Of a stretch of 64,000 bases of DNA, positions 1 to 64,000 are shown piece after piece. A model generated the notes under the pieces. That model was not told the DNA's origin and made no database searches. It saw only the letters and a program-made list of their open reading frames with translations. The stretch's first letter is position 1. Every line of letters begins with the position of its first letter. The stretch comes from Candidatus Koribacter versatilis Ellin345 (GTDB taxonomy: Bacteria > Acidobacteriota > Terriglobia > Terriglobales > Acidobacteriaceae), in the NCBI RefSeq assembly GCF_000014005.1, contig NC_008009.1, positions 2,728,001 to 2,792,000 of the forward strand, in the 5' to 3' direction. Position numbers and translations under genes: made by a program.

Positions 1-492
1 GCCCCAGAAGATCAGAGCGAAGATTGCGAAGATCGCGCCGAAACCGGAAATCAGCAGAGGGGCAAAAAAGAACCGCCGGTTGAACCCGGCATTCACGCGC
101 ACATCAGAGAGATTGGAAGGGTTATAGCGGATCTTGTGGTGGCTCCCGACCGGAAACTTGTTGGTCTCGTAGCGGACCTTCGCCACCATTGGGCTGCGAT
201 GCGATACGACTTCCGCGAAGTGCGGCTGCCCATTCACCGTGAATAAAAGCTGGACGTCGGAATCGTAATAGCGCAATCCACTATCTGGAACATCGGCTTT
301 CGCTGGAACCACCTGCGAGCGCACCACCTGTGCCTCCACTTCGGGCCAGCTATACAGGATATGAATCTGTTTCCAGTAAAACGGCAGCGAAAACAAGACG
401 AAGCCAATGCATACGATCAGGTTGGCGATCGCGATTACCGGCAATACGCCAGTGGATGGAGCGTTATTCGATTGGGCCGGAGTCGTGCTCAC
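1..492 (-). CDS. DUF3592 membrane protein, truncated by the window edge
   Basis: I translated this by hand from a GTG start; about 163 residues are inside the window and the 3' end is missing. A hydrophobic segment near residues 16-38 is followed by an extracytoplasmic stretch with the DUF3592 pattern (VEAQVVRS near the start, KIRYNPSNLSDVRV near the end) and then a second hydrophobic segment. DUF3592 has no settled function. The GTG overlaps the stop of ccmD (GTGA), so it is translationally coupled to the Ccm genes. A link to cytochrome c maturation is inferred from position only. Confidence 0.7.
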   Translation of the reverse strand, partial: MSTTPAQSNNAPSTGVLPVIAIANLIVCIGFVLFSLPFYWKQIHILYSWPEVEAQVVRSQVVPAKADVPDSGLRYYDSDVQLLFTVNGQPHFAEVVSHRSPMVAKVRYETNKFPVGSHHKIRYNPSNLSDVRVNAGFNRRFFFAPLLISGFGAIFAIFALIFWG

Positions 493-614
493 TTCTTGAG
501 GTCTCTGAGTTCCTTCCTCAGTTTCACGTATCGCGCTACGAGGTCGGCGGAGTACCCGCCGAGAATCACCCAGACTACGATATAGGCCGCGTGCATGAAG
601 GCAACAGAGTTCAC
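489..614 (-). CDS. ccmD: CcmD-like small haem exporter subunit
   Basis: This 41-residue protein starts at a GTG that overlaps the ccmC stop (GTGA) and ends overlapping the GTG of the next gene. It has one hydrophobic helix (about residues 8-24, with AAYIVVWVILGGYSADL) followed by a basic, charged tail (RYVKLRKELRDLKK). This is the usual CcmD layout: a tiny single-pass protein needed for release of haem-loaded CcmE from CcmABC. The call rests on size, topology and position directly after ccmC, since CcmD sequences are poorly conserved. Confidence 0.75.
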   Translation of the reverse strand: MNSVAFMHAAYIVVWVILGGYSADLVARYVKLRKELRDLKK

Positions 615-1303
615 GCGTTCCCTCCCATGCTCAACGCACGCTGCTTGTGGGCTTCGTCCACCTGCTGGTCAATGCGCTGGACGATATAACGCGCCCATAC
701 GATCACCAGGCCGAGAATAGTAAATGCCAAGAGGTTCCAAAGGAAGGCGTGAAGCATGTGAACTTCCAGTCCCGAATTCTCGCCGCCCGCGATCACTGGT
801 TGCGGATGCTGGGTGCGGAAGATGCGAATCGAAACATAGACGATCGGGACATCCACGAATCCGAAAATCGCCAGCGCTGCGCCGAGGACTGCACCTTGTC
901 CGCCAGTAGCGAACTTGCGCAGGATCAAGTAGCTGCAGTAGATCAGCCACAGGACGAATGTGCTCGTCAGGCGAGGATCCCATGTCCACCAGATGCCCCA
1001 CACCGGACGCGCCCACAGCGGCCCGGTGATCAGCACGATGGTGCAGAACACGACACCCACTTCCGCGGAGGCGAGCGCGAACGCGTCGGCCGGTGAATCC
1101 TTGCGGATCAAATACCAGATGCTGGCGCAGAAGTTAAAGAAGAAGCAGAGCCCCGCCACCCAGGCGCAGGGGACGTGGTAGTAAAACACGCGCTGCACAT
1201 CGCCCTGCAAGGCGTCGGTTGGCGCGACGTAGAGCCCTTGCCAGGTGCTGAACCCTAAAAGTGCAACGGCGGCCGCAGCCGCAACAAAAAAGGCCGTTTT
1301 CAT
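611..1303 (-). CDS. ccmC: haem exporter protein CcmC
   Basis: CcmC is an inner-membrane protein that presents haem to CcmE during cytochrome c maturation. The 230 residues hold about six hydrophobic segments and the tryptophan-rich WWD motif near residues 102-112 (WGIWWTWDPRL). Candidate haem-ligand histidines flank it at His43 (YYHVP) and His182/His185 (VHMLHAF). Length is normal for the family. It overlaps ccmB upstream by 4 bp and ccmD downstream by 4 bp, so the group is one tightly coupled operon. Confidence 0.95.
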   Translation of the reverse strand: MKTAFFVAAAAAVALLGFSTWQGLYVAPTDALQGDVQRVFYYHVPCAWVAGLCFFFNFCASIWYLIRKDSPADAFALASAEVGVVFCTIVLITGPLWARPVWGIWWTWDPRLTSTFVLWLIYCSYLILRKFATGGQGAVLGAALAIFGFVDVPIVYVSIRIFRTQHPQPVIAGGENSGLEVHMLHAFLWNLLAFTILGLVIVWARYIVQRIDQQVDEAHKQRALSMGGNA

Positions 1304-1980
1304 TCTGCGTTTATGACTGTCTCAAACAGGAACAAACAAACTGTTGTGAACACCACATCATATACCGTCAGCACTTTCAGCCAGACGATCGGGGAGTTGT
1401 CTCCGGTGAGCACCGCCGAAGTCGCGCTTACCATGCCGAGCAGCGCCGGTAGCGACACCGGAAACAAAATCAACGGCAGCAGCGTCTCGCGGATCCTCGT
1501 ACGAATCGACATCGCCGCAAAGAACGTGCCATTCACCACCAGCGCCCACGTTCCCAGCACTGCGATCACCGGCAGAAGCTTCCAGTTCCCCAGAGCGCGC
1601 AGGTTGTAGAAGATCGTGAAAAGCGGCGCCATCAGGCACTCGAGCAGCGTCACGAAAATCATGTTCCCCAGCGCCTTCGCCAGAAACAGCGAATTCGGCG
1701 GCGCTGGCGAAACGCGAAACGCATCCAGCGCCTGGCTCTTCAGCTCACGCGCCCAAGTTTGATTTAGCGCGACCACCGCTGCGAACAGGAACGACGTCCA
1801 GATCAATCCGCCGGCGATCTCGCGCGAAGTCTCGGCCGTGGGATCGAACGAGAAGCTGAAGATCACGACGACCAGCAGCGAAAAGAACAGCATGGAATTG
1901 ATCGCGTCTTTGGAGCGCCACTCCATGCGCAAGTCTTTGCGAATCGAGGATGCCAGCACCGAGCTAAACGAAGGAGTCAT
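1300..1980 (-). CDS. ccmB: haem exporter membrane subunit CcmB
   Basis: CcmB is the permease subunit that works with the ATPase CcmA. The 226 residues carry six hydrophobic stretches and a cytoplasmic N-terminus typical of the family (SIRKDLRMEWRSKDAINSMLFF). A further conserved stretch, RELKSQALDAFRVSPAP, lies near residue 80. It overlaps ccmA by 4 bp on one side and ccmC by 4 bp on the other. Length and order fit the CcmABCDE system I. Confidence 0.95.
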   Translation of the reverse strand: MTPSFSSVLASSIRKDLRMEWRSKDAINSMLFFSLLVVVIFSFSFDPTAETSREIAGGLIWTSFLFAAVVALNQTWARELKSQALDAFRVSPAPPNSLFLAKALGNMIFVTLLECLMAPLFTIFYNLRALGNWKLLPVIAVLGTWALVVNGTFFAAMSIRTRIRETLLPLILFPVSLPALLGMVSATSAVLTGDNSPIVWLKVLTVYDVVFTTVCLFLFETVINAE

Positions 1981-2657
1981 GCCTTGTACTCCTTCCGACG
2001 CTCGATAATCTGCCCCGAGTTCATCACGATGTACTGGTCGGCCACGTCCTCCAGCACTGCAGGCTGGTGCGTCACAACGAACAGCGTCTTCCCTGCATTG
2101 CGCATCGTTCCGAGCAACGCTGCCATGTCTTGTGCGGACTTGATATCCACGTTGGAAAACGGCTCGTCGAGGAAGAGCACATCGGGATTGTGAATGATCG
2201 AGCGCGCTAGCGACATTCGCTGCCGCATACCCTGCGAGTAGTTCCCTACTCGCCGATCAAGATCGGGATCGAGGCCGACAGTGAGAATCGCATGCTTCAC
2301 CTTCTCGTCGGCATCCATCCCATAAAGCCCGGCGAAGTACGACAGGTTCTCCACACCAGTGAGTTCGTCGTAGAGCAGGGGCGCGTGGCCCATATAACCA
2401 AAGCGTTGTGCTCTCTCACAAGGCGCTTCGCCCAGCAGCTTCACTTCACCGTAAGACGGCTTCAGCAGCCCGGTCATCACCCGCAACAGAGTGGACTTCC
2501 CCGCCCCGTTATCGCCGAGAATCACGTAGAGCTTGCCGCTCTCGAACTCCGCCGACACGTGTCGCAGCGCGACAAAGCGCCCGAAGAACTTGACGATGTC
2601 TTTTAAAGACACCGCTGCCGTCGCTTCAGTCGCTATCGGCTGGGTGGAAGTAGTCAC
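1977..2657 (-). CDS. ccmA: haem exporter ATP-binding protein CcmA
   Basis: This ABC ATPase energises release of holo-CcmE from CcmC. Visible motifs are Walker A (GDNGAGKS, about residues 48-55), the ABC signature in the form YSQGMRQRMSLARS, Walker B (DVLFLDEPF) and the switch His (VVTHQP). Length is 226 residues. The start is GTG. The C-terminal tail ends in RRKEYKA and overlaps the ccmB start. Confidence 0.95.
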   Translation of the reverse strand: MTTSTQPIATEATAAVSLKDIVKFFGRFVALRHVSAEFESGKLYVILGDNGAGKSTLLRVMTGLLKPSYGEVKLLGEAPCERAQRFGYMGHAPLLYDELTGVENLSYFAGLYGMDADEKVKHAILTVGLDPDLDRRVGNYSQGMRQRMSLARSIIHNPDVLFLDEPFSNVDIKSAQDMAALLGTMRNAGKTLFVVTHQPAVLEDVADQYIVMNSGQIIERRKEYKA

Positions 2658-2690
2658 TCGGTTGAAGTTCTCCGGAAACTCGGAGGTATG

Positions 2691-3152
2691 TTACATCGAG
2701 GGCTGAGCGCTGCCGCTTTGCGCCGTGTTGGTCGGCGTGGTGCCGTCCTGCTTTGGCGCGTACTTGGAAGCGCACTTGGCCTGAATCTTCTGGGCATGGA
2801 ACACGCCGTCGCGACCCATCTTGCCCTCGGCCAGCGCCTGCGATTTGTCTTTGAACGTGTCCGGCGGAGCTTCCGTGCCGATGTAGCTCACGTTCAGCGT
2901 CTTGCCCTGCTCTTCCAGCGTGAACTCGACGCGGGTGCCCTGCCGCTTGATCGAGCCCTCGGCCACGGTTCCGGCCACGCGCAGTCGCTTCTCATACACC
3001 TCCGGACCCATGGTCTGGATCTCCTGGATGGTCTTGTAATAGCTCGCAATGTCCTTATCACGCGCGCCGGTCACGGCCAAGTAGCCGATGGGCACGAGCA
3101 CGAAGACAATCGCGAGCGCAAAGCGCGTGTAGCTGGGCTTTCGTTCAGACAT
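2691..3152 (-). CDS. ccmE: cytochrome c maturation haem chaperone CcmE, CX3Y (Cys) type
   Basis: CcmE is a periplasmic membrane-anchored haem chaperone. The 153 residues have an N-terminal anchor (about residues 10-28) and an OB-fold domain (LRVAGTVAEGSIKRQG, VEFTLEE, LNVSYIGTEAPPDTFKD, HAQKIQAKC). In the common form haem binds covalently to the His of an HxxxY motif. Here the aligned position is Cys127 in C-A-S-K-Y131, the CX3Y variant known from archaea and Desulfovibrio. A short Pro/Thr/Ser/Gln-rich tail follows. It is the first gene of the Ccm operon, 33 bp before ccmA. Confidence 0.92.
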   Translation of the reverse strand: MSERKPSYTRFALAIVFVLVPIGYLAVTGARDKDIASYYKTIQEIQTMGPEVYEKRLRVAGTVAEGSIKRQGTRVEFTLEEQGKTLNVSYIGTEAPPDTFKDKSQALAEGKMGRDGVFHAQKIQAKCASKYAPKQDGTTPTNTAQSGSAQPSM

Positions 3153-3175
3153 GCAGAGTTCAACCCCTGCCGTAA

Positions 3176-3204
3176 AGGATACGAGCCTCTCGCGCGAGAA
3201 TCAA
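3176..3204 (-). promoter_or_regulatory. probable sigma-70-like promoter of the ccm operon with a palindrome in the spacer
   Basis: On the minus strand TTGATT (3204-3199) and TATCCT (3181-3176) are separated by exactly 17 bp, and ccmE starts 24 bp further on. The spacer is largely filled by the perfect 12-bp palindrome TCTCGCGCGAGA (3188-3199). A dyad between the -35 and -10 boxes is a classic repressor site position, so regulation is inferred. Confidence 0.45.
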
Positions 3205-3238
3205 ATGCTACTTACGGGGGATCGAGCTAACTTCCGGG

Positions 3239-3796
3239 TTACGAGGCTTTAAGGCGCGCCAGAACGTTCTCCGTGGTCTCAATTTCCCCCAGCCTGGGGA
3301 AAATTTTCTCCAGACTGTGGCGATGCGACTCGGCGCTGCCGTCGGTCATCGCGTCCGAAATAAACACCATGTTGTAGCCAAGATCGTAGGCATACCGCGC
3401 CGTGGATTCCACCCCAATGCTGGTCGAGATCCCGGCCATGAAAACCTGCGTTACAGTCAGCTTCTCCAACAGCTCGTGCAACTCAGTGGTTGCGAATGCT
3501 CCGAGAGAACGCTTGGTCAGCCGATGATCGCTCGGACGCACGTTCAGTTCCGGCACCAGTTCGGTCCAGTCGGGTGGAAACGGCATTTTGATCGGTCCCG
3601 CATCGTTCCGTCCGGGTGGCCGCCCCGCCACGTTCACCAGGATGACCGGCAGCCCGCGGTCTCGGAATGCCTGCGCCAGTTGTGCCGCGCGACTAACAAT
3701 CTCCGCAGCCGGATGCGCCGTCGGTCGGGCGACGATTCCCTTTTGGAGATCAATCAGAATGAGCGCGGCTTTAGTGTCGAGCTGAGTGAGTGGCAT
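3239..3796 (-). CDS. isochorismatase-family hydrolase with Gly at the nucleophile position
   Basis: This 185-residue protein has the alpha/beta cysteine-hydrolase fold. The usual catalytic triad is Asp-Lys-Cys. Asp16 (LILIDLQKG) and Lys95 (LTKRSLGAF) are present, but the loop normally carrying Cys reads AGISTSIGVESTAR, putting Gly128 there. True isochorismatases such as EntB and PhzD also have Gly here, so a vinyl-ether hydrolase activity is possible and amidase chemistry is unlikely. The start has a strong Shine-Dalgarno (AAGGAG, 4 nt spacer). It is a single gene between ccmE and thiC with no siderophore genes nearby. Confidence 0.85.
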   Translation of the reverse strand: MPLTQLDTKAALILIDLQKGIVARPTAHPAAEIVSRAAQLAQAFRDRGLPVILVNVAGRPPGRNDAGPIKMPFPPDWTELVPELNVRPSDHRLTKRSLGAFATTELHELLEKLTVTQVFMAGISTSIGVESTARYAYDLGYNMVFISDAMTDGSAESHRHSLEKIFPRLGEIETTENVLARLKAS

Positions 3797-3892
3797 GATT
3801 CTCCTTATCCGGCTTCAATAACCCCTCTTAATGATATCTATCCTCGCCAATTTGCCACTCCGCGAGGCATCGAAACCACGATTCCTGACGCG

Positions 3893-3898
3893 TATAAT
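3893..3898 (+). promoter_or_regulatory. consensus -10 box upstream of thiC
   Basis: A perfect TATAAT lies 34 bp before the chosen thiC start. No convincing -35 hexamer is seen 16-18 bp upstream. The roughly 30-nt leader this predicts is too short to hold a TPP riboswitch. Confidence 0.4.
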
Positions 3899-3908
3899 CT
3901 CCCTTTAG

Positions 3909-5381
<1,473 letters not shown>

Positions 5382-5390
5382 GACCGGGTG

Positions 5391-5430
5391 CCCCGTCCGC
5401 GATGTGATAGGACGGGGTTTCTCTTTTTTA
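5391..5430 (+). terminator. intrinsic terminator of thiC
   Basis: CCCCGTCC (5391-5398) pairs perfectly with GGACGGGG (5410-5417) around an 11-nt loop. It is followed by TTTCTCTTTTTT. It begins 10 bp after the thiC stop. Confidence 0.9.
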
Positions 5431-5991
5431 CTCTCCGCTCTCGTCGTCCGAGATCCCCATCTCACGCGCCAGCGCCTTCTGCTGTCCCTCGAACTTCGCG
5501 AGTGTTTCATCCAGCTTGGCGGACACGGCCAGGATCTCGCCTTCATTCGCTGCTGCGCGTGCGCCCTGTAATGCCTTGGCCTGGCGCTTGATTTCGTCGT
5601 TCGTCTTACCCAGCTTCTTCGTCACCGGCTTCAATCCCGACTTTTGCATCTGGGTAAAGCTCGCGAAGAAGCGCGTACCCTCCCACTGCAGATCGTCGAG
5701 CAGGTCAATCAGTGGATCGGCGCCGTGCAACACGTCCGCTGTAGCGTGATTCACGATGGCCTGCGCTTTCTTCCGCGCCGCCCCCGTGCTCTGCGTAAAC
5801 TGGCCGAAGTGCAGCACCTGTCGCGGCGACGCCTGCAACTCTACGGCGTGCGCGAATTTCGTCAGGTCCTCATCAACCGGAGGTTCGTTCGGTGTGGTGG
5901 CCCCGGTCGAGTGTCCCCGATGCTGTCCGACAGCAACGGCCGGCGCGCATGCCATCACGAACCCGAGAACCCACGCAAAGCGTCTCTTCAT
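5428..5991 (-). CDS. secreted helical protein of unknown function
   Basis: From the ATG at 5991 the protein has a clear signal peptide (MKRRFAWVLGFVMACAPAVAVGQ, cleavage near residue 23), then a His/Gly/Thr-rich linker. A mostly helical, Lys/Ala/Gln-rich body follows (RKKAQAI, TKKLGKTNDEIKRQAKALQGARAAA), with an acidic end (DDESGE), about 187 residues in all. An upstream start at 6057 would bury the signal peptide, so it was not used. I recognise no family. It is tail-to-tail with thiC and divergent from the glycosidase-like gene. Confidence 0.65.
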   Translation of the reverse strand: MKRRFAWVLGFVMACAPAVAVGQHRGHSTGATTPNEPPVDEDLTKFAHAVELQASPRQVLHFGQFTQSTGAARKKAQAIVNHATADVLHGADPLIDLLDDLQWEGTRFFASFTQMQKSGLKPVTKKLGKTNDEIKRQAKALQGARAAANEGEILAVSAKLDETLAKFEGQQKALAREMGISDDESGE

Positions 5992-6086
5992 TGCAGAATC
6001 TCTGTCCTGATTATAAGAACAACAAACGTTCGCTGATAAATTGCTTTTCAAATTCACATTTTGCAGTAAAGTGACTCATCAAGAAC

Positions 6087-6112
6087 ACCGCGAGCCGTCA
6101 GCGCGGTTTTTT
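6087..6112 (+). terminator. terminator-like hairpin just before a ribosome binding site
   Basis: ACCGCG (6087-6092) pairs with CGCGGT (6102-6107) and runs into six T (6107-6112). The Shine-Dalgarno GAGG of the next gene starts 2 nt later, at 6114. It could be an attenuator in the leader of the downstream gene. The 6-bp stem is short for a stand-alone terminator. Confidence 0.4.
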
Positions 6113-6124
6113 CGAGGCGGAATT

Positions 6125-8251
6125 TTGAAACGATTCAATACTGCCGTTGTTCTCCTATCCCTGTCCTTGGCAACAACTACTGCTTTCGCGCAACCTGCTG
6201 TCGGCACTATTCGCGTGGATACCAATCCTCAACACATTTTGAACTCTTTCGATCCCGACCAGGCCCTCGGCAGCTCCGTGGACGTCCTTTCGCACTACGA
6301 CATTGAGAAGGTGTACTCGCCGCACATTCTCCAGGAATCGCTCTCCGCTGGATGGGGGCCGATCACCTATCGAAATAACAGCGAGTTGCGCATGGCCTAT
6401 TTGCACTGGAACGCTGAAGGGACCTGGAGCGACCCAACACATCGCAGCGGATACTTCATCGGCAGCACCGAGCTCAAAAAGCCAATTCGCTACAGTCTTT
6501 CCTATGGTCTTCCCCATCGAGGCTTTGCCACCAGCGGGGATCGCCCAATCGAAAGCCCGAACCTTACCTACTGGAAAAGCAACCCCTATTTGACCAGCAA
6601 ATTCACCGGCGAGAGCGACGCGCTCCATCCGCAATGGGTCGTGGTGGATTTGCAATCCGAAAAATCGGTGAACGCCGTTCGCATCCAGTGGGCCGAACCC
6701 TACGCAGCTACCTACACCGTCGATTACTGGGTTGGCAAAGAACCTCTGGAGTGGGACGGTGGCCCCAAAGGCGAGTGGAAAACCTTCGCATCGGGCGAAC
6801 TGAAGCACGCAAAAGGTGGCACCGCGACGTTGAAACTCGCCGCTGCCCCAGTCTCCACCCGTTACGTCCGAGTTTGGATGACCGAGTCTTCCAACACCTG
6901 CGACGAGCACGGCGCGGAAGACTCGCGCAACTGCGCCGGATATGCCATCCAATCGATTCAAGCCGGCAGCCTCGATAAGCCCGGCCATTTCGTCGAAGCA
7001 CCTCGTGCGGCTTCCGACAAAGAGATCACTTATACCGCTTCCTCCATCGATCCCTGGCACTCCTCCGAAGACGTAAAGGACGACGGCTTTTACCAGCACA
7101 CCGGCTTTGACCTGTTCTTCACCAGTGGGATCACCAACGGCTTGCCCGCGACGATTCCTGTCACCATGCTCTACGGCACGCCGGAAGACGCCGCGGCACA
7201 AATCGCTTATATCCAGAAACGAGGCTATTCCATCGGCTACGTCGAACTCGGCGAAGAGCCTGACGGCAAGCACGCCATGCCGGAGGACTATGCGGCCCTT
7301 TACATCCAGTGGGCGAAGGCCCTGCACCAGGTTGACTCGAAGTTAAAGCTCGGCGGCCCGATCTTCGAGGGCGTCAACAAGGACATCACTCTATGGCCCG
7401 ACGCCAAGGGCCGCATCTCTTGGATGGGGCGCTTCGTCGCTTACCTCAAAGACCACGGCCATCTCGACGATCTCGCCTTCGTATCGTTCGAACACTATCC
7501 GTTCGAGCCCTGCGAGATCACTTGGAAGTCGCTCTACGAAGAGCCGCAGTTGATGAAAGGAATTCTGAAAACCTGGCGTGATGACGGCGTGCCGGCCAAC
7601 GTTCCGCTCATGGTGACCGAGAACCATCTCGCCGCGCAGCTTACCGGACCCATGACGACGATCTTCGCAGCACTCTGGCTCTCCGACAACGTGGGCTCTT
7701 TCTTCGAAGGCGGCGGAGCGGTCTTCCATCACTCGCCTATCCAGCCGCAGGACATCCATGAAACCTGTCTCGGCTGGGCGTCGTGGTCGAACTTCGTCGC
7801 CGACGAGCGCTACAACATCAAGGGCTATACCTCGCCCTGGTTTGCCGCACGCATGATCAATATCGAGTGGGTGCAGCATCGCTCCGGCGTGCACCAGATG
7901 TTCCCCTCGTCTTCCGACATTAAGGATGCGCAAGGTAACACTCTCGTCACCACATACGCCGTGCATCGTCCCGACGGCAACTGGTCGCTCATGCTCGTCA
8001 ATCGCGACGAGAACACCCCGCACGATGTGAAGATCAACTTCGACGGCGATGCCGGCTCGCATTTTGAAGGACCGACCACGTTCGTCACCTTCGGCAGCGA
8101 ACAATATGTCTGGATCAACGACGGCCCGAATAGCCACGCCAATCCTGACGGCCCGGCGGTTACGCGCATCCTTGCTGCCGACGGACAATCCGTCTTCACA
8201 CTGCCGAAAGCTTCGGTCACGGTGATTCGCGGCCACATCGCCGCGAAGTAA
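6125..8251 (+). CDS. secreted glycosidase-like protein with a discoidin domain
   Basis: I place the start at TTG 6125, where GAGG sits 7 nt upstream and a good signal peptide follows at once (ending TTTAFAQ). The mature protein is about 685 residues. A discoidin/F5-8C-like module lies near residues 175-290 (PQWVVVDLQSEKSVNAVRI). The C-terminal half looks like a (beta/alpha)8 glycosidase of the clan GH-A type, with a candidate acid/base Glu in YVELGEEPDG and a candidate nucleophile Glu in MVTENHLA. The exact GH family is not recognised. A role in plant or fungal polysaccharide breakdown is inferred. Confidence 0.75.
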   Translation: MKRFNTAVVLLSLSLATTTAFAQPAVGTIRVDTNPQHILNSFDPDQALGSSVDVLSHYDIEKVYSPHILQESLSAGWGPITYRNNSELRMAYLHWNAEGTWSDPTHRSGYFIGSTELKKPIRYSLSYGLPHRGFATSGDRPIESPNLTYWKSNPYLTSKFTGESDALHPQWVVVDLQSEKSVNAVRIQWAEPYAATYTVDYWVGKEPLEWDGGPKGEWKTFASGELKHAKGGTATLKLAAAPVSTRYVRVWMTESSNTCDEHGAEDSRNCAGYAIQSIQAGSLDKPGHFVEAPRAASDKEITYTASSIDPWHSSEDVKDDGFYQHTGFDLFFTSGITNGLPATIPVTMLYGTPEDAAAQIAYIQKRGYSIGYVELGEEPDGKHAMPEDYAALYIQWAKALHQVDSKLKLGGPIFEGVNKDITLWPDAKGRISWMGRFVAYLKDHGHLDDLAFVSFEHYPFEPCEITWKSLYEEPQLMKGILKTWRDDGVPANVPLMVTENHLAAQLTGPMTTIFAALWLSDNVGSFFEGGGAVFHHSPIQPQDIHETCLGWASWSNFVADERYNIKGYTSPWFAARMINIEWVQHRSGVHQMFPSSSDIKDAQGNTLVTTYAVHRPDGNWSLMLVNRDENTPHDVKINFDGDAGSHFEGPTTFVTFGSEQYVWINDGPNSHANPDGPAVTRILAADGQSVFTLPKASVTVIRGHIAAK

Positions 8252-8255
8252 AGGA

Positions 8256-10781
8256 TTACTTTTGACCGGCGCGTTTGCGGGCGTCAGCTATCGTCTCGGC
8301 GAAGCGCGGGTCGGCGTGCAGCGACTTCAGATCGTTGTCCGCTTCCATCGCCTCGGGAGCAGGCGCGTAGCCCGTCGCAATCGCTTGCGTCAGATGTTCG
8401 AACGCTTTGTCTCGGCTTCCTGCGATTGCATCACCGCACGCGTAGTTGTAAAGCGCGGAGCCAAGGTCGGTCGTGCGTCCGCTTTTCTGGATGATCTCCA
8501 CCGACTCCGCGAAAAACTTGTCTGCCTCGGCAAACCGCTTTTCATGAACGAGCACGGTTGCGAGCGTACCCATCGCATCCGTCGTATGCGGATTGTCATT
8601 CCCTACCGTTTTCCGGTACCGGTCGAGTACATCGCGGGCGATGCTTTCCGCTTCTGCAAACTTACCTGCGTCGCTCAGGGCCGTCGCCAGCGTCATTGAG
8701 GCAGAGAGGGTATCCGGATTGTCGGCGCCCATAACACGTCGCATCGTATCGACGGTGGAGCGTAGGGTGGCAATCGCTTCGTCAGGTTTCCCCAACCGTT
8801 CCAGGTTCGACCCCTGCACTGCCTCTGCAAATAGCGTCTTCGGATGCTCCGGTCCAAGCACCCGCTTCAGCTGCTCAATATTGCCTTGCAATACCTTTGC
8901 CGAGTCCTCGTACTTGCCCGCGTACATCAACGTGACGGCAAGGTTTGTCTCTGCGGAAATTGCGGTAGGATTGTCAGCTCCCATCGTCCTGCGGATTGCA
9001 GCAATCGCGTCCTTCTCAACCTGAACGCTCTCGTCGTACTTTCCTTCCTCGCCCGTCGTCGCCGACAGCGCGAGCATGGTGTCAATCGTCTCGTGATCGT
9101 CAGGCCCAGCCGTCTTCTGTTGGATCGCGAGTGCTCCGCGCTCCAGTTTCTCGGCCTCAGGAAACTTCCCCTCGCGCTGCAGGATCCACGACAACGTGCT
9201 CATTGTTTTCGTAGTGCGTGCATCATCCTTCGGCAAAACGCGCCGATCAGCCTCGAGCGTTTGGGTCGCCATCTTTTCCGCTTCGTCTAGCTTTCCAACC
9301 TCCGACAGCACCCATGCCAGTTCCGTCCGTGTGTCGAGCACCTGGGTATCGTTCGCACCGAACAGTTTTTCGCGAACCGAAATTGACTTCTGGTACAGCC
9401 CCGTCGCTTCGCTATACAGGCCGAGCCCGTAATAAGTGTTGGCCATCGTGTTCATCAGGCGCGCTTGCAACTCCGGATCTTTCGAGAGTCCGGTCTCGAT
9501 CTCTTTCGAAGCCTTATCGAGAATCTCGCGCGCCGTAATCGTGTTGCCGCGCGAATTGCTCGGATCGGAGACCTTGAACATCTCTGTCATGAAGTCTGCC
9601 ACCCGCTTCGAAGCCTCGGCTTCACGATTGGCGCGGTCACGCTCCTTGGCGATTCGCTTTGCCTGTACTGCCATCGTCACGGCGAATCCGATCAACAGCA
9701 GCAGCACCACCGACGCCGTCGCAACGCCGAACCTATGCCGCCGGACAAACTTCTGCGCGCGATAGAGGGTGCTCGGTGCGCCTGCCTGCACTGGCTCGTT
9801 TTTCAGGTAGCGCTGCACATCGGCAGCCAGTTCCGTCGGTGTTCCATAGCGCCGGCCACGGTCCTTCTCCAGCGCCTTCATCACGATCCAGTCAAGCTCG
9901 CCGCGCAGATGACGGATCAGCGTCTGCGGCTGCTCCTGACGTTGCTCGGCGACCTTCACAGCGTTCTGCGTGGACGATCTCAACTTTGTGCTCGGCCGCG
10001 GCGCTTCTTCATCACGAATCTTGCGGAGCATCTCGTCCGCGGTGGTGTCTTGGGGCTCGAACGGCAGCACTCCCGTGAGCAACTCGTAGAGGATTACGCC
10101 GAGCGAATACACGTCCGTGCGCGTATCAATGTTGCGCTCGTTGGCGTCGGCTTGTTCGGGACTCATGTATGCCGGCGTCCCGACGCGCGCACCCACTTCG
10201 GTGTACATGGTTGCTTCGGTCAAGCGTTGTCCGGTTGCTTTCGCCAATCCGAAGTCGATGATCTTCGGAACCGGACGCTTGTCGATTTCCTGAACCAGCA
10301 CGTTTGATGGCTTCAGATCGCGATGGATGATCGCCTTCTGGTGCGCGTGCTGCACCCCTTCGCAAACCTGAATGAATAGTTCGAGACGCTGCTTGAGGGC
10401 GAGCTTCTGCCGGTCACAGTAGGCGGTGATGGGCTGACCTGGTACGTACTCCATTACGAAGTACGGGCGGCCTTCGGGCGTGGAGCCGGCGTCAAACACC
10501 CGGGCGATGTTCGGGTGGTCCATCAGCGCCAGCGCCTGGCGCTCAGACTCGAAGCGGGCGACCACCGCCTTCGTGTCCATACCGGCTTTGATTAGCTTCA
10601 GCGCGACGGTGCGGCGCAGCGGCTCGACCTGCTCCGCCATCCACACTTCGCCCATGCCGCCTTCGCCCAACAGGTCAATCAGGCGATACGGGCCGATCGC
10701 TCGCTTCGATGACAGAGCCGCGAAGATGCCAACCGTTTCCGCGGTCGGCTGTGGCTGCTTTGGGTTGGGATCGTCCGCCAT
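8256..10781 (-). CDS. PknB-type Ser/Thr protein kinase with transmembrane helix and TPR repeats
   Basis: An 841-residue membrane kinase. Kinase motifs are the glycine loop GEGGMG (39-44), Lys62, HRDLKPSN (153-160), DFG (176-178) and SPEQ (207-210). A single transmembrane helix lies at about 351-372, followed by a long array of tetratricopeptide repeats (many copies of A...LGxxHPxT-type and EAE...A elements, as in kinesin-light-chain TPRs). The TPR region is predicted outside the cytoplasm if the kinase is inside. This architecture is expanded in Acidobacteria. The gene is tail-to-tail with the glycosidase-like gene, 4 bp apart. Confidence 0.93.
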   Translation of the reverse strand: MADDPNPKQPQPTAETVGIFAALSSKRAIGPYRLIDLLGEGGMGEVWMAEQVEPLRRTVALKLIKAGMDTKAVVARFESERQALALMDHPNIARVFDAGSTPEGRPYFVMEYVPGQPITAYCDRQKLALKQRLELFIQVCEGVQHAHQKAIIHRDLKPSNVLVQEIDKRPVPKIIDFGLAKATGQRLTEATMYTEVGARVGTPAYMSPEQADANERNIDTRTDVYSLGVILYELLTGVLPFEPQDTTADEMLRKIRDEEAPRPSTKLRSSTQNAVKVAEQRQEQPQTLIRHLRGELDWIVMKALEKDRGRRYGTPTELAADVQRYLKNEPVQAGAPSTLYRAQKFVRRHRFGVATASVVLLLLIGFAVTMAVQAKRIAKERDRANREAEASKRVADFMTEMFKVSDPSNSRGNTITAREILDKASKEIETGLSKDPELQARLMNTMANTYYGLGLYSEATGLYQKSISVREKLFGANDTQVLDTRTELAWVLSEVGKLDEAEKMATQTLEADRRVLPKDDARTTKTMSTLSWILQREGKFPEAEKLERGALAIQQKTAGPDDHETIDTMLALSATTGEEGKYDESVQVEKDAIAAIRRTMGADNPTAISAETNLAVTLMYAGKYEDSAKVLQGNIEQLKRVLGPEHPKTLFAEAVQGSNLERLGKPDEAIATLRSTVDTMRRVMGADNPDTLSASMTLATALSDAGKFAEAESIARDVLDRYRKTVGNDNPHTTDAMGTLATVLVHEKRFAEADKFFAESVEIIQKSGRTTDLGSALYNYACGDAIAGSRDKAFEHLTQAIATGYAPAPEAMEADNDLKSLHADPRFAETIADARKRAGQK

Positions 10782-10851
10782 CGTTGCCTCGTGCGCTGCA
10801 TCATAGACCAGATTGCTTCCGGACTACGCTCTCCCGTAGTACAACGGACAG

Positions 10852-10880
10852 AAAAAGGCCCGCCTCATCGACGGGCCTTA
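10852..10880 (-). terminator. intrinsic terminator of the DUF4382 lipoprotein gene
   Basis: On the minus strand AAGGCCCG (10879-10872) pairs with CGGGCCTT (10862-10855) around a 9-nt loop. It ends in a run of five T. It lies 16 bp after the stop at 10896. Confidence 0.85.
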
Positions 10881-10895
10881 ACGCTTGGAATCGAT

Positions 10896-12326
10896 CTACT
10901 GGCACCCGGTGAACGCCAATGTCGGGGCGGGGGTCGGCGATCCTGGCGACACGGTCATCGGCGTACCGCCGGTGGTCGTGATCTCACCCGGCGGCGTGCA
11001 GTCGGACGTTCCTGCCGATCCCGGAATAAACGCATCGGCGCCGATCGCGTACGTTACTGGCGTCGCGCTGTTCTGGGTGTAAGTCGCGCCGGAGGCAGCG
11101 TATGCACCAACATTCGGCCACATCGCCGGCAAGAACACCTGGTAGGCGACGCATGCGGCCGTCGCCGTCGCGCACGCAGACGTCGGATCCGTGGTCATGG
11201 ACGCGGTTGCCGAGCTCCATTGCTGTGCCAGTGGAATAATCACGTTCACCGTCGAGCCCTCGATAGAGACCGATTGCATCGCGAAGAACGTTATATCCGC
11301 CGCTGCCGCTGCGCTCCCCGTGCTCGAAGTAATTTCCCCATCAATTTCCGCGTTGGTGAGTGGAACTCCTACCTGAGCCACCATCGGAACATTTCCTAAA
11401 GCATTCCCGGGTTGGACGCCAGTCGTGATCGTGGCAGCGTAGGCCACTCCGGCTCCATTTACTGCCACGGCTACAACGTCGTACGTTCCGGCTGGCACGG
11501 GGCAAAAAACGAAGTTGCCGCGGGCATCCGTAACCGTCTGCATGATGACGCGGTCGATCCCGTTCGCGTCCTTCTGCTCCAGCCCAACCACCGCCGCACC
11601 ACCAACGATGGACGTATGCGAGATGCTATCTACAAGCGAACCCGTAACCGAGGAGGATGTCAGTTGAACTTCTCCGGCATGCAGCACGGGCTTAAGCCGA
11701 TATTTACCATTGCCTTGATGCACGATCGAGAGACAGGCGTCGAAGTCGATGTTGAGGTCCTTCACTTCTCCGGCCGCAATCGTAAAGTTGCCGCCTGCCA
11801 GTTGTCCGGATGGAATCTTGATGCCGGTATTCGATTCGCTGGAGAGCTCAAGAGTGAAAGTGTTTCCGCCAGTGACAACGCAATTCACGTCGGATCCACT
11901 GCAATGGTTCGTCGTGAGTTTGCTGGCGTCGGAACTGTCGGAGAGATAGATTCGAATTTGCTGGTAGCTCCCGGCTTGCAGTTCGACGTTTGAACCAAGC
12001 ATCGCGAGGAAACAATTGTTGCCGGCGATCCCGAGCAGATCCACCTGCTGCGGTGCTGATTTGAGGTTCGGCGTGAGATCCACCCAGCCCGCGTCACTTG
12101 GTCCCGCGGACGCGCTCTGGTGAATTTGCACGTCTTTGATCGTCACCCAGACGTTGGAATAAGGGCCGGCTGGGGCCGCACACGTGGGCGGATCACTGAC
12201 TGAGAGGTTGACTGTCCCCGTCGTCTTGTTGGAGTTCATGCTGCTGCTGCCACCGCATGCGATCAAGATTGCCAGGCACGCCGCTGCGAGCGACAGCATG
12301 ATGCCCACCAATATTCTTGGTTTCAT
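10896..12326 (-). CDS. DUF4382 lipoprotein with a carboxypeptidase-regulatory-like domain
   Basis: The start at 12326 is set by GAGGAA 4-5 nt upstream and gives a lipoprotein signal (MKPRILVGIM...AILIACGG, lipobox LIAC with the acylated Cys followed by GGSSS). A DUF4382 domain follows (GTVNLSVSDPP, VWVTIKDVQIHQ, VDLLGIAG, LQAGSYQQIRIYLSD). A beta-sandwich of the carboxypeptidase-regulatory type comes next (GSLVDSISHTSIVGGAAVV, RGNFVFCPVPAGTYDVVAVA). The Ser/Thr/Ala-rich C-terminus ends TLAFTGCQ. The 476-residue protein is probably anchored in the outer membrane. The function of DUF4382 is not known. Confidence 0.88.
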   Translation of the reverse strand: MKPRILVGIMLSLAAACLAILIACGGSSSMNSNKTTGTVNLSVSDPPTCAAPAGPYSNVWVTIKDVQIHQSASAGPSDAGWVDLTPNLKSAPQQVDLLGIAGNNCFLAMLGSNVELQAGSYQQIRIYLSDSSDASKLTTNHCSGSDVNCVVTGGNTFTLELSSESNTGIKIPSGQLAGGNFTIAAGEVKDLNIDFDACLSIVHQGNGKYRLKPVLHAGEVQLTSSSVTGSLVDSISHTSIVGGAAVVGLEQKDANGIDRVIMQTVTDARGNFVFCPVPAGTYDVVAVAVNGAGVAYAATITTGVQPGNALGNVPMVAQVGVPLTNAEIDGEITSSTGSAAAAADITFFAMQSVSIEGSTVNVIIPLAQQWSSATASMTTDPTSACATATAACVAYQVFLPAMWPNVGAYAASGATYTQNSATPVTYAIGADAFIPGSAGTSDCTPPGEITTTGGTPMTVSPGSPTPAPTLAFTGCQ

Positions 12327-12562
12327 CGGTTCCTCACGGATTTGGAGTTGGGGACCACTCACTGGCCAGGAGTGGGGTCGGGGTGTTCGCTTTATACAAC
12401 AGTCCAGGGCTGAGCAGCCGTTACGAAAGGGAGAGGTTCATTGAGAAGTTGACCATTACGAAGGTGGCATGCCACTCAATTGAAGGATAGCGCGGCACAA
12501 ATAATCTACCCCGACGGACTTGGTGCCCGCTCCGCCGGGGAAATCATTCGCCGAAATTAGAA

Positions 12563-13063
12563 TCAAATGAACGGGTTTTCGTCTGCGGTCGGCCCATACA
12601 CCATCGGCACCGGAATCTCGAGCAAGCGCAGGTATACCGACAACTGTCCGCGATGGTGGTAGAGATGGTTCAGCATGTTGGTCCGCAGTGCGGCCGTGCG
12701 TTTCTTACGGAAGATCTCTTTGTCGCGGAACAGGAACCGCCACTCCGCGGCGGCCTTTTCTGGAGTCAGAGTGCTGAAGGCGCGATCCGCATCGAACACG
12801 CTCTTCTCGAAGGCCTGGCGAATCTGGTCGGCGCTGGTAACTTGCGTCGGGGTGCCCGCGCCGGCGGCATACTCATCGTTCTCGATGATCTTTGCTGCCA
12901 TTCCCGGGATGTTGGCCACATGGAACGCCAATTCGCCGAGTGATCGCGACTTCGGATGCGGCTTCCAGGAAAGGTTTTCGTCGGTCACGCGCTCCAGCAC
13001 GCGGCGCGTCGCGGGTATCTCGTCGTGAAACTCGTCGTGAATTGAATCGATTAGCTCTTGCAT
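12563..13063 (-). CDS. DinB-family putative metal-dependent enzyme
   Basis: A 166-residue four-helix-bundle protein of the DinB/YfiT group. The likely metal-binding histidines are in LAFHVANIP (His48) and NHLYHHRGQLSVYLR near the C-terminus. Members act as thiol-dependent S-transferases or are uncharacterised. The start has GGGAG 7 nt upstream. The 200 bp before it (12363-12562 lies on the other side of the stop) hold no gene. A second DinB gene is at 59470. Confidence 0.88.
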   Translation of the reverse strand: MQELIDSIHDEFHDEIPATRRVLERVTDENLSWKPHPKSRSLGELAFHVANIPGMAAKIIENDEYAAGAGTPTQVTSADQIRQAFEKSVFDADRAFSTLTPEKAAAEWRFLFRDKEIFRKKRTAALRTNMLNHLYHHRGQLSVYLRLLEIPVPMVYGPTADENPFI

Positions 13064-13124
13064 GGTTTCGCTCCCTCGCTAGATTCGGGGTAACAGATTC
13101 CCTACCTGCAGCTCGGGATGCGAA

Positions 13125-13784
13125 TTATTGGAGCTCGACTTTTTCGAAGCCTAGTCCCCCCAGCAGGCTGGTGATGGTTTGAGCGGCGTTCTGTTGGGCC
13201 GTCTTCAGCACGCCATCCCGCAAGGCTGCGCTGGTGAGTTGGCGCTCGGCTTCTTCGCGTACTTCGCCTTCGAGGTTTGGATCGGGGGTGGAAAACACGC
13301 CAGTGTCCCGCGAATAGACCTTGGTCTTGGCGTTATCGAGGCGAGTGGTAAAGATCTCGGCGGGCGGCAAATGGACATGTACAATCTTGCCGCTTACCTT
13401 CACATCGTTGGCTGCGAGCTTGGAAAGATCTACGCCGGCGATGACTTCACCATGGACCACCAGCAATAGGCGGTCGCCGGCGAGGAAGTGCGGCAGCAAA
13501 AGGTTTTCACGCTCACCGGTGACGATCTTGTCCATGGTGTAGCTGACGCTCTCCAGCCGATTCAGCGCCCGAATCTTCTGGATCACGGTCGGCTGGTCCA
13601 CGTTGATCTGGATCTTCCCGCCGCGCGCAATCTTCCCCAACTCGGCGAGGCCGATGCCCGCAACCGCCCACAACGCGAAGCCGATGAGCACGGTGGCGAT
13701 TACCGCGCCGGCGACAACCGCCAGCGCCGATCGCGCTACTTTGGTCGCAGGGCGCTCTGTTTCGACTGGAGTCATGGGTCGCAT
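13125..13784 (-). CDS. DUF4230 membrane-anchored protein
   Basis: I use the ATG at 13784; ATG 13775 is also possible, and the upstream extension to 13877 lacks any protein-like character. One transmembrane helix (about residues 17-41, ALAVVAGAVIATVLIGFALWAVAGIGL) is followed by a DUF4230 domain. Visible pieces include QPTVIQKIRALNRLESVSYTMDKIVTG cut by natural breaks, LAGDRLLLVVHGEVIAGVDL and VHLPPAEIF. The 219-residue protein is probably periplasmic. No function is established. Confidence 0.85.
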   Translation of the reverse strand: MRPMTPVETERPATKVARSALAVVAGAVIATVLIGFALWAVAGIGLAELGKIARGGKIQINVDQPTVIQKIRALNRLESVSYTMDKIVTGERENLLLPHFLAGDRLLLVVHGEVIAGVDLSKLAANDVKVSGKIVHVHLPPAEIFTTRLDNAKTKVYSRDTGVFSTPDPNLEGEVREEAERQLTSAALRDGVLKTAQQNAAQTITSLLGGLGFEKVELQ

Positions 13785-13892
13785 CTTACTACTCATTGAG
13801 CGGGCTGCAACGGAGCAATGACGAACAGTATGTGTGAACAAAAAAATTCCCCACAGCAGACCTGCAGGGAGGAGCAAGGAAATCGGAACTCA

Positions 13893-14306
13893 TTACGCGG
13901 CGGATTCCTGCGCGTGTAACTGAAGATCGGAGCTGGCAGCGATGGCTTCGGCCGCTTTCGGATGGTCCCTGAGGAAGTTCAGGCAGTCCGCCCGATTGAT
14001 GTAGGCGAACAGCGAGCGCACCATCACCGTCGCAGTGTGACGGTGGCAAGGCCCGTGCAAGACCGCGGGCATGCCGATGATCTCGGAAGGGCAGCCAAGT
14101 AAGAACTCGTTCTGGGACTTCCGCTGGGTCAGCTTGACTCCGCCGCGCAACACCATATAAAGCCCGCGTGACGCTTCACCCTCTCGATACAACACATCAC
14201 CGGCGAGGCGCTCCTGGATCTCGCAAATGCTCAACAGAGACTGGCAGGCTCCCGCGTCGATTGATCGAAACAGTTTCATTGGAAATTTGAATGAAAAGCT
14301 GAACAA
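13893..14306 (-). CDS. stand-alone cyclic-nucleotide-binding-domain protein
   Basis: TTG at 14306 has an excellent Shine-Dalgarno (GGAGGT, 6 nt spacer). That is far better than the internal ATG at 14279, which has none. The 137 residues match only the effector half of Crp/Fnr regulators (LAGDVLYREGEASRGLYMVLRGGVKLTQ split over the beta-roll, then EIIGMPAVLHGPCHRHTATVMVRS and a dimerisation-type helix). There is no helix-turn-helix, and none follows in another frame. It might be a cyclic nucleotide or redox sensor acting through protein contacts. Confidence 0.8.
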   Translation of the reverse strand: MFSFSFKFPMKLFRSIDAGACQSLLSICEIQERLAGDVLYREGEASRGLYMVLRGGVKLTQRKSQNEFLLGCPSEIIGMPAVLHGPCHRHTATVMVRSLFAYINRADCLNFLRDHPKAAEAIAASSDLQLHAQESAA

Positions 14307-14433
14307 ATTATGACCTCCATAAGTACACAGTCAGTTTCCGCCAGATTGTCTTAATGCGATACTCCTGATCGGTAGGACGAAATACGACCATCGTGGGTGA
14401 ATCGTTTGCGTTGCGTGCGCGGAGGCAAGATAG

Positions 14434-14453
14434 TGTTTGCTCGCAAGCAAACA
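14434..14453. repeat. 8-bp inverted repeat in an intergenic region
   Basis: TGTTTGCT (14434-14441) and AGCAAACA (14446-14453) form a perfect hairpin with loop CGCA. It lies in the 263-bp gap between the GNAT gene and the cNMP-binding gene, which otherwise holds only the REP-like element at 14482. Confidence 0.4.
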
Positions 14454-14481
14454 AGCGGCGTTAGAACCGCAGAACGGCAGA

Positions 14482-14510
14482 TCCTTCGTCGCTGCGCTCC
14501 TCAGGATGAC
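14482..14510 (+). repeat. REP-like intergenic repeat, copy A (short)
   Basis: The core TCCTTCG...CTCAGGATGACAG recurs at 22341-22388 and 26663-26710 in the same orientation. This copy is shorter (about 29 bp against 48 bp) and more diverged. All three are strictly between genes. Confidence 0.6.
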
Positions 14511-14569
14511 AGGAAAGAGGAACGCGAGGGACAGAGCGCTGTGGGCTGAGGGCTGAGCGCGAAGCGGTG

Positions 14570-15076
14570 TCAGGGTTTCAGTGCGACCGATAGCAGGAAT
14601 GCATCCATGCCAGTAGCGTGGTAGTAGCGTGGAATCGTGCGAACGATGTTGTAGCCATGCTTCTTATAGAAGGCCAGGGCGGCGACGTTGTTGACCGCGG
14701 TCTCGAGGAACACGGTGTGGCAGCCTTCGCGCGCGAGGCGTTCGTGCGCGGCGTTGAGCAACAGTGTTCCGACGGCGCGCTTGCGGAAATAGGGATCAAC
14801 GTCGATGGTGAGGATGTGGCCGTAACCGCCACGGCGGCGGTGCGCGATAATGAATCCGCAGATCGGCGTTTCGTGCTCGCTCTCGTTCTGCAGCTCGGCC
14901 TCAGCGATCACGGTAAATGCCGTTTTTAGTTTGACGTGGTGATCGAGTTCACCCTTCGAATAAGAGATCCCGTCTTCGAAGCAGACCTGGTCGAGCCGCC
15001 AGAGTGCGTCAAGATCGCTCGGCTGATAAGGCCTGAGATAGGCTTGCACATGTTCACTGTCTGCGTTCGCGTGCAT
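14570..15076 (-). CDS. GNAT-family N-acetyltransferase (RimI-like)
   Basis: Acetyl-CoA-dependent N-acetyltransferase, 168 residues from the ATG at 15076. The longer reading from 15208 would overlap the neighbouring gene and adds a non-protein-like Arg-rich stretch. The core shows the RimI pattern: YLRPYQPSDLDALWRLDQVCF, then the V-(D)-P-x-x-R-x-x-x-x-G acetyl-CoA loop (TIDVDPYFRKRAVGTLLL). Further on are FLETAVNNVAALAFYKKHGY and RYYHATGMDAFLL. Ribosomal protein or other N-terminal acetylation is possible; the substrate is not known. Confidence 0.88.
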   Translation of the reverse strand: MHANADSEHVQAYLRPYQPSDLDALWRLDQVCFEDGISYSKGELDHHVKLKTAFTVIAEAELQNESEHETPICGFIIAHRRRGGYGHILTIDVDPYFRKRAVGTLLLNAAHERLAREGCHTVFLETAVNNVAALAFYKKHGYNIVRTIPRYYHATGMDAFLLSVALKP

Positions 15077-15131
15077 GAGTGCAAGTAACAATGGTAAGAC
15101 ACGGCGTGAGTTAGGCTCACGCCGTTCTGCG

Positions 15132-15701
15132 TTACGCGGCTTTGTCCTTCCGGGTGCGCGCTTCGGCGAAGAGCGCGAGCATCTCGCGGTTGAATGCCGG
15201 AATGTCACTCGGTTGACGGCTGCTTACCCAGTTCTTGTCGCGCACTACCTGCTCATCCGTCCACGTCGCGCCGGCGTTGCGAATGTCGTCCTGGATCGTC
15301 TTGTAGCTGGTCATCTTGCGGCCTTGCAGCAGACCGGCGGAGACCAGCAGCCACGGCCCGTGGCAGATGACCGCGATCGGCATGTTGGCTTCATTGGCAT
15401 GACGCACGAGTTCCTGTGCTTTGCGCTCGATGCGCAGTGCGTCGGCGTTCATGGCGCCGCCTGGAAGCAGGATGGCGTCGTAGTCATCGACAGAGACGCT
15501 GTCGAGAGTGCGATCTACCTTGACCTTCTGCGTCTTCTTGTCGTGTTGCACCGCCTGGATCTCACCGGCTTTGGGTGAAACGACTTCGGTGCGTGCGCCG
15601 GCGGCGTCGAGTGCTTTTCGTGGCTCAATGAGCTCCGCCTCTTCGAATAGGTCAGTGGCGAGAATAGCTACGCGGAGTCCTTGCAGGTTGTTGTCGGCCA
15701 T
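15132..15701 (-). CDS. DJ-1/PfpI-family protein (YhbO-like)
   Basis: The start at 15701 has AAAGGAGA 3-4 nt upstream, which fixes the N-terminus as MADNNLQGLRVAILATD. The 189-residue protein carries the nucleophile elbow AVICHGPW with its catalytic Cys, the acidic partner near EEAELIEP and the tail YKTIQDDIRNAG...FNREMLALF typical of PfpI/YhbO/general stress protein 18. Such proteins are proposed deglycases, hydratases or chaperones in stress defence. It is the upstream neighbour of the GNAT gene on the same strand, 55 bp away. Confidence 0.92.
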   Translation of the reverse strand: MADNNLQGLRVAILATDLFEEAELIEPRKALDAAGARTEVVSPKAGEIQAVQHDKKTQKVKVDRTLDSVSVDDYDAILLPGGAMNADALRIERKAQELVRHANEANMPIAVICHGPWLLVSAGLLQGRKMTSYKTIQDDIRNAGATWTDEQVVRDKNWVSSRQPSDIPAFNREMLALFAEARTRKDKAA

Positions 15702-15888
15702 ATGTCTCCTTTGCTGGCGGAAAGTTGGGATCAATGCCGGAATAGAAGGTACGATGCGCTGCCATCGTGGCGGGTGGTCAAGTTCCACGCGGCGAGAAGG
15801 ACAAGGCGGTGGGTACCGCGTGAGTAACTTTTCGTAATCTGGCGCATCGTCGGAATCCGGCTACAATCGAATGCAATGGGGTGGTAAG

Positions 15889-16356
15889 ATGTCACTCCCT
15901 TTACACACGAGAATGTCGAGCGAACAGAATTCAGGCGCCTTCGCGTTTGGCCGCAGCGAACATGGCGTCACGATAACCCTCAAGGCGGCCGAGTCCGAAG
16001 TCTCTCCCGTTGTGGATCAGATCATGCACATGGTGAATGAGACGGGCTGCTGCGCTCCCGGCAAAGAGCTGGATGTGGAGATCGCGCTGCGCGAAGCGCT
16101 CGCTAACGCCATCAAGCATGGCGCGAATGGCGACCCGTCAAAGACCGTGGAGTGCCGAGTATCGTGTGGCGACTCAGGTATCTTGATCGTGGTTCGCGAC
16201 CCTGGCCCGGGATTTGACCCTGCGGCCATCCCCGACCCGCTGAGCAGCGAGAACATCTTCTCCAATCACGGCCGCGGAATTTTCCTGATTAACAAGTTGA
16301 TGGATGAAGTGAAGTTCGAGAAGAACGGAACCGAAATCCATATGAGGAAGTACTGA
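15889..16356 (+). CDS. RsbW-like anti-sigma/serine kinase ATPase
   Basis: A 155-residue HATPase_c protein. The Bergerat motifs are the N box (EALANAIKHGA), G1 (DPGPGFD) and G2 (HGRGIFLINKLMDEV). This matches switch kinases that bind sigma factors or phosphorylate STAS antagonists. The ATG at 15889 is preferred over 15871: a -10-like TACAAT at 15862-15867 would place the transcript start after 15871. No STAS, PP2C or sigma gene lies next to it, so its partner is encoded elsewhere. Confidence 0.85.
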   Translation: MSLPLHTRMSSEQNSGAFAFGRSEHGVTITLKAAESEVSPVVDQIMHMVNETGCCAPGKELDVEIALREALANAIKHGANGDPSKTVECRVSCGDSGILIVVRDPGPGFDPAAIPDPLSSENIFSNHGRGIFLINKLMDEVKFEKNGTEIHMRKY

Positions 16357-16569
16357 GTTCTCGACCCCGGTATAGTCTTTCTAAGAAAAAGCTCCATGTT
16401 CCCAGCGTGGAGTTGTCACACGATTGCGACTTCGCCGTAAACATTTGTCGCAATGGCACTTCCGACTACTACTTCGAATGAGTTTTACTTTGACAGAGTA
16501 GCTGAAGAGCAACATACTTTCCTTTCGTTTTAACAAACCTGCGTGCCTGAAATCCTCTGGAGGCCCCCT

Positions 16570-19500
16570 GTGACCTTTCGCTCCCGCCACATTCTTACGT
16601 TTGTCCTGACTCTGTTGATGGTGTTCCCTGCTCTCGCGCAGCAGCGTGACCTTGATAAGAAGGAGAAGGAACACGATCGCAAAGCAGCGGCTGCGAAGCC
16701 TCCGAAGGGACGCTTTGAACGGGAGCGAGAGATCGAAGAGAAGGACCAGCCGGCGAAGTTCGCGGAATGGTTCCTGCATAGCCGCAAGCCGAAGAACACG
16801 ACGACTCCGCCGGCGTTTCTGCTCCAGAAGGCCACGGAGCGGAAGATGCAGATGCGAGCAAACCATCTCCAGGCTTTGCAGGCCAAGCGCGCTGCCGGCG
16901 GGAAGGTCTCGGGCATTGGCGATGCGAGCTCAATCTGGAGCCCGTTGGGACCGACCCCAATTGTTTGGGGATCGGACGCGACGCAGAGCTGGACCGGTCG
17001 CATTACGGCGATAGCGGTCGACCAGTCCGATGCAACCGGAAACACGGTGCTCGTGGGCGGAGCTTATGGGGGCGTCTGGAAATCCACAAACGCAGTCGAC
17101 CCCACCCCGGCGAACATCCAGTGGTCACCGTTGATGGATGATCAGGCGACGCTGTCAGTCGGATCGATTGCGATCCAGCCCGGCAACAGCAACACGATTA
17201 TCGTCGGATCGGGGGAGCCGAACAGCGCTCTAGACTCTTATTACGGCCTCGGCCTCTTCGTATCGAACGATGGCGGCGGGCATTGGACGCTGGTGCAGGA
17301 AACAGCAGATTCGGCACTTCAGTTCAGCGGTAAAAGCATCAGCGCAGTCGCATTCAATTCGCGTCCCGGCAAAACGAACAACGTGGTCGCGGGTGTGGCG
17401 AGCCCGGGCACGGCACTGGGGAACGACGACGCGGTGCGCGGTGTGGCCTGGTCATCCGATTCGGGAGCAACCTGGCATACGGCGACGATTCAGGACGGAA
17501 CGTCAGTTCTGAGCGGCAGCTCGGTAATGGATGTCGTATACAACCCCAAGGAAGACAAGTTCTTCATCGTTATCCGATACCACGGCGTGTATGTATCAGG
17601 CGATCAGGGGCATACGTTTACGCGTCTCGCAACGCAACCGAATAACGCGCTGTTCTCTGCGGCGAACTGCCCTGCCGCTACCAGCAGTGGTACCTGCCCG
17701 TTGTACCGCGGAGCGATGGCGGTGCGCTATGTAAAGCCCGGCACCGAGACTTCAGCAACGGACGAGTTGTACATCTGGCTGATCGGATTCGATGCGGGCG
17801 GCAACACGGCAGACTTCAACCTGTACCAGACAAAGAACGGCGGCACATCGTGGACGCAAATCGACGAAACCGGAGCTTATGCAACGGTAGGTGGCGATGC
17901 CGATCCCAGCGTGCAGTCGTGGTACAACGCGTATCTTGGCGCAGTGCCGAACGGGACGGGCACAGACCTTTACATGGGCTCGGTGAACATCTTTAAGTGT
18001 TCGATCACGAGCTCGAATCCAGTCTGCACCGCGAAGCCATTTATCAACCTGACCCACGTCTACGACAGCACGTGCAACGATCCGCTTTATCCCAACGTGC
18101 ATCCGGACCAACATGGCTTCGACTATCTCGGCTCAACCCCGAAGATGGTGTTCTTCGGCAACGACGGCGGCATGTACCGCTCTCTGGATGGGACGACGCT
18201 GACGACGGGCGATTGTTCGAAGCTCAATGTCTTCGACAGCATGAACGCGGACCTCGGATCATTCGCGCAGTTCATCTGGGGCAGCCAACATCCGACCGAT
18301 CCGTCAGTGATCATGGGCGGCACGCAGGACAACGGCACGATGTACGTGGATTCGACACTAGGCGTGCCGGGCACAGCGGGGTGGAACGAAGTGCACTTTG
18401 GCGATGGCGGATACAACGCGATTGATTCCGTGACCTCCGGTGGACCCCGCTACTACGCTTCGTATTACGACGTAAGTATCGATGGCTGCGTGGGGAATTT
18501 GGCGACCTGCGCCAACAGCGGATGGGATCCGATCGTTTATTCGCAGAATGTGGACAATGACAGTTCCGCCTTCTACATGCCGTACATCCTGGATCCGCAG
18601 GATCCGACGAAATTGATTGTCGGCACGTGCCGCATTTGGCGCGGCGGGAACACTGGCGCGTCGTGGCCCGGACTCAGCACCAAGAACGCGCTTAGCCACA
18701 AGTTCAACTCCGCGCTTGATACGACTTGCGGTAATGATTCGACCGACGTGCCGGTGGCCTCCATTGCGGCTGGCGGTCCGAAGACTACGGCGGGATCGAA
18801 GGTGATTTACACGGGCCTCGCGGGTGGACCGAGCACGGTCTACATGACAAAGAACGCAGGCGCGCCGGGCACCGCCCCGACAGCTTGGACAGACGTCACG
18901 AGCACCATCAACCCGAATGGGTATGCGGTGGCCGGGTTGGCAGTCGATCCGCATGACGCAACTGGCGCAACGGTCCTTGCAGGAATCCAGGGCTTCACGG
19001 GTGGTCCAGGCAAAGTTTGGCGGAGCACGAATTTCGGGACCTCGTGGACCGATATTACGAACGATCTGCCAGATGTTCCGGTCAACGATGTAGCGATCGA
19101 TCCCGACGACGCCAACGTAGTGTACGTAGCGACGGACATCGGGGTATTCGTGACTTCGGGATTTGCGACGTGGACGGAGGTCGGGCCGAACACGGTAGGG
19201 GCGACCGGTTTCCTCCCGAACACTACGGTTTTCCACGTGGCCATTTTCAAGAATGGCACCGAAAAACGGTTGCGTGCATGGACGCACGGGCGCGGTGCTT
19301 GGGAGACAATCCTGAGCGGTGCAAGTGGCGTGACGGCGAGTCCGACCTCCCTTTCGTTCACCGCAGAGGCGACCGTTACTTCTTCGGTTCAGACCGCCAC
19401 CTTGACCAACAATGACGCGGTGCTCGTAACACTGGGTACTCCGTCGCTCTCTGGCGCGAATGCTTCGAGCTTTGCGATCGATCCAGCGAGTACGACCTGC

Positions 19501-20535
19501 GGCGCAACGCTCGATGCGGGATTGACTTGCAATCTCGGCTTTACGTTTACACCTGCGGCCGCCGGATCGTTTTCAGCTTCGGCTTCCTTAACGACAACAG
19601 GAACCGGTACGCCGACGGTAAACGTGCCCCTGATCGGCACGGGAACGCCCAGCGGCGTGACCCCGAATCCAACTTCATTGACCTTCGCATCGCAAGAGAA
19701 CCAGAAGAGTGCAGCACAGTCAGTAACGTTGACCAACAACGATGCGGTCGCGGTCACGCTCGGAACCGCGATACTCGGCGGTACTAACCCGGGGCAATTC
19801 GCGCTGGACACTGCCAGCACGACCTGCGGCACCTCCCTCGCGGCCGGAGCAGCGTGCAAAGTAGGATTTACTTTCACGCCGAATGCCACGGCATCGTTCT
19901 CGGCTACTGCATCCATCACAACGACCGGTGTTGGGACTCCTACGGTGGTGATCTCGTTCACCGGAACGGGCACGACACCGACGGCAACCAGCTTCACCTA
20001 CGACTTCGGCACAAACCCAACGAGCGTCACGGTGACCGCAGGAACGTCGGCAACCTATAACTTCAATATCAATACGACCCCAGCGGACGCGAACTTCTCC
20101 ACTGCGCTGACGTTTGCGTGCTCCGGTTTGCCAAGTAAGACGGCGTGTACGTTCTCGCCGACTTCGCTCACGACAACGGGAGCAGTGGCGCTCACGATCT
20201 CGACCACAGCGAGCACCAGTGCAGAGCCCGGCAAGCAACAGGCGAACACTTTCGGTGGAGCGCTGGCGGTGAGCTTGGCACTCCCCGGGATCGCGTTCCT
20301 GGTGCCGGGATTTACCAGCAAGTCACGGCGCAAGCGCATGCTGCTGTACCTGGGCATGATGCTGATCGTGATCGCGTTCGTTGGAATGAGTGCCTGCGGC
20401 GGCGGAGGTAACGGAAGCGGTGGTGGCGGTGTAACGCATATCCCCGGTACCCCCGCGGGGAGCTATACAGTGCACATCACGGGTACGAGCGGAAGCGTGA
20501 CGGCGACGCAGGATGTGACATTGGTGGTGCAGTAA
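16570..20535 (+). CDS. large secreted BNR/sortilin-type beta-propeller protein with choice-of-anchor-type repeats
   Basis: GTG 16570 is chosen because GGAGG sits 6 nt upstream and a signal peptide follows (ILTFVLTLLMVFPALAQQ). The 1321-residue protein has a Lys/Glu-rich segment, then a VPS10/BNR-like propeller with repeated SxDGGxxW-type and VYVATDIGVFVT elements. Two tandem Ig-like modules of about 103 residues follow, each with TLTNNDAVxVTLGT and TCGxxLxAGxxCxxGFTFTP. The C-terminus has two hydrophobic stretches around a GKQQ-KSRRKR segment and a glycine run (ACGGGGNGSGGGG). Surface display is inferred, with no enzymatic motif assigned. Confidence 0.85.
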   Translation: MTFRSRHILTFVLTLLMVFPALAQQRDLDKKEKEHDRKAAAAKPPKGRFEREREIEEKDQPAKFAEWFLHSRKPKNTTTPPAFLLQKATERKMQMRANHLQALQAKRAAGGKVSGIGDASSIWSPLGPTPIVWGSDATQSWTGRITAIAVDQSDATGNTVLVGGAYGGVWKSTNAVDPTPANIQWSPLMDDQATLSVGSIAIQPGNSNTIIVGSGEPNSALDSYYGLGLFVSNDGGGHWTLVQETADSALQFSGKSISAVAFNSRPGKTNNVVAGVASPGTALGNDDAVRGVAWSSDSGATWHTATIQDGTSVLSGSSVMDVVYNPKEDKFFIVIRYHGVYVSGDQGHTFTRLATQPNNALFSAANCPAATSSGTCPLYRGAMAVRYVKPGTETSATDELYIWLIGFDAGGNTADFNLYQTKNGGTSWTQIDETGAYATVGGDADPSVQSWYNAYLGAVPNGTGTDLYMGSVNIFKCSITSSNPVCTAKPFINLTHVYDSTCNDPLYPNVHPDQHGFDYLGSTPKMVFFGNDGGMYRSLDGTTLTTGDCSKLNVFDSMNADLGSFAQFIWGSQHPTDPSVIMGGTQDNGTMYVDSTLGVPGTAGWNEVHFGDGGYNAIDSVTSGGPRYYASYYDVSIDGCVGNLATCANSGWDPIVYSQNVDNDSSAFYMPYILDPQDPTKLIVGTCRIWRGGNTGASWPGLSTKNALSHKFNSALDTTCGNDSTDVPVASIAAGGPKTTAGSKVIYTGLAGGPSTVYMTKNAGAPGTAPTAWTDVTSTINPNGYAVAGLAVDPHDATGATVLAGIQGFTGGPGKVWRSTNFGTSWTDITNDLPDVPVNDVAIDPDDANVVYVATDIGVFVTSGFATWTEVGPNTVGATGFLPNTTVFHVAIFKNGTEKRLRAWTHGRGAWETILSGASGVTASPTSLSFTAEATVTSSVQTATLTNNDAVLVTLGTPSLSGANASSFAIDPASTTCGATLDAGLTCNLGFTFTPAAAGSFSASASLTTTGTGTPTVNVPLIGTGTPSGVTPNPTSLTFASQENQKSAAQSVTLTNNDAVAVTLGTAILGGTNPGQFALDTASTTCGTSLAAGAACKVGFTFTPNATASFSATASITTTGVGTPTVVISFTGTGTTPTATSFTYDFGTNPTSVTVTAGTSATYNFNINTTPADANFSTALTFACSGLPSKTACTFSPTSLTTTGAVALTISTTASTSAEPGKQQANTFGGALAVSLALPGIAFLVPGFTSKSRRKRMLLYLGMMLIVIAFVGMSACGGGGNGSGGGGVTHIPGTPAGSYTVHITGTSGSVTATQDVTLVVQ

Positions 20536-20610
20536 GACGAGTGGGGCCTCGTGCCCCCGGTATTCTCCAGAAACGGCTTGGTGTGCGAAAGTGCCACCGA
20601 GAGGACAGTG

Positions 20611-20694
20611 AAATATTCTGCGACGGCGTAAGCCGTTCAGCGTCCAATATTTACCACTGGAGTGACTGCCGGTTCCGTCCGCTGCGGTAGTCAC
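20611..20694. repeat. nested inverted repeats in the hpnJ upstream region
   Basis: AAATATT (20611-20617) pairs with AATATTT (20646-20652) around an inner ACGGC-GTAA-GCCGT hairpin (20623-20636). A second hairpin pairs GTGACTGCCG (20662-20671) with CGGTAGTCAC (20685-20694), with one wobble. No gene is seen in the 229-bp gap 20536-20764. Confidence 0.4.
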
Positions 20695-20748
20695 GAATGT
20701 GCCCTAAGTTACACGTGGTCTTACGCTTTCGGGTGCCTGCCGCTCTGG

Positions 20749-20754
20749 TAAAAT
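20749..20754 (+). promoter_or_regulatory. -10-like box at the hpnJ start
   Basis: TAAAAT lies only 10 nt before the hpnJ ATG and there is no Shine-Dalgarno, which suggests a leaderless or near-leaderless mRNA. No clear -35 box is seen. Confidence 0.3.
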
Positions 20755-20764
20755 AGACGAACAC

Positions 20765-22270
20765 ATGCCTTTGAAGACACTGTTTCTGAATCCGCCATCG
20801 TTTGAGAATTACGACGGAGGCGCCAGTTCGCGCTGGCCAGCCACCCGTGAGATCGAGTCCTACTGGTATCCGGTATGGCTCGCGTATCCCGCTGGGATGC
20901 TGGAGGGGTCGCGGTTGCTCGATGCACCGCCGCACCACGTGTCGTTCGACGAGACGATCCAGATCAGCAAGGACTACGACTTCGTAGTGCTGTTCACCAG
21001 CACTCCCGGCTTCCCGGGCGACCTGAAGATCGCCAAGGCGATGAAGACCGCGAACCCGAATGTAAAGATTGCGTTCGTCGGGCCGCATGTGACGACCCTG
21101 CCGGAGCGTTCCCTGGCGGAGGGTCCGGAGATTGATTTCATCGTCCGCCGCGAGTTCGACTACGCGGTAGTGGAGTATGCCAACGGCAAGCCGCTGAACG
21201 AGATTACCGGTGTCAGTTATCGCGGCGCGGATGGCAAGGTCGTGCACAATCCCGACCGGCCGCCGGTTTCGAACCTCGACGAGATGCCGGATGTGATCGA
21301 CGTTTACAAGCGCGATCTCGACGTGAAGCGCTACAACGTTCCCTTCCTGCTACATCCGTACATCGCGCTGTACACCACGCGTGGATGCCCAGCGCAATGC
21401 ACGTTCTGCCTGTGGCCGCAGACCCTCAGTGGGCATCCGTGGCGCAAGCGTTCCAGCGATGCGGTAGCGTCGGAGATGAAGCGGGCCATGGAACTCTTCC
21501 CTTGGGTGCGCGAGTTCTTCTTCGACGACGATACCTTCAACATCCAGAAGGCACGCACCATCGAGCTTTGCGAAAAGCTGAAGCCGCTGGGGATGACCTG
21601 GAGCTGCACCTCGCGCGTGACCACCGACTACGAGACGCTGAAGGCGATGAAGGAAGCCGGATGCCGGCTGCTGATCGTTGGTTACGAATCGGGCGATCCG
21701 CAGATTTTGAAAAACATTAAGAAGGGCGCCACCGTCGAGCGCGCGCGGGCCTTTACCAAGGATTGCCACAAACTCGGCCTGAAGGTGCACGGCGATTTCA
21801 TCCTCGGCCTGCCGGGCGAGACGAAAGAGACGATCCGCCGCACCATGGATTTCGCGAAAGAACTTGACGTCGAGACGATCCAGGTTTCAATCGCGCACGC
21901 GTATCCGGGAACGGAGCTTTACGACTACGCGAAGGCCAATGGCTTCATCGTGCAGGAAGGCGCTGCAATGGTGGACGACCAGGGCCACCAGGTCGCGATG
22001 ATCGAATACCCCGGCCTGCCCCGCGATTACGTGATGGAGATGGTGCACAAGTTCTACGACGAATACTATTTCCGCCCGAAGGCGATCTTCCGCATCGTGC
22101 GCAAGGCTGTATTCAATAATGTGGAGCGCAAGCGTCTCTACAAAGAAGCCAAGGACTTCATGAAGCTGCGCAGCGTACGCAATAAGGCCGTGAAGGTCGC
22201 GCGTGAACAGCAGGCGAAGTCGAACATCAATCCGAAAAAGAATGAGCCGGCAGAGCCGGTGAATGTGTAG
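20765..22270 (+). CDS. hpnJ: hopanoid-associated B12-binding radical SAM protein HpnJ
   Basis: 501 residues. The N-terminus is the characteristic MPLKTLFLNPPSFENYDGG of HpnJ, followed by a cobalamin-binding-like Rossmann domain (about 45-140) and a radical SAM barrel. Cys208, Cys212 and Cys215 form CX3CX2C (RGCPAQCTFC). Other hallmarks are REFFFDDDTF, VGYESGDPQIL and KVHGDFILGLPGET. HpnJ has been linked genetically to the ring contraction that makes bacteriohopanetetrol cyclitol ether side chains. Its usual partners HpnI and HpnK are not in the window. Confidence 0.92.
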   Translation: MPLKTLFLNPPSFENYDGGASSRWPATREIESYWYPVWLAYPAGMLEGSRLLDAPPHHVSFDETIQISKDYDFVVLFTSTPGFPGDLKIAKAMKTANPNVKIAFVGPHVTTLPERSLAEGPEIDFIVRREFDYAVVEYANGKPLNEITGVSYRGADGKVVHNPDRPPVSNLDEMPDVIDVYKRDLDVKRYNVPFLLHPYIALYTTRGCPAQCTFCLWPQTLSGHPWRKRSSDAVASEMKRAMELFPWVREFFFDDDTFNIQKARTIELCEKLKPLGMTWSCTSRVTTDYETLKAMKEAGCRLLIVGYESGDPQILKNIKKGATVERARAFTKDCHKLGLKVHGDFILGLPGETKETIRRTMDFAKELDVETIQVSIAHAYPGTELYDYAKANGFIVQEGAAMVDDQGHQVAMIEYPGLPRDYVMEMVHKFYDEYYFRPKAIFRIVRKAVFNNVERKRLYKEAKDFMKLRSVRNKAVKVAREQQAKSNINPKKNEPAEPVNV

Positions 22271-22286
22271 GTTGGTTTTATCCAGT

Positions 22287-22312
22287 GGCACGGCTTCGGC
22301 CGTGCCATTTTT
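22287..22312 (+). terminator. intrinsic terminator after hpnJ
   Basis: GGCACGGC (22287-22294), a TTCG tetraloop and GCCGTGCC (22299-22306) form a perfect 8-bp stem followed by ATTTTT. It ends the hpnJ transcript before the transporter genes. Confidence 0.92.
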
Positions 22313-22340
22313 ATTGGTGAGCGTGCAGAGCGGCAGGGGG

Positions 22341-22388
22341 CCTTCGACTCCGCGACCTTCGGTCCCTTCGCTCAGGATGACAGAGCAT
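22341..22388 (+). repeat. REP-like intergenic repeat, copy B
   Basis: This 48-bp element matches copy C (26663-26710) at about 45 of 48 positions, in the same orientation. It contains an imperfect GCGACC/GGTC hairpin and the end CTCAGGATGACAG. It sits between hpnJ and the transporter pair. Confidence 0.75.
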
Positions 22389-22438
22389 GATGTGGTCTAA
22401 TTGATGAAGGGCGCCTGCCCTGAAATAAAGGACGAGTT

Positions 22439-22858
22439 TTGAGCTTTAAGCGTTATCTGATCCTTCTGGGCGTGATTGTCTTCGGAGCCCTCGGCGATTG
22501 TTTCCTGTCGCGCGGCATGAAGGAACTGGGATCCATCTCGCTCGGCAACTGGCACATGGCGTTCCAAATCTTTGGGAACCCGTGGGTGGTGAGCGGCGTG
22601 ATATGCCTGCTGTGCTACTTCGCCAGCTACCTCACTTCCCTGTCGTGGGCCGACCTGACCTATGTGCTGCCGGCGAGCGCTGTGGGGTACATCCTGATTG
22701 CGCTGATTGCCAAGTTCTTCCTGCATGAACAAGTGAGCTTCGTCCGTTGGCTGGGGATCCTGCTGATTGTCGCGGGAGTTTGCTTCGTGGCCAGCGGATC
22801 GCACGTGACCCCGCGAGAGTCGGAAACACCCGCAGAGGCAGTTGAGGTGCGGGGATGA
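22439..22858 (+). CDS. EamA/SMR-type half-transporter, subunit 1
   Basis: A 139-residue protein with four predicted transmembrane helices and an EamA/SMR signature (WADLTYVLPASAVGYILIA, then LHEQVSFVRWLGILLIVAGV). The TTG start is supported by AAAGGA 6 nt upstream. The stop overlaps the next gene by 4 bp. A two-gene pair of single EamA halves resembles ArnE/ArnF or EmrE-type heterodimers, which move lipid-linked sugars or small cations. Its place between HpnJ and HpnP hints at hopanoid or lipid traffic, which is inference only. Confidence 0.82.
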   Translation: MSFKRYLILLGVIVFGALGDCFLSRGMKELGSISLGNWHMAFQIFGNPWVVSGVICLLCYFASYLTSLSWADLTYVLPASAVGYILIALIAKFFLHEQVSFVRWLGILLIVAGVCFVASGSHVTPRESETPAEAVEVRG

Positions 22859-23235
22859 AGAACGTCTATACGTGGTCGTTCATCTTCGCAGTGGTATTTG
22901 CTTCGACAGCCGGCGACATTTTGCAGTCACATGCAATGAAAAAGATTGGTGATGTCGGCAAACTGCGGCGTGAGCGCGGCATCCCCTACGTCATCCTTCG
23001 CGTGGTCACGAGCCCGAGCTTCATGTTGGGACTGATGTTCATGGCGATCGCGTTCTACAGCCTGGTGATAGCACTCTCGTGGGGCGACGTCAGTTTGGTG
23101 GTGCCGGCGTCCGCCTCGATGACGTTCATTACGAATGCGTTCGCGGCTAAGGTCTTCCTGAAGGAAGATGTGGACAAGAAGCGCCTGGTGGCGGCAGTAC
23201 TCGTGGCCGCAGGTGTGGCGCTCCTGGCCTATTAA
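22855..23235 (+). CDS. EamA/SMR-type half-transporter, subunit 2
   Basis: 126 residues with four hydrophobic helices, paralogous to the preceding gene (SWGDVSLVVPASASMTFITNA parallels the first subunit's SWADLTYVLPAS...). Translation is coupled through ATGA overlap, so a heterodimer is likely. A cytoplasmic loop is rich in charged residues (KKIGDVGKLRRERG). It lies 64 bp upstream of hpnP. Confidence 0.82.
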   Translation: MKNVYTWSFIFAVVFASTAGDILQSHAMKKIGDVGKLRRERGIPYVILRVVTSPSFMLGLMFMAIAFYSLVIALSWGDVSLVVPASASMTFITNAFAAKVFLKEDVDKKRLVAAVLVAAGVALLAY

Positions 23236-23284
23236 CTTCCCTTAGGATGACGGAATCGTAAGTAAACTCTGACCAGAACTCCGC

Positions 23285-23290
23285 TATACT
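23285..23290 (+). promoter_or_regulatory. -10-like box at the hpnP start
   Basis: TATACT ends 9 nt before the TTG chosen for hpnP and no Shine-Dalgarno is present. This is compatible with a near-leaderless transcript. A -35 box is not convincing. Confidence 0.3.
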
Positions 23291-23299
23291 TTTCCCACC

Positions 23300-24871
23300 T
23301 TGTCTCTCGAACCCAACCAGACATCCCGGCGTGTCTTGTGCGTCTTTCCTCGTTACGAGAAATCGTTCGGCACGTTTGATAATGCCTATCCGCTGCTTGG
23401 CGTGAAGGCGTTTATGCCGCCGCAGGGGATGCTGGTGATCGCGGCCTATTTGCCAAAGCGCTGGCAGGTGCGCTTCGTGGATGAAAACGTGAAGCCCGCG
23501 TCAGATGCGGATTATCGCTGGGCCGACGTGGTGATGACCAGCGGCATGCACATCCAGCGCAACCAGATCAACGCCATCAACCGGCGCGCGCATTCATTTG
23601 GGAAAGTGACGGTGATCGGTGGGCCGTCTGTTTCAGGATGCCCAGAGCATTATCCGGAGTTTGACTATTTGCACGTTGGAGAATTGGGCGATGCGACGGA
23701 CACGCTCATTCAGTTGCTGGAGGTTTCCGTCGCGCGACCGCATGAGCAGGTAAGGTTCGAGACGAAGGAACGGTTGCCGCTGGCCGACTTCCCTACTCCT
23801 GCATACGACATGGCGGCAATGGACAAGTACTTCCTCGCGAATGTGCAGTTCTCCAGCGGGTGCCCCTATCGGTGCGAGTTCTGCGATATTCCCGAGCTCT
23901 ATGGGCGGAATCCGCGATTGAAGACGCCGCAGCAGATATTGAAAGAGCTGGACGCGATCGTGGCGGGTGGCGCGATCGGCGCGGTGTACTTCGTGGACGA
24001 CAACTTCGTCGGGAACCGCAAGGCCGCGCTGGAACTGCTGCCGCATCTCGTAGAGTGGCAGAAGAAGAACAACTACCCCGTGGAGTTCGCTTGCGAAGCG
24101 ACGTTAAATATCGTGAAGTCCCCGGATTTGCTGGCGCTGATGCGCGAGGCAGACTTCTGGACGATCTTTGTCGGCATTGAGACGCCGGACCCGGCGGCTC
24201 TGAAATTGATCTCGAAAGACCACAACAATACCGTGCCGGTGCTTGAGGCGATCCAGACGCTGAACAGCTTTGGGATCGAAGTGGTGAGTGGGATCATCAT
24301 GGGCCTCGATAGCGACACGGTTGAGACCGGCGAGCGGATTTTGAAATTCGTCGCGGAATCGCAAATCCCGGTGCTGACGATTAACCTGCTCGAGGCGCTG
24401 CCGAGGACCCCGTTGTATCGGCGATTGCAGGCTGCCGGAAGATTGAACGACGCGCCCGGACGCGAGTCCAATGTGGAATTCGTACTGCCCTACGACCAGG
24501 TAGTCGCGATGTGGCGCAAGACCTTCCAAAACGCGTTTACGCCGGAGGCCATCTACGAGCGGTTTTCGTACCAGCAGAAGAATACGTATCCCCATCGCGT
24601 GCAGCCGCCGCCGAGCGGGAAAGCGAACTTGCGCAACATGCTTCGCGGATTTACAACGTTGGCGAAGCTGATGTGGATCGTCGGCGTGAAGAGCGATTAC
24701 CGCCGAGTGTTCTGGAAGATGGCGCGTCCCGCGCTACGTGAGCTGGATATTGAAGATATTATTCACGTGAGCCTGGTGTCGCATCATTTAATCAGCTTTG
24801 CGCGCGAAGCGGCGCGAGGCGCGCAGAATGCGGCGTTCTATTCGCCGGAGTTGAAGGCGCAGACGGCGTAG
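23300..24871 (+). CDS. hpnP: hopanoid C-2 methylase HpnP (B12-binding radical SAM)
   Basis: 523 residues. HpnP adds a methyl group to C-2 of the hopanoid A ring using SAM and cobalamin. The N-terminal signature is well kept (VLCVFPRYEKSFGTFDNAY, then KAFMPPQGMLVIAAYLP and VRFVDEN). A B12-binding domain with GGPSVSGCPEHYPEFDYLHVGE cut by natural breaks follows. The radical SAM cluster is Cys188-X3-Cys192-X2-Cys195 in SGCPYRCEFCDIPELYGR. FVGIETPDPAALKLISKDHN and the C-terminal DUF4070-like region complete the family picture. The start is TTG. A methyltransferase gene follows after 2 bp. HpnP makes the 2-methylhopanoids used as geological biomarkers. Confidence 0.9.
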   Translation: MSLEPNQTSRRVLCVFPRYEKSFGTFDNAYPLLGVKAFMPPQGMLVIAAYLPKRWQVRFVDENVKPASDADYRWADVVMTSGMHIQRNQINAINRRAHSFGKVTVIGGPSVSGCPEHYPEFDYLHVGELGDATDTLIQLLEVSVARPHEQVRFETKERLPLADFPTPAYDMAAMDKYFLANVQFSSGCPYRCEFCDIPELYGRNPRLKTPQQILKELDAIVAGGAIGAVYFVDDNFVGNRKAALELLPHLVEWQKKNNYPVEFACEATLNIVKSPDLLALMREADFWTIFVGIETPDPAALKLISKDHNNTVPVLEAIQTLNSFGIEVVSGIIMGLDSDTVETGERILKFVAESQIPVLTINLLEALPRTPLYRRLQAAGRLNDAPGRESNVEFVLPYDQVVAMWRKTFQNAFTPEAIYERFSYQQKNTYPHRVQPPPSGKANLRNMLRGFTTLAKLMWIVGVKSDYRRVFWKMARPALRELDIEDIIHVSLVSHHLISFAREAARGAQNAAFYSPELKAQTA

Positions 24872-24873
24872 GC

Positions 24874-25632
24874 ATGGGCCGATTTGCGAGTACCGTCGAG
24901 TTCTACGCGCGCTGTCGAGAGCCGTATAGCAGTGCGTTCTTCCAAACAGTAGCGACCGAACTGAAGTGGCTGGGCAGCGAGCATCTGCTGGATGTGGGCT
25001 GCGGACCGGGATTGCTAACGCTTGGGTTCGCGCCATATGTGGGCGAAGCGGTTGGGATTGATCCGGAGCCGGGAATGTTGCAAGCGGCGCACGCTGCCGC
25101 TATGGACGCGAAGGCCAACGTTACGTTTCTCCACTCGCGACTGGAGGACTTCCCTACTTCGCAACGATTCGACATCATCACCATTGGGCGGGCGCTGCAT
25201 TGGCTGAAACGCCCGGCGGCACTGCGGAAGATCGATGAACTCTTGACGAACGATGGCTGTGTACTGATCTGCGGCGCGACTACGCTGGAGAGCGCCGAGA
25301 GTCCGTGGCTGAAGAGCTTTAACGACACACGGCGGCGGTATGTCACGGAAGACGAATCCATCTATCGCAAGAACGGCGCGGATTGGTTCGCGGAGACGCA
25401 CTTCGTAGAAGGCGAGTCAATCGCCGTGGTTGACGAGCGAGAGGTCACAGTAGACGAGTTGGTGGGGCGGGCGCTTTCGCGGTCAAACACTTCGCCTGAG
25501 ATGCTTGGCGACCGGCGGGCGGAGTTCGAGGATGAATTGCGCGCAGCCCTGAAGCCGTTCTCAGAAAGTGCTTCGTTGAAGGAAAAGATTGGCTCGCGGG
25601 CCACGGTATTCCTGCGGCACACCGCTCGGTGA
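24874..25632 (+). CDS. class I SAM-dependent methyltransferase
   Basis: 252 residues with the Rossmann methyltransferase motifs I (LLDVGCGPGLLTLG, about 38-51), acidic loop (VGIDPEPGMLQAA), motif II/III (FDIITIGRALHWL) and a C-terminal cap region. The closest general type is the UbiE/Methyltransf_11 group acting on small molecules or lipids. The ATG is 2 bp after the hpnP stop, so it is in the same operon. A role in hopanoid tailoring is possible but not shown by the sequence. Confidence 0.88.
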   Translation: MGRFASTVEFYARCREPYSSAFFQTVATELKWLGSEHLLDVGCGPGLLTLGFAPYVGEAVGIDPEPGMLQAAHAAAMDAKANVTFLHSRLEDFPTSQRFDIITIGRALHWLKRPAALRKIDELLTNDGCVLICGATTLESAESPWLKSFNDTRRRYVTEDESIYRKNGADWFAETHFVEGESIAVVDEREVTVDELVGRALSRSNTSPEMLGDRRAEFEDELRAALKPFSESASLKEKIGSRATVFLRHTAR

Positions 25633-25642
25633 CGCGGTCAAC

Positions 25643-25671
25643 TTGACAACACTTTTGTGTGAGCATACAAG
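25643..25671 (+). promoter_or_regulatory. sigma-70-like promoter for the DUF1080 gene
   Basis: A perfect TTGACA (25643-25648) and TACAAG (25666-25671) are 17 bp apart. They lie 37 bp before the ATG at 25708. Confidence 0.5.
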
Positions 25672-25707
25672 GTTTGCGGACTGAAGATTCTCTTTCTGAG
25701 GGCCTCT

Positions 25708-26634
25708 ATGCGCAAACTGGCAGTACTCCTGCTGTTCGCATCCGCACTTACATCATTTGCAATCGCACAAGACAAGAAGTTTTTAGGTCGCTGGGACCTG
25801 ACCGTCACCGGTGACAAGGAATATCCGTCGTGGCTCGAGTTGAGCGAGAAAGACGGAAAGCTCACCGCCCAGTTCACCGGTCGCTGGGGAAATGCGCGTC
25901 CGTTGCCGAAGGCAGAGATGAAAGACGGTACGCTGACGTTCGTATCTCCCAAAGAAGAAGAGGACGCGACCGCCGACATGGTCTACGAGGGCACGCTCAA
26001 GGGCGATATGCTCTCAGGCACGGTAAATGCGCCGAAGGGCGGCCAATGGACGTGGATCGCGAAACGTGCGCCGAAGCTCGACGCGCAGAAGAATCCGAAG
26101 TGGGGCAAGCCGATTGATCTCTTCAATGGCAAGGACCTCACCGGCTGGACGATGAGTGATCCAAAAGCCACCAATCCGTGGAAGGTCATTGATGGAGCGC
26201 TGACCAGCCCGGAACATGGACCGGAGATCATCAGCAACCAGAAGTTTAAAGACTTCAAGATCCATGTGGAGTTCAACATCCACGGCACCGCGAACAGCGG
26301 TGTGTACTTACGCGGACGCTACGAGGCGCAGATAGAAACCGATTCCGCGAATGAAGGCCCAGAACATCACACGGGGTCCATTTATGGATTTTTGGTCGGC
26401 GATCCAAAACCACCGCGGCAATCTGATGTGTGGCAGACCTATGACATCACTCTGCTCGGCCGCTGGGTCACCGTCGTATTGAACGGGAAAACGATCATCG
26501 ACCACAAAGAGATTCCGGGCCTCACGGGCGGCGCGCTGGACAGCAATGAAGCCGATCCCGGACCGATTTATTTGCAGGGCAGCGAAGTGGGACATGTGGC
26601 GTATCGAAAGGTGACGGTGACGCCGGCGGAGTAG
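25708..26634 (+). CDS. secreted DUF1080 protein (3-keto-disaccharide hydrolase-like)
   Basis: 308 residues with a signal peptide (MRKLAVLLLFASALTSFAIAQ). An N-terminal small beta domain (about 24-125) precedes a DUF1080 concanavalin-like domain: LFNGKDLTGWTMSD, NSGVYLRGRYEAQIE, QTYDITLLGRWVTVVLNGK and GPIYLQG. DUF1080 proteins have been shown to cleave 3-keto-glycosides. The nearby Tat-exported oxidoreductase could supply such 3-keto sugars, so a two-step periplasmic pathway is inferred. Confidence 0.9.
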   Translation: MRKLAVLLLFASALTSFAIAQDKKFLGRWDLTVTGDKEYPSWLELSEKDGKLTAQFTGRWGNARPLPKAEMKDGTLTFVSPKEEEDATADMVYEGTLKGDMLSGTVNAPKGGQWTWIAKRAPKLDAQKNPKWGKPIDLFNGKDLTGWTMSDPKATNPWKVIDGALTSPEHGPEIISNQKFKDFKIHVEFNIHGTANSGVYLRGRYEAQIETDSANEGPEHHTGSIYGFLVGDPKPPRQSDVWQTYDITLLGRWVTVVLNGKTIIDHKEIPGLTGGALDSNEADPGPIYLQGSEVGHVAYRKVTVTPAE

Positions 26635-26662
26635 CTCCTGGAAATTACTTTAGCGATAGGGT

Positions 26663-26710
26663 CCTTCGACTTCGCGACCTTTGGTCGCTTCGCTCAGGAT
26701 GACAGAGCAT
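26663..26710 (+). repeat. REP-like intergenic repeat, copy C
   Basis: 48 bp, about 94% identical to copy B. It holds a perfect GCGACC-TTT-GGTCGC hairpin. Its reverse complement translates to the CHPERSD-type peptide often mis-annotated in genomes that carry such repeats. Confidence 0.78.
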
Positions 26711-26738
26711 ACATTGTGGGTTTAGGAGAGCAATCCTT

Positions 26739-28091
26739 ATGAAGAACGATTTTTCGCGACGTAGATTTATGGGATTGGGGCTGGCGGCGGGAGCGAGTGC
26801 AATTGCAGCGAAGACGATCCTGCTCGATCCGGACCCGGTGTACGCGCTGCCGCAGAATGTGGCGGCGAGCGATCGACTACGCATTGGCATCATCGGAATC
26901 GGAATGCAGGGCAACGGCCTCCTGGCGAATGCGATTGACTTGCCGGGCATCCAATGCGTCGCTGCATGCGACTTGTATGACGGGCGTCATGTGTTGGCGC
27001 GCGAAATTACGAACAATCCCAACCTTCCCGTGACGCGGAAGTATCACGAGTTGCTCGACAACAAGGAGATCGATTGCCTGATCGCGGCGGTTCCCGACCA
27101 TTGGCATAAGCAAATCGTGGTGGACGCCTGCGCCGCTGGCAAGGACATTTATTGCGAGAAGCCGATGTCGCACACAGCGGCGGAGGGCGTGGATTTTGTC
27201 GAGGCGCAGAACAAGTACAAGCGCATCGTGCAGATTGGTTCGCAGCGCGTGAGTTCACAGATCTGTGCGAAGGCGAAGCAACTGGTGCAGGAAGGTGTGC
27301 TCGGCGATCTGATGATGGTCGAGGGCTGGCTGGGACGCAACGATCCGACCGGAGCGTGGGAGTATCCTCCACCGCTGGATTTGTCGCCCGCAACCCTCGA
27401 CTGGGATACCTGGCAAGGTACGGTGCCAAAGAAGCCGTTTAACGGTGAGATCTTCGCGCGCTGGCGTTGCTGGAAGGAATATGGAACCGGCGTGGCTGGC
27501 GATCTGCTGGTGCACCTCGTCAGCGGCATGATGGTCGTCCTCGGCTGGAACGAGGCGCCCAAGAAAGTAATGGCGATGGGCGGCATCCTGCGCTGGAAAG
27601 ATGGCCGCAATATGCCGGATGTCCACGCGTCACTGTTCCAGTATGGCGACATTCCGGTATATATGCGCTTGAACCTTGGAACCGACATGCCTGAGACTTA
27701 TCGCTTCCAAGGGTCGAAGGGCATTTTAGAGATGAGGGAATTTGGTCTGAGCTTTACTCCTCAGCCCGGTGTGGATACATCGCCGAGTTATTACGATTCA
27801 AGCTTCCCTGCCGCGATGAAAGCGACATACGAGAGGCAGTGGCGAACGGAACATGCGCGTCCAATCGGGCAGGAGCCAATGCCGGAGACGATCGTATTCA
27901 AGGGCCCGGACTTCGATGATGTAAAACCGCACCTGTGGAACTTCTTCTCGTCAGTGAAGTCGCGCAAGCCGGTTGTCGAAGATGCGCTGTTCGGGCATCA
28001 CGCGGCGTTGGCATGCCACATGGCGAATGAGTCGTACTTCCGCGGCAGCGCCGTAACGTGGGATGAGAAGGCGAAGGTGGTCAAGAGCTAA
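26739..28091 (+). CDS. Tat-exported Gfo/Idh/MocA-family oxidoreductase
   Basis: 450 residues. The N-terminus is a twin-arginine signal (SRRRFMGLGLAAGASAIAAK). Then comes an NAD(P)-binding Rossmann fold (IGIIGIGMQGNGLLANA), the EKPMSH motif with its conserved Lys, and a GFO/IDH/MocA C-terminal domain (GDLLVHLVSGMMVVLGW, HASLFQYGDIPVYMRL). Family members oxidise or reduce sugars at C-3 and related positions, with tightly bound cofactor when exported. The Shine-Dalgarno GGAGAG is at 26726-26731. It probably works with the DUF1080 protein 100 bp upstream. Confidence 0.92.
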   Translation: MKNDFSRRRFMGLGLAAGASAIAAKTILLDPDPVYALPQNVAASDRLRIGIIGIGMQGNGLLANAIDLPGIQCVAACDLYDGRHVLAREITNNPNLPVTRKYHELLDNKEIDCLIAAVPDHWHKQIVVDACAAGKDIYCEKPMSHTAAEGVDFVEAQNKYKRIVQIGSQRVSSQICAKAKQLVQEGVLGDLMMVEGWLGRNDPTGAWEYPPPLDLSPATLDWDTWQGTVPKKPFNGEIFARWRCWKEYGTGVAGDLLVHLVSGMMVVLGWNEAPKKVMAMGGILRWKDGRNMPDVHASLFQYGDIPVYMRLNLGTDMPETYRFQGSKGILEMREFGLSFTPQPGVDTSPSYYDSSFPAAMKATYERQWRTEHARPIGQEPMPETIVFKGPDFDDVKPHLWNFFSSVKSRKPVVEDALFGHHAALACHMANESYFRGSAVTWDEKAKVVKS

Positions 28092-28153
28092 TTGCTCGCC
28101 TCTGCTCTGGGCTTCCGCTCAACCGGGCGGAAGCCCTCGTTGTTTCTCCACGG

Positions 28154-28159
28154 TACACT
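28154..28159 (+). promoter_or_regulatory. -10-like box placing a leaderless start for the GNAT gene
   Basis: TACACT ends 6 nt before the ATG at 28166, which would make the A of ATG the first transcribed base. No Shine-Dalgarno is present. Confidence 0.3.
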
Positions 28160-28165
28160 GTCGGA

Positions 28166-28699
28166 ATGCTTGACGTTCCCGTGCTTGAAACCTCCCGGCT
28201 GCGGATGCGCGGGCACCAACTTTCCGATTTCGAAAACAGTGCCAGGTTGTGGGGTGATCCGGCAGTCACGCAGTACATTCGCGAGAAGCCGTTCACGCCG
28301 GAAGAGTCATGGTCGCGACTGCTGCGGCACGCGGGACACTGGGCGTTGCTTGGGTTTGGAATGTGGGTAGTAGAAGACAAAAGCTCGGGAGCATTTGTGG
28401 GCGACGTGGGATTTCTTGACTTGCGCCGCGATCTTGATCCGCCGGTAGATCTGGCGCCGGAGGTTGGTTGGGTGCTCACACCGAGCGCACATGGCCAGGG
28501 ATACGCGACGGAGGCGGTACAGGCAGCGTTGGCGTGGGGCGATGAGAAGTTTGATCGGGCTCGGACGACATGCATCATAGCGCCGCAGAACCAGCGGTCG
28601 ATTCGGGTGGCGGAAAAGTGCGGGTTTCGGGAATCGATGAAGGTGAAGTATCACGGAACTGAACTGCTGCTGCTCGCACGCGATCTTGGGAAAGGGTGA
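28166..28699 (+). CDS. GNAT acetyltransferase, RimJ/RimL-like (Acetyltransf_3)
   Basis: 177 residues with the pattern ETSRLRMRGHQLSDFEN at the N-terminus and a central beta-bulge (APEVGWVLTPSAHGQGYATEAVQAAL) that holds the acetyl-CoA pyrophosphate loop. The motif NQRSIRVAEKCGFRES follows near the end. These enzymes acetylate N-terminal amines or small molecules. The gene stands alone on the strand, followed after 61 bp by the channel gene. Confidence 0.88.
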   Translation: MLDVPVLETSRLRMRGHQLSDFENSARLWGDPAVTQYIREKPFTPEESWSRLLRHAGHWALLGFGMWVVEDKSSGAFVGDVGFLDLRRDLDPPVDLAPEVGWVLTPSAHGQGYATEAVQAALAWGDEKFDRARTTCIIAPQNQRSIRVAEKCGFRESMKVKYHGTELLLLARDLGKG

Positions 28700-28760
28700 C
28701 CGGGATTGTGGCAAAAATGAATTGATTATCGCGTTCCGACCTGTTGAAGTAGTGACTCGC

Positions 28761-29387
28761 ATGGACCGCCCGATTGTTCCGAACCTTGTACTGATTGACC
28801 TGATCGGGGCCTTTCTCTTCGGCCTCGAGGGCGCTCTTGCGGGAGTAGTCGCGAACCTCGACCTGATGGGATTCCTTGTACTCGGGTTCGTAACTGCGTT
28901 TACTGGTGGCATCATTCGCGACCTGCTGATCGGCGCGATCCCACCGAGTTCACTGAAGGACTGGCGCTTCCCTACTGCGGCATTGGCGGGCGCAGCCAGC
29001 GTATTTTTCTTCTTTCCGATTATTCACGTAATTCCGTTGTGGTCCCTGGCAGTGCTGGATGCAGCCGCACTCTCGTTGTATGCCGTTGCTGGAACCGAAA
29101 AGGCGCTGCTGTACAACATGCCACCCGTCGTTGCAGTTTTGCTCGGCACCGTAACCGGCGTGGGTGGCGGAGTAGTTCGTGATGTTCTACTGGCCCAAGT
29201 GCCGACGGTATTGCGCGCGGATATCTATGCGACCGCTGCGATTGTCGGTTGCAGTTTAATGGTGCTGGCGCTGAAGCTCAAGTTGAAGCCTGCGCTGGCG
29301 GCAACGCTCGGCGGAATCGTTTGTTTCGCTTTACGATCTATTGCGATTTGGCGGCATTGGAACTTGCCGCATTTCTCCCTTCGGTAG
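28761..29387 (+). CDS. TRIC/YicG-family membrane channel protein (UPF0126)
   Basis: From the ATG at 28761 the protein is 208 residues with seven hydrophobic helices. It has two inverted TRIC repeats, each with the kinked glycine motif (GGIIRDLLIG and GGGVVRDVLL). Bacterial members are trimeric potassium- or cation-permeable channels. The longer reading from 28686 overlaps the GNAT gene and adds a non-hydrophobic stretch, so I rejected it. Confidence 0.88.
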   Translation: MDRPIVPNLVLIDLIGAFLFGLEGALAGVVANLDLMGFLVLGFVTAFTGGIIRDLLIGAIPPSSLKDWRFPTAALAGAASVFFFFPIIHVIPLWSLAVLDAAALSLYAVAGTEKALLYNMPPVVAVLLGTVTGVGGGVVRDVLLAQVPTVLRADIYATAAIVGCSLMVLALKLKLKPALAATLGGIVCFALRSIAIWRHWNLPHFSLR

Positions 29388-29420
29388 CCGTTATACTTCT
29401 CACGAATTTCAGGAGCCCAC

Positions 29421-31514
29421 ATGCGTCTCGCTCTTCCGCTACTATTGTTAGTGATGACGAACTTGTCCCCCGCTCAAACCGCTACGCCGCCCGTCGCCAA
29501 GAAAGAACCCAAGACCACCGAGATCAACGGTCACACCCTCACCGACAATTATTACTGGCTGCGCGATAAGCCGAATCCGGAAGTGCGCGCGTATCTTGAG
29601 GCCGAGAACGTGTACACCGATTCGGTGATGAAGCCGACCGAGCCGCTGCAGAAAAAGCTCTATGACGAGATGCTGGGCCGCATCAAGGAAACCGATGTGG
29701 ATGTTCCCTATCCGCAGGATGGTTACTTCTATTATTCGCGGACGGAAGCCGGCAAGCAGTATGCGATCCGATGCCGGAAAAAGGGCTCGCTGGATGCGCC
29801 GGAGCAAGTCGTCATTGACGTGAACGAACTGGCTAAAGGAAAGAAGTTCATGTCGCTGGCGGAATTCGAGCCGAGCGACGACGGCAACCTGCTGGCGTAC
29901 TCGACCGACAGCACCGGCTTCCGGCAATACGATTTGTATGTGCGCGACATGCGCACCGGCCAGGATCTTCCGGACCACATTGCAAAAACCGGATCGATCG
30001 CGTGGGCGAACGACAATAAGACGATTTTCTACACGGTCGAGGATTCTGCGAAGCGGCAATATCGCGTGTACAAGCACACGGTGGGTAACACCGGCGCCGA
30101 CGATCTGATCTACGAAGAAAAAGATGAGCGCTACGACGTCTATGTATGGAAGTCGCGGAGCAAGGGATACATTTTCCTGAGTTCGGCGAGCCATACGACG
30201 AGCGAAGCAAAGTACATCCGCGCAGACCAACCGAACGCGGAGTGGAAGCTGATTGAGCCCCGCAAGCAGGACGTGAAGTACACTCCTGACCACAATGGAA
30301 AGTTCTTCTATCTAACTGTGAACGACACCGGGGTCAACTATCGGCTGGTCAAGACGCCGGTGGACAATCCCGGCAAAGCGCATTGGCAAGAAGTGATTCC
30401 GCAGCGCGCGGAGACCATGCTCAACCGCGCGGAATTCTTCAAGGACTTCTACGTGTTGCATACGCGCGAGAAGGGCCTGCCGCTGCTGCGCGTGGTGGAT
30501 ATCACAAGCGGCAAATCGAAGGACATTACGTTCCCCGAGCCCGCGTACAACACCATGAGCTACATGAACGCGGACTACGACACCAAGAAGTTCCGTTACA
30601 TGTACACATCGTTCATCACGCCGGTTTCGACATATGAATACGACGTGACCACCGGTGAGTCGAAGCTGCTGAAACAGCGAGAGGTGCCTAACTACGACGG
30701 CACCAAATACAAAGTTGAGCAGTTGTATGCGCCCGCACGAGATGGCGAAAAAGTTCCGGTCTCAGTGTTGTACGCAAAGACAACGAAGCTCGACGGCAAA
30801 GAGCCACTCTACCTCTATGCTTACGGTTCTTATGGGGCCTCGATTGACATCAACTTCAACTCGAATTTCTTCTCGTTGGCGGACCGCGGCGTAGTTGTGG
30901 CGATTGCGCACATTCGCGGCGGCGGCGAAATGGGCAAGGCCTGGCACAATGCCGGTCGCATGATGAACAAGAAGAACACGTTCAATGACTTTATTGACAG
31001 CGCTGAGTATCTCCTGAAGAACAACTACGGCACCAAGGACAAGTTGGTGATCGAGGGCCGCAGCGCCGGTGGCTTGCTGATGGGCGCCGTGCTGAATATG
31101 CGTCCGGATCTCTTCCATGCTGCGATTGTCGGAGTGCCGTTCGTTGATGTAATCAACACCATGCTCGACGAGTCGTTGCCGCTCACGGTCGGCGAGTTTG
31201 AAGAGTGGGGCAATCCGAAGGAAAAAGCCGCCTTCGACTACATGTATTCCTACTCGCCTTACGACAACATCGATGCGAAGCCCTATCCCAATATGCTGGT
31301 GAAGACAAGCTTCAACGACAGCCAGGTGATGTATTGGGAGCCCGCTAAATACGTAGCGAAAATGCGTGCGCTGCGAAAAGACGATCACCTCGTAATTCTG
31401 AAGACGAACCTTTCGCCCGCGGGGCACGGCGGATCCAGCGGACGCTACGATCGCATCCACGAATTCGCCTTCGACTATGCTTTCATCCTCACGCAGATGG
31501 GAATCAACGAATAG
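29421..31514 (+). CDS. exported prolyl oligopeptidase-family peptidase (S9A, oligopeptidase B-like)
   Basis: 697 residues with a signal peptide (MRLALPLLLLVMTNLSPAQ). A seven-bladed propeller domain is followed by an alpha/beta hydrolase. The catalytic Ser is in GRSAGGLLMG, the Asp in NDSQVMYWEP and the His in PAGHGGSSGR. The N-terminal stretch GHTLTDNYYWLRD is typical of the family. It should cut short peptides after basic or prolyl residues, in the periplasm. CAGGAG lies 5 nt before the ATG, and a TATACT box lies at 29392-29397. A strong terminator follows. Confidence 0.94.
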   Translation: MRLALPLLLLVMTNLSPAQTATPPVAKKEPKTTEINGHTLTDNYYWLRDKPNPEVRAYLEAENVYTDSVMKPTEPLQKKLYDEMLGRIKETDVDVPYPQDGYFYYSRTEAGKQYAIRCRKKGSLDAPEQVVIDVNELAKGKKFMSLAEFEPSDDGNLLAYSTDSTGFRQYDLYVRDMRTGQDLPDHIAKTGSIAWANDNKTIFYTVEDSAKRQYRVYKHTVGNTGADDLIYEEKDERYDVYVWKSRSKGYIFLSSASHTTSEAKYIRADQPNAEWKLIEPRKQDVKYTPDHNGKFFYLTVNDTGVNYRLVKTPVDNPGKAHWQEVIPQRAETMLNRAEFFKDFYVLHTREKGLPLLRVVDITSGKSKDITFPEPAYNTMSYMNADYDTKKFRYMYTSFITPVSTYEYDVTTGESKLLKQREVPNYDGTKYKVEQLYAPARDGEKVPVSVLYAKTTKLDGKEPLYLYAYGSYGASIDINFNSNFFSLADRGVVVAIAHIRGGGEMGKAWHNAGRMMNKKNTFNDFIDSAEYLLKNNYGTKDKLVIEGRSAGGLLMGAVLNMRPDLFHAAIVGVPFVDVINTMLDESLPLTVGEFEEWGNPKEKAAFDYMYSYSPYDNIDAKPYPNMLVKTSFNDSQVMYWEPAKYVAKMRALRKDDHLVILKTNLSPAGHGGSSGRYDRIHEFAFDYAFILTQMGINE

Positions 31515-31531
31515 CTCGTTCCTGTGAAATG

Positions 31532-31556
31532 GCCCGCCGCTATGGCGGGCTTTTTT
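31532..31556 (+). terminator. intrinsic terminator of the S9 peptidase gene
   Basis: GCCCGCC (31532-31538) and GGCGGGC (31544-31550) pair around a 5-nt loop, followed by six T. Confidence 0.93.
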
Positions 31557-31569
31557 GTTGCTTCAATAG

Positions 31570-31581
31570 AAAACCGGTTTT
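31570..31581. promoter_or_regulatory. AAAACCGGTTTT palindrome, LacI-type operator candidate
   Basis: A perfect 12-bp dyad with central CG, like known LacI-family operators. It is 13 bp upstream of the -35 box of the pullulanase promoter. Confidence 0.45.
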
Positions 31582-31593
31582 GCGCGCAGCGAG

Positions 31594-31621
31594 TTGACAG
31601 ACTCGTCCGGCGAGCTATCAT
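31594..31621 (+). promoter_or_regulatory. strong sigma-70-like promoter of the pullulanase gene
   Basis: Perfect TTGACA (31594-31599), 16-bp spacer and TATCAT (31616-31621). The predicted leader is about 110 nt. Confidence 0.7.
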
Positions 31622-31638
31622 GAATGCCGTCCGACCTA

Positions 31639-31659
31639 GCCGGTTTCTCTAGAACCGGC
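31639..31659. promoter_or_regulatory. GCCGGTT/AACCGGC inverted repeat in the pullulanase leader
   Basis: GCCGGTT (31639-31645) and AACCGGC (31653-31659) flank TCTCTAG. It shares the CCGGTT core of the upstream dyad and lies just after the predicted transcript start. It may be a second operator half of a loop, or an mRNA hairpin. Confidence 0.4.
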
Positions 31660-31737
31660 AACCAAGCCCGCTTCCAGAGAAGAAGTGGGGATGCGTTCCG
31701 CGTTCCACCCCTCAATTGAATGACAGGAGACTCCCCT

Positions 31738-34713
31738 ATGCTCCGCAGACTTTCTCTGCCCGTGCTCATTTTGCTCTGCACGCTTGCGGGTTACGCGCAA
31801 GGACCAACTCAAGCTCGCATTCACTACTATCGTCCCGACGCCCAGTTCGCTGGCTGGGGCCTGCATGTTTGGAACAACACCACCGACAACGTCACGTGGA
31901 CGACTCCGCTGCAACCCGCTGGCAGCGATAGCTATGGAATCTATTTCGACGTGGATTTGTTCGACGCAACCACGCCGCTGGGATTCATCATCCACAAGGG
32001 CGATACCAAGGATCCCGGCCCCGATATGTACATGGATGTGACGCAACCTGGGCGGAATGCCTGGATCATCTCGGGCGACTCGACCATTTACTACACGCAG
32101 CCGACGAAGTCGCAGTTGCTGTCGGCGAACTTCCATCGTCTGCAGGCGTACTGGATTGATCGCAACACGATCGCCATCCAGGCCGCGTATTTCCATAGCG
32201 GCGACACGGTGAGGTTGCACTCGGACTTGAGCGCAGGGCTGGCGATTACGGACACTGGATTGACCGGGGGCCAAAGCACCCTGCTCACTCCGGATCCGAG
32301 CGGACTCACGCCGGCGCAGTTGGCGACGTTCCCGCAACTCAATGGCTACGCCGCTTTCCATCTGCAGAACGCGAGGAGCTTCAACTACGCAATGTATTTG
32401 AAGGGGCAAGTCGCAGTATCCGATGTGGATAGCGCCGGAAATCTAACCTACGCGACAGGAGTACAAACGCCCGGCGTGCTCGACGATTTGTACTTTTACA
32501 GCGGGAAACTGGGGCCGTCGTTCCGCGGGACCGTGCCAACGGTCAGCGTGTGGGCTCCGACAGCGCAATCCGTCGCTCTACAACTCTTCAACGCCGCAAC
32601 CGACGCGACTCCAACTCAGGTCGTGCCGATGCACGAGAGCAACGGCGTGTGGAGCGTGCAGGGCAAGCCACAGTGGAAGAACAAGTACTACCTCTTCAAT
32701 GTGAAGGTCTACACGCCGTTCACGTTCTCGGTTGTAGAGAATGTCGTCACGGATCCGTGGTCGCTGGGCCTGTCGCTGAACAGCACGAAGAGCCAGATCA
32801 TCGACCTCGATGACGCGTCCAACAAGCCATTGGGATGGGACCTGCTTCCCTCTCCGCCGCTGGCGAGTTGGAACGACTTGAGCATCTATGAACTGCACAT
32901 CCGCGACTTCAGCGCGACGGACAGCACGATTCCAGCGGTGCAGCGAGGAACCTATCTGGCGTTCACCGACCAAACGTCGAATGGCATGAAGCACCTGCGC
33001 AGCCTATCGCAGTCGGGATTGAGAGCAGTCCATCTGCTGCCGAATTTCGACATTGCCAGTGTGAATGAAGACAAGACTACCTGGAAGACGACGGGAGATC
33101 TCAGCGTCTATCCGCCAGACTCCGACCAGCAGCAGGCGGCGGTGGCAGCCATCCAGGGGCAGGACGGCTTCAACTGGGGCTACGATCCTCTGCACTATCT
33201 CACGCCAGAGGGCAGCTACGCAGTGAATGCCGCCAGTCGCACGAAGGAATATCGTGCGATGGTCGAGTCGCTGCATGCAAACGGGCTGCGCGTGATTCAG
33301 GACGTGGTCTTCAATCACACCAGCAGCTTCGGACAAAATCCAAACTCCGTCCTCGATGAGGTTGTGCCCGATTACTACTATCGTCTCGACGCCAACGGCG
33401 CGAACTACTTCGCAAGCTGCTGCGCCGACACGGCGACCGAGCATCGCATGATGGAAAAGCTGATGATCGACGCGGTGACCACCTTCGCCAAGGAATACAA
33501 GGTGGATGGCTTCCGCTTCGACATCATGTCCTTCCATTTGCTGTCGAACATCCAGCACGTACGGCAGGCGCTTGACCAGCTCACTCTACGGAACGATGGC
33601 GTAGATGGCCGCAAGGTTTACCTGTACGGTGAGGGTTGGAACTTCGGCGAAACCGGCAACAACGCGCTCGGCAAGAACGCCATGCAGAGCAATCTGTATG
33701 GCACCGGCATTGGATCGTTCAACGACCGCACGCGCGATGGCGTGCGTGGTGGTGGACCATTCAACGATGTCCGCGAGCAAGGCTTCGCTACCGGCTTATT
33801 CACCGACCCGAACACCACGTTCTCCATCGGCGACAGCGACACACAGAAAGCAAAGCTGCTGCAGGAAAGCGATTGGATCCGCATCGGCCTGACCGGAAAC
33901 CTGCGCGATTACAGCTTCACGGATAGCAATGGCAACACCGTGACCGGCGGCAGCGTGGACTACAACGGACAGCACGCAGGCTACACCGCGCAGCCGATCG
34001 AAGACATCAGCTACGCATCCGCGCACGACAATCAAACCATCTTCGATGCGGTGCAATTGAAGTCGAACATCACCGACTCAATTGCCGACCGCACCCGTCG
34101 CCAGAACCTGGCAAACAGTCTTATCCTGCTCGGTCAGGGTATTCCCTTCTTCCACGCAGGCGACGACATCCTGCGTTCGAAGTCGGGTGACAACAACAGC
34201 TACGACTCCGGCGACTGGTTCAACAAGATCGACTGGACCCTGCAAACCGACAACTGGGGCGTGGGCCTGCCGATCGCGAGCCAGAACAGCTTCCAATGGA
34301 GCGACCTGCAACCACTACTCGCCGACCCAGCACTGATGCCGCAACCGGCGAACATCCAGCGCGCATACGACCACTTCTGCGAGATGTTGCGCGTGCGCTA
34401 CAGCTCACCGCTGTTCCGCATGAGTACCGAGCCGCAAATCCAAGCGAACTTGCGGTTCCTGAATGTCGGTCCGAACCAGATCCCGGGCGTAATTGCCGTG
34501 GTGCTGGGAACGGGACGTCAGCAGATCGTGGTGGTGTTCAACGGCAGTAATGCGTCGCAGACGATCAGCGATGCGTCGCTGGCGAATTTGCGTCTTCAAC
34601 TCCATCCGGTGCTGCAACACTCCACGGACCCGGTCGTGAAGCAGTCCACCTACAACAGCAACGGGAGCGTAACGGTGCCGGCCCTGACGACGGCGGTGTT
34701 CACGCCGCGTTGA
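31738..34713 (+). CDS. secreted pullulanase-type alpha-1,6-glucosidase (GH13)
   Basis: The ATG at 31738 is preceded by AGGAG and begins a signal peptide (MLRRLSLPVLILLCTLAGYAQ). The 991-residue protein has an N-terminal pullulanase-associated starch-binding domain (RIHYYRPDAQFAGWGLHVW), a CBM48-like module (TVSVWAPTAQSVALQLF) and a GH13 barrel. Barrel motifs are YELHIRDFSATD, NWGYDPLHYLTPEGSY, VIQDVVFNHT, DGFRFDIM (nucleophile Asp), YLYGEGWNFGE (acid Glu) and SYASAHDNQTIFD (transition-state Asp). It debranches pullulan or starch outside the cytoplasm. Confidence 0.95.
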   Translation: MLRRLSLPVLILLCTLAGYAQGPTQARIHYYRPDAQFAGWGLHVWNNTTDNVTWTTPLQPAGSDSYGIYFDVDLFDATTPLGFIIHKGDTKDPGPDMYMDVTQPGRNAWIISGDSTIYYTQPTKSQLLSANFHRLQAYWIDRNTIAIQAAYFHSGDTVRLHSDLSAGLAITDTGLTGGQSTLLTPDPSGLTPAQLATFPQLNGYAAFHLQNARSFNYAMYLKGQVAVSDVDSAGNLTYATGVQTPGVLDDLYFYSGKLGPSFRGTVPTVSVWAPTAQSVALQLFNAATDATPTQVVPMHESNGVWSVQGKPQWKNKYYLFNVKVYTPFTFSVVENVVTDPWSLGLSLNSTKSQIIDLDDASNKPLGWDLLPSPPLASWNDLSIYELHIRDFSATDSTIPAVQRGTYLAFTDQTSNGMKHLRSLSQSGLRAVHLLPNFDIASVNEDKTTWKTTGDLSVYPPDSDQQQAAVAAIQGQDGFNWGYDPLHYLTPEGSYAVNAASRTKEYRAMVESLHANGLRVIQDVVFNHTSSFGQNPNSVLDEVVPDYYYRLDANGANYFASCCADTATEHRMMEKLMIDAVTTFAKEYKVDGFRFDIMSFHLLSNIQHVRQALDQLTLRNDGVDGRKVYLYGEGWNFGETGNNALGKNAMQSNLYGTGIGSFNDRTRDGVRGGGPFNDVREQGFATGLFTDPNTTFSIGDSDTQKAKLLQESDWIRIGLTGNLRDYSFTDSNGNTVTGGSVDYNGQHAGYTAQPIEDISYASAHDNQTIFDAVQLKSNITDSIADRTRRQNLANSLILLGQGIPFFHAGDDILRSKSGDNNSYDSGDWFNKIDWTLQTDNWGVGLPIASQNSFQWSDLQPLLADPALMPQPANIQRAYDHFCEMLRVRYSSPLFRMSTEPQIQANLRFLNVGPNQIPGVIAVVLGTGRQQIVVVFNGSNASQTISDASLANLRLQLHPVLQHSTDPVVKQSTYNSNGSVTVPALTTAVFTPR

Positions 34714-34724
34714 CTGACAACAAA

Positions 34725-34751
34725 GAGGAGGGGCCCAAAACGCTCCTCCTC
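34725..34751. terminator. weak hairpin between convergent genes
   Basis: GAGGAGG (34725-34731) pairs with CCTCCTC (34745-34751). Neither side has a real T-run (only CTTTG on the minus strand), so termination is uncertain. Confidence 0.35.
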
Positions 34752-34773
34752 AAAGTAACAGCGAGGGTGGCGT

Positions 34774-35205
34774 CTAAGCCTCTGACCTGCGCATCAATCT
34801 CTGCCAAAGCGAAAGTTTCCAGACGCGAAGCACAATCACCCCGGATGTCGAATCCAGACTGGCGTCCTTTTTGGGATCGCAGGATGGGGAGATGATGCCG
34901 CGCTGGCGGACTTCGTCCAACTGCAAGTCTTTCAGCGCAGCGCACTCAGCGATTTCAGAGTTTGGAATAGTCACGTCGTAGATCTCTGTTGGGGGCGGCG
35001 TTGGAAGCACGAACTTGGCTATGCCGTCCTTGCCTGTCTTGCTGGTAACTTCGGACGTGAGCGCATCGGGTCTGAATCTCAGTTCGACAGTCTTGTTTGC
35101 CAGTGGACTCCCTGTTCGCGATTCCACCACCATCACCGAAAGTTGTTGGCCCTGCAGTTTGTTGCGCGCCTGAGTCAAAAGAAAGAGCAGGAGCACTTTT
35201 CTCAT
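34774..35205 (-). CDS. secreted beta-sandwich protein of unknown function
   Basis: 143 residues. A short hydrophobic N-terminus (MRKVLLLFLLTQ) looks like a signal sequence. The body resembles a carboxypeptidase-regulatory or transthyretin-like fold (LSVMVVESRTGSPLANKTVELRF, then SKTGKDGIAKFVLPTPPPTEIYDVTI). Two Cys (ECAAL, PSCDPKK) may form a disulfide. The start is the first ATG. I know no named family for the whole protein. Confidence 0.65.
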   Translation of the reverse strand: MRKVLLLFLLTQARNKLQGQQLSVMVVESRTGSPLANKTVELRFRPDALTSEVTSKTGKDGIAKFVLPTPPPTEIYDVTIPNSEIAECAALKDLQLDEVRQRGIISPSCDPKKDASLDSTSGVIVLRVWKLSLWQRLMRRSEA

Positions 35206-35364
35206 GGTGGCAATTTGCCAGAGTCAAGGGTAAGCGTCCATGCCTACCGCAACATCTAAACATCAAACGAGAAGCTGATGAGCTACAACAACTTGGGACC
35301 CGGCATCACTCGGGATACGAGGGCAATTCTCAGGTACCATGTTGCAGACATCGAGGAGGCAATC

Positions 35365-35649
35365 ATGAGCAAGACGCTGACCGACCCGGAGCTCCAAACC
35401 GCGCTTGGGTCGCTGCATGGCTGGGCGAAAAACGGCATCGCCATCGAGCGGAAGTACGAATTTAAGGACTTCTTGGAAGCCATGAAGTTCGTAAACAAAG
35501 TCGCGGACGCCGCCGAGGCGGCCGGCCATCATCCTGACATCCAGATCGTCTATAGCCGGGTGACCTTGCAACTGACGTCCCACGATTCGGGCGGTGTCAC
35601 GCATCGGGACATAAAGATGGCGGGCAGACTTAACGAAATCCACCCGTAA
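35365..35649 (+). CDS. phhB: 4a-hydroxytetrahydrobiopterin dehydratase (PCD)
   Basis: The start at 35365 is fixed by GAGGAGG five nt upstream, giving 94 residues, normal for the family. The motif AAEAAGHHPDIQIVY carries the paired catalytic His, and W19 (GSLHGWAKNG) is typical. The enzyme recycles the pterin cofactor of aromatic amino acid hydroxylases, or acts with tetrahydromonapterin-type cofactors. No hydroxylase gene is adjacent. Confidence 0.93.
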   Translation: MSKTLTDPELQTALGSLHGWAKNGIAIERKYEFKDFLEAMKFVNKVADAAEAAGHHPDIQIVYSRVTLQLTSHDSGGVTHRDIKMAGRLNEIHP

Positions 35650-35701
35650 AGAGAAAAGGCTGGCAGGTTCGCCAGCCTATCTCATTCGAGCGAGACTTTG
35701 G

Positions 35702-35932
35702 TTACGCCAAGCGTTCGTGTCCGGGGTCGAGGTGCTCAGCGATACGGTCGAGGGCTTTCTGAATCTTGGCAAGCTCGGACTGGGCGGTGTCATTCCATTC
35801 CACAAACTTCGACTCGCCGCGAGAATTCCTTTCAAACCAAGAACTTACGACAGCCCGGCCGCGCGGACTGAGGAGTGCGGCACCTATGCCGCCGAGTCCC
35901 AGCACCGTCAGTGGTAAATACCATTTGCGCAT
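35702..35932 (-). CDS. small single-pass membrane protein of unknown function
   Basis: 76 residues with one N-terminal helix (YLPLTVLGLGGIGAALL), a short Arg-rich stretch and an amphipathic C-terminal helix (QSELAKIQKALDRIAEHL). A strong GGGAGG 6 nt before the ATG supports it as a real gene. It vaguely recalls YtxH-like proteins. Confidence 0.6.
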   Translation of the reverse strand: MRKWYLPLTVLGLGGIGAALLSPRGRAVVSSWFERNSRGESKFVEWNDTAQSELAKIQKALDRIAEHLDPGHERLA

Positions 35933-36131
35933 TACGCGCCTCCCGTTTCCCTAATACAACCCCGGTGTTATCTGCACCATACCTCAACTTTGACGCAAAA
36001 CCCAAGCATAAGGTTTCAGAGTAGCCGAATTTCACAATACTTTCGTAACCGAATTGCGAAACTCTCGTCGAACCGATGGGTTTTAGAGCGGTAAGGTTTC
36101 GTCCGCATCTCAACATCCGAAGAGGTTTTGT

Positions 36132-36866
36132 ATGCTTCGTGCCTCACTGTTCTCCGCTACCCTTCTCCTGGCCAGTTTCGTATCCGCCCAAGAGCTGCAT
36201 ACTCGTGACCAGGTGCCTCCACCCGCTGAACCGCCCCAAATCACCGGTCAGGAACCCGCCGCAGAGCCAGCCGCCGAACCGGCGCCCGAGCCGCCAGCTT
36301 CGCGGCAGGTTTATGAGGCCGTCGGAACGAACGAGGTCCCGGATGGCTATCGCTTCCTCATCACGCTCGAAGACCCGATTGACACCGCAAGCGTTCCGCG
36401 CGGGAAGCACTTCCGCGCGCTGCTCCGCGAGCCCCTTACCACTGCAGGCGGACAGCGGATCCCCGGCGGACGAATGATCACCGGCCATGTAAGCGAAGTG
36501 GACCGCGGCTTCAATGCGCGCCTGCTGCTGAGTTTCGACGAGATTGAGACTTCCCGCGGTTGGCTGCCGCTCTCGGCAACGGTCGTGGAGGTCCCAAGCG
36601 AACACGGCTTGAGACCGGTGGGACCGGAAGGCGAGATCGAGCGCAAAGCGATTGATATGCGCCGCACCCTGGAAGGCGCGGGTGTAGGGGCCGTCGTAGG
36701 GGCGAGCGCCGGACAAGCAGCCGGAGGCAGCCGAGGTGCAGCCGTCGGCGCCGCAACAGGTGCAGCAGCGGGCGCGAGCATGGCGACACTGAGCGACCGC
36801 AATATCCTGCTCGATAAAGGATCGCAGCTGGTGCTGCGGCTGGACCGGGGCATCGTGTTGCCCTGA
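36132..36866 (+). CDS. exported glycine-zipper envelope protein 1
   Basis: 244 residues with a signal peptide (MLRASLFSATLLLASFVSAQ). A Pro/Glu/Ala-rich linker (about 25-60) leads to a beta domain (RFLITLEDPIDTASVPRGKHF, GGRMITGHVSEVDRG). A Gly/Ala zipper follows (GAGVGAVVGASAGQAAGGSRGA), then a short beta end (KGSQLVLRLDRGIVLP). The same order is seen in the gene at 37717, so they are paralogues. The zipper suggests membrane association or oligomerisation. Confidence 0.75.
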   Translation: MLRASLFSATLLLASFVSAQELHTRDQVPPPAEPPQITGQEPAAEPAAEPAPEPPASRQVYEAVGTNEVPDGYRFLITLEDPIDTASVPRGKHFRALLREPLTTAGGQRIPGGRMITGHVSEVDRGFNARLLLSFDEIETSRGWLPLSATVVEVPSEHGLRPVGPEGEIERKAIDMRRTLEGAGVGAVVGASAGQAAGGSRGAAVGAATGAAAGASMATLSDRNILLDKGSQLVLRLDRGIVLP

Positions 36867-36891
36867 ACCGCTTTGGATTACGAAAATACGA

Positions 36892-36940
36892 CGGCGCAGT
36901 CCAACTAGCTATACCGGGGGACTGCGCCGCTGTATTTTGG
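36892..36940 (+). terminator. terminator between the glycine-zipper and SIMPL genes
   Basis: CGGCGCAGTCC (36892-36902) pairs perfectly with GGACTGCGCCG (36919-36929) and is followed by CTGTATTTT. The 11-bp stem is strong and the T-run is short. Confidence 0.7.
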
Positions 36941-36967
36941 TGGCAGTCGTTTTCCTGGAGGAAATGA

Positions 36968-37702
36968 ATGTACCGAAAGATTTGGGCTGGGATTGTTTCT
37001 GGGATTGCACTGTTTTCCATCGCGACGTTCGCGCAAGATCGGCCTACGGTCACGGCCGTGCAAAATTCCATCTATGTAGGCGCGGACGGCAGGTATGAAG
37101 CCAATCCCGATACTGCGCTGGTGCAATTCAACATTGGAGCGCAAGGGGACCAGATCAAACCAGCCTACGATCGCGCCACCCGCGCGGCGGAACAGGTGCG
37201 GCAGATCCTGAAGACAAACGGCATTGATGTGAAAGACGCGGAGATCGGGTTCTTCTCGGTGGCGCCGATGTACGACTGGAAAAATCCTAAGCAGAAAGTC
37301 GTCGGCTACAAAGTGAGCAGCAGCATCAAGGTCAAGCTGCGCGACTTCAGCAAAGTCGGCGCCATGGCCGAGGCCTTCGGCGACATGGATGTGACGGAGA
37401 ACCAGTCCATCAGCTACATCCTGCAAGATACCGAGGCCGCAAAAACGAAAGCAGCAGAAGACGCGTTCCGTCGCGCGAAGAATGAAGCCGCTGCGGTGGC
37501 CGAGACGGCGGGACGACAACTCGGCGAATTATCCTACGCGTCAATTGATACGACGGATATCATGCCCATCCGCATGATGCAGGCATCGCCCATGATGGCG
37601 CAGGCGAGAATGGGAGCGCCCATGGCCGCGCCAACTGCGGACTTCACGCCGCAGACGATCCAAGTTACCGCCCACGTCAACGCGATGTTCGCGCTACGCT
37701 AG
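36968..37702 (+). CDS. exported SIMPL-domain (DUF541) protein
   Basis: 244 residues with a signal peptide (IWAGIVSGIALFSIATFAQ). The SIMPL/DUF541 pattern is seen in DGRYEANPDTALVQFNIGAQG, KTNGIDVKDAEIGFFSV, GYKVSSSIKVKLRD and SISYILQDTEAAKTKAAEDAFRRAKNEA split over two helices. Homologues such as YggE and BP26 are periplasmic multimers with oxidative-stress links. GGAGGAA is 4 nt before the ATG. The next gene follows after 14 bp. Confidence 0.9.
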   Translation: MYRKIWAGIVSGIALFSIATFAQDRPTVTAVQNSIYVGADGRYEANPDTALVQFNIGAQGDQIKPAYDRATRAAEQVRQILKTNGIDVKDAEIGFFSVAPMYDWKNPKQKVVGYKVSSSIKVKLRDFSKVGAMAEAFGDMDVTENQSISYILQDTEAAKTKAAEDAFRRAKNEAAAVAETAGRQLGELSYASIDTTDIMPIRMMQASPMMAQARMGAPMAAPTADFTPQTIQVTAHVNAMFALR

Positions 37703-37716
37703 TTCGGGGGAGTGTT

Positions 37717-38439
37717 ATGAAACACGTACTACTCGCAATCGCGGTCTTAGGGGCGTCAACAATGTTTGGGCAGAGCACGCCCATCGATCTAAACGCTCCG
37801 CAGCAGGATACGACGCCGCAACTGAAGCCAACACGTCCGGCGAACAGCGACCCGTCGCAGGAGATCACCCTGCCGGCGGGAACGAAGATTCCGCTTGCGC
37901 TGAAGCATGCAATCACTACGAAGTCGGCCCATGAAGGCGACGCAGTGTATGCGGAAACGACGTTCCCTGTCGTGGTTTCGGACCACATCATCATCCCTGC
38001 GGGAAGCTACGTGCAAGGCACGATCAGCAATGTGAAGCGTCCGGGACGAGTGAAGGGACGAGCTGAGGTGCTGGTGCACTTCAATACACTGATCTTCGCC
38101 AACGGTTATACGCTTCTACTGCCCGGTGCCGTAGACAATGTTCCCGGCATGGAAAACGGCAAGATGAAGGACAAGGAAGGCACCATCCAGGGCGACAGTA
38201 ACAAGGGCAAAGATGCGGCGACAATCGCGCAAGCAGCAGGCCTCGGCGGACTGATTGGCGCAGCGGCAGATGGTGGCAAGGGCGCGGGAGTCGGCGCTGC
38301 GGGTGGCGGCATCATTGGACTTGCGACCGTTCTGTTATCCCGCGGACCGGATGTGAGGCTCGAAGCCGGCTCGACGATGGAGACCGTCCTGGAGCGGCCA
38401 ATCGTCGTCGATATGACAAGGGTGAAGTTGAAGCAATAA
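37717..38439 (+). CDS. exported glycine-zipper envelope protein 2
   Basis: 240 residues with a signal peptide ending MFGQ. The domain order copies the gene at 36132: a beta domain (GTKIPLALKHAITTKSAHEG, IIIPAGSYVQGTISNVKRPG), a Gly/Ala segment (GLGGLIGAAADGGKGAGVGA) and a terminal beta strand with LEAGSTMETVLERPIVVD. The beta domain resembles the TrbI/VirB10-like barrel seen in other acidobacterial exported proteins. It is probably co-transcribed with the SIMPL gene. Confidence 0.75.
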   Translation: MKHVLLAIAVLGASTMFGQSTPIDLNAPQQDTTPQLKPTRPANSDPSQEITLPAGTKIPLALKHAITTKSAHEGDAVYAETTFPVVVSDHIIIPAGSYVQGTISNVKRPGRVKGRAEVLVHFNTLIFANGYTLLLPGAVDNVPGMENGKMKDKEGTIQGDSNKGKDAATIAQAAGLGGLIGAAADGGKGAGVGAAGGGIIGLATVLLSRGPDVRLEAGSTMETVLERPIVVDMTRVKLKQ

Positions 38440-38457
38440 GTGTCCGACCGGGCACTT
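38438..38457 (+). terminator. hairpin overlapping the stop of the 37717 gene
   Basis: AAGTGTCC (38438-38445) pairs with GGGCACTT (38450-38457), one G-T wobble, loop GACC, followed by TAAC. The T-run is too short for a certain terminator. Confidence 0.4.
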
Positions 38458-38471
38458 TAACAAGCGATTCC

Positions 38472-38512
38472 GTCACGGCGCGAAGAGACAGCAGGACACT
38501 CCGCGCCGTGAC
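38472..38512. repeat. perfect 11-bp inverted repeat
   Basis: GTCACGGCGCG (38472-38482) and CGCGCCGTGAC (38502-38512) flank a 19-bp loop. No T-run follows. It lies in the 330-bp leader region of the small peptide gene and could be a long operator or a stable RNA arm. Confidence 0.55.
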
Positions 38513-38553
38513 TGCAAGAACACCACCCTTCCTTCCGAGTTCCTCTTTCAAGC

Positions 38554-38635
38554 TGTTCTAGTTCGTCTCACTACGGTGTTCTAGTTCGTTTCCCTTCGCT
38601 GGTCTAGTTCGTCACGGCAATGTTCTATTGCCACT
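38554..38635 (+). repeat. tandem 23-bp repeats with TGTTCTAGTTCGT core
   Basis: Units start at 38554, 38577, 38600 (TGGTCTAGTTCGT) and, degenerate, 38621 (TGTTCTATT). Steps are 23, 23 and 21 bp, about two helical turns, so the cores would lie on one face of the DNA. They end just before a -35 box. Confidence 0.7.
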
Positions 38636-38636
38636 C

Positions 38637-38665
38637 TTGACGGGCTAGCAATACCGGAACAGTAT
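38637..38665 (+). promoter_or_regulatory. putative activator-dependent promoter of the peptide gene
   Basis: TTGACG (38637-38642) followed 17 bp later by a poor -10 (CAGTAT). A good -35 with a poor -10 next to an array of repeats fits an activated promoter. Confidence 0.35.
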
Positions 38666-38772
38666 GTGCGACGCGTATGGCGCTGTGCGGCGCAACGCGA
38701 CCCCTAAGTGCACCCTTCTGTTATTCGCCCAGGAAATCAGCAGTTACAAATCTCATTTTTGGAGGAACACAC

Positions 38773-38979
38773 ATGGCAAACCTTGACTCGGACCTCTTGT
38801 TCCATCGCAATTGGTGGTGGGATCCGATCGACATGGAGATTTTCAAAATCCTCGATCAATCAGCCCAGCGGCAATTGGTCGCCATCAGCCTGGAAGTAAA
38901 AGCAGAAGTCTTGAAGGTTCAGGCGGCAGGCGTGGCGAAGATGGCCGGCGCCATAGCAGGAAAAACAGCAGGACATTGA
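38773..38979 (+). CDS. 68-residue peptide, candidate radical-SAM-modified precursor
   Basis: A strong GGAGG 7 nt upstream fixes the ATG at 38773. The peptide begins MANLDSDLLFHRNWWWDPID, with a striking Trp triplet at residues 14-16 and no Cys. It continues as an amphipathic Lys/Glu/Gln helix (about 22-50) and ends with small residues (AGVAKMAGAIAGKTAGH). There is no signal peptide or membrane segment. It has its own terminator and is followed 64 bp later by a B12-binding radical SAM gene, the layout of many RiPP precursor genes. Precursor function is inferred. It may also be a small regulatory protein. Confidence 0.6.
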   Translation: MANLDSDLLFHRNWWWDPIDMEIFKILDQSAQRQLVAISLEVKAEVLKVQAAGVAKMAGAIAGKTAGH

Positions 38980-38982
38980 ACG

Positions 38983-39017
38983 AGCCCGGTGCTGCGCGAG
39001 TGGCACCGGCTTTTTTT
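38983..39017 (+). terminator. terminator between the peptide gene and the radical SAM gene
   Basis: AGCC(C)GGTGC (38983-38992, one bulged C) pairs with GCACCGGCT (39003-39011), then seven T (39011-39017). Partial read-through would give more peptide than enzyme mRNA. Confidence 0.85.
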
Positions 39018-39043
39018 CAATCTTGATTTCATGAAGGATTCGT

Positions 39044-40705
39044 ATGCCTGATAGCGCCGGAATTCTGCCGTTGCCACTCTTCTCGTCTTCATTGAAGCGA
39101 GACACGAGCCGTCCTGTGATGTTGATTGGCTTCCAGCACCAGGGAAACCTGGGCTTAGGCTACCTCGCGTCAACCCTGCGCGAGCACGGCTATAGCGTAC
39201 TGACCTGCGACTTCGAGGCAGAGACGAGCGAGATCATCGAGTCGGCGCGGCAGAGCAAGCCGATGATTGTTGGCTTTTCCCTCATATTTCAGTTCTATAT
39301 TCGCAAGTTCGACGCTCTAATGCAGGCGTTGCGCGCGGCCGGCGTCGATTGCCACTTCACCATCGGCGGACACTTCCCCAGCTTGAGTCACGAGGAGACG
39401 CTGCGCATGTTGCCGGAACTGGACAGCGTAGTGCGCTTCGAGGGCGAGATGACGCTGCTGGAACTCGCCGACGTGATTGGCACAGGACGCGACTGGCATG
39501 ACCTCCAGGGAATTGCCTATCGCGGAACGACCGGTGTTGTCACCAACCCGATGCGTTCGTTAGTGGATGATCTCGATTCCCTCCCCTATCCCGAACGAAA
39601 CTTTGAGCCGGAGAAAGCGCTGGGACGCAAAGCCCTGCCGCTGCTGGCCAGCCGCGGATGTGCCCGTACTTGCTCCTTCTGCTCCATCCAGACGTTCTAC
39701 CGCACCGCGCCAGGAAAGATCGTCCGCACGCGCAAGCCGGCGAAAGTGATCGAAGAAATGCAAGCGATGCACGAAGAGCGCGGCATCTCCATCTTCCTCT
39801 TCCAGGATGACGACTTCCCTCTTTTCGGACCGGTGTGGCGGCGCTGGGCTTACGACTTCGTAGATTGCATGCACCGCAGTGGTCTCGCGCAGCGCGTAAT
39901 CTGGAAGATCAACTGCCGTGCCGATGCCGTAGAACCCGAGATCTTCACCGCGATGCGCGACGCAGGCCTGTACCTGGTCTACATGGGGCTTGAGTCCGGC
40001 AACGAAGAAGGACTGAAGACACTGCACAAGCAAGTGTCGGTGGAGCAAAACATCCGCGCCGTCGAAATGCTCAAGCAGGTCGGCCTGCTCTTCGAGTTCG
40101 GCTTCATGATGTTCGATCCGGGCAGCACCTTGGAGTCGATCAAGCAGAACCTGCGTTTCCTGCGCACGATCTTGAACGACGGCTGCGCCGCCGCAGTCTT
40201 CTGTCGCATGCTTCCCTACGACGGCACACCGATCAAGGACGAACTGGAACGCGCTGGCCGGCTGCTTGGAGATGTCTGCGCACCATCGTATGACTTCCTC
40301 GATCCGAGAGTTTCAAAGATGTATAACTCGCTGTCGCAGATCGTGGATGTCTGGGGATGGATCCATGGGTATCGAGCACTCTCGCCGCAATTGAACTGGG
40401 CTTGGAACGAGGTCGCCATCATGGAGCGGCTGTATCCGGGAATCGACGGGCTGGAAGAGTATCGACGGAGGCTCGCTGCAGTTACGAAGAAGAGTAACGA
40501 TGTCCTCTTCTCGGTGATGGACAACCTGCTCGAAGTGGCAGAATTCGATGCCGCCGAGCGCTGGGACAACGCGCGCCTTGACGCTCTACGAAGAGAGTTC
40601 CTGGAAGAACTGCTGCGCGAGCGCGATGCGTTCGTGGAGCACAACCAGTCGACAATGTTGCGTGTGCTACGAGCGCAACCAGTGCAAGAGGCGGCGTCAG
40701 CTTAA
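39044..40705 (+). CDS. B12-binding-domain radical SAM protein
   Basis: 553 residues. An N-terminal cobalamin-binding-like Rossmann domain (about 25-130, with GLGYLASTLREHGYSVLTCD and FTIGGHFPSLSHEE) is followed by a radical SAM barrel. The cluster ligands are Cys206, Cys210 and Cys213 (RGCARTCSFC). FLFQDDDFPLFG and YMGLESGNEEGL complete the core. A helical C-terminal region of about 130 residues is unassigned. The start has AAGGA about 6 nt upstream. B12-radical SAM enzymes methylate or rearrange unactivated carbons. The substrate is not known; the upstream peptide is the best local candidate. Confidence 0.88.
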   Translation: MPDSAGILPLPLFSSSLKRDTSRPVMLIGFQHQGNLGLGYLASTLREHGYSVLTCDFEAETSEIIESARQSKPMIVGFSLIFQFYIRKFDALMQALRAAGVDCHFTIGGHFPSLSHEETLRMLPELDSVVRFEGEMTLLELADVIGTGRDWHDLQGIAYRGTTGVVTNPMRSLVDDLDSLPYPERNFEPEKALGRKALPLLASRGCARTCSFCSIQTFYRTAPGKIVRTRKPAKVIEEMQAMHEERGISIFLFQDDDFPLFGPVWRRWAYDFVDCMHRSGLAQRVIWKINCRADAVEPEIFTAMRDAGLYLVYMGLESGNEEGLKTLHKQVSVEQNIRAVEMLKQVGLLFEFGFMMFDPGSTLESIKQNLRFLRTILNDGCAAAVFCRMLPYDGTPIKDELERAGRLLGDVCAPSYDFLDPRVSKMYNSLSQIVDVWGWIHGYRALSPQLNWAWNEVAIMERLYPGIDGLEEYRRRLAAVTKKSNDVLFSVMDNLLEVAEFDAAERWDNARLDALRREFLEELLRERDAFVEHNQSTMLRVLRAQPVQEAASA

Positions 40706-41103
40706 CGCATTCGTTTGCGGTGCTCTTTCAGGATGCACTCGTCCATCACGACGAAAATCCCGGCGTCGCGGGCCTTCTGCGCGGCTTCTTCGTGGACGAC
40801 TGTTTCCTGGAGCCACAGCGCTGGAACTTTCAGCTGGATCGCTTGGTCCACGATTTCGGGCACGGCATCAGGACGCCGGAAGACATCCACGATATCAATC
40901 TTTTCCGGAATATCGAGCAACGACGCGTACGACTTCTCGCCGAGGGCCTCAGACACCTGCGGATTGACTGGAATGATCCTGTAGCCGTGCGACTGCATGT
41001 ACTGCGAGACCCCATAGCTAGGCTTCATGGGATTGTCGGAGAGGCCGACAACAGCGATGGTCTTGGCGGACTTCAGGAGTTCGGCAATCGGATCGGTGGA
41101 CAT
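40702..41103 (-). CDS. CoA-binding domain protein (YccU-like)
   Basis: 133 residues from the ATG at 41103 (a TTG at 41121 is an alternative). The Rossmann-type CoA-binding pattern is clear (KTIAVVGLSDNPMKPSYGV, GYRIIPVNP, VDVFRRPDAVPEIVDQAI and LWLQETVVHEEAAQKA). These small proteins bind CoA or its thioesters, with no fixed enzymatic role. The stop overlaps the end of the radical SAM gene by 4 bp, tail-to-tail. Confidence 0.9.
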   Translation of the reverse strand: MSTDPIAELLKSAKTIAVVGLSDNPMKPSYGVSQYMQSHGYRIIPVNPQVSEALGEKSYASLLDIPEKIDIVDVFRRPDAVPEIVDQAIQLKVPALWLQETVVHEEAAQKARDAGIFVVMDECILKEHRKRMR

Positions 41104-41124
41104 GATGGTTGGATGTCGCAATTC

Positions 41125-42330
41125 CTATTCTTGTTTCTTTTCCGCGCGCTGTTTGTAGAGCTTCAGGGCCATTTTGCGAATGGTGTCGTTAACATTCTTG
41201 TTGGTCGACATTCCGCGAAGATCGTTAATCATGAGGCCCTTGACCAATGGAAGCGAGATATCGAGGGGACAGCGTGGGTTGGTGCAGAGGTTGCGCTGCA
41301 CGAGGTAGCTGCGCATGAACTTTCGTTTTGATGAAATTCCGCGCAGCACGCTCTCCTGCACATTTTTCAGCGAAGCGAAGAGTTCGGCCTCCTGGTCGGT
41401 AAGCTTCGGGCTTTCGAGGACGGCGGCGGACACGACCTTGGACCCATCACGAATGAGAATGAAACGCTCGTCCTTGGAGCCTTTCATCGCGAGTTGGACG
41501 CGCTCGCCCACCCCCAACCGGGCGATCTTCTGGAAGGCGCTGACCTTCTTGCGGATGGACGGATCCGGTTTACCCTGCACGACTTCCGGCTTTTGTGCGG
41601 CAGTCGCCGTGTTAATGAGCGAGGGTACGGCTCCAGCGCCACTGATAACGCCTCCTGCCGGGTTCGCAATGGCATCTTCCTGAACGGGCGCCGGTGAATC
41701 GACATAGATCTCGAAGGCTTTTCCTTCTTCGGCGGCGATCTCGTCGGCGTGCTCCGAGGTGTAGCGCTGGAGTTCGCCGTTGAGAATGTCCTCCGCGAAC
41801 ACGGGTTCGTCGGGATCCACGTCCAACTGGGCCTGCTCGATGAGGTAGTCGGTGTTCTCGCCGAGGTTGGCGAGCGCCGAGCGGACGACGATTGCGTCCT
41901 CTTCCGGCAGGCTGATGTTCATCGAGATGGCATGCAGGGTAGAGATATTGCCGAGCACCCGTGGATGCCACAACATGTTCGCCAGCACGCGAGTGGAAGC
42001 CTGCATTGCAAGCCGAACCATCATGTCTTCGGTGACCGATGGATTAGCAAGCAGCGCGTTCAGCAGTGGAAGGCGGAAGTTGCCGGCGTCCATGAAATAG
42101 TTGAGGACATCCGGCGAGCACTTCGGATCGGCCAGGACCAACTTTGCATCCTTCTCGCTCCATCCCGCGAGGGTCAGGCTCGCCTCTTTGCCAAAAACAG
42201 GATGGCCCGCAAGGTAGACGAGAATTTCGATCATCTCGCCGGGCGCTACGGAGAGCGCGCCCTTAGCGGCGCTCCGCATCATGTTGGCGGGGATCGCCGA
42301 CGACTTGATCAACTCGATCATTCGCTTCAT
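41125..42330 (-). CDS. HEAT/ARM-like helical repeat protein, paralogue 1
   Basis: 401 residues, all-helical, with short repeated helices (PKCSPDVLNYFMDAG, NPSVTEDMMVRLAMQ). A disordered middle (about 215-265, Pro/Ala rich) leads to a C-terminal block. That block (LGVGERVQLAMKGSKDERFILIRD split by helices, then VVSAAVLESPKLTDQE) resembles the same region of the gene at 54290. No catalytic motif is seen. It starts 5 bp after the HD hydrolase stop, so it is in one operon with it. No function can be given. Confidence 0.75.
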   Translation of the reverse strand: MKRMIELIKSSAIPANMMRSAAKGALSVAPGEMIEILVYLAGHPVFGKEASLTLAGWSEKDAKLVLADPKCSPDVLNYFMDAGNFRLPLLNALLANPSVTEDMMVRLAMQASTRVLANMLWHPRVLGNISTLHAISMNISLPEEDAIVVRSALANLGENTDYLIEQAQLDVDPDEPVFAEDILNGELQRYTSEHADEIAAEEGKAFEIYVDSPAPVQEDAIANPAGGVISGAGAVPSLINTATAAQKPEVVQGKPDPSIRKKVSAFQKIARLGVGERVQLAMKGSKDERFILIRDGSKVVSAAVLESPKLTDQEAELFASLKNVQESVLRGISSKRKFMRSYLVQRNLCTNPRCPLDISLPLVKGLMINDLRGMSTNKNVNDTIRKMALKLYKQRAEKKQE

Positions 42331-42334
42331 CGCG

Positions 42335-42979
42335 CTAACACGGCTCCTGGCTGGCGATTCGAGGCATCTCTGCGGGACGATTGTAGCCTGTGAGCCGCTT
42401 CATCTCATCCACAACATTTGCCAGCTCTTCGACGAGGTCGTTGGTGCCGGCATGGCGGTAGGCATGGACGAGTTCGTCGTAGTACCAAACGGTGTTCTTG
42501 CGACCGCCGTTGAAGCGGTCGAGCGCGGTGAGGCCTTCGAGGCGAAGGTCACGGACAATGGTGCGCGCGTTGTAAAGCTTGTCTGCGGCGGAAACGAGGC
42601 GAGTGTCGGTGTCTTCATGGACGATGCGCGCCAGGTACTCCTGCTTGCGCTGCAACCACGGCTCTTTCTGCGAAGCGTCGAGAACGTAACTATCGGTGCA
42701 GCCGTCGACGATGTGCGCTACGCGATCCCCAAAGCGTTCGCGAATTTGCTCCAGCATGGGCCGGCCCCCGTGGTCTTCGACCGCGTCATGAAGGAGAGCG
42801 GCGATGGCCATTTCCTCGTCGCCACCGTAATCAACCACGAGCGAGCAGACGCCGAGGAGATGAGAGATGTAGGGGCGTCCGGTGCCTTTGCGGATGTCGT
42901 GACGATGAAGATCGTGCGCGAGGAGGAGGGCCTCGTCAAACTTCGGTCCGAAGGGTTGGTTGGGAGCGGCGGGCGGCAT
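42335..42979 (-). CDS. HD-domain phosphohydrolase (RelA/SpoT-type HD_4)
   Basis: 214 residues from the ATG at 42979. The metal-binding HD pattern is H-HD-D: RPYISHLLGVCSLVV, AALLHDAVEDHGG and the distal Asp in SAADKLYNARTIVRDL. This is the hydrolase half of RelA/SpoT-like proteins, without synthetase, TGS or ACT domains. Such small proteins (Mesh1/SAH type) may hydrolyse ppGpp or NADPH phosphate. Which it does cannot be told from the sequence. Confidence 0.88.
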   Translation of the reverse strand: MPPAAPNQPFGPKFDEALLLAHDLHRHDIRKGTGRPYISHLLGVCSLVVDYGGDEEMAIAALLHDAVEDHGGRPMLEQIRERFGDRVAHIVDGCTDSYVLDASQKEPWLQRKQEYLARIVHEDTDTRLVSAADKLYNARTIVRDLRLEGLTALDRFNGGRKNTVWYYDELVHAYRHAGTNDLVEELANVVDEMKRLTGYNRPAEMPRIASQEPC

Positions 42980-43220
42980 GGACAAGAATAACAAGGCGGG
43001 CGGTTCGTGCCGGTTGCAATCGGTCAGGGAGCTCGGTCTGTCCTTTTTGCGAGTACCCCACCCCCCTCCCCACCCTCTAGTGTTTTCAATAATTTAGCCT
43101 ATGCAATCTCTGCAAATTCCTATTTTTAAAGATACTTAGAGGTAAATTCCTCTCGGCGTAGGAGTTAGGTGGGTTTTTCTGAAGATTTCTGCGTGTTATC
43201 GGACATTAAGGCAGAATCCT

Positions 43221-43363
43221 AAACCACGAAGAACACGAAAGAAAACACGAAGGAATTTGGAGATATAGGCATTCGAATTCTCGCGAATTTTCGGGCCGAA
43301 GAGTTCAAAAAATGTGGGGTTTGCGCGAACTTTTCGCGATTTCCGCCGAAATATTCGTGGTTT
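43221..43363. repeat. non-coding element with CACGAA repeats bounded by a 10-bp inverted repeat
   Basis: AAACCACGAA (43221-43230) and TTCGTGGTTT (43354-43363) are exact inverted copies 143 bp apart end to end. Inside the left end, CACGAA recurs about every 10-13 bp. The whole gap 42980-43590 has lower GC than its neighbours and no supported gene. A pyrimidine-rich run lies near 43059-43078. Confidence 0.5.
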
Positions 43364-43590
43364 TGAGGAGCAAATTGGTGCTCCGAATTAGGGCGGACGC
43401 TCTCGTGTCGTGTGATTGCGGGACGGAGTTTTCAAAGAACCGGGGTCCTAACGCCAGGGCGCAAACCGGAAGCGCGATCGCGCCGCAGTCACCCACTCTC
43501 GTAGCTTCGCCGACAATTGGGCGACAGGTCTGTGAAGCAGAGCACACGGCTGTGTGTGATGGGTCACACGACAAACGTGGGGAACGTCGA

Positions 43591-44716
43591 CTAAGCGGAT
43601 TGCGCTGAGTCTCCGCCCTTGGACTCCGAACGGCGCATGAGGAGGTAAGCGCGAATGAAGCCCTTCAGGTCGCCGTCTAGAACGCGATCGGGATCGCCAA
43701 CTTCGAACTTCGTTCGATGGTCCTTCACCATGCGATACGGGTGCAGGACGTACGAACGAATCTGCGAGCCGAAGTCGATGTCGAGCTTGGAGTCTTCGAC
43801 TTTCTGCGAGGCGGCGCGCTTCTTTTCCAACTCGTATTCGTAGATCTTCGAGCGAAGGATCTTCATCGCGCGTTCGCGGTTCTTATGCTGCGAACGCTCG
43901 TTCTGACAGCTCACTACGATGCCCGTCGGGAAGTGCGTGATACGGACGGCTGAGTCGGTGGTATTGACGTGCTGGCCGCCCTTGCCGCCGGAGCGGTAAG
44001 TGTCAGTACGGATGTCGTCCGGTTTGACGATCACTTCAATACTCTCGTCGATTTCCGGCGAGACGAAGACACTGGCGAACGAGGTATGACGGCGCTTCGC
44101 CTGATCGAACGGCGAAATCCGCACCAGCCGATGCACACCGATTTCGCTGGTCAGAAGCCCGTAGGCGTCCTGCCCTGCGACGGTAATTGTGACCGACTTC
44201 AGCCCGGCTTCTTCACCGGGCTGGTAGTCGTTGACGGTCGTTTCAAAGCCTTGGCGCTCAGCCCAGCGCAGATACATGCGGAGCAGCATTTCGGCCCAGT
44301 CCTGCGACTCGGTGCCGCCTGCACCGGGATGGATGGTGACGATGGCGCTGAGGCGATCGCTGTCGCCGCTGAGCAGCGTTTCGGTTTCGAGCTTCTCGAC
44401 GATGTCGCGGAGCTGGTCCATTTCGCGGCGAAGATCGGCGGTGATGTCTTCGCCTTCTTTCGCGAGGTCGAAGTAGGCGGTGATGTCATCCGTGCGGCGG
44501 CTGAGGTCTTTGTCGGTGGCGAGCGCGTCTTCCAGGCGCTTGCGTTCGCGCATTACACGCTGAGAATTTTCAGGATTGCCCCAGAGGTTGGGATCGGCAG
44601 CTTCTTTTTCTACTTCCGCCAACTGCGTGCGGAGCCGGGGAGCGTCAAAGATACTCCTTCAGCTCACGGACTTTCTTGCTTAGCTCGACGTATTCCTGCT
44701 CGAGTTCCTCAAACAT
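43591..44716 (-). CDS. prfB: peptide chain release factor 2, with programmed +1 frameshift
   Basis: The first 23 codons (MFEELEQEYVELSKKVRELKEYL, from ATG 44716) end at CTT TGA C. A +1 shift over the T at 44647 continues with DAPRLRTQLAEVEKEA to the stop at 43591, giving 374 residues. RF2 reads UGA and UAA. The GGQ loop (RSGGKGGQHVNTTDSAVRI) and the SPF-type anticodon motif (SPFDQAKRR) are present. An upstream AAGGAG works as the stimulatory Shine-Dalgarno. Initiation has AAAGG 5 nt before ATG. It follows lnt by 20 bp. Confidence 0.96.
44645..44660 (-). promoter_or_regulatory. prfB programmed frameshift site
   Basis: On the minus strand AAGGAG TAT CTT TGA: slippery CTT (44650-44648), in-frame UGA (44647-44645) and an internal Shine-Dalgarno 3 nt before the CTT. 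Low RF2 makes the ribosome pause at UGA and shift, restoring RF2 synthesis. Confidence 0.95.
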
Positions 44717-44736
44717 TGGAGCCTTTCGATGCGTGG

Positions 44737-46347
44737 TTAGACCGGTTGCGGCTGGGGCATTTCTGCCTCCGGGCGATGCCGGATGACGAGCGCCGCTAAC
44801 GAAATTATGACACAGCAGATGGGGAACCAATCGCCGTGCTCAGTATAGAAGGTCTTCCCGCTTAGATACGCGTAGGGCGCTTGCATGTAGGCGCGAACGT
44901 TGCGCGGCTGGACGGCCGCAATGCGTCCGTAAGGGTCGATCGAAGCAGTAATTCCAGTGTTCGTGGAGCGCAGCAGCCAGCGCTCGTTCTCGATCGCACG
45001 CATTCGCGCCATGTTCAAGTGTTGACCAGGAGCGCCGGTGTCGCCGAACCAACCGTCGTTGGAAATGTTAATGAAGAGGTCGGCGCCGTTGTCGGCGAAC
45101 TGGCGCACTTCATTCGGGAAAATGCTCTCGTAACAGATGAAGACGCCAACTTGCTGCTTGCCCAGATCTAGGAGCTTGCGTTCGTGGCCGGGCTTGAAGG
45201 TCCCGACTTCATGGGTAAGCGATTTGGCAAAACTCAGAAGAGATGCGAACGGAACGTATTCGCCGAACGGCACGAGGTGGTTCTTGTCGTAGCGCGCAGA
45301 CCACTTGGCGTCGGGCGTGATGAGCACGGCAGAGTTATAGACGTTGGGTTGTACGTCTTCCCTGCCCGTGTTCTCGATACCGATGCTGCCGGCAATTACA
45401 TACGAGTGCGTCTCTCGGGCGATGTTCATCATCGCGCCGCGGAAGTGGTAGTCGGTGACGAAGAACGGCGCGGGTGATTCAGGCCAGATGATGAGGCCGG
45501 GATCGTCGGCAGTCGCATTGTTCGGCGCCACGCTGAACTTCGCAAGGTCGGCGAGCGTGGAGTTGAGCGCAGGCTCGGTCCACTCGATGTCTTTGACCGG
45601 GATATTTTCCTGCACCAGCACCGCGTACCTGTTGGGCGGCGGCGCTTGCATCGGGACGAGCCGCCAGACTTGAAGGCCAATCGTCGCGCAGATGGCGGCA
45701 ACCAGCATGGTGGCGCGCTGGCGGCGAGCAACGAGAGCAGCCGCGGCAAAGGCGGCGTTCACAAGGGCGATTTCGAATGACAAGCCGTAGACGCCGGTGA
45801 AGGTCGCAATGCGAGCCAGGGGAATGTTGTCCACCTGCGCGGTGCCGAGGAGGTTCCATGGGAAGCCGGTGACGTAGGTTCGCGCCAGTTCCACCGAGAC
45901 CCAGAGAAACGGCGCGAGCACGAGAGCGCGCAGGCTGTATCCCTGGCGCTTACGCGCACTGAGTGCGAGCAAGATTCCGAACAGCCCGTGATAAAGCCCA
46001 AGGTACATTGCGAACATGATGAGCAGGATCGCGGAGACGAAGACGTTCAGACCTCCGTAGAGGTGCATGACGTGGAAGACCCAGTAGCAGCTTCCCAGGT
46101 ACCACACGATGCCGCTTGCGTAGCCGAGGAAGAAGCCTTGCTTCAGGCTGGCAGGCGCGAGGAAGCTCGAGCCACCTTCGGCGAGAAGCTGCACGGCATC
46201 GGGATCGCGAGCGCGCAGAATGGCGATGATGAGAGGGGCGACGGCGATCCAACACAGGAAGTACAAAGCAGGCCGCGGAAATATCAGCACCTGAAGAACG
46301 CCGGAGAGAACGGCCATTCCCCATGCCTGCTTATGGATTCGCTTCAC
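44737..46347 (-). CDS. lnt: apolipoprotein N-acyltransferase
   Basis: Lnt adds the third acyl chain to lipoproteins in the inner membrane. The 536 residues have about six N-terminal helices and a nitrilase-fold periplasmic domain. The catalytic Glu is in IIWPESPAPFF, the Lys near KNHLVPFGEYVPF and the Cys in FICYESIFP. FINISNDGWFGDTGAPGQH (one residue cut) and RSTNTGITASIDPYGR are typical. The start is GTG. It is the first gene before prfB on the minus strand. Confidence 0.94.
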   Translation of the reverse strand: MKRIHKQAWGMAVLSGVLQVLIFPRPALYFLCWIAVAPLIIAILRARDPDAVQLLAEGGSSFLAPASLKQGFFLGYASGIVWYLGSCYWVFHVMHLYGGLNVFVSAILLIMFAMYLGLYHGLFGILLALSARKRQGYSLRALVLAPFLWVSVELARTYVTGFPWNLLGTAQVDNIPLARIATFTGVYGLSFEIALVNAAFAAAALVARRQRATMLVAAICATIGLQVWRLVPMQAPPPNRYAVLVQENIPVKDIEWTEPALNSTLADLAKFSVAPNNATADDPGLIIWPESPAPFFVTDYHFRGAMMNIARETHSYVIAGSIGIENTGREDVQPNVYNSAVLITPDAKWSARYDKNHLVPFGEYVPFASLLSFAKSLTHEVGTFKPGHERKLLDLGKQQVGVFICYESIFPNEVRQFADNGADLFINISNDGWFGDTGAPGQHLNMARMRAIENERWLLRSTNTGITASIDPYGRIAAVQPRNVRAYMQAPYAYLSGKTFYTEHGDWFPICCVIISLAALVIRHRPEAEMPQPQPV

Positions 46348-46383
46348 TCATCGAGTGTAGCAAATACATTTGTGGATATAGGT

Positions 46384-47271
46384 TTACGAGTTCTGTACCC
46401 GTCGGCGGCGATACCGATTGAACTCGTGGTCACCAAGCTTGCGGCTGCTGATCCAGCGCCACCACGTCGCGGTCTCCTTGGTGAAGCCGGGACCACCGAA
46501 AATCGTGGGGCGCAACAAGGCAGGGCCGGTTTCATTGGGCTGACGTTCCTGTTCGGGCGGAACAAGCTGACCGGTCTCGATTGGGGAAATGGTCACGAAT
46601 TTTTCATCAATCAGGTCGGCACGGGCGAGCGCGCCGTAGAGCGTGGGGCCGCCTTCGCAGAGCAGGTTGCGGATATTTAGGTCGTCGCGAAGTTTGTGCG
46701 CAGCTAGCGACCAGTCAATCAACGGGCCTTCGCCGGCGATGATGAGCGCAACGTGCGACGGCAGCGAGCCGAGGTTCGTGGCTCCGAGTTCGGTGGTCAC
46801 GATACCCGGCTCGACTTGGCTGCCGTCGAAGAGCTTGAGGTCGCGCCATGGGAGTTTGCCGTGTCCGGTGGCGATGAGGTTGCGCTCGGGACCAAGGCCG
46901 AGTTTCGTGCGGAGGTCCTGTACCTCGGGATCGACGACGCGGAAGACGATGCCGCGGCTATCGGCGCCGCGCGCGTTGCGCTCGTCGAGAAGCGTGGTCG
47001 CGCCGGTGAGGATGGCGTCGGCGTGCGCGCGCAGGAGGTCCATGAGCCAGCGATCGTCGGGCGATTGTGAAATGTCGCCGCCAGCGAAATGACGGCCGAG
47101 AAGAGAGACGATGCCGTCGAGTGACTGGACGAAGTTGGAGTAGATCCACGGGCGATCGAATGGAGCCGAGGGGAACCCGAGATGGCCATAACGTGCGTAC
47201 GCCGGGTGCTCGACGGGCGAAAGCTCGGCGCGGTCAAAAAGAATTTCGAATGGCTCGGCCATTTTCACCAT
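46384..47271 (-). CDS. RibD C-terminal-domain reductase
   Basis: 295 residues with the dihydrofolate-reductase-like fold of the RibD reductase domain: RPWIYSNFVQSLDGIVSL at the substrate/NADPH region, AHADAILTGATTLLDERNA and NLLCEGGPTLYGALARADLIDE. The deaminase half of RibD is absent. Similar stand-alone proteins reduce pyrimidine or pterin intermediates. ATG 47262 is an alternative start. No riboflavin gene is adjacent. Confidence 0.85.
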   Translation of the reverse strand: MVKMAEPFEILFDRAELSPVEHPAYARYGHLGFPSAPFDRPWIYSNFVQSLDGIVSLLGRHFAGGDISQSPDDRWLMDLLRAHADAILTGATTLLDERNARGADSRGIVFRVVDPEVQDLRTKLGLGPERNLIATGHGKLPWRDLKLFDGSQVEPGIVTTELGATNLGSLPSHVALIIAGEGPLIDWSLAAHKLRDDLNIRNLLCEGGPTLYGALARADLIDEKFVTISPIETGQLVPPEQERQPNETGPALLRPTIFGGPGFTKETATWWRWISSRKLGDHEFNRYRRRRVQNS

Positions 47272-47335
47272 TGTACGGAACTCTTAGGGACTACACCTTA
47301 CGTCCTTTCTGGCACCGATTACATCGGAGAGAGAT

Positions 47336-48208
47336 ATGCCATGGAGAAGAGGAAATCGACTGACGTTGTTGCAGGAGCGTGAAGCTTCGGGGCGCGTGGC
47401 CGAGGTCTTCGAAGAACTGAAATTTGCGCTGGGAATCGGGTATGTGCCAGTTCCCTTCCAGGCGTTCGCCGCGTATCCGGCGTTCCTCGATGCGCTGATT
47501 AAGGCGATGCGGCCATTGCTCGCGACACGAGAGTTCTTCGACTCCGCAGCCCGTTTACGGGCAGAGGCCTACACCGATGTGCACAATTATTTTAAGGTTG
47601 CGGCGATAGGTGAAGGGCTGAGCGCGGCGGAAGCCGCGGCTGAGATGGAGCTATTCGGCTTCGTCGAATCGGCCATGCTGCTCATGCTCAGCGTGCAGTC
47701 GCAGGCATTCGAAGGGCCGGTCGGACTTGACGTTGCGGGGCATCCAGCGGGTCTGATGGCGATTATGTCCTCACCGGATTTCGTGAACTCAGAGACGACA
47801 AGTCCGCCTGTAAAACGCGTTTTAGATGAACAACGCCACCTGCTGGAGTTGGCGTACTACTCCGATGAACAGCGATCGCTGACCCATTCGCCTGAGTTGC
47901 TATTTGCGTATTGGCGGGTTCTGAAGCCTCTGCTGAATACAGCCATTCACGAGCGCATGGTGTTTGATATCCGTGAGAGCGCGTGGAAATGCGCCCTCGA
48001 GATTCCGGTGCAGGTGAACCTCGAAATTGCAAAGTTGCTCGAGGCAGGCGTTGGAGAGGAAGAGATTGGAATTGTCGGCAGAATGACGGAATTGCTGGCG
48101 CGTGGTGCGGCGATTGGGCTGATGAACGCGATGATTGGGAAGATCGGGATGGAAGGTGGGAATGTTAGTACGCCAAGAGTTGACGAGCCGGAAGAACGCG
48201 TGGCATAG
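47336..48208 (+). CDS. DehI-like (halocarboxylic acid dehalogenase family) protein
   Basis: 290 residues, mostly helical, with a pseudo-duplicated layout: EASGRVAEVFEELKFALGI ... FQAFAAYPAFLDALIKAM in the first half and VKRVLDEQRHLLELAYY ... FAYWRVLKPLLNTAIH in the second. This is the pattern of PF10778/DehI group I dehalogenases. The catalytic Asp and Asn cannot be aligned with confidence. GGAGAGAG precedes the ATG. It is an isolated plus-strand gene within minus-strand operons. Confidence 0.7.
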   Translation: MPWRRGNRLTLLQEREASGRVAEVFEELKFALGIGYVPVPFQAFAAYPAFLDALIKAMRPLLATREFFDSAARLRAEAYTDVHNYFKVAAIGEGLSAAEAAAEMELFGFVESAMLLMLSVQSQAFEGPVGLDVAGHPAGLMAIMSSPDFVNSETTSPPVKRVLDEQRHLLELAYYSDEQRSLTHSPELLFAYWRVLKPLLNTAIHERMVFDIRESAWKCALEIPVQVNLEIAKLLEAGVGEEEIGIVGRMTELLARGAAIGLMNAMIGKIGMEGGNVSTPRVDEPEERVA

Positions 48209-48210
48209 GG

Positions 48211-48819
48211 TTAGGAGGGTATCTCCAGTTGATCGCGCACGAATTCAGCGAACGCTTCTGGAACATATTCCGGGGGCTTGAACTCGAACACTGGTCTTCC
48301 CTGCGCCGGCTTTAGCGAGACATTCTTCCATTCAACCTGACCTTCACCTGAGCGCATGAGGATGGCATCGGCGCGATCTAGGTACTCTCGTGCGCTGGAT
48401 TTGAAGTCGGCGCGTGTGGGGTCGAGGACGGCAATGTACAGCGCCGGGCGGATAAACTTCATCACGCTATTGGACTCGATGATAACGTTCTCGGCCTTGG
48501 CGATTTCGGCGCGGACGCGAGGCATCGCTTCAGCAAGCATGCCTTGCTGGGTTCGCACCCAGAGAACACGCTCGGCGCCAGCAACTAGGAAGCGTGAAGT
48601 GTCGGTATCGCCGGCGCGATTGTGTTCTTCGGAGACGGCGAGGCTGTGGTCGGCGGTGACGCAGTCGCAGGGCTCGCCGTTGGCGGAGCACACGCCGTGG
48701 CCGTATTGCGTGATTTTCATCGCCAGCCAGTGGCGCTCGGGCAGCGCGGCGATGAGACCGGCAACGACGCTGGTTTTACCGACGTCGCGCGAGTGTCCGC
48801 CAATGACAACGATGGCCAT
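48211..48819 (-). CDS. MobB-like P-loop protein of unknown function
   Basis: 202 residues with an N-terminal P-loop (GGHSRDVGKTSVVAGLI). The later DTDTSRFLVAGAERVLWV occupies the place of the GKDSxRHxxAGA motif of MobB. The region CSANGEPCDC (three Cys) might bind a metal. No MobA or other molybdenum genes are near. It ends next to the DehI-like gene and starts 12 bp after the lpxD stop, in the lpxD operon. Confidence 0.7.
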   Translation of the reverse strand: MAIVVIGGHSRDVGKTSVVAGLIAALPERHWLAMKITQYGHGVCSANGEPCDCVTADHSLAVSEEHNRAGDTDTSRFLVAGAERVLWVRTQQGMLAEAMPRVRAEIAKAENVIIESNSVMKFIRPALYIAVLDPTRADFKSSAREYLDRADAILMRSGEGQVEWKNVSLKPAQGRPVFEFKPPEYVPEAFAEFVRDQLEIPS

Positions 48820-48831
48820 GCTGATTGGATG

Positions 48832-49833
48832 TTACTCGCTGCGGCGGGAGAGACGCGAGAGCGCCGCCTGTTCACGCAGATACTGCTTCAGAGGCTTGGC
48901 CGGCGTTCCGAAACACGGACCTTTTTCGCGGAAGATCTTTTCGGAAAGGATGCCGGATTGTCCGCCTAGGATTGTTCCCTCTTCGAGCGTAGCGTGGTCG
49001 CCCATACCGACCTGGCCGCCGATGATCGATCCGGCGCCGATGGTGCAACTGCCGGAGATACCGGTCTGAGCGGCGATCACTACGTTCTCACCGATTCTGA
49101 CGTTGTGCCCAATATGCACGAGGTTGTCGAGCTTTGTGCCGGCGCCGATGACGGTGTCTTCCAACCCACCGCGGTCAATGGTGACGTTGGCGCCGATGTC
49201 TACGTGATCTCCGACGATAAGATGACCGATCTGCGGCATCTGGTGGTAGCGACCGGTTAGTTTGTCGCGGACGTAGCCGAAGCCATCGCTGCCGAGCACG
49301 GCGCCGGCGTGGATGATGACGTGATTACCGATGTGGGTGCCGTGATAGATCGTGACGCGCGAGTGGATCTCGCAGTCAGTACCGATTTTCACATCGCTAC
49401 CGATGCAGACCCCAGCCCCAATACACACACGATCGCCAATGTGTACGTGCTCGCCGAGAACGACGTAAGCGCCAACGACGACCTCGGCGCCGAAAACGAC
49501 GGTCGGTGGAACCACCGCCGTGGGATGCACGATGCCGCCGGATCGCTTCTTATGGGAGCGGAGGACCTTTGCGGCTTTGGCGAAGGCCAGACGCGGCTGC
49601 GTGGAGATGAGCAGCGGCTTGGGAGCGTCGTGGGCAGAGGCCGCAAATTCGCCGACCACGATCGCAGCGGCGGGACTGGCGAAGGCGTCACCGAGATACT
49701 TCTCGTCCTCACAGAAAACCAAATCGCGCGGCGTGGCGTGGTTCAGGTTCGCGACGGAACAAATGGTTAACGTTGAATCGCCGATGAGACTGGATCCGGT
49801 GAGCTCTGCGAGCTTCTGTAAGGTGGCGGACAT
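48832..49833 (-). CDS. lpxD: UDP-3-O-acylglucosamine N-acyltransferase LpxD
   Basis: 333 residues. LpxD adds the second acyl chain (N-linked) in lipid A synthesis. The N-terminal uridine-binding domain ([29 protein letters not shown]) is followed by a left-handed beta-helix with many hexapeptide repeats ([29 protein letters not shown]). The catalytic His is probably in [32 protein letters not shown] closes the helix. It lies between the acyltransferase gene and the MobB-like gene. Confidence 0.95.
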
Positions 49834-49891
49834 GCTGCTTATATATGCCTATCCGCGGAACGATGCAATGACGGAGCTCACACCGAGAACC

Positions 49892-50815
49892 TTAGTAAAT
49901 GGACGGCTCGCCGGGCGGCCGGGTCTTCCAGCGACGATGCACCCAGAGCCATTGGTCGGGGTAGCGGCGGATAACATCCTCGATCGCTTTGTTGAAGAGC
50001 GCGGTGTTGGTGAGGACGTCGGCATCGGTGTTGCCGGTATTTACGAGCTTGATGGCAGGTTCGAAAAGCACGCGATACTTGCGGAGTTTGTCGTCCCAGA
50101 CGGTGAATGCAGGAACCACGGCGGCGCCGGTCTTCATGGCGACGCGGGCCATTCCTGTGGCAGTACAAGCGAGGACGCCAAAGAAGGGAACGAAATCACC
50201 CTGCGGCGGCGTCATATTGGTGTCCATCAATATGCCGACAGTCTCGCCTTTGTGCATGGCGGCGAGGAGGCCGCGAGCGAAGTCCTGTTTCCCTAGAAGG
50301 CGATTGCCGAAGCGGCAGCGGAAGTCTTCGGCAAGCTGATTGAGATAAGGATTATCGAGCGGGCGGACCACGATGTTCATCGGGTGACCGTAAATCGAGT
50401 GCACGAAAGAACCGATTTCCCAGCCACCGACGTGGCCGGTGAGCAGCAGGACGCCCTTCCCAAGCTGTTCGGCCTGCTCGAAGTTTTCGAACCCGGCATA
50501 GACAGCGATCTTCTCGACGTTCTGGCGGTTATAACGCGGGAAGAGGCAGAACTCGGCGAGGAGGCGTCCTAGCGAAACGTACATACCGCGCAGGAGGCGA
50601 TTGCGTTCGCGCTCGGGTTTGTCGGGAAAGGCGATCTGAAGGTTACGGCGGCCGACACGGCGCAGGCGCGGCAGAATCAGATATGCCACGTAGCCGATGA
50701 AGATGCCGTGCGCGCGGGCCAAAGGGCGCGGGAGGAGTGCCATGGCACGCATCAGCAGCCAGACCGGGGCGTACTCCAACCTTTTCAGCAAGGATCGCAA
50801 AGAGCGACGGTACAC
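49892..50815 (-). CDS. LpxL/HtrB-type lipid A acyltransferase
   Basis: 307 residues with one N-terminal hydrophobic segment and the lysophospholipid-acyltransferase HxxxxE/D motif (LLTGHVGGWEIGSF). Further family elements are VVRPLDNPYLNQLAEDFR, GILMDTNMTPPQGDFVPFFG and ALFNKAIEDVIRRYPDQWLWVHRRWK split at the end. It should add secondary acyl chains to Kdo-lipid A. The start is GTG. The stop is 58 bp before lpxD. Confidence 0.93.
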   Translation of the reverse strand: MYRRSLRSLLKRLEYAPVWLLMRAMALLPRPLARAHGIFIGYVAYLILPRLRRVGRRNLQIAFPDKPERERNRLLRGMYVSLGRLLAEFCLFPRYNRQNVEKIAVYAGFENFEQAEQLGKGVLLLTGHVGGWEIGSFVHSIYGHPMNIVVRPLDNPYLNQLAEDFRCRFGNRLLGKQDFARGLLAAMHKGETVGILMDTNMTPPQGDFVPFFGVLACTATGMARVAMKTGAAVVPAFTVWDDKLRKYRVLFEPAIKLVNTGNTDADVLTNTALFNKAIEDVIRRYPDQWLWVHRRWKTRPPGEPSIY

Positions 50816-50841
50816 CGCTCGAAAATTTGAGTCAAACGAGA

Positions 50842-50869
50842 GAAGGCGGTGGATTGCTCCACCGCCTTC
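50842..50869 (-). terminator. long hairpin after the SYLF gene
   Basis: GAAGGCGGTGGA (50842-50853) and TCCACCGCCTTC (50858-50869) form a perfect 12-bp stem with a 4-nt loop. It is followed on the minus strand only by TCTCGTTTG. It is 18 bp after the stop at 50888. Confidence 0.65.
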
Positions 50870-50887
50870 GATAGGCCCTCAAAGAGA

Positions 50888-51712
50888 TTAATTCTGCGGA
50901 TCGTCGGCACTTGCTGTCGGCTGGGACGGGATGTCCGACTCGGCCGGCTTGGTCGTGGTATCGGGGGCCGGTGTATCGGGGCTGGCAATGGACGGCGCGA
51001 TCTGTCCTGCCGGGGCCTTTACCGGAGCGATGGCCACTGGCGCGGTGCCGCCAGCGTAGCGAGCCAGAGCGGTGAGCCAGGGCTGCGCATCTTCCGGAGA
51101 ATCCGTGCCACCCTTCAAGAGTTTGTTGTAAGGAACCATGCGTCCGTAGAAGTCACGCGTAGCGTCGCGATCCTGCCGTACGGAAGCACCGTTCACCGAA
51201 ACACCCGCAAACACGCCGCGCGCGCGGGAGTACGTCAGGATCTGCGCCCGCATTGCGATGTCGGTGCTGCCCTCGGCCTGACGGCCAACCGGGCCCGCAG
51301 CCACAGAGGCGTCGGCGCCAAGCTTGAATTTGCTGGAGAGGAGGCTGTTCATGCCGCGGTCGTTCATCACGACCATGACTAGGTCAACCGCCTGTCCGCC
51401 GATCTGGAAGCCGAAGCTGCCGCCTTCCATCACGAAGAACGCGGGAGGCGTCCAGCCTTTGTCGGTGCGGCAGCTTGCGACGCCGCGACCATAGGCGCCC
51501 CCGAAGATAAAGCCGCCTTTGAAGAGTGAAGGCACCACGGCGACGCACTTGGCGCCGTCGAGGACCCGTGAAGGAATTCCGGCATCTTTGGCAGCCATGA
51601 TCTCGTCGAGCACATTGGCTGCGCTTTCCACGCGGTCAACTTCACTGGAGCGGTCGCCGGCCCATGCGGCGGCGCTCAGGAGGAGGATGAGCAGACCTGC
51701 AAGCTTTTTCAT
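50888..51712 (-). CDS. exported SYLF (YSC84)-domain protein
   Basis: From ATG 51712 a signal peptide (MKKLAGLLILLLSAAAWA) leads to a SYLF domain: IPSRVLDGAKCVAVVPSL, GGAYGRGVASCR, FGFQIGGQAVDLVMVVMND, FKLGADASVAAGPVGR and TYSRARGVFAGVSVNGASV. SYLF domains bind lipids. A Pro/Ala/Thr-rich tail (about 225-274) ends ASADDPQN. Bacterial members are periplasmic or outer-membrane proteins without settled function. Confidence 0.92.
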   Translation of the reverse strand: MKKLAGLLILLLSAAAWAGDRSSEVDRVESAANVLDEIMAAKDAGIPSRVLDGAKCVAVVPSLFKGGFIFGGAYGRGVASCRTDKGWTPPAFFVMEGGSFGFQIGGQAVDLVMVVMNDRGMNSLLSSKFKLGADASVAAGPVGRQAEGSTDIAMRAQILTYSRARGVFAGVSVNGASVRQDRDATRDFYGRMVPYNKLLKGGTDSPEDAQPWLTALARYAGGTAPVAIAPVKAPAGQIAPSIASPDTPAPDTTTKPAESDIPSQPTASADDPQN

Positions 51713-51822
51713 CGGAAAACGAGCCTCGAAAGACGACCATTTACTCGAAAGCAAATGGCTCTGTGGATTTGGCTCGATCTTACGATGATTAGAACCCGGC
51801 AGAATGGAAGGAGTTGTGGAAT

Positions 51823-52042
51823 GCCGGTTACTCTTCTGACACGTGGCACTCTGGGGGAGGGCTTTGTCGAATAACCGGCCCCCACTTCAGCACCTGGGTT
51901 TCAAATCCCCGAGATTCGATGGGGCTGAACGAAGGACCCTCGCTCTCCGATCAGCCCCGTCTCCCAGGTACTGTAGTAGGTGAGAGGGAGTATCCGGCGG
52001 AAGTGCGAAGCACACAAGGTAACCCCCGCCATAGGGCGGGGG
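51823..52042. ncRNA. strongly folded intergenic segment, candidate structured RNA
   Basis: Five perfect stems lie in 220 bp: GCCGGTTA/TAACCGGC (51823-51830 with 51872-51879), ACCTGGG/CCCAGGT (51892-51898 with 51963-51969) enclosing GGGGCTGA/TCAGCCCC (51921-51928 with 51951-51958), GTGC/GCAC (52003-52013) and CCCCCGCC/GGCGGGGG (52023-52030 with 52035-52042). The strand is not decided: it could be a leader of the SYLF gene (minus) or a free RNA. The last stem may be the terminator of the LuxR gene. I recognise no known RNA family. Confidence 0.4.
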
Positions 52043-52070
52043 GACAAAGCGTCTTGCTACTTTAGTAACG

Positions 52071-52730
52071 TTATCGAGATGAGGTGACGAGTGAATGGGT
52101 GATGGCGTGGACGGAAAGCGCGATGCGATTCTGGACGCCGACCTTGCGCATGAGCTTGGCGACGTGCGCTTTTACGGTGCGTTCTTCGATGCCGAGAGCC
52201 GAGCCGATTTCCTTGTTCGACCTGCCTGCAACGAGGAGTTCCAGCACTTCTTTCTCACGATCGGTAAACGTAACGCGACCTGCCGGGAAGATGCGGCCCG
52301 GCGAGGAGGTGACGCGTTCGATGAATATGGAGAGCACGCGGCGCGGAGCCCATACACTGCCCTGATTGACGATGCGGATGGCCTGGACGAATTCGGCCGG
52401 CGAAGCGGCCTCGTCCACGTAGCCTTTAGCGCCCGCGGCCACGGCTTTCAAGATGGTTTCGTCGTCGGCTCCGGTGCCGGTGACGATAATACGGAGATCG
52501 GGACGGGCAGCCTTGAGGCTGGCCATCACGTCGAAGAGATTCTGGCCGTTTCTGCTGCCGAGCAGGACAAGATCCACGTCCTTACGATTAGCAAGTTCAG
52601 CAACAGTCGCCGACATCAGTTCGAGATCTGATTCGGCATCGAACAACGCGCGAAATCCAACAAAGCGCAGGGGGTCGCTCTCAACAACTGCAATCCGGAT
52701 ATGAGGCTTCTTTACCATGGTTGCTTTCAT
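52071..52730 (-). CDS. NarL/LuxR-type regulator with degenerate receiver domain
   Basis: 219 residues from ATG 52730. The upstream extension to 53030 overlaps the divergent gene and is not protein-like. The receiver fold is recognisable (IRIAVVESDP, then VDLVLLGSRNG), but the phosphoacceptor Asp is Gly and the conserved Lys near GAKGYVDEA is replaced. The C-terminal GerE HTH is intact (FTDREKEVLELLVAGRSNK, IEERTVKAHVAKLMRKVGV). It is probably a phosphorylation-independent transcription factor. No histidine kinase is adjacent. Confidence 0.88.
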   Translation of the reverse strand: MKATMVKKPHIRIAVVESDPLRFVGFRALFDAESDLELMSATVAELANRKDVDLVLLGSRNGQNLFDVMASLKAARPDLRIIVTGTGADDETILKAVAAGAKGYVDEAASPAEFVQAIRIVNQGSVWAPRRVLSIFIERVTSSPGRIFPAGRVTFTDREKEVLELLVAGRSNKEIGSALGIEERTVKAHVAKLMRKVGVQNRIALSVHAITHSLVTSSR

Positions 52731-52853
52731 AGAGGGTCGCAGGGATATACGCTTGAGCGATGATAGTACCCGCAAACAGTGGGGGTTGCAAAGGAAGATC
52801 GGGGTAGAATGACGCAAAAGTCTTGCCTTACTCGTTAACAGCAGGAGCTCTGA

Positions 52854-53270
52854 ATGCGATTGCGATCTACGACTCTGATAGTAGCTACTCTGCTCGTCGT
52901 TTCGTTTTGTGCCGCGCAGGAGTACCAACCGAAGTTCAAAGGCGATCCGGCAAAGAGCGACAGCGAGGCCGCAGCGCTCGGATTCATGCGTACCGTGGTC
53001 ACCGCGCAGAAGAACTTCAAAGCCAAGCACAGCGCCTATGCCACTTCCCTGCCCGCTCTTGCCGGCACCGGATCGATCACTCGGCGCACCGTCGCCAGCA
53101 ACAAGCGCGGCGATTACACCGTGGGATTCAGTGGCACCGCGGAGAACTACAAGCTAACAATGACCCCGGAGACGGTAGATGGGACGCATCGAGCGTTTTT
53201 TGTGGATGCTACGGGGAAGATCCGCGGCGAAGAGGACAAGGCAGCGACAGTGGAGTCGCCGACGATCTGA
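52854..53270 (+). CDS. secreted small protein with pilin-like globular domain
   Basis: 138 residues. A normal signal peptide (MRLRSTTLIVATLLVVSFCAAQ) replaces the type IV pilin N-terminus. The mature part (ALGFMRTVVTAQKNFKAKH, YATSLPALAG, GDYTVGFSGTAENYKLTM, RAFFVDATGKIRGE) resembles the globular part of GspG/pilin-like proteins. CAGGAG is 7 nt before the ATG. Function unknown. Confidence 0.7.
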   Translation: MRLRSTTLIVATLLVVSFCAAQEYQPKFKGDPAKSDSEAAALGFMRTVVTAQKNFKAKHSAYATSLPALAGTGSITRRTVASNKRGDYTVGFSGTAENYKLTMTPETVDGTHRAFFVDATGKIRGEEDKAATVESPTI

Positions 53271-53283
53271 TTGTTACCGGCAA

Positions 53284-54243
53284 TCAAGGAACAAAAACAA
53301 TTCGCCGACCGGACGCATCGCGATTCCAGGCACTCTCCACTTCAGCCAGCGAAACCCGCTCCGTTTCAATACGAAGCCTGCCACTGGCGGCGTGGTCGAA
53401 GACATTCTGCAAGGCGGATGTAAGGACTTCCCGGGGCGGCATTCCGGCCGTTCCCATGATGGTGAGGGCGGCGCTTCGCAGGGTGGCGGCATTCAAGGAG
53501 ATTGTCGGAGCCGCACTCTCGCCGACCTGCACGAAGCGGGTCTCGGATTCAATCGGGGAGAATTCTCGTTTCGTGATCGCTTCGAAGAAAACTTGCGCGG
53601 GCTTCCCCCAAAGATAGTCCAGTACTACCTGGAAGCCACCGGACTGGATCTCCCCCTGGAAGGCTTGCCGCAATTCATCATCCGGTACGTCGAGCCGGAT
53701 GCTCGCGTCCGCTCCGAGCGCAGCGAGTTTGCGCAGCGATTCTTGATTACGGCCGGCGGCTACAACTCTTCCAGCGCCTAGAAGCTTTGCAGCTTGAATC
53801 GCGAGTCGCCCTGTTACTCCGGTGGCTCCAAGGACCAGCAAATTGTCGCCCTGGCTGAGCTTGCCTCGGTAGGTCAGTGACAGCCACGCGGAAACACCGG
53901 GATTCGGAATCGCCGCTGCGACCTCATCGCTCAGACCGTCCGGGACCGGGAAGGAAAACACGGTGCGAACCACGGCGCGTTCGGCCATTGCTCCGAAGGG
54001 CGGACGCGTTCCGCCGAAATACACTCTCTGTCCGCTGGGAAGTTTGCCAACACCGTCGATGCCACACACGGATGGAAAAACCTTGGCGCTGGCATAGTGG
54101 GAACCGCTGGCGATTTGCTTATCAACCTGCTTCAGGGATGCTGCAAGGACTTCAACAACGGTTTCGCCCGCACCGGCAACCGGATCTTCAAACGTCTCGT
54201 AGCGAGGGGCTTTCCCGGCGGCATGCAAGACTGCGGCTTTCAT
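53284..54243 (-). CDS. quinone oxidoreductase-like medium-chain dehydrogenase
   Basis: 319 residues from ATG 54243. A GroES-like N-terminal domain (MKAAVLHAAGKAPRYETFED) is followed by the NADPH-binding AxxGxxG motif (LVLGATGVTGRLAIQAAKLLG) and the typical GRNQESLRKLAALGADA. The catalytic and structural zinc ligands of alcohol dehydrogenases are missing, which fits the QOR subgroup. Substrate unknown. Confidence 0.9.
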   Translation of the reverse strand: MKAAVLHAAGKAPRYETFEDPVAGAGETVVEVLAASLKQVDKQIASGSHYASAKVFPSVCGIDGVGKLPSGQRVYFGGTRPPFGAMAERAVVRTVFSFPVPDGLSDEVAAAIPNPGVSAWLSLTYRGKLSQGDNLLVLGATGVTGRLAIQAAKLLGAGRVVAAGRNQESLRKLAALGADASIRLDVPDDELRQAFQGEIQSGGFQVVLDYLWGKPAQVFFEAITKREFSPIESETRFVQVGESAAPTISLNAATLRSAALTIMGTAGMPPREVLTSALQNVFDHAASGRLRIETERVSLAEVESAWNRDASGRRIVFVP

Positions 54244-54289
54244 GGTGAGAGATTGTATGAAATCTCGTCGCTTCGACCAAGCTTCCCAG

Positions 54290-55024
54290 TCATGATCGAA
54301 CGTCAAGGGACGCCAGCAGATATTTTTTAATCTCTGGCTTCATCTTCGACTTGCTGAGCACCTCCCTTACCAGGTGCTCGGGAAATCCATGAACAAATTT
54401 GATAGCAGCGGCGAGGGGCGTGTGTGAATTGCGCAGGAGCGCCAGGCGGATATCGCGACGGAGTGCCCACTTTGCGTCAGTGCAGAGGATGAGAACAGTG
54501 TGAGCAGGGACGTCACGATGGCCGAGAGCTTTGATGATGATCGATTCCGTCATCTTCGGATTCTGGAGAGCGGCATAGAGGACGCGTTCGGTCGTATCCT
54601 GAAGGAGTGCGCCGGCAACACGGCCTGAGGCCTGCTTCGCAAGAGTGAGACGCTCGCCTTCGGAAATCTGTGCGAGACGGGATATGACAGTTTCGTCGAT
54701 GGCAACTTTGACGTCGGCGGGAACGCCCGGAAGCAAGGCGATTTTCACCAGATCAAACGTGTAGAGGTGACGGGTTAGAGGCAGCGATATGTGCCGCGGC
54801 GTTCTCGGATGGCTCGCAATGGCAATGTTGACCTTGCGATGCTTTCGCACGGACGTATTTTTCGAAATCGCCTCGACGACGTTGGCGGGGAGGTCGCGAC
54901 GCGTGAGCAGCGACAAGGCTATCTCTTCCGTAAGCGCATGACTATTGGCGATCGCGAGCAGTTCCTCGGGATCGCGAGACTGGGCACGATCAGCGAGCGA
55001 GGAACCTGGGGTTCCGGGGTCCAT
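54290..55024 (-). CDS. HEAT-like helical repeat protein, paralogue 2
   Basis: 244 residues from ATG 55024 (the longer reading is not protein-like). Helical repeats such as RDLPANVVEAISKNT, HPRTPRHISLPLTRHL and NPKMTESIIIKALGHRDVP. The block LAQISEGERLTLAKQASGRV corresponds to LGVGERVQLAMKGS in the gene at 41125, and the C-terminal helices match as well. Such variant-HEAT proteins are scaffolds. Function unknown. Confidence 0.72.
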   Translation of the reverse strand: MDPGTPGSSLADRAQSRDPEELLAIANSHALTEEIALSLLTRRDLPANVVEAISKNTSVRKHRKVNIAIASHPRTPRHISLPLTRHLYTFDLVKIALLPGVPADVKVAIDETVISRLAQISEGERLTLAKQASGRVAGALLQDTTERVLYAALQNPKMTESIIIKALGHRDVPAHTVLILCTDAKWALRRDIRLALLRNSHTPLAAAIKFVHGFPEHLVREVLSKSKMKPEIKKYLLASLDVRS

Positions 55025-55127
55025 TGCTGAGAAGTTTACCCGATGCACTATTTCGCTTCGCAGAAGGTAAACTGGACACACATACCCATGCGCCGTCTCG
55101 ACCACTGAAGCGATAGGACAGTTGAAG

Positions 55128-55568
55128 ATGGAAGAATTTCGCGGCTGGAAATTAGCGTGTCTTACGTTCCTGATCTTTCTCCTCGTAACCATCCTTGGCT
55201 ATACGTTCGAACGCATGTTGTACCGAGACGGCATCAACCGGAAGCTCATCTTCATTGAATCAGCTGCGCTGACGGGCTTGGTCGTCGCCGGGCTGTTCCT
55301 GCAATACACACGCACACTACAGAACCGGCGCCGCCTGGTGCAGGCACGGATCGGAGTGATTGCCGACATGAATCATCACATCCGCAATGCGCTCCAGGTG
55401 CTCTCCTACGGAACGGCAACCCATGGCGGCGAGCAGGAGACGGAGATGATGCGCGAGGCGATCGGACGAATTCAGTGGGCACTGAAAGAGGTGCTACCTG
55501 GGTATCTGCCGGAGACGCATATCCCACACGAACCAGTTCCGCCGACGTCGAGCCGCGTGGCATCGTGA
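55128..55568 (+). CDS. two-helix membrane protein with histidine-kinase-like H box
   Basis: 146 residues. Two transmembrane helices (about 9-29 and 44-61) are followed by a coiled segment with DMNHHIRNALQVLS, very like the phosphoacceptor helix of HisKA-type kinases. No ATPase domain follows, and the protein ends in a Pro-rich tail. It could be a phosphotransfer or receptor subunit. AGGA lies 9 nt before the ATG at 55128. Confidence 0.65.
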   Translation: MEEFRGWKLACLTFLIFLLVTILGYTFERMLYRDGINRKLIFIESAALTGLVVAGLFLQYTRTLQNRRRLVQARIGVIADMNHHIRNALQVLSYGTATHGGEQETEMMREAIGRIQWALKEVLPGYLPETHIPHEPVPPTSSRVAS

Positions 55569-55641
55569 CTTGTATAAGCCTGCGGGATTCTCGTAACATC
55601 CACCGAACACCACAGCTCAGAGTTCCGGGAGAACGTACACC

Positions 55642-56205
55642 ATGGAAAGCGCCGGCGAAGAACTGAACGAATTGCACGAGCAGGCGGAACACGCCGAGCA
55701 CACCAAGATGATCGAGGTGAGCTTCACCATGAGTGTGTTGGCCGTGCTGCTGGCGGCGGCGACGCTGCTCGGGCATCGCGCGCACACGGAAGAGGTGGTG
55801 CTCTCCAACGACCGCACTGACCAGTACAACTTCTACCAGTTCAAAAAAGAGCGCGGGGTTTTGGCTGACCAGGAGGCCGATGTGCTCACGGTCCTCGCTG
55901 CTGAAGTGAAAGATGAACACTCACGCGAGAACATCGACAAGCTGAAGGACAAGTATGTTGAGCGCTCTAAGAAAGAGCGCGAGGACATCGACAAGATCAA
56001 CGACAAAGCCAAAGAAATCGAAAAGGAGAAAGAGGTACTAACGCACAAGGCGGACCGTTTCGATCTTGCGGAGGGCTTTTTGGAAGTCGCGTTGGTGATC
56101 TGCTCGCTGACACTCCTCACCAGCAACCGGGCGTTCTGGTTGGCAGGAATCGCGATTGGCGTGGCGGGCGTGGTCGTGGTCGTTCTTGGATTGCTGTTGC
56201 ACTAA
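55642..56205 (+). CDS. DUF4337 membrane protein
   Basis: 187 residues. One N-terminal helix (about 28-44), a long charged coiled coil (about 60-135, KKEREDIDKINDKAKEIEKE) and two C-terminal helices. This fits DUF4337, for which no function is known. The segment FYQFKKERGVLADQEADVL before the coil is well kept in the family. GGGAGAA precedes the ATG. Confidence 0.85.
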   Translation: MESAGEELNELHEQAEHAEHTKMIEVSFTMSVLAVLLAAATLLGHRAHTEEVVLSNDRTDQYNFYQFKKERGVLADQEADVLTVLAAEVKDEHSRENIDKLKDKYVERSKKEREDIDKINDKAKEIEKEKEVLTHKADRFDLAEGFLEVALVICSLTLLTSNRAFWLAGIAIGVAGVVVVVLGLLLH

Positions 56206-56207
56206 GA

Positions 56208-56229
56208 AGCGGCGCCCGAAAGCGCCGCT
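56208..56229. terminator. bidirectional terminator between DUF4337 and the BNR gene
   Basis: AGCGGCGC (56208-56215) pairs with GCGCCGCT (56222-56229), loop CCGAAA, followed by CTTCCC. The stems are strong and the T-runs weak. Confidence 0.6.
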
Positions 56230-56234
56230 CTTCC

Positions 56235-59200
56235 CTACTGGTCTCGATCTTTATCGTTGCCGTAATCGAAGTCGTCCTCTTCCGGTTCCGGACCTTTCGA
56301 GATTTCCTTCTGTCCCGCTGCCTTTAATTGATCGTTCAGCTTTGGCAAGTCGGTCGCCAGCCACGCAGTCCACTGCTTATCGGTGGACGCGAACGTCTGC
56401 TCGAATTTTACGAGCGCGGCTTCTTGGTCCGGAGTAGGCGCTGCGTCAGCGCTCTGCAAGGCGTAGAGCACCGACCGGAAGCTTCCCTGGAGATGGCGCA
56501 GGCTCGTGGTGTCGGTGTCAATCGGAGTGCTGGATGCCCCATAACCGAGATCGGCAGGCCCTAGCACCGCGCTGAGATGCTGACGGAAAGGTTCAATCGG
56601 CGCTGATGTTGTCCCGAGTTGTTTTTCGATGGCCGTTCCCTTTGCCACCGCCGCGTTGAGCTTTGCAAGCACTTGGGCGGCGCGCTGCGAGACAGCGAAT
56701 TGACGCTGCAAATCCGCGGGCGTAGTTTTCACACGCGGATCCATGCGGATGGTGAACGGCTGCTTGTAAGTCTTCCCTGCAACGATTAGGACTGCGGAAT
56801 ATTCGCCTGGGAGCGCCCACGTGCCGGCGGCCTGGCGGTATCCGCCGCTCGCTCCGTTGAGTTCGTAATGCATGTCCCACACGAATCGATGCGCGCCTGC
56901 GTTAGTGGCCAGCGGCGTCGGAAGCTTCACCCAGAACGCGGGAAACACCAGGGTCTTCTCATCCGGCTGCTTGGGATTGTTTTCGCTGGAGAACTTGCGG
57001 ATGCTCGTGCCTTTGGCGTCGAAGATATTGAGTGTGATCGGGCCGGGAACGTCGGTCTTCAAGTAATAGTCGAAGATCGCGCCTGTCAGCGGATTTGTTC
57101 CGTGAGGAATTTCTGGTGGATAGGGCGTGGCTTCGTCGCCGCCAGGACGAGTGCGGGTGGCGACTTGCGGTTTGTAGAAGTGGGCGTCCTCTTCATTCGT
57201 CTGCGGCTTTAGCTCGCGAAGCGACGTGATGTTGTCCATCACGTAGAAGCCGCGGCCATGGGTCGCAACCACGATGTCGTCTCCGTGAATCGTGATGTCA
57301 CGCATGGAAACGGTTGGCAGGTTCTTCTGGAAGGACTGCCAGTGCTCGCCATCGTCGAAGCTCACCCACAGGCTCAATTCCGTGCCGGCAAATAGCAAGC
57401 CGGGGCGGACCAAGTCTTCACGAATGAAATTCACATAGCTATTGAAATTGCCGGCGATTTGCTGCCATGTCTTGCCGCCATCGCGGGTGCGATAGATGTA
57501 TGGCTTGTAGTCTTCCAGACGATGACGGTCCACTGCGGCGTAGGCGGTGTTCTTGTCGAAATGTGAGGCTTCGAGCGTAGCGACTTTGCTCCACGCCGTG
57601 ATTTCGGCGGGCGTGACGTTCTGCCAGTGTTTGCCGTCGTCGGTGGAGCGGTGGATGAGTCCGTCGTCGGTGCCAATCCAAAGTAAGTTGGCATCGAGGG
57701 GCGACGGCGCGATCGAATAGATGACGCCTTTGCGCGGCGAATCGAGGCCGTACTTCGCGGTGATGGGATCCAGGTTTGCGGGAACGCCAGGATTGTCGCG
57801 CGTGAGATCGGGACTGATGGCGGCCCATGACTTGCCACCGTTGTCGCTGCGGAAAAGCACCTGGTGGCTGAAGTAAAGCTTGTGTGGATCGGCAGGCGAG
57901 AAGACGAGAGGCAACGTCCAGGTTTGACGCCACGTTCCTTCGCGGCCGAGCGTGGGCGAGACGTCCTGGTCCTGGGAGAGGTCAGCCTGGTACTTCGAGA
58001 CCATGCCGCCGAAGACCGTGTTCGGATCGTTCGGATCGGGCGCAAGCATACCGCTTTCACCACCGACTTCCACGCCCTTCCAGTCGCGCTCAGTGATCGA
58101 CGAATATTTGCTTCGGCTCTTCACGGCGATGGCGCCGCTATCTTGCTGCGCTCCGTAAATCCAGTAGGGATACGAATTGTCAGTCGCTACGCGATAGATT
58201 TGCGCGGTCGGCTGGTTGTACCAGGAACTCCATGTTTCGCCCGCATTGAGCGAAACAACGGTGCCCTGGTCGCTGGCAACGATCATGCGCTTCCCGTCTT
58301 CGGGGGCGATCCATAGGCCGTGGTAGTCGTCTCCGCCGGGCGCGCCTTTGAAGGAGACGAATGACTTGCCCCCATCGGTGGAGCGGTACATCGAAGTGTT
58401 TGAGATGTAGACGAGATCGGGGTTCTTGGGATCGACCGCGATCACGCCGAAGTACCAGCCGCGTCCCCAGATGCGGCGCTCGTTGTCGAGCAACTGCCAT
58501 GTTGCACCGGCGTCGTCAGAGCGGTAGAGACCGCCCTGCTTCGCATCCACGATGGCATACACGCGATTGCGATCACTCGGCGCGATGGCGATGCCGATAC
58601 GTCCGAGGCCTTCCGTCGGCAATCCGTTCGTGAGTTGGGACCAGTGCGCGCCGCCGTCGGTGGATTTGTACAAGCCGCTTCCTGGACCGTTCGAGGCGGG
58701 GTAAACATTCCATGGCGGACGACGGGTTTGCCACATCGCGGCGTAGATGGTTTGGCTGTCCTGCGGATCGAAGGCGAGGTCAATGGCGCCGGTGTCGTCA
58801 TCTTTGAAGAGAATGGATTGCCAGTTCTGACCGCCGTCGGTGGACTTGAAAACGCCACGTTGTTTGTTCGCGCCGTAGGCATGGCCCAACGCGGCGACAT
58901 ACACGATGTTCGGATCTTTGGGATCAACGATCACGCGGCCGATTTGACGCGTGTCTTCAAGACCGATATGCGTCCAGGTCTTGCCGGCGTCGGCGGACTT
59001 GTACATACCGTTACCGTAGCTGATCTGCGAACGCATGTCGGCTTCGCCGCTGCCCACATAAATAACATCGGAATTCGATGGAGCGACGGCGATCGCGCCG
59101 ATGGAGCCAACAGGCTGGGAGTCCATGATGGGCTTCCATGTCACACCAGCATCCGTCGTCTTCCATACACCGCCGCCGACAGAGCCGAAGTAGAACACTG

Positions 59201-59399
59201 CAGGATTCCCCGGAACGCCGGTTGCGGAATCGCAGCGTCCACCACGGAAAGGGCCGACGAATCGCCATTGCAACTGTGAGAAGAGCGCGGGATCTACCTG
59301 TGCCGGCAGTAAGAAAGAGCAGAAGAAAAGAAGAATCCCCACTGCGGCGCTTGAGCGGAGCGCCGAATACTTTCGATCCAAGACATCCTCCAATTGCAT
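56235..59399 (-). CDS. very large exported BNR/VPS10-type beta-propeller protein
   Basis: 1054 residues from ATG 59399, with a hydrophobic signal (SSAAVGILLFFCSFLLPAQ). Two sortilin-like propellers are built from repeats of the form GVWKTTDAGVTWKPI, GMYKSADAGKTWTHIG, GVFKSTDGGQNW and LYKSTDGGAHWSQL. After about residue 740 comes an Ig-like/FlgD-like module (GPITLNIFDAKGTSIRKF) and a helical C-terminal domain ending in acidic EEDDFDYGNDKD. It belongs to the xyloglucanase-like/VPS10 group expanded in Acidobacteria and Bacteroidetes. Enzymatic activity is not evident. Confidence 0.9.
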   Translation of the reverse strand: MQLEDVLDRKYSALRSSAAVGILLFFCSFLLPAQVDPALFSQLQWRFVGPFRGGRCDSATGVPGNPAVFYFGSVGGGVWKTTDAGVTWKPIMDSQPVGSIGAIAVAPSNSDVIYVGSGEADMRSQISYGNGMYKSADAGKTWTHIGLEDTRQIGRVIVDPKDPNIVYVAALGHAYGANKQRGVFKSTDGGQNWQSILFKDDDTGAIDLAFDPQDSQTIYAAMWQTRRPPWNVYPASNGPGSGLYKSTDGGAHWSQLTNGLPTEGLGRIGIAIAPSDRNRVYAIVDAKQGGLYRSDDAGATWQLLDNERRIWGRGWYFGVIAVDPKNPDLVYISNTSMYRSTDGGKSFVSFKGAPGGDDYHGLWIAPEDGKRMIVASDQGTVVSLNAGETWSSWYNQPTAQIYRVATDNSYPYWIYGAQQDSGAIAVKSRSKYSSITERDWKGVEVGGESGMLAPDPNDPNTVFGGMVSKYQADLSQDQDVSPTLGREGTWRQTWTLPLVFSPADPHKLYFSHQVLFRSDNGGKSWAAISPDLTRDNPGVPANLDPITAKYGLDSPRKGVIYSIAPSPLDANLLWIGTDDGLIHRSTDDGKHWQNVTPAEITAWSKVATLEASHFDKNTAYAAVDRHRLEDYKPYIYRTRDGGKTWQQIAGNFNSYVNFIREDLVRPGLLFAGTELSLWVSFDDGEHWQSFQKNLPTVSMRDITIHGDDIVVATHGRGFYVMDNITSLRELKPQTNEEDAHFYKPQVATRTRPGGDEATPYPPEIPHGTNPLTGAIFDYYLKTDVPGPITLNIFDAKGTSIRKFSSENNPKQPDEKTLVFPAFWVKLPTPLATNAGAHRFVWDMHYELNGASGGYRQAAGTWALPGEYSAVLIVAGKTYKQPFTIRMDPRVKTTPADLQRQFAVSQRAAQVLAKLNAAVAKGTAIEKQLGTTSAPIEPFRQHLSAVLGPADLGYGASSTPIDTDTTSLRHLQGSFRSVLYALQSADAAPTPDQEAALVKFEQTFASTDKQWTAWLATDLPKLNDQLKAAGQKEISKGPEPEEDDFDYGNDKDRDQ

Positions 59400-59469
59400 C
59401 GAGGATACAACAACAAGGTCGGCATCGTTGCGCGGGCGACGTCCATCCAATGAGAGCAAGAGAGGATAA

Positions 59470-59955
59470 ATGACACTGAATCAAGAACTGCACAAGCAAT
59501 TGCTCGCGTTATTGAAGGGTGGCAATGCGCACGCGACACTCGACGAAGCGGTGAAAGACTTCCCCGCTGACAAACATGGAGTGAAGCCGCAAGGAGTGCC
59601 CTACTCGGCATGGCAGTTGTTGGAACACATCCGCATTGCGCAGCACGACATATTGCGCTTCAGCAAGAACCACGACGGCTCCTACAAGTCGCCGAAATGG
59701 CCGGAGGGTTACTGGCCGGAATCGCCCGAACCCCCGAATGCCGGAGCTTGGGAGAAAACGATCAAACAGATCAAGGCCGACCAGAAAGAGTTTGAAGAGT
59801 TGCTTGGCGATACGAAGACGAAGCTCGATGAACCATTTCCATGGGGCGATGGCCAGAATTTGCTACGCCAAGCGCTGCTGATTGCCGACCACAACGCTTA
59901 CCATCTTGGCGAGATCGTGGCCGTGAGGCGAATGCTCGGCGCGTGGCATGGCTAA
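59470..59955 (+). CDS. DinB-family protein, second copy
   Basis: 161 residues with the DinB metal site pattern: SAWQLLEHIRIAQHDILRF and ADHNAYHLGEIVAVRRML. AGAGAGG is 3 nt before the ATG. It is only distantly like the DinB at 12563. It is divergent from the BNR gene. Confidence 0.9.
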   Translation: MTLNQELHKQLLALLKGGNAHATLDEAVKDFPADKHGVKPQGVPYSAWQLLEHIRIAQHDILRFSKNHDGSYKSPKWPEGYWPESPEPPNAGAWEKTIKQIKADQKEFEELLGDTKTKLDEPFPWGDGQNLLRQALLIADHNAYHLGEIVAVRRMLGAWHG

Positions 59956-60032
59956 GGTTGCCTGTCACCTAGGTGCCGTTTTGAGACCACCTCGCAGCAG
60001 TGAAGCTCCATCGAAACTGTTCGGAGGAGCGT

Positions 60033-60419
60033 ATGAAATCACTCATCATTTCAGCAATTCTCGTGCTTGGCAGCACGGTAGCGATGGCACAGATGGCCTC
60101 GCCAGACCAGCGGCAGGCCGAGCACGAACAGGAACGCGCCAGCGGCATTCACGACCAGGTGGACGTGATCGCAGGCCCAACCGTGCAACAAGTGACGAAC
60201 CGGTCAGCGGTGTTGACGTGGCAGACAAACAAAGTAGCCGCGACGCGCGTCAATTACGGACTTGATCCAAACAACCTGTATCAGCACGCGTATCTTCCGG
60301 GCGGTTCCACCGAACACCAGGTCGCGCTACGTAACCTGCGTCCGCACACAACGTATTACTTCCTGGTGGAAAACACCTATGGACAGAATCGGCTGACGGG
60401 GACGTTCACCACGCAATAG
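60033..60419 (+). CDS. secreted fibronectin type III-like domain protein
   Basis: 128 residues from ATG 60033, fixed by GGAGGAG 3 nt upstream. After a signal peptide (MKSLIISAILVLGSTVAMAQ) comes a single FnIII/phosphatase-N-terminal-like module: GPTVQQVTNRSAVLTWQTNK, TRVNYGLDPNNLY, HQVALRNLRPHTTYYFLVEN. No catalytic domain follows. Function unknown. Confidence 0.82.
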   Translation: MKSLIISAILVLGSTVAMAQMASPDQRQAEHEQERASGIHDQVDVIAGPTVQQVTNRSAVLTWQTNKVAATRVNYGLDPNNLYQHAYLPGGSTEHQVALRNLRPHTTYYFLVENTYGQNRLTGTFTTQ

Positions 60420-61544
60420 TTAGACGGGTAATTCTTCCTGCTGCCATCCCGGCTCGATGACACGCGGTTCGGACGCGAGATCGAGTATGAGGTTCTCAAG
60501 GATGAGCCGTTTGCTAGGCGGATTCGAGCGCACGGCAAGGTCGGCCTTGGCGACGAGCCGGATGGCGCGGGTAAGTTCGCGGCGTGACTTGAAGCGTCGC
60601 GCCTGTCGAATAATGTCTTCCGCGGCGAAAGGAGGCACGCGGAAACCCTGCCACAACACCTGCCATAGAGCGCGCGAATCTCGGACATTGCGTTCGCTGA
60701 TCACCAGCATTTGACGGAAGGTCCGCGCCAGCATATAGAGGTGGCCGATCGCGGCCTCTTCGCCATCGCCGGTGGAGAGGATGGCGTCGAGGACTTGCAA
60801 CGCTTTCACGCGATCGTGCTGCGAGATGGCGTCGGTCAGTTCGTAGAGCGAGCGCTGCTTGGCAGCGAGGACCATGGTCTCGACATCGCCGAGGGTGATG
60901 CGCTTCTTTTCTCCGACATACAGAACAAGCTTCTCGAGTTCATTGGCGAGCAGCATCATGTCGCCACCAAGAGAATCCACAAGTTCTCGGGCGGCATCCT
61001 GCTCGAGCTTTACGCCCTGGTTCTGCGCGATTTGGAGCGCCCACTTTGCTGCTTCGTTATCTTCCACGCGCGCGAATTCAATCAGGCTGCACCAATCGCC
61101 GAGGGTCTCACGAATCTTCTCGTAGCGTTCTTTGTCCTGGTAATCCATCTTGCGAACGTCGGCCGGAATACTGATGTGGTCGGCGACGAAGATGATGAGC
61201 GCGTCAGGATTCGGGTTCTTGAAATAGTCTTCGATGGCGGCGAATTCGTCGTCGTGCTTGCCGCGGCCGTAGAGGTTCTTGGTGCCGCGCACGAAGAAGA
61301 CCTGGAATGGCGCCATGAGCGAAGGCGTACGGGCACGGTCGAGTACCTCGCCAATACCGGAGTCTGAAAGATCCATTTCGTACAGACTGAATTCGCGGAC
61401 GTCGGGTGGAACGAGGTGCGTGAGGATGGCGTCACGACACTGCTTGCGGAAGAACGCTTCGTCGCCGATGAACACGTAGCCAGCCTTCAGCTTGCGCTGT
61501 TCGACTTCGCTGACAAACCGCTCGGTGGGCGCGAAGCTCTTCAC
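60420..61544 (-). CDS. holA: DNA polymerase III delta subunit
   Basis: 374 residues, full length for HolA. The delta subunit opens the sliding clamp in the clamp loader. Visible features are YVFIGDEAFFRKQCRDAIL, a central AAA+-like fold without Walker motifs (LMAPFQVFFVRG, ALIIFVADHIS) and the family segment SLGGDMMLLANELEKLVLYVG plus GHLYMLARTFRQML. The start is a GTG sharing one base with the lptE stop. The lptE-holA order is conserved in many bacteria. Confidence 0.94.
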   Translation of the reverse strand: MKSFAPTERFVSEVEQRKLKAGYVFIGDEAFFRKQCRDAILTHLVPPDVREFSLYEMDLSDSGIGEVLDRARTPSLMAPFQVFFVRGTKNLYGRGKHDDEFAAIEDYFKNPNPDALIIFVADHISIPADVRKMDYQDKERYEKIRETLGDWCSLIEFARVEDNEAAKWALQIAQNQGVKLEQDAARELVDSLGGDMMLLANELEKLVLYVGEKKRITLGDVETMVLAAKQRSLYELTDAISQHDRVKALQVLDAILSTGDGEEAAIGHLYMLARTFRQMLVISERNVRDSRALWQVLWQGFRVPPFAAEDIIRQARRFKSRRELTRAIRLVAKADLAVRSNPPSKRLILENLILDLASEPRVIEPGWQQEELPV

Positions 61545-62071
61545 TAAAACGCCTCCAAAATATTGCTGACGAGTGTACGCGAAAAATCGCTGGCCATACG
61601 GTGCAACGCGACCGTGTCTTCTTCAAAGAAACTTAACGGATCCGCGGAAAGCTGGTACTGATCGCGGAACGTGTAGTTGTTATTTTCGAAGAGTACCTTG
61701 CCGTGGCGGTCCACGAATTTCACGGATGCAGTGACGGTCACGAGAGCGGTGGTGGCGCGACCGGTCTGCGAATCGTAGGTGGCCGGAGTGCTTTCCGTCG
61801 TCAGCACCTTGCCGGTGATGGTGGCATCGACGTCGTCGCTGGGAGAGCTCACAATCCGATACTTCGTGCGGCTCGACATCTCGTGGATGACAGCGTTCGT
61901 GATGATCTGCTCGATGTGGTAAGTCTTGGTCTGGTTCTCGAAGATAGGAATCGAGATGGTCTTTACGTCAGGCGGAATACGTACCGCTTTCCCGGCCTCG
62001 TGATAGCCGCAACCGGTGCTAAGCACTACCGCAAGGGCGATCGCGATCAGCGAGACGCGGAAAGCTGTCAC
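61544..62071 (-). CDS. lptE: LPS-assembly lipoprotein LptE
   Basis: 175 residues. The GTG at 62071 overlaps the upstream stop (GTGA) and begins a lipoprotein signal (VSLIAIALAVVLSTGCGYH, lipobox STGC). The mature part fits LptE: KTISIPIFENQTKTYHIEQII split at the helix, DDVDATITGKVL, FENNNYTFRDQYQLS and ALHRMASDFSRTLVSNILE. LptE plugs the LptD barrel that inserts LPS. Confidence 0.92.
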   Translation of the reverse strand: MTAFRVSLIAIALAVVLSTGCGYHEAGKAVRIPPDVKTISIPIFENQTKTYHIEQIITNAVIHEMSSRTKYRIVSSPSDDVDATITGKVLTTESTPATYDSQTGRATTALVTVTASVKFVDRHGKVLFENNNYTFRDQYQLSADPLSFFEEDTVALHRMASDFSRTLVSNILEAF

Positions 62072-63120
62072 TGCACCTGGCCTCGTGGACGGCTGGCGGC
62101 CATCAGTTCCGCGCACTCGACGGCGGAGGTCGAAGAGACGCGCAGGTTGTCGGACGTCGCCCAAATCCAGAAACCACTCTCCTTCAGCGGATCGCGCCGC
62201 ACATTCACCAGCACTTGTTCCTGTCCCGCCGCGCTCACGTTGTTGGGCGCTTCGGTCTCGGTTGCGAGCGTCACGTGCTCACCGCTTAGCGCCTCGCGCA
62301 ATTGGTCGAGCGTCGCGCCATCCGCCAATTCAATGTAAAGCGAAAAGCCGTGGCCGTGGAAGGTGGGCGTCTGCAACAGCATCAACGAAGGTACGGGGGC
62401 AGCGTTGCCGACAATCGCCTTAAAGTGGCGCAGAATGCGCTGTTCTGATTCGGCCAGCGAATGCACCGATCCTGCCCCGAAGCGGTCCACCATGTTGAAC
62501 GCGACTTGCGTGCCGAAAATCGTCATAGGAAGTTGCTGGAAGCTGAGCAAATTGATGGTCTGTTCGTGGAGTTCATCCATGCCGCGCTTCCCGCGTTCAG
62601 AGGCAGGCTCGAAGACAGTCGCAATCGCGTTGCGAATGGCGCCGGCCTTCTTTGCGCGGACAAGCAGCAATGCGAGCACCACCGCTGCGGGATGGGCGAC
62701 CACCACGGGATGTGTGGTGAGGCTCAGTTCCGCCGTGCCGAGTTCGTGCTCGATCCAAGGAGATCGCAGCTGCACACCGGGCTCGTTCTCGAGGGCATAA
62801 GAGAGATCGATAATCTCGCTGCCGGACTGCTTGGACTGCTTCCACGTCTTCTGCGTGAACTCGGGATCGCTCGCGAAGAAAGCGAAGTCAACGTTCGCGA
62901 GATGCTCGGGGACAAGACTCTGGATGAAGGTGGCTTCATCGCCAACCTGTTCAAGCTGGCCAAGGGACTCTTCGTCATCGAGCAGACGAACGTCCTGCGC
63001 TGGGAAATTGCGCTCGCTGAGGACCTCTTTAATTTCACGGCCCTTAAGGGTGGCAGCGCCGACAATGGCAACTCGAAACAGCATGCCCCAATTCGTATTT
63101 TCGTTTTTAGTTTTAGTCAT
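62068..63120 (-). CDS. aspartate-semialdehyde dehydrogenase-like protein lacking the catalytic Cys
   Basis: 350 residues from ATG 63120 (ATG 63084 at MLFRVAIVGAATLKG is an alternative). The fold is that of Asd (FRVAIVGAATLKG, DFAFFASDPEF, IIDLSYAL, ERGKRGMDELHEQTINLLS). The catalytic NPNCST motif is replaced by VAHPAAVV, and the catalytic Gln segment by VFEPASERG. It should not be a functional Asd. It resembles Usg-type paralogues. It sits between pssA and lptE in one operon. Confidence 0.85.
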   Translation of the reverse strand: MTKTKNENTNWGMLFRVAIVGAATLKGREIKEVLSERNFPAQDVRLLDDEESLGQLEQVGDEATFIQSLVPEHLANVDFAFFASDPEFTQKTWKQSKQSGSEIIDLSYALENEPGVQLRSPWIEHELGTAELSLTTHPVVVAHPAAVVLALLLVRAKKAGAIRNAIATVFEPASERGKRGMDELHEQTINLLSFQQLPMTIFGTQVAFNMVDRFGAGSVHSLAESEQRILRHFKAIVGNAAPVPSLMLLQTPTFHGHGFSLYIELADGATLDQLREALSGEHVTLATETEAPNNVSAAGQEQVLVNVRRDPLKESGFWIWATSDNLRVSSTSAVECAELMAASRPRGQVQ

Positions 63121-63133
63121 TCTTTGAGTGTTC

Positions 63134-63997
63134 TCAGTCGGCGTGTACAACCTGGTCGGGAGACGGCGGCGGCATTTGCGATCCGCGGCGGAAGCCATAG
63201 AAGAGCCGCGAGAAAATGCCCCAGAACATATACGTGATGGAAATGACGAACAGCGTCCAATCGGAGAACAAGATGATCATCGCAACCAGTGCGCACAGCA
63301 CAACAATGAGTCGCGCCGAGTGACGCTGGCGGAAATCCACGCCCTTGAAACTCGGGAAGCGCCAGCGGCTGACCATGAGGAATCCGAGCGTAAGAACGAA
63401 GAACGCCCAGATTAGCGCCATCCACCAGGACGCGATGGGATAGCCGTGCGCAAAGTGAACCACGGACGCGATGACGCCCGCACCGCCAGGTATCGGCATA
63501 CCGACAAAGTATTTCTTTCCTGGCCTGCCCGGGTTTGATGGCTGCGGATTCAATTGGATGTTGAAGCGTGCGAGACGGCAAGCGCCAGCGGCGAGGAACA
63601 GGAAGGTCACCACGGCGCCGAAGCGCATGAGCTTCCCTTGCAGAACCGTGTTGGCCATCGCCATGGCGTGGAAGCCCCACAGCCACGCGAGGATCGCGGG
63701 CGCCATGCCGAAGGTGATTACGTCGGCAAGCGAATCGAGTTCGCGGCCAAAATCGCTGGTGGTGTTGGTCATGCGCGCCACGCGGCCGTCGAGGCCGTCG
63801 AAGACGATCGCGAAGCCAATCGCGAGCGCAGCGAGATCGTAGTGCCGCGGATCACCCTGGTTGTTGGCAGCTTGAATCGCCTGGGAGATGGCGTAATAGC
63901 CCGCCGCGATGTTCACCGCGGTGAAGAGCGAAGGAAGGATGTACAGGCCCTTACGCAGCCGGCGTTGTCGGCCAGGATCGTCATCTTTACGACGCAT
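63134..63997 (-). CDS. pssA: CDP-diacylglycerol-serine O-phosphatidyltransferase
   Basis: 287 residues, probably complete, with the ATG 3 bp from the window end. PssA makes phosphatidylserine, the precursor of phosphatidylethanolamine. The CDP-alcohol phosphotransferase motif is intact (DGLDGRVARMTNTTSDFG, then ELDSLADVITFG), with about seven hydrophobic helices. The C-terminus is short and Pro-rich. The asd-like gene follows 13 bp downstream. A psd gene is expected upstream, outside the window. Confidence 0.94.
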   Translation of the reverse strand: MRRKDDDPGRQRRLRKGLYILPSLFTAVNIAAGYYAISQAIQAANNQGDPRHYDLAALAIGFAIVFDGLDGRVARMTNTTSDFGRELDSLADVITFGMAPAILAWLWGFHAMAMANTVLQGKLMRFGAVVTFLFLAAGACRLARFNIQLNPQPSNPGRPGKKYFVGMPIPGGAGVIASVVHFAHGYPIASWWMALIWAFFVLTLGFLMVSRWRFPSFKGVDFRQRHSARLIVVLCALVAMIILFSDWTLFVISITYMFWGIFSRLFYGFRRGSQMPPPSPDQVVHAD

Positions 63998-64000
63998 TGG

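Follow-up and report, generated by a model that had tools for sequence, protein, structure and literature searches.

The stretch of DNA analysed here, referred to as the window, covers 64,000 nucleotides (2,728,001–2,792,000) of the single-contig 5.65 Mb genome of Candidatus Koribacter versatilis Ellin345. We found that it carries, on the forward strand, a small peptide gene positioned directly upstream of a gene encoding a B12-binding radical SAM enzyme. The locus comprises the following features:

38761..38765, + strand: Shine-Dalgarno sequence GGAGG of the peptide gene, seven bases before the ATG
38773..38979, + strand: gene encoding a 68-residue peptide, a putative substrate (ORF, relatives, purifying selection)
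38812..38826, + strand: WWWDP motif, residues 14–18, with D17 and P18 as the most conserved columns of the peptide family
38857..38970, + strand: predicted long C-terminal helix, residues 29–66, with a possible role in recognition (AlphaFold2 model)
38986..39017, + strand: intrinsic terminator (stem 38986–39009, T tract 39011–39017) by stem and energy, not conserved in relatives
39044..40705, + strand: B12-binding radical SAM enzyme, 553 amino acids (Pfam domains, alignment, fold)
39146..39466, + strand: B12-binding domain, residues 35–141 (Pfam PF02310)
39650..40162, + strand: Radical_SAM domain, residues 203–373 (Pfam PF04055)
39659..39682, + strand: CxxxCxxC cluster motif, Cys206/210/213 (alignment)
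40304..40699, + strand: C-terminal helical part, residues 421–552, candidate binding site for the peptide helix (suggested from the AlphaFold2 model)

The peptide gene starts with ATG at 38773 and ends with a stop codon at 38977–38979; its product of 68 amino acids has no cysteine. An earlier sequence-only reading of this DNA had described such a Cys-free peptide with GGAGG seven nucleotides upstream, and both are present as stated. An alternative in-frame ATG further upstream (38677) would give a product of 100 residues; the shorter start is favoured because homology to the relatives begins at 38773. Purine-rich sites comparable to GGAGG precede the peptide ORFs of most relatives outside Bacteroidota. 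At E ≤ 1, neither Pfam nor NCBIfam had a match for the window peptide. In searches of both collections with 40 peptides of the family, eight models were matched, each by one peptide and with a best E of 0.0011, which we take as chance; in NCBIfam three peptides matched one model each (E 0.03–0.09), with no precursor families among them. The peptide family is without a convincing Pfam or NCBIfam model. A second match to the peptide in its own genome (E 0.41) was rejected, as it sits within an unrelated ORF. The viral collection gave 191 pattern matches and no relatives among them, and the distant matches in 124 plasmid records were all below 60% identical, none spanning 80% of the query.

The enzyme contains PF02310 (E 8e-19, 68.1 bits vs. 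a cut-off of 32.1) and PF04055 (E 1e-17, 65.3 bits vs. 29.5), and Cys206, Cys210 and Cys213 are invariant in 66/66 aligned enzyme sequences, which bears out the earlier assignment of the gene and of its cluster motif. As many as 50 columns are invariant across these 66 members; the invariance of FQDDDFP is partly forced, since this was one of the two patterns used in the search, and an enzyme found by profile instead (genome G354) has FQDDDWF in its place. In the AlphaFold2 model of the enzyme (pLDDT 92) the B12 domain is entered at residue 25 and the C-terminal part is all helix. The closest fold is that of OxsB, followed by MgmA, AprD4, CysS and TsrM (Z 27.9 for TsrM). By its domains, its CxxxCxxC motif for a [4Fe-4S] cluster and its predicted overall fold, the protein is a cobalamin-dependent radical SAM enzyme. 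Neither the enzyme nor any of eight proteins encoded nearby matched a Pfam RRE model at E ≤ 1. As for NCBIfam, none of the best 25 of the 33 models matched by the window enzyme reached its cut-off. All 66 members match the models for BchE, ApyD, HpnJ, PhpK and HpnR at E ≤ 1e-10. The HpnJ gene located in the same window, which served as a control, scores 833.2 bits vs. its own cut-off of 577.6. A reading as a defence system was rejected, as PADLOC gave weak matches only (45 bits for the enzyme and 31 bits for one of five TPR proteins).

Between the two genes, a 10-pair stem is followed by seven T, and the segment 38975–39020 folds at −23.1 kcal/mol vs. a mean of −12.0 for 200 shuffles (z −4.56). 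The terminator is real by its stem, T tract and energy, as had been read from the sequence; the number of terminator-like sites by itself is not special, since one was found in 2.4 kb and shuffles of the region give 2.1. A hairpin of −8 kcal/mol or lower before a T tract occurs in only 3/43 intergenic gaps of the family, namely those of the window, L039 and L076 (gaps of at least 30 bases, estimated enzyme starts, ten simple shuffles per gap as controls). The terminator was thus rejected as a general feature of the pair, and the leaky terminator between precursor and enzyme, formerly put forward as part of a common RiPP layout, fails as an argument for such a system. Rfam gave no match at E ≤ 1 in window positions 36000–43000 and, in eight loci at the gathering threshold, two tRNAs and nothing else; hence, no known riboswitch was seen.

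Searches of 100 genomes (its own and 99 relatives) detected the peptide at E ≤ 0.01 in three, i.e., its own (G000), G040 and G091; these three are also the genomes in which the enzyme was detected (E ≤ 1e-60). The peptide ORF of G040 and G091 is located immediately upstream of the enzyme gene; compared with the window, their peptides are 54% and 26% and their enzymes 70% and 64% identical, respectively, and W15, W16, D17 and P18 are retained in all three peptides. G001, the sole other genome of the genus, has neither gene at these thresholds. A scan of 84,980 species genomes with two patterns based on the three enzymes (FQDDDFP and [IV]GFQ[HR]QGN; members with neither are missed) yielded 72 loci, 73 with the window. 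An upstream ORF of 59–95 residues on the same strand, read by ORF, start and shape, was found in 66 of the 73. The other seven include two that start at a contig end (L067, L102), two with enzymes outside the family (L108 and L109, 30% and 25% identity), one with a homologous peptide whose frame is broken (L104) and two in which the enzyme is present with no recognisable upstream peptide (L100, L107). Among the 69 testable family loci, i.e., those with upstream sequence kept, 66 possess an intact peptide ORF directly upstream of the enzyme gene. The sequence-only reading had proposed to look for the peptide beside orthologous radical SAM genes, and on this count its pairing of the two genes stands.

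By their organism labels, the enzymes of the family come from ten phyla: Acidobacteriota, Pseudomonadota, Nitrospirota, Thermodesulfobacteriota, Myxococcota, Ignavibacteriota, Bacteroidota, Chloroflexota, Bacillota and Bathyarchaeota, the last represented by one archaeal assembly. Single members could be misassigned to a phylum, since most are metagenome assemblies; the pair is also encoded by the named strains Desulfosediminicola flagellatus IMCC35005 and Limobrevibacterium gyesilva RN2-1. The records are not all independent (G040 seems to be the same assembly as L039, and G091 the same as L040, and the G383 peptide is identical to that of L086), and some peptide starts are uncertain, those of L054, L055 and L076 being perhaps five residues earlier. 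The two genes recur as a unit in many bacterial phyla and in a single archaeal assembly. We did not find the pair described in the open-access papers searched, a set with subscription journals mostly outside it, which is weak evidence of absence.

In a tree with eight paralogues from the same genome and other outgroups, the 66 enzyme members fall on one side of a branch (96/82), and the family stays on one side when G354 is included (95/83); the tree is midpoint-rooted and has several long outgroup branches. The enzymes of L067, L092, L102, L104 and L107 are absent from the alignment and the tree and were counted as family by their identity in the scan; L092 is outside because start-finding gave a short frame.

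A peptide profile was seeded with 22 upstream ORFs that had been selected for a loosely defined W-DP pattern; it matched 38 of the 73 loci (window included) at E ≤ 0.01. Sixteen non-seed loci were matched at this threshold, all directly upstream of the enzyme and including the broken-frame L104, and a single match (E 1.6) was seen elsewhere in the loci up to E 5. For held-out tests the profile was trained without one group, which was then searched, and L104 was subtracted where it was an extra match. The profile recovered 4/4 Nitrospira peptides, 17/20 of Acidobacteriota at E ≤ 0.01 (the 20 being 19 plus L104), 12/14 of an alphaproteobacterial group at E ≤ 0.01 and 13/14 at E ≤ 1 (two records are labelled only Proteobacteria), and 5/8 and 7/8 of mixed others at the same two thresholds. 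For Bacteroidota, it recovered 1/21 at E ≤ 0.01 and 8/21 at E ≤ 1. None of seven held-out runs gave a match away from the upstream site at E ≤ 1.

Across 297 Acidobacteriota genomes (at most 19 candidates per genome scored for the peptide and four for the enzyme), the peptide profile matched at E ≤ 0.01 in 15. Two of these matches are small proteins (G000, G383), both encoded beside the enzyme; the other 13 lie within long genes, which were identified by eye: one gene with an aldehyde-dehydrogenase-like start accounts for ten, a ClpB-like gene for two and a glycogen-phosphorylase-like gene for one. The enzyme profile (E ≤ 1e-70) detected four of the 297 genomes, G000, G383, G354 and G104. Upstream of the G354 enzyme we read by eye a peptide with ADPGPD, which the profile missed; silence of the peptide profile elsewhere is therefore no proof of absence. 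The G104 enzyme branches outside the family, and no peptide is evident in 900 bases. The link of the peptide to this enzyme family is strongly supported.

Among the 45 peptides from outside Bacteroidota, conservation culminates in two columns: D17 (D in 44/45, 4.17 bits) and P18 (P in 41/45, 3.75 bits), the next-best counted column reaching 2.63 bits. The WWW-D-P motif noted earlier is present at residues 14–18 of the window peptide and its D-P part is conserved, but the tryptophans are not, as Trp occupies columns 14, 15 and 16 in 21, 7 and 17 of the 45. The consensus around the motif reads L-x-F-x-P-x-W-x-x-D-P-V-P; in the segment of the window peptide, F-H-R-N-W-W-W-D-P, the first P is replaced by R. 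Of the 45 peptides, 42 contain D-P vs. a shuffled maximum of 18, and 35 have W within four residues before D-P vs. at most four across 200 shuffles. In the tail, hydrophobic columns are kept while the letters drift. What had been called an Ala/Gly-rich tail is mostly the predicted helix 29–66, and the tails of relatives are not Ala/Gly-rich as a rule. Cysteine is absent from 43/45 of these peptides and present in 18/21 of those of Bacteroidota. In the AlphaFold2 model of the window peptide (40 sequences, mean pLDDT 80), residues 1–20 have no regular structure, with block confidences of 58 and 67, and residues 29–66 form a helix (confidence 94–96 at residues 41–60). The motif thus belongs to a part modelled at low confidence and without structure, and a confidently predicted helix follows it, an arrangement to be expected if one segment is modified and the other serves recognition.

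Synonymous exceeded nonsynonymous change in 17/17 chosen pairs, with one saturated and dN/dS of 0.06–0.69 in the other 16. Judged from these substitution patterns, the peptide is a real protein under purifying selection. Peptide and enzyme distances are correlated (Spearman 0.50 for 65 pairs, maximum of 1000 permutations 0.14; 0.58 for the 45 non-Bacteroidota pairs, permutation maximum 0.35), which points to joint inheritance of peptide and enzyme, not to contact. Both the motif patterns and the pairs for the selection test were picked after looking at the sequences, and the peptide alignment (A3) omits 26/66 peptides, i.e., all 21 of Bacteroidota and those of L049, L051, L063, L065 and L081.

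The Bacteroidota peptides were picked by eye (position, start, shape) and rest on position, selection and motif, as their held-out sequence link is weak. Purifying selection is seen in five close pairs. The pattern [WFY]xx[DNEH][PA], defined post hoc, occurs in 13/21 of them (mean 2.8 and maximum 9 in 200 shuffles), and D-P itself in 7/21, not above the shuffled maximum of 8. In L087, L093 and L099 the peptide and enzyme genes overlap by 4 bases. L096 possesses two tandem peptides before one enzyme gene, which have LPIVWF-x-D in common and differ in their tails. A gene encoding a TPR-repeat protein lies directly upstream in 21/23 Bacteroidota loci; as for the exceptions, L102 has no upstream sequence, and in L100, which has no peptide, a TPR-cluster gene is found some 2 kb upstream. 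A SiaC-cluster gene accompanies six and a SpoIIE/SiaA-cluster gene seven of these loci (names taken from L085 and L087), and in some an ABC transporter gene is found a few kb from the pair. The model TIGR04510, "putative peptide modification system cyclase", was rejected for four of the TPR proteins (20–31 bits vs. a cut-off of 400); these scores may reflect the TPR repeats alone. A TIR-like N-terminus was noticed by eye in some of the TPR proteins, with no Pfam TIR match at E ≤ 0.001.

Outside Bacteroidota, clustering of neighbouring ORFs (at least 100 amino acids, clusters of at least four loci) showed no recurring third gene beside the pair, which therefore seems to stand alone there. ABC ATPases recur in six loci at scattered places and on either strand, while L064 and L069 each contribute one distant or oddly positioned member to the TPR cluster. 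In 5/43 of these loci, another ORF follows the pair on the same strand within 100 bases, and no conserved protease or exporter gene is found in this neighbourhood.

PQQ- and mycofactocin-type pairs likewise consist of a small conserved precursor with a fixed core motif and a radical SAM enzyme. These systems have an RRE and processing genes, which, in contrast, are not conserved beside the window-type pair. The top fold match of the enzyme model, OxsB (5ul4; Z 33.0, 473 residues, rmsd 4.7), and the top NCBIfam score among the best 25 of 33 models, BchE (TIGR02026; 127 bits, cut-off of 481 not reached), are both small-molecule enzymes; to our knowledge, they have other substrates and no adjacent small protein of such kind. 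Few B12 radical SAM enzymes are known to us to act on peptides. The model TIGR03975 (rSAM_ocin_1, RiPP maturation radical SAM C-methyltransferase) also represents B12 radical SAM enzymes and is named for peptide maturation; the window enzyme scores 68.5 bits against it, below the cut-off of 281.85.

Another parallel is the aminopyruvatide enzyme ApyD (NF050148), a B12 radical SAM enzyme with its precursor ApyA in the same cluster. According to PMC10635010, ApyD beta-methylates the Tyr directly before Asp in Gly-Tyr-Leu-Tyr-Asp of ApyA, and this Tyr-Asp resembles the aromatic-Asp arrangement found here. Unlike the present pair, ApyD has an RRE, its cluster includes an MNIO, a P450 and a methyltransferase, and the motif is C-terminal in ApyA, whereas that of the window peptide precedes the tail. 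The window enzyme reaches 109.3 bits with NF050148 (cut-off 750 not reached). MgmA (TIGR04014, methyl-coenzyme M reductase glutamine C-methyltransferase) is likewise a B12 radical SAM enzyme and modifies a protein, methylating a Gln as reported in PMC11796369. Its structure (9ccb) is among the closest to the enzyme model (Z 30.0, 371 residues, rmsd 3.2), the window enzyme scores 81.6 bits with TIGR04014 (cut-off 360 not reached), and the MgmA substrate is a large enzyme, unlike the adjacent small protein here. The clusters described in passages of PMC10352776 are mostly of SPASM type or LanC/YcaO combinations of Bacteroidales.

We consider it probable, with ample room for doubt, that the two genes constitute a self-contained pair for post-translational modification, in which the enzyme modifies the Asp-Pro segment and holds the helical tail of a product that is probably left uncut. 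The small protein would consist of a flexible N-terminal segment (consensus F-x-P-x-W-x-x-D-P) and a helical tail of about 40 residues. The B12 radical SAM enzyme would hold this tail as a C-terminal recognition or follower helix and would act on the stretch that surrounds the almost invariant Asp-Pro. The likeliest chemistry would be C-methylation (+14 Da), either of the Asp or of an aromatic residue close to it; a crosslink (−2 Da) would be less likely. The product would be the modified small protein itself, probably uncut, the one basis for this being that no conserved protease or exporter lies beside the pair. That the enzyme acts on the peptide is plausible by inference, and the modification site, its chemistry, the role of the helix and the intact product are likewise what we infer. 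In favour of a modification pair are the recurrence of the two genes together, the sharply conserved motif and the tandem peptides of L096, alike in LPIVWF-x-D but not in their tails. The recognition-tail account draws on the location of the most conserved residues in the predicted flexible part, on the hydrophobic columns kept in the tail and on related enzymes that methylate a protein or peptide. Against a modification pair speak the usual ratio of one peptide per enzyme and the 4-base overlaps, which fit equal amounts of a partner protein too, the small-molecule enzymes BchE and HpnJ among the best NCBIfam scores, the W that is not fixed (at −3 in 21/45), the weak sequence link of the Bacteroidota peptides, the two loci with no recognisable peptide (L100, L107) and the lack of a conserved protease, exporter or RRE.

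The main rival to a modification pair is that the small protein is a stoichiometric partner, such as an activator, chaperone or docking subunit, with Asp-Pro and helix as its binding surface, and that the true substrate of the enzyme is a different protein or a small molecule. In keeping with this are the nearly universal ratio of one peptide per enzyme, genes closely spaced or overlapping in several Bacteroidota, the helical tail, the lack of a conserved protease or exporter and the family-wide likeness to small-molecule B12 radical SAM enzymes. Yet the top-conserved residues sit in the predicted flexible part and not in the helix, L096 has two different peptides before one enzyme, and we know of no partner of such kind for B12 radical SAM enzymes; on balance, we regard this explanation as a serious one, albeit unlikely.

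A classical RiPP appears improbable; in this case the modified peptide would be cleaved by a protease whose gene lies elsewhere, and a bioactive product would be exported. The gene order, the window terminator, the tandem precursors of L096 and the ABC transporter genes near some Bacteroidota pairs would suit it, and a gene for a short peptide conserved beside the enzyme, as expected of RiPP systems, is what 66/69 loci show. However, non-Bacteroidota loci have no recurring neighbour except scattered generic ABC ATPases, and the most conserved segment precedes a long tail instead of forming a C-terminal core. A PqqD-like domain fused to or beside the enzyme, characteristic for RRE-dependent RiPPs, was found neither by Pfam (E ≤ 1) nor in the enzyme model. 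The sequence-only reading had itself pointed out that no protease, exporter or RRE is adjacent, and across the family these usual RiPP neighbours are indeed absent or not conserved. Of the RiPP-like system it proposed, the peptide-enzyme pairing holds, but the gene neighbourhood gives no support for a cut and exported product. Since, in addition, the terminator is not general, "modification pair" is a better label than "RiPP".

It is highly improbable that the ORF is a Trp-rich attenuator leader regulating the enzyme gene via the terminator: three Trp codons and a terminator are present in the window, but selection acts at the protein level, Asp-Pro is conserved rather than Trp, the tail is recognisable across phyla, no terminator was found in most relatives and Rfam has no match in window positions 36000–43000. 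Chance adjacency of unrelated genes is practically dismissed, being already refuted by the 66/69 recurrence, the 16 non-seed matches in place and the lack of off-target held-out matches.

Tentatively, and with more doubt than confidence, we extend the modification-pair reading to a widespread module of ten phyla including one archaeal assembly, undescribed in the papers searched, in which the enzyme would alter the Asp-Pro segment of an uncut, working helical protein rather than of a natural product, and which in Bacteroidota may have been co-opted alongside a TPR protein and, at some loci, alongside a switch resembling SiaABC. B12 radical SAM enzymes perform chemistry that is hard to achieve otherwise, and this conserved pair of enzyme and peptide, whose motif is sharply defined, offers a ready test case. 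The usual order of a precursor is leader then core; here the motif comes first and the long helix after, unlike that order. If the modified small protein is the end product, the pair would represent a modification system spread over very distant lineages.

At the Bacteroidota loci, the gene pair (peptide and B12-binding radical SAM enzyme) is most often immediately preceded by a gene encoding a TPR repeat protein (21 of 23 loci), as in the following examples:

L080:5385-7514, TPR protein gene
L085:5326-7737, TPR protein gene
L087:5286-7745, TPR protein gene

Judged by eye, some of these TPR proteins carry a TIR-like N-terminus. SiaABC-like partner-switch genes are also present at some Bacteroidota loci.

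Three enzyme-family loci are exceptions. At L100 the enzyme is present, no recognisable peptide was found upstream of position 8001, and a TPR-cluster gene lies approximately 2 kb from the enzyme. At L104 the peptide reading frame upstream of 8001 is broken. At L092 scripted start-finding left the enzyme frame unsettled near its start, close to 8001.

In the Koribacter genome itself, five relatives of the enzyme (L024-L026, L028 and L031) are clustered at G000:C1:1089243-1098044, all on the same strand. The two that were scanned both match B12 radical SAM models, with curated cut-offs not reached among the matches listed. The window holds a second B12 radical SAM gene, a clear hopanoid-biosynthesis hpnJ (20765-22270; 833 bits, NCBIfam), and a third radical-SAM-like gene (23300-24871), which shows weak kinship to the enzyme of the pair (E 2.6e-8) and for which no NCBIfam match was found at E<=1e-20.

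At L096:7500-7976, one enzyme is preceded by two tandem peptides, which have LPIVWF-x-D in common and differ in their tails. Two Bacteroidales peptides (L088:2267-2503 and L089:4765-4995) possess a run of five cysteines (TCCCCCS), located in the N-terminal part, at the position of the aromatic segment of other peptides.
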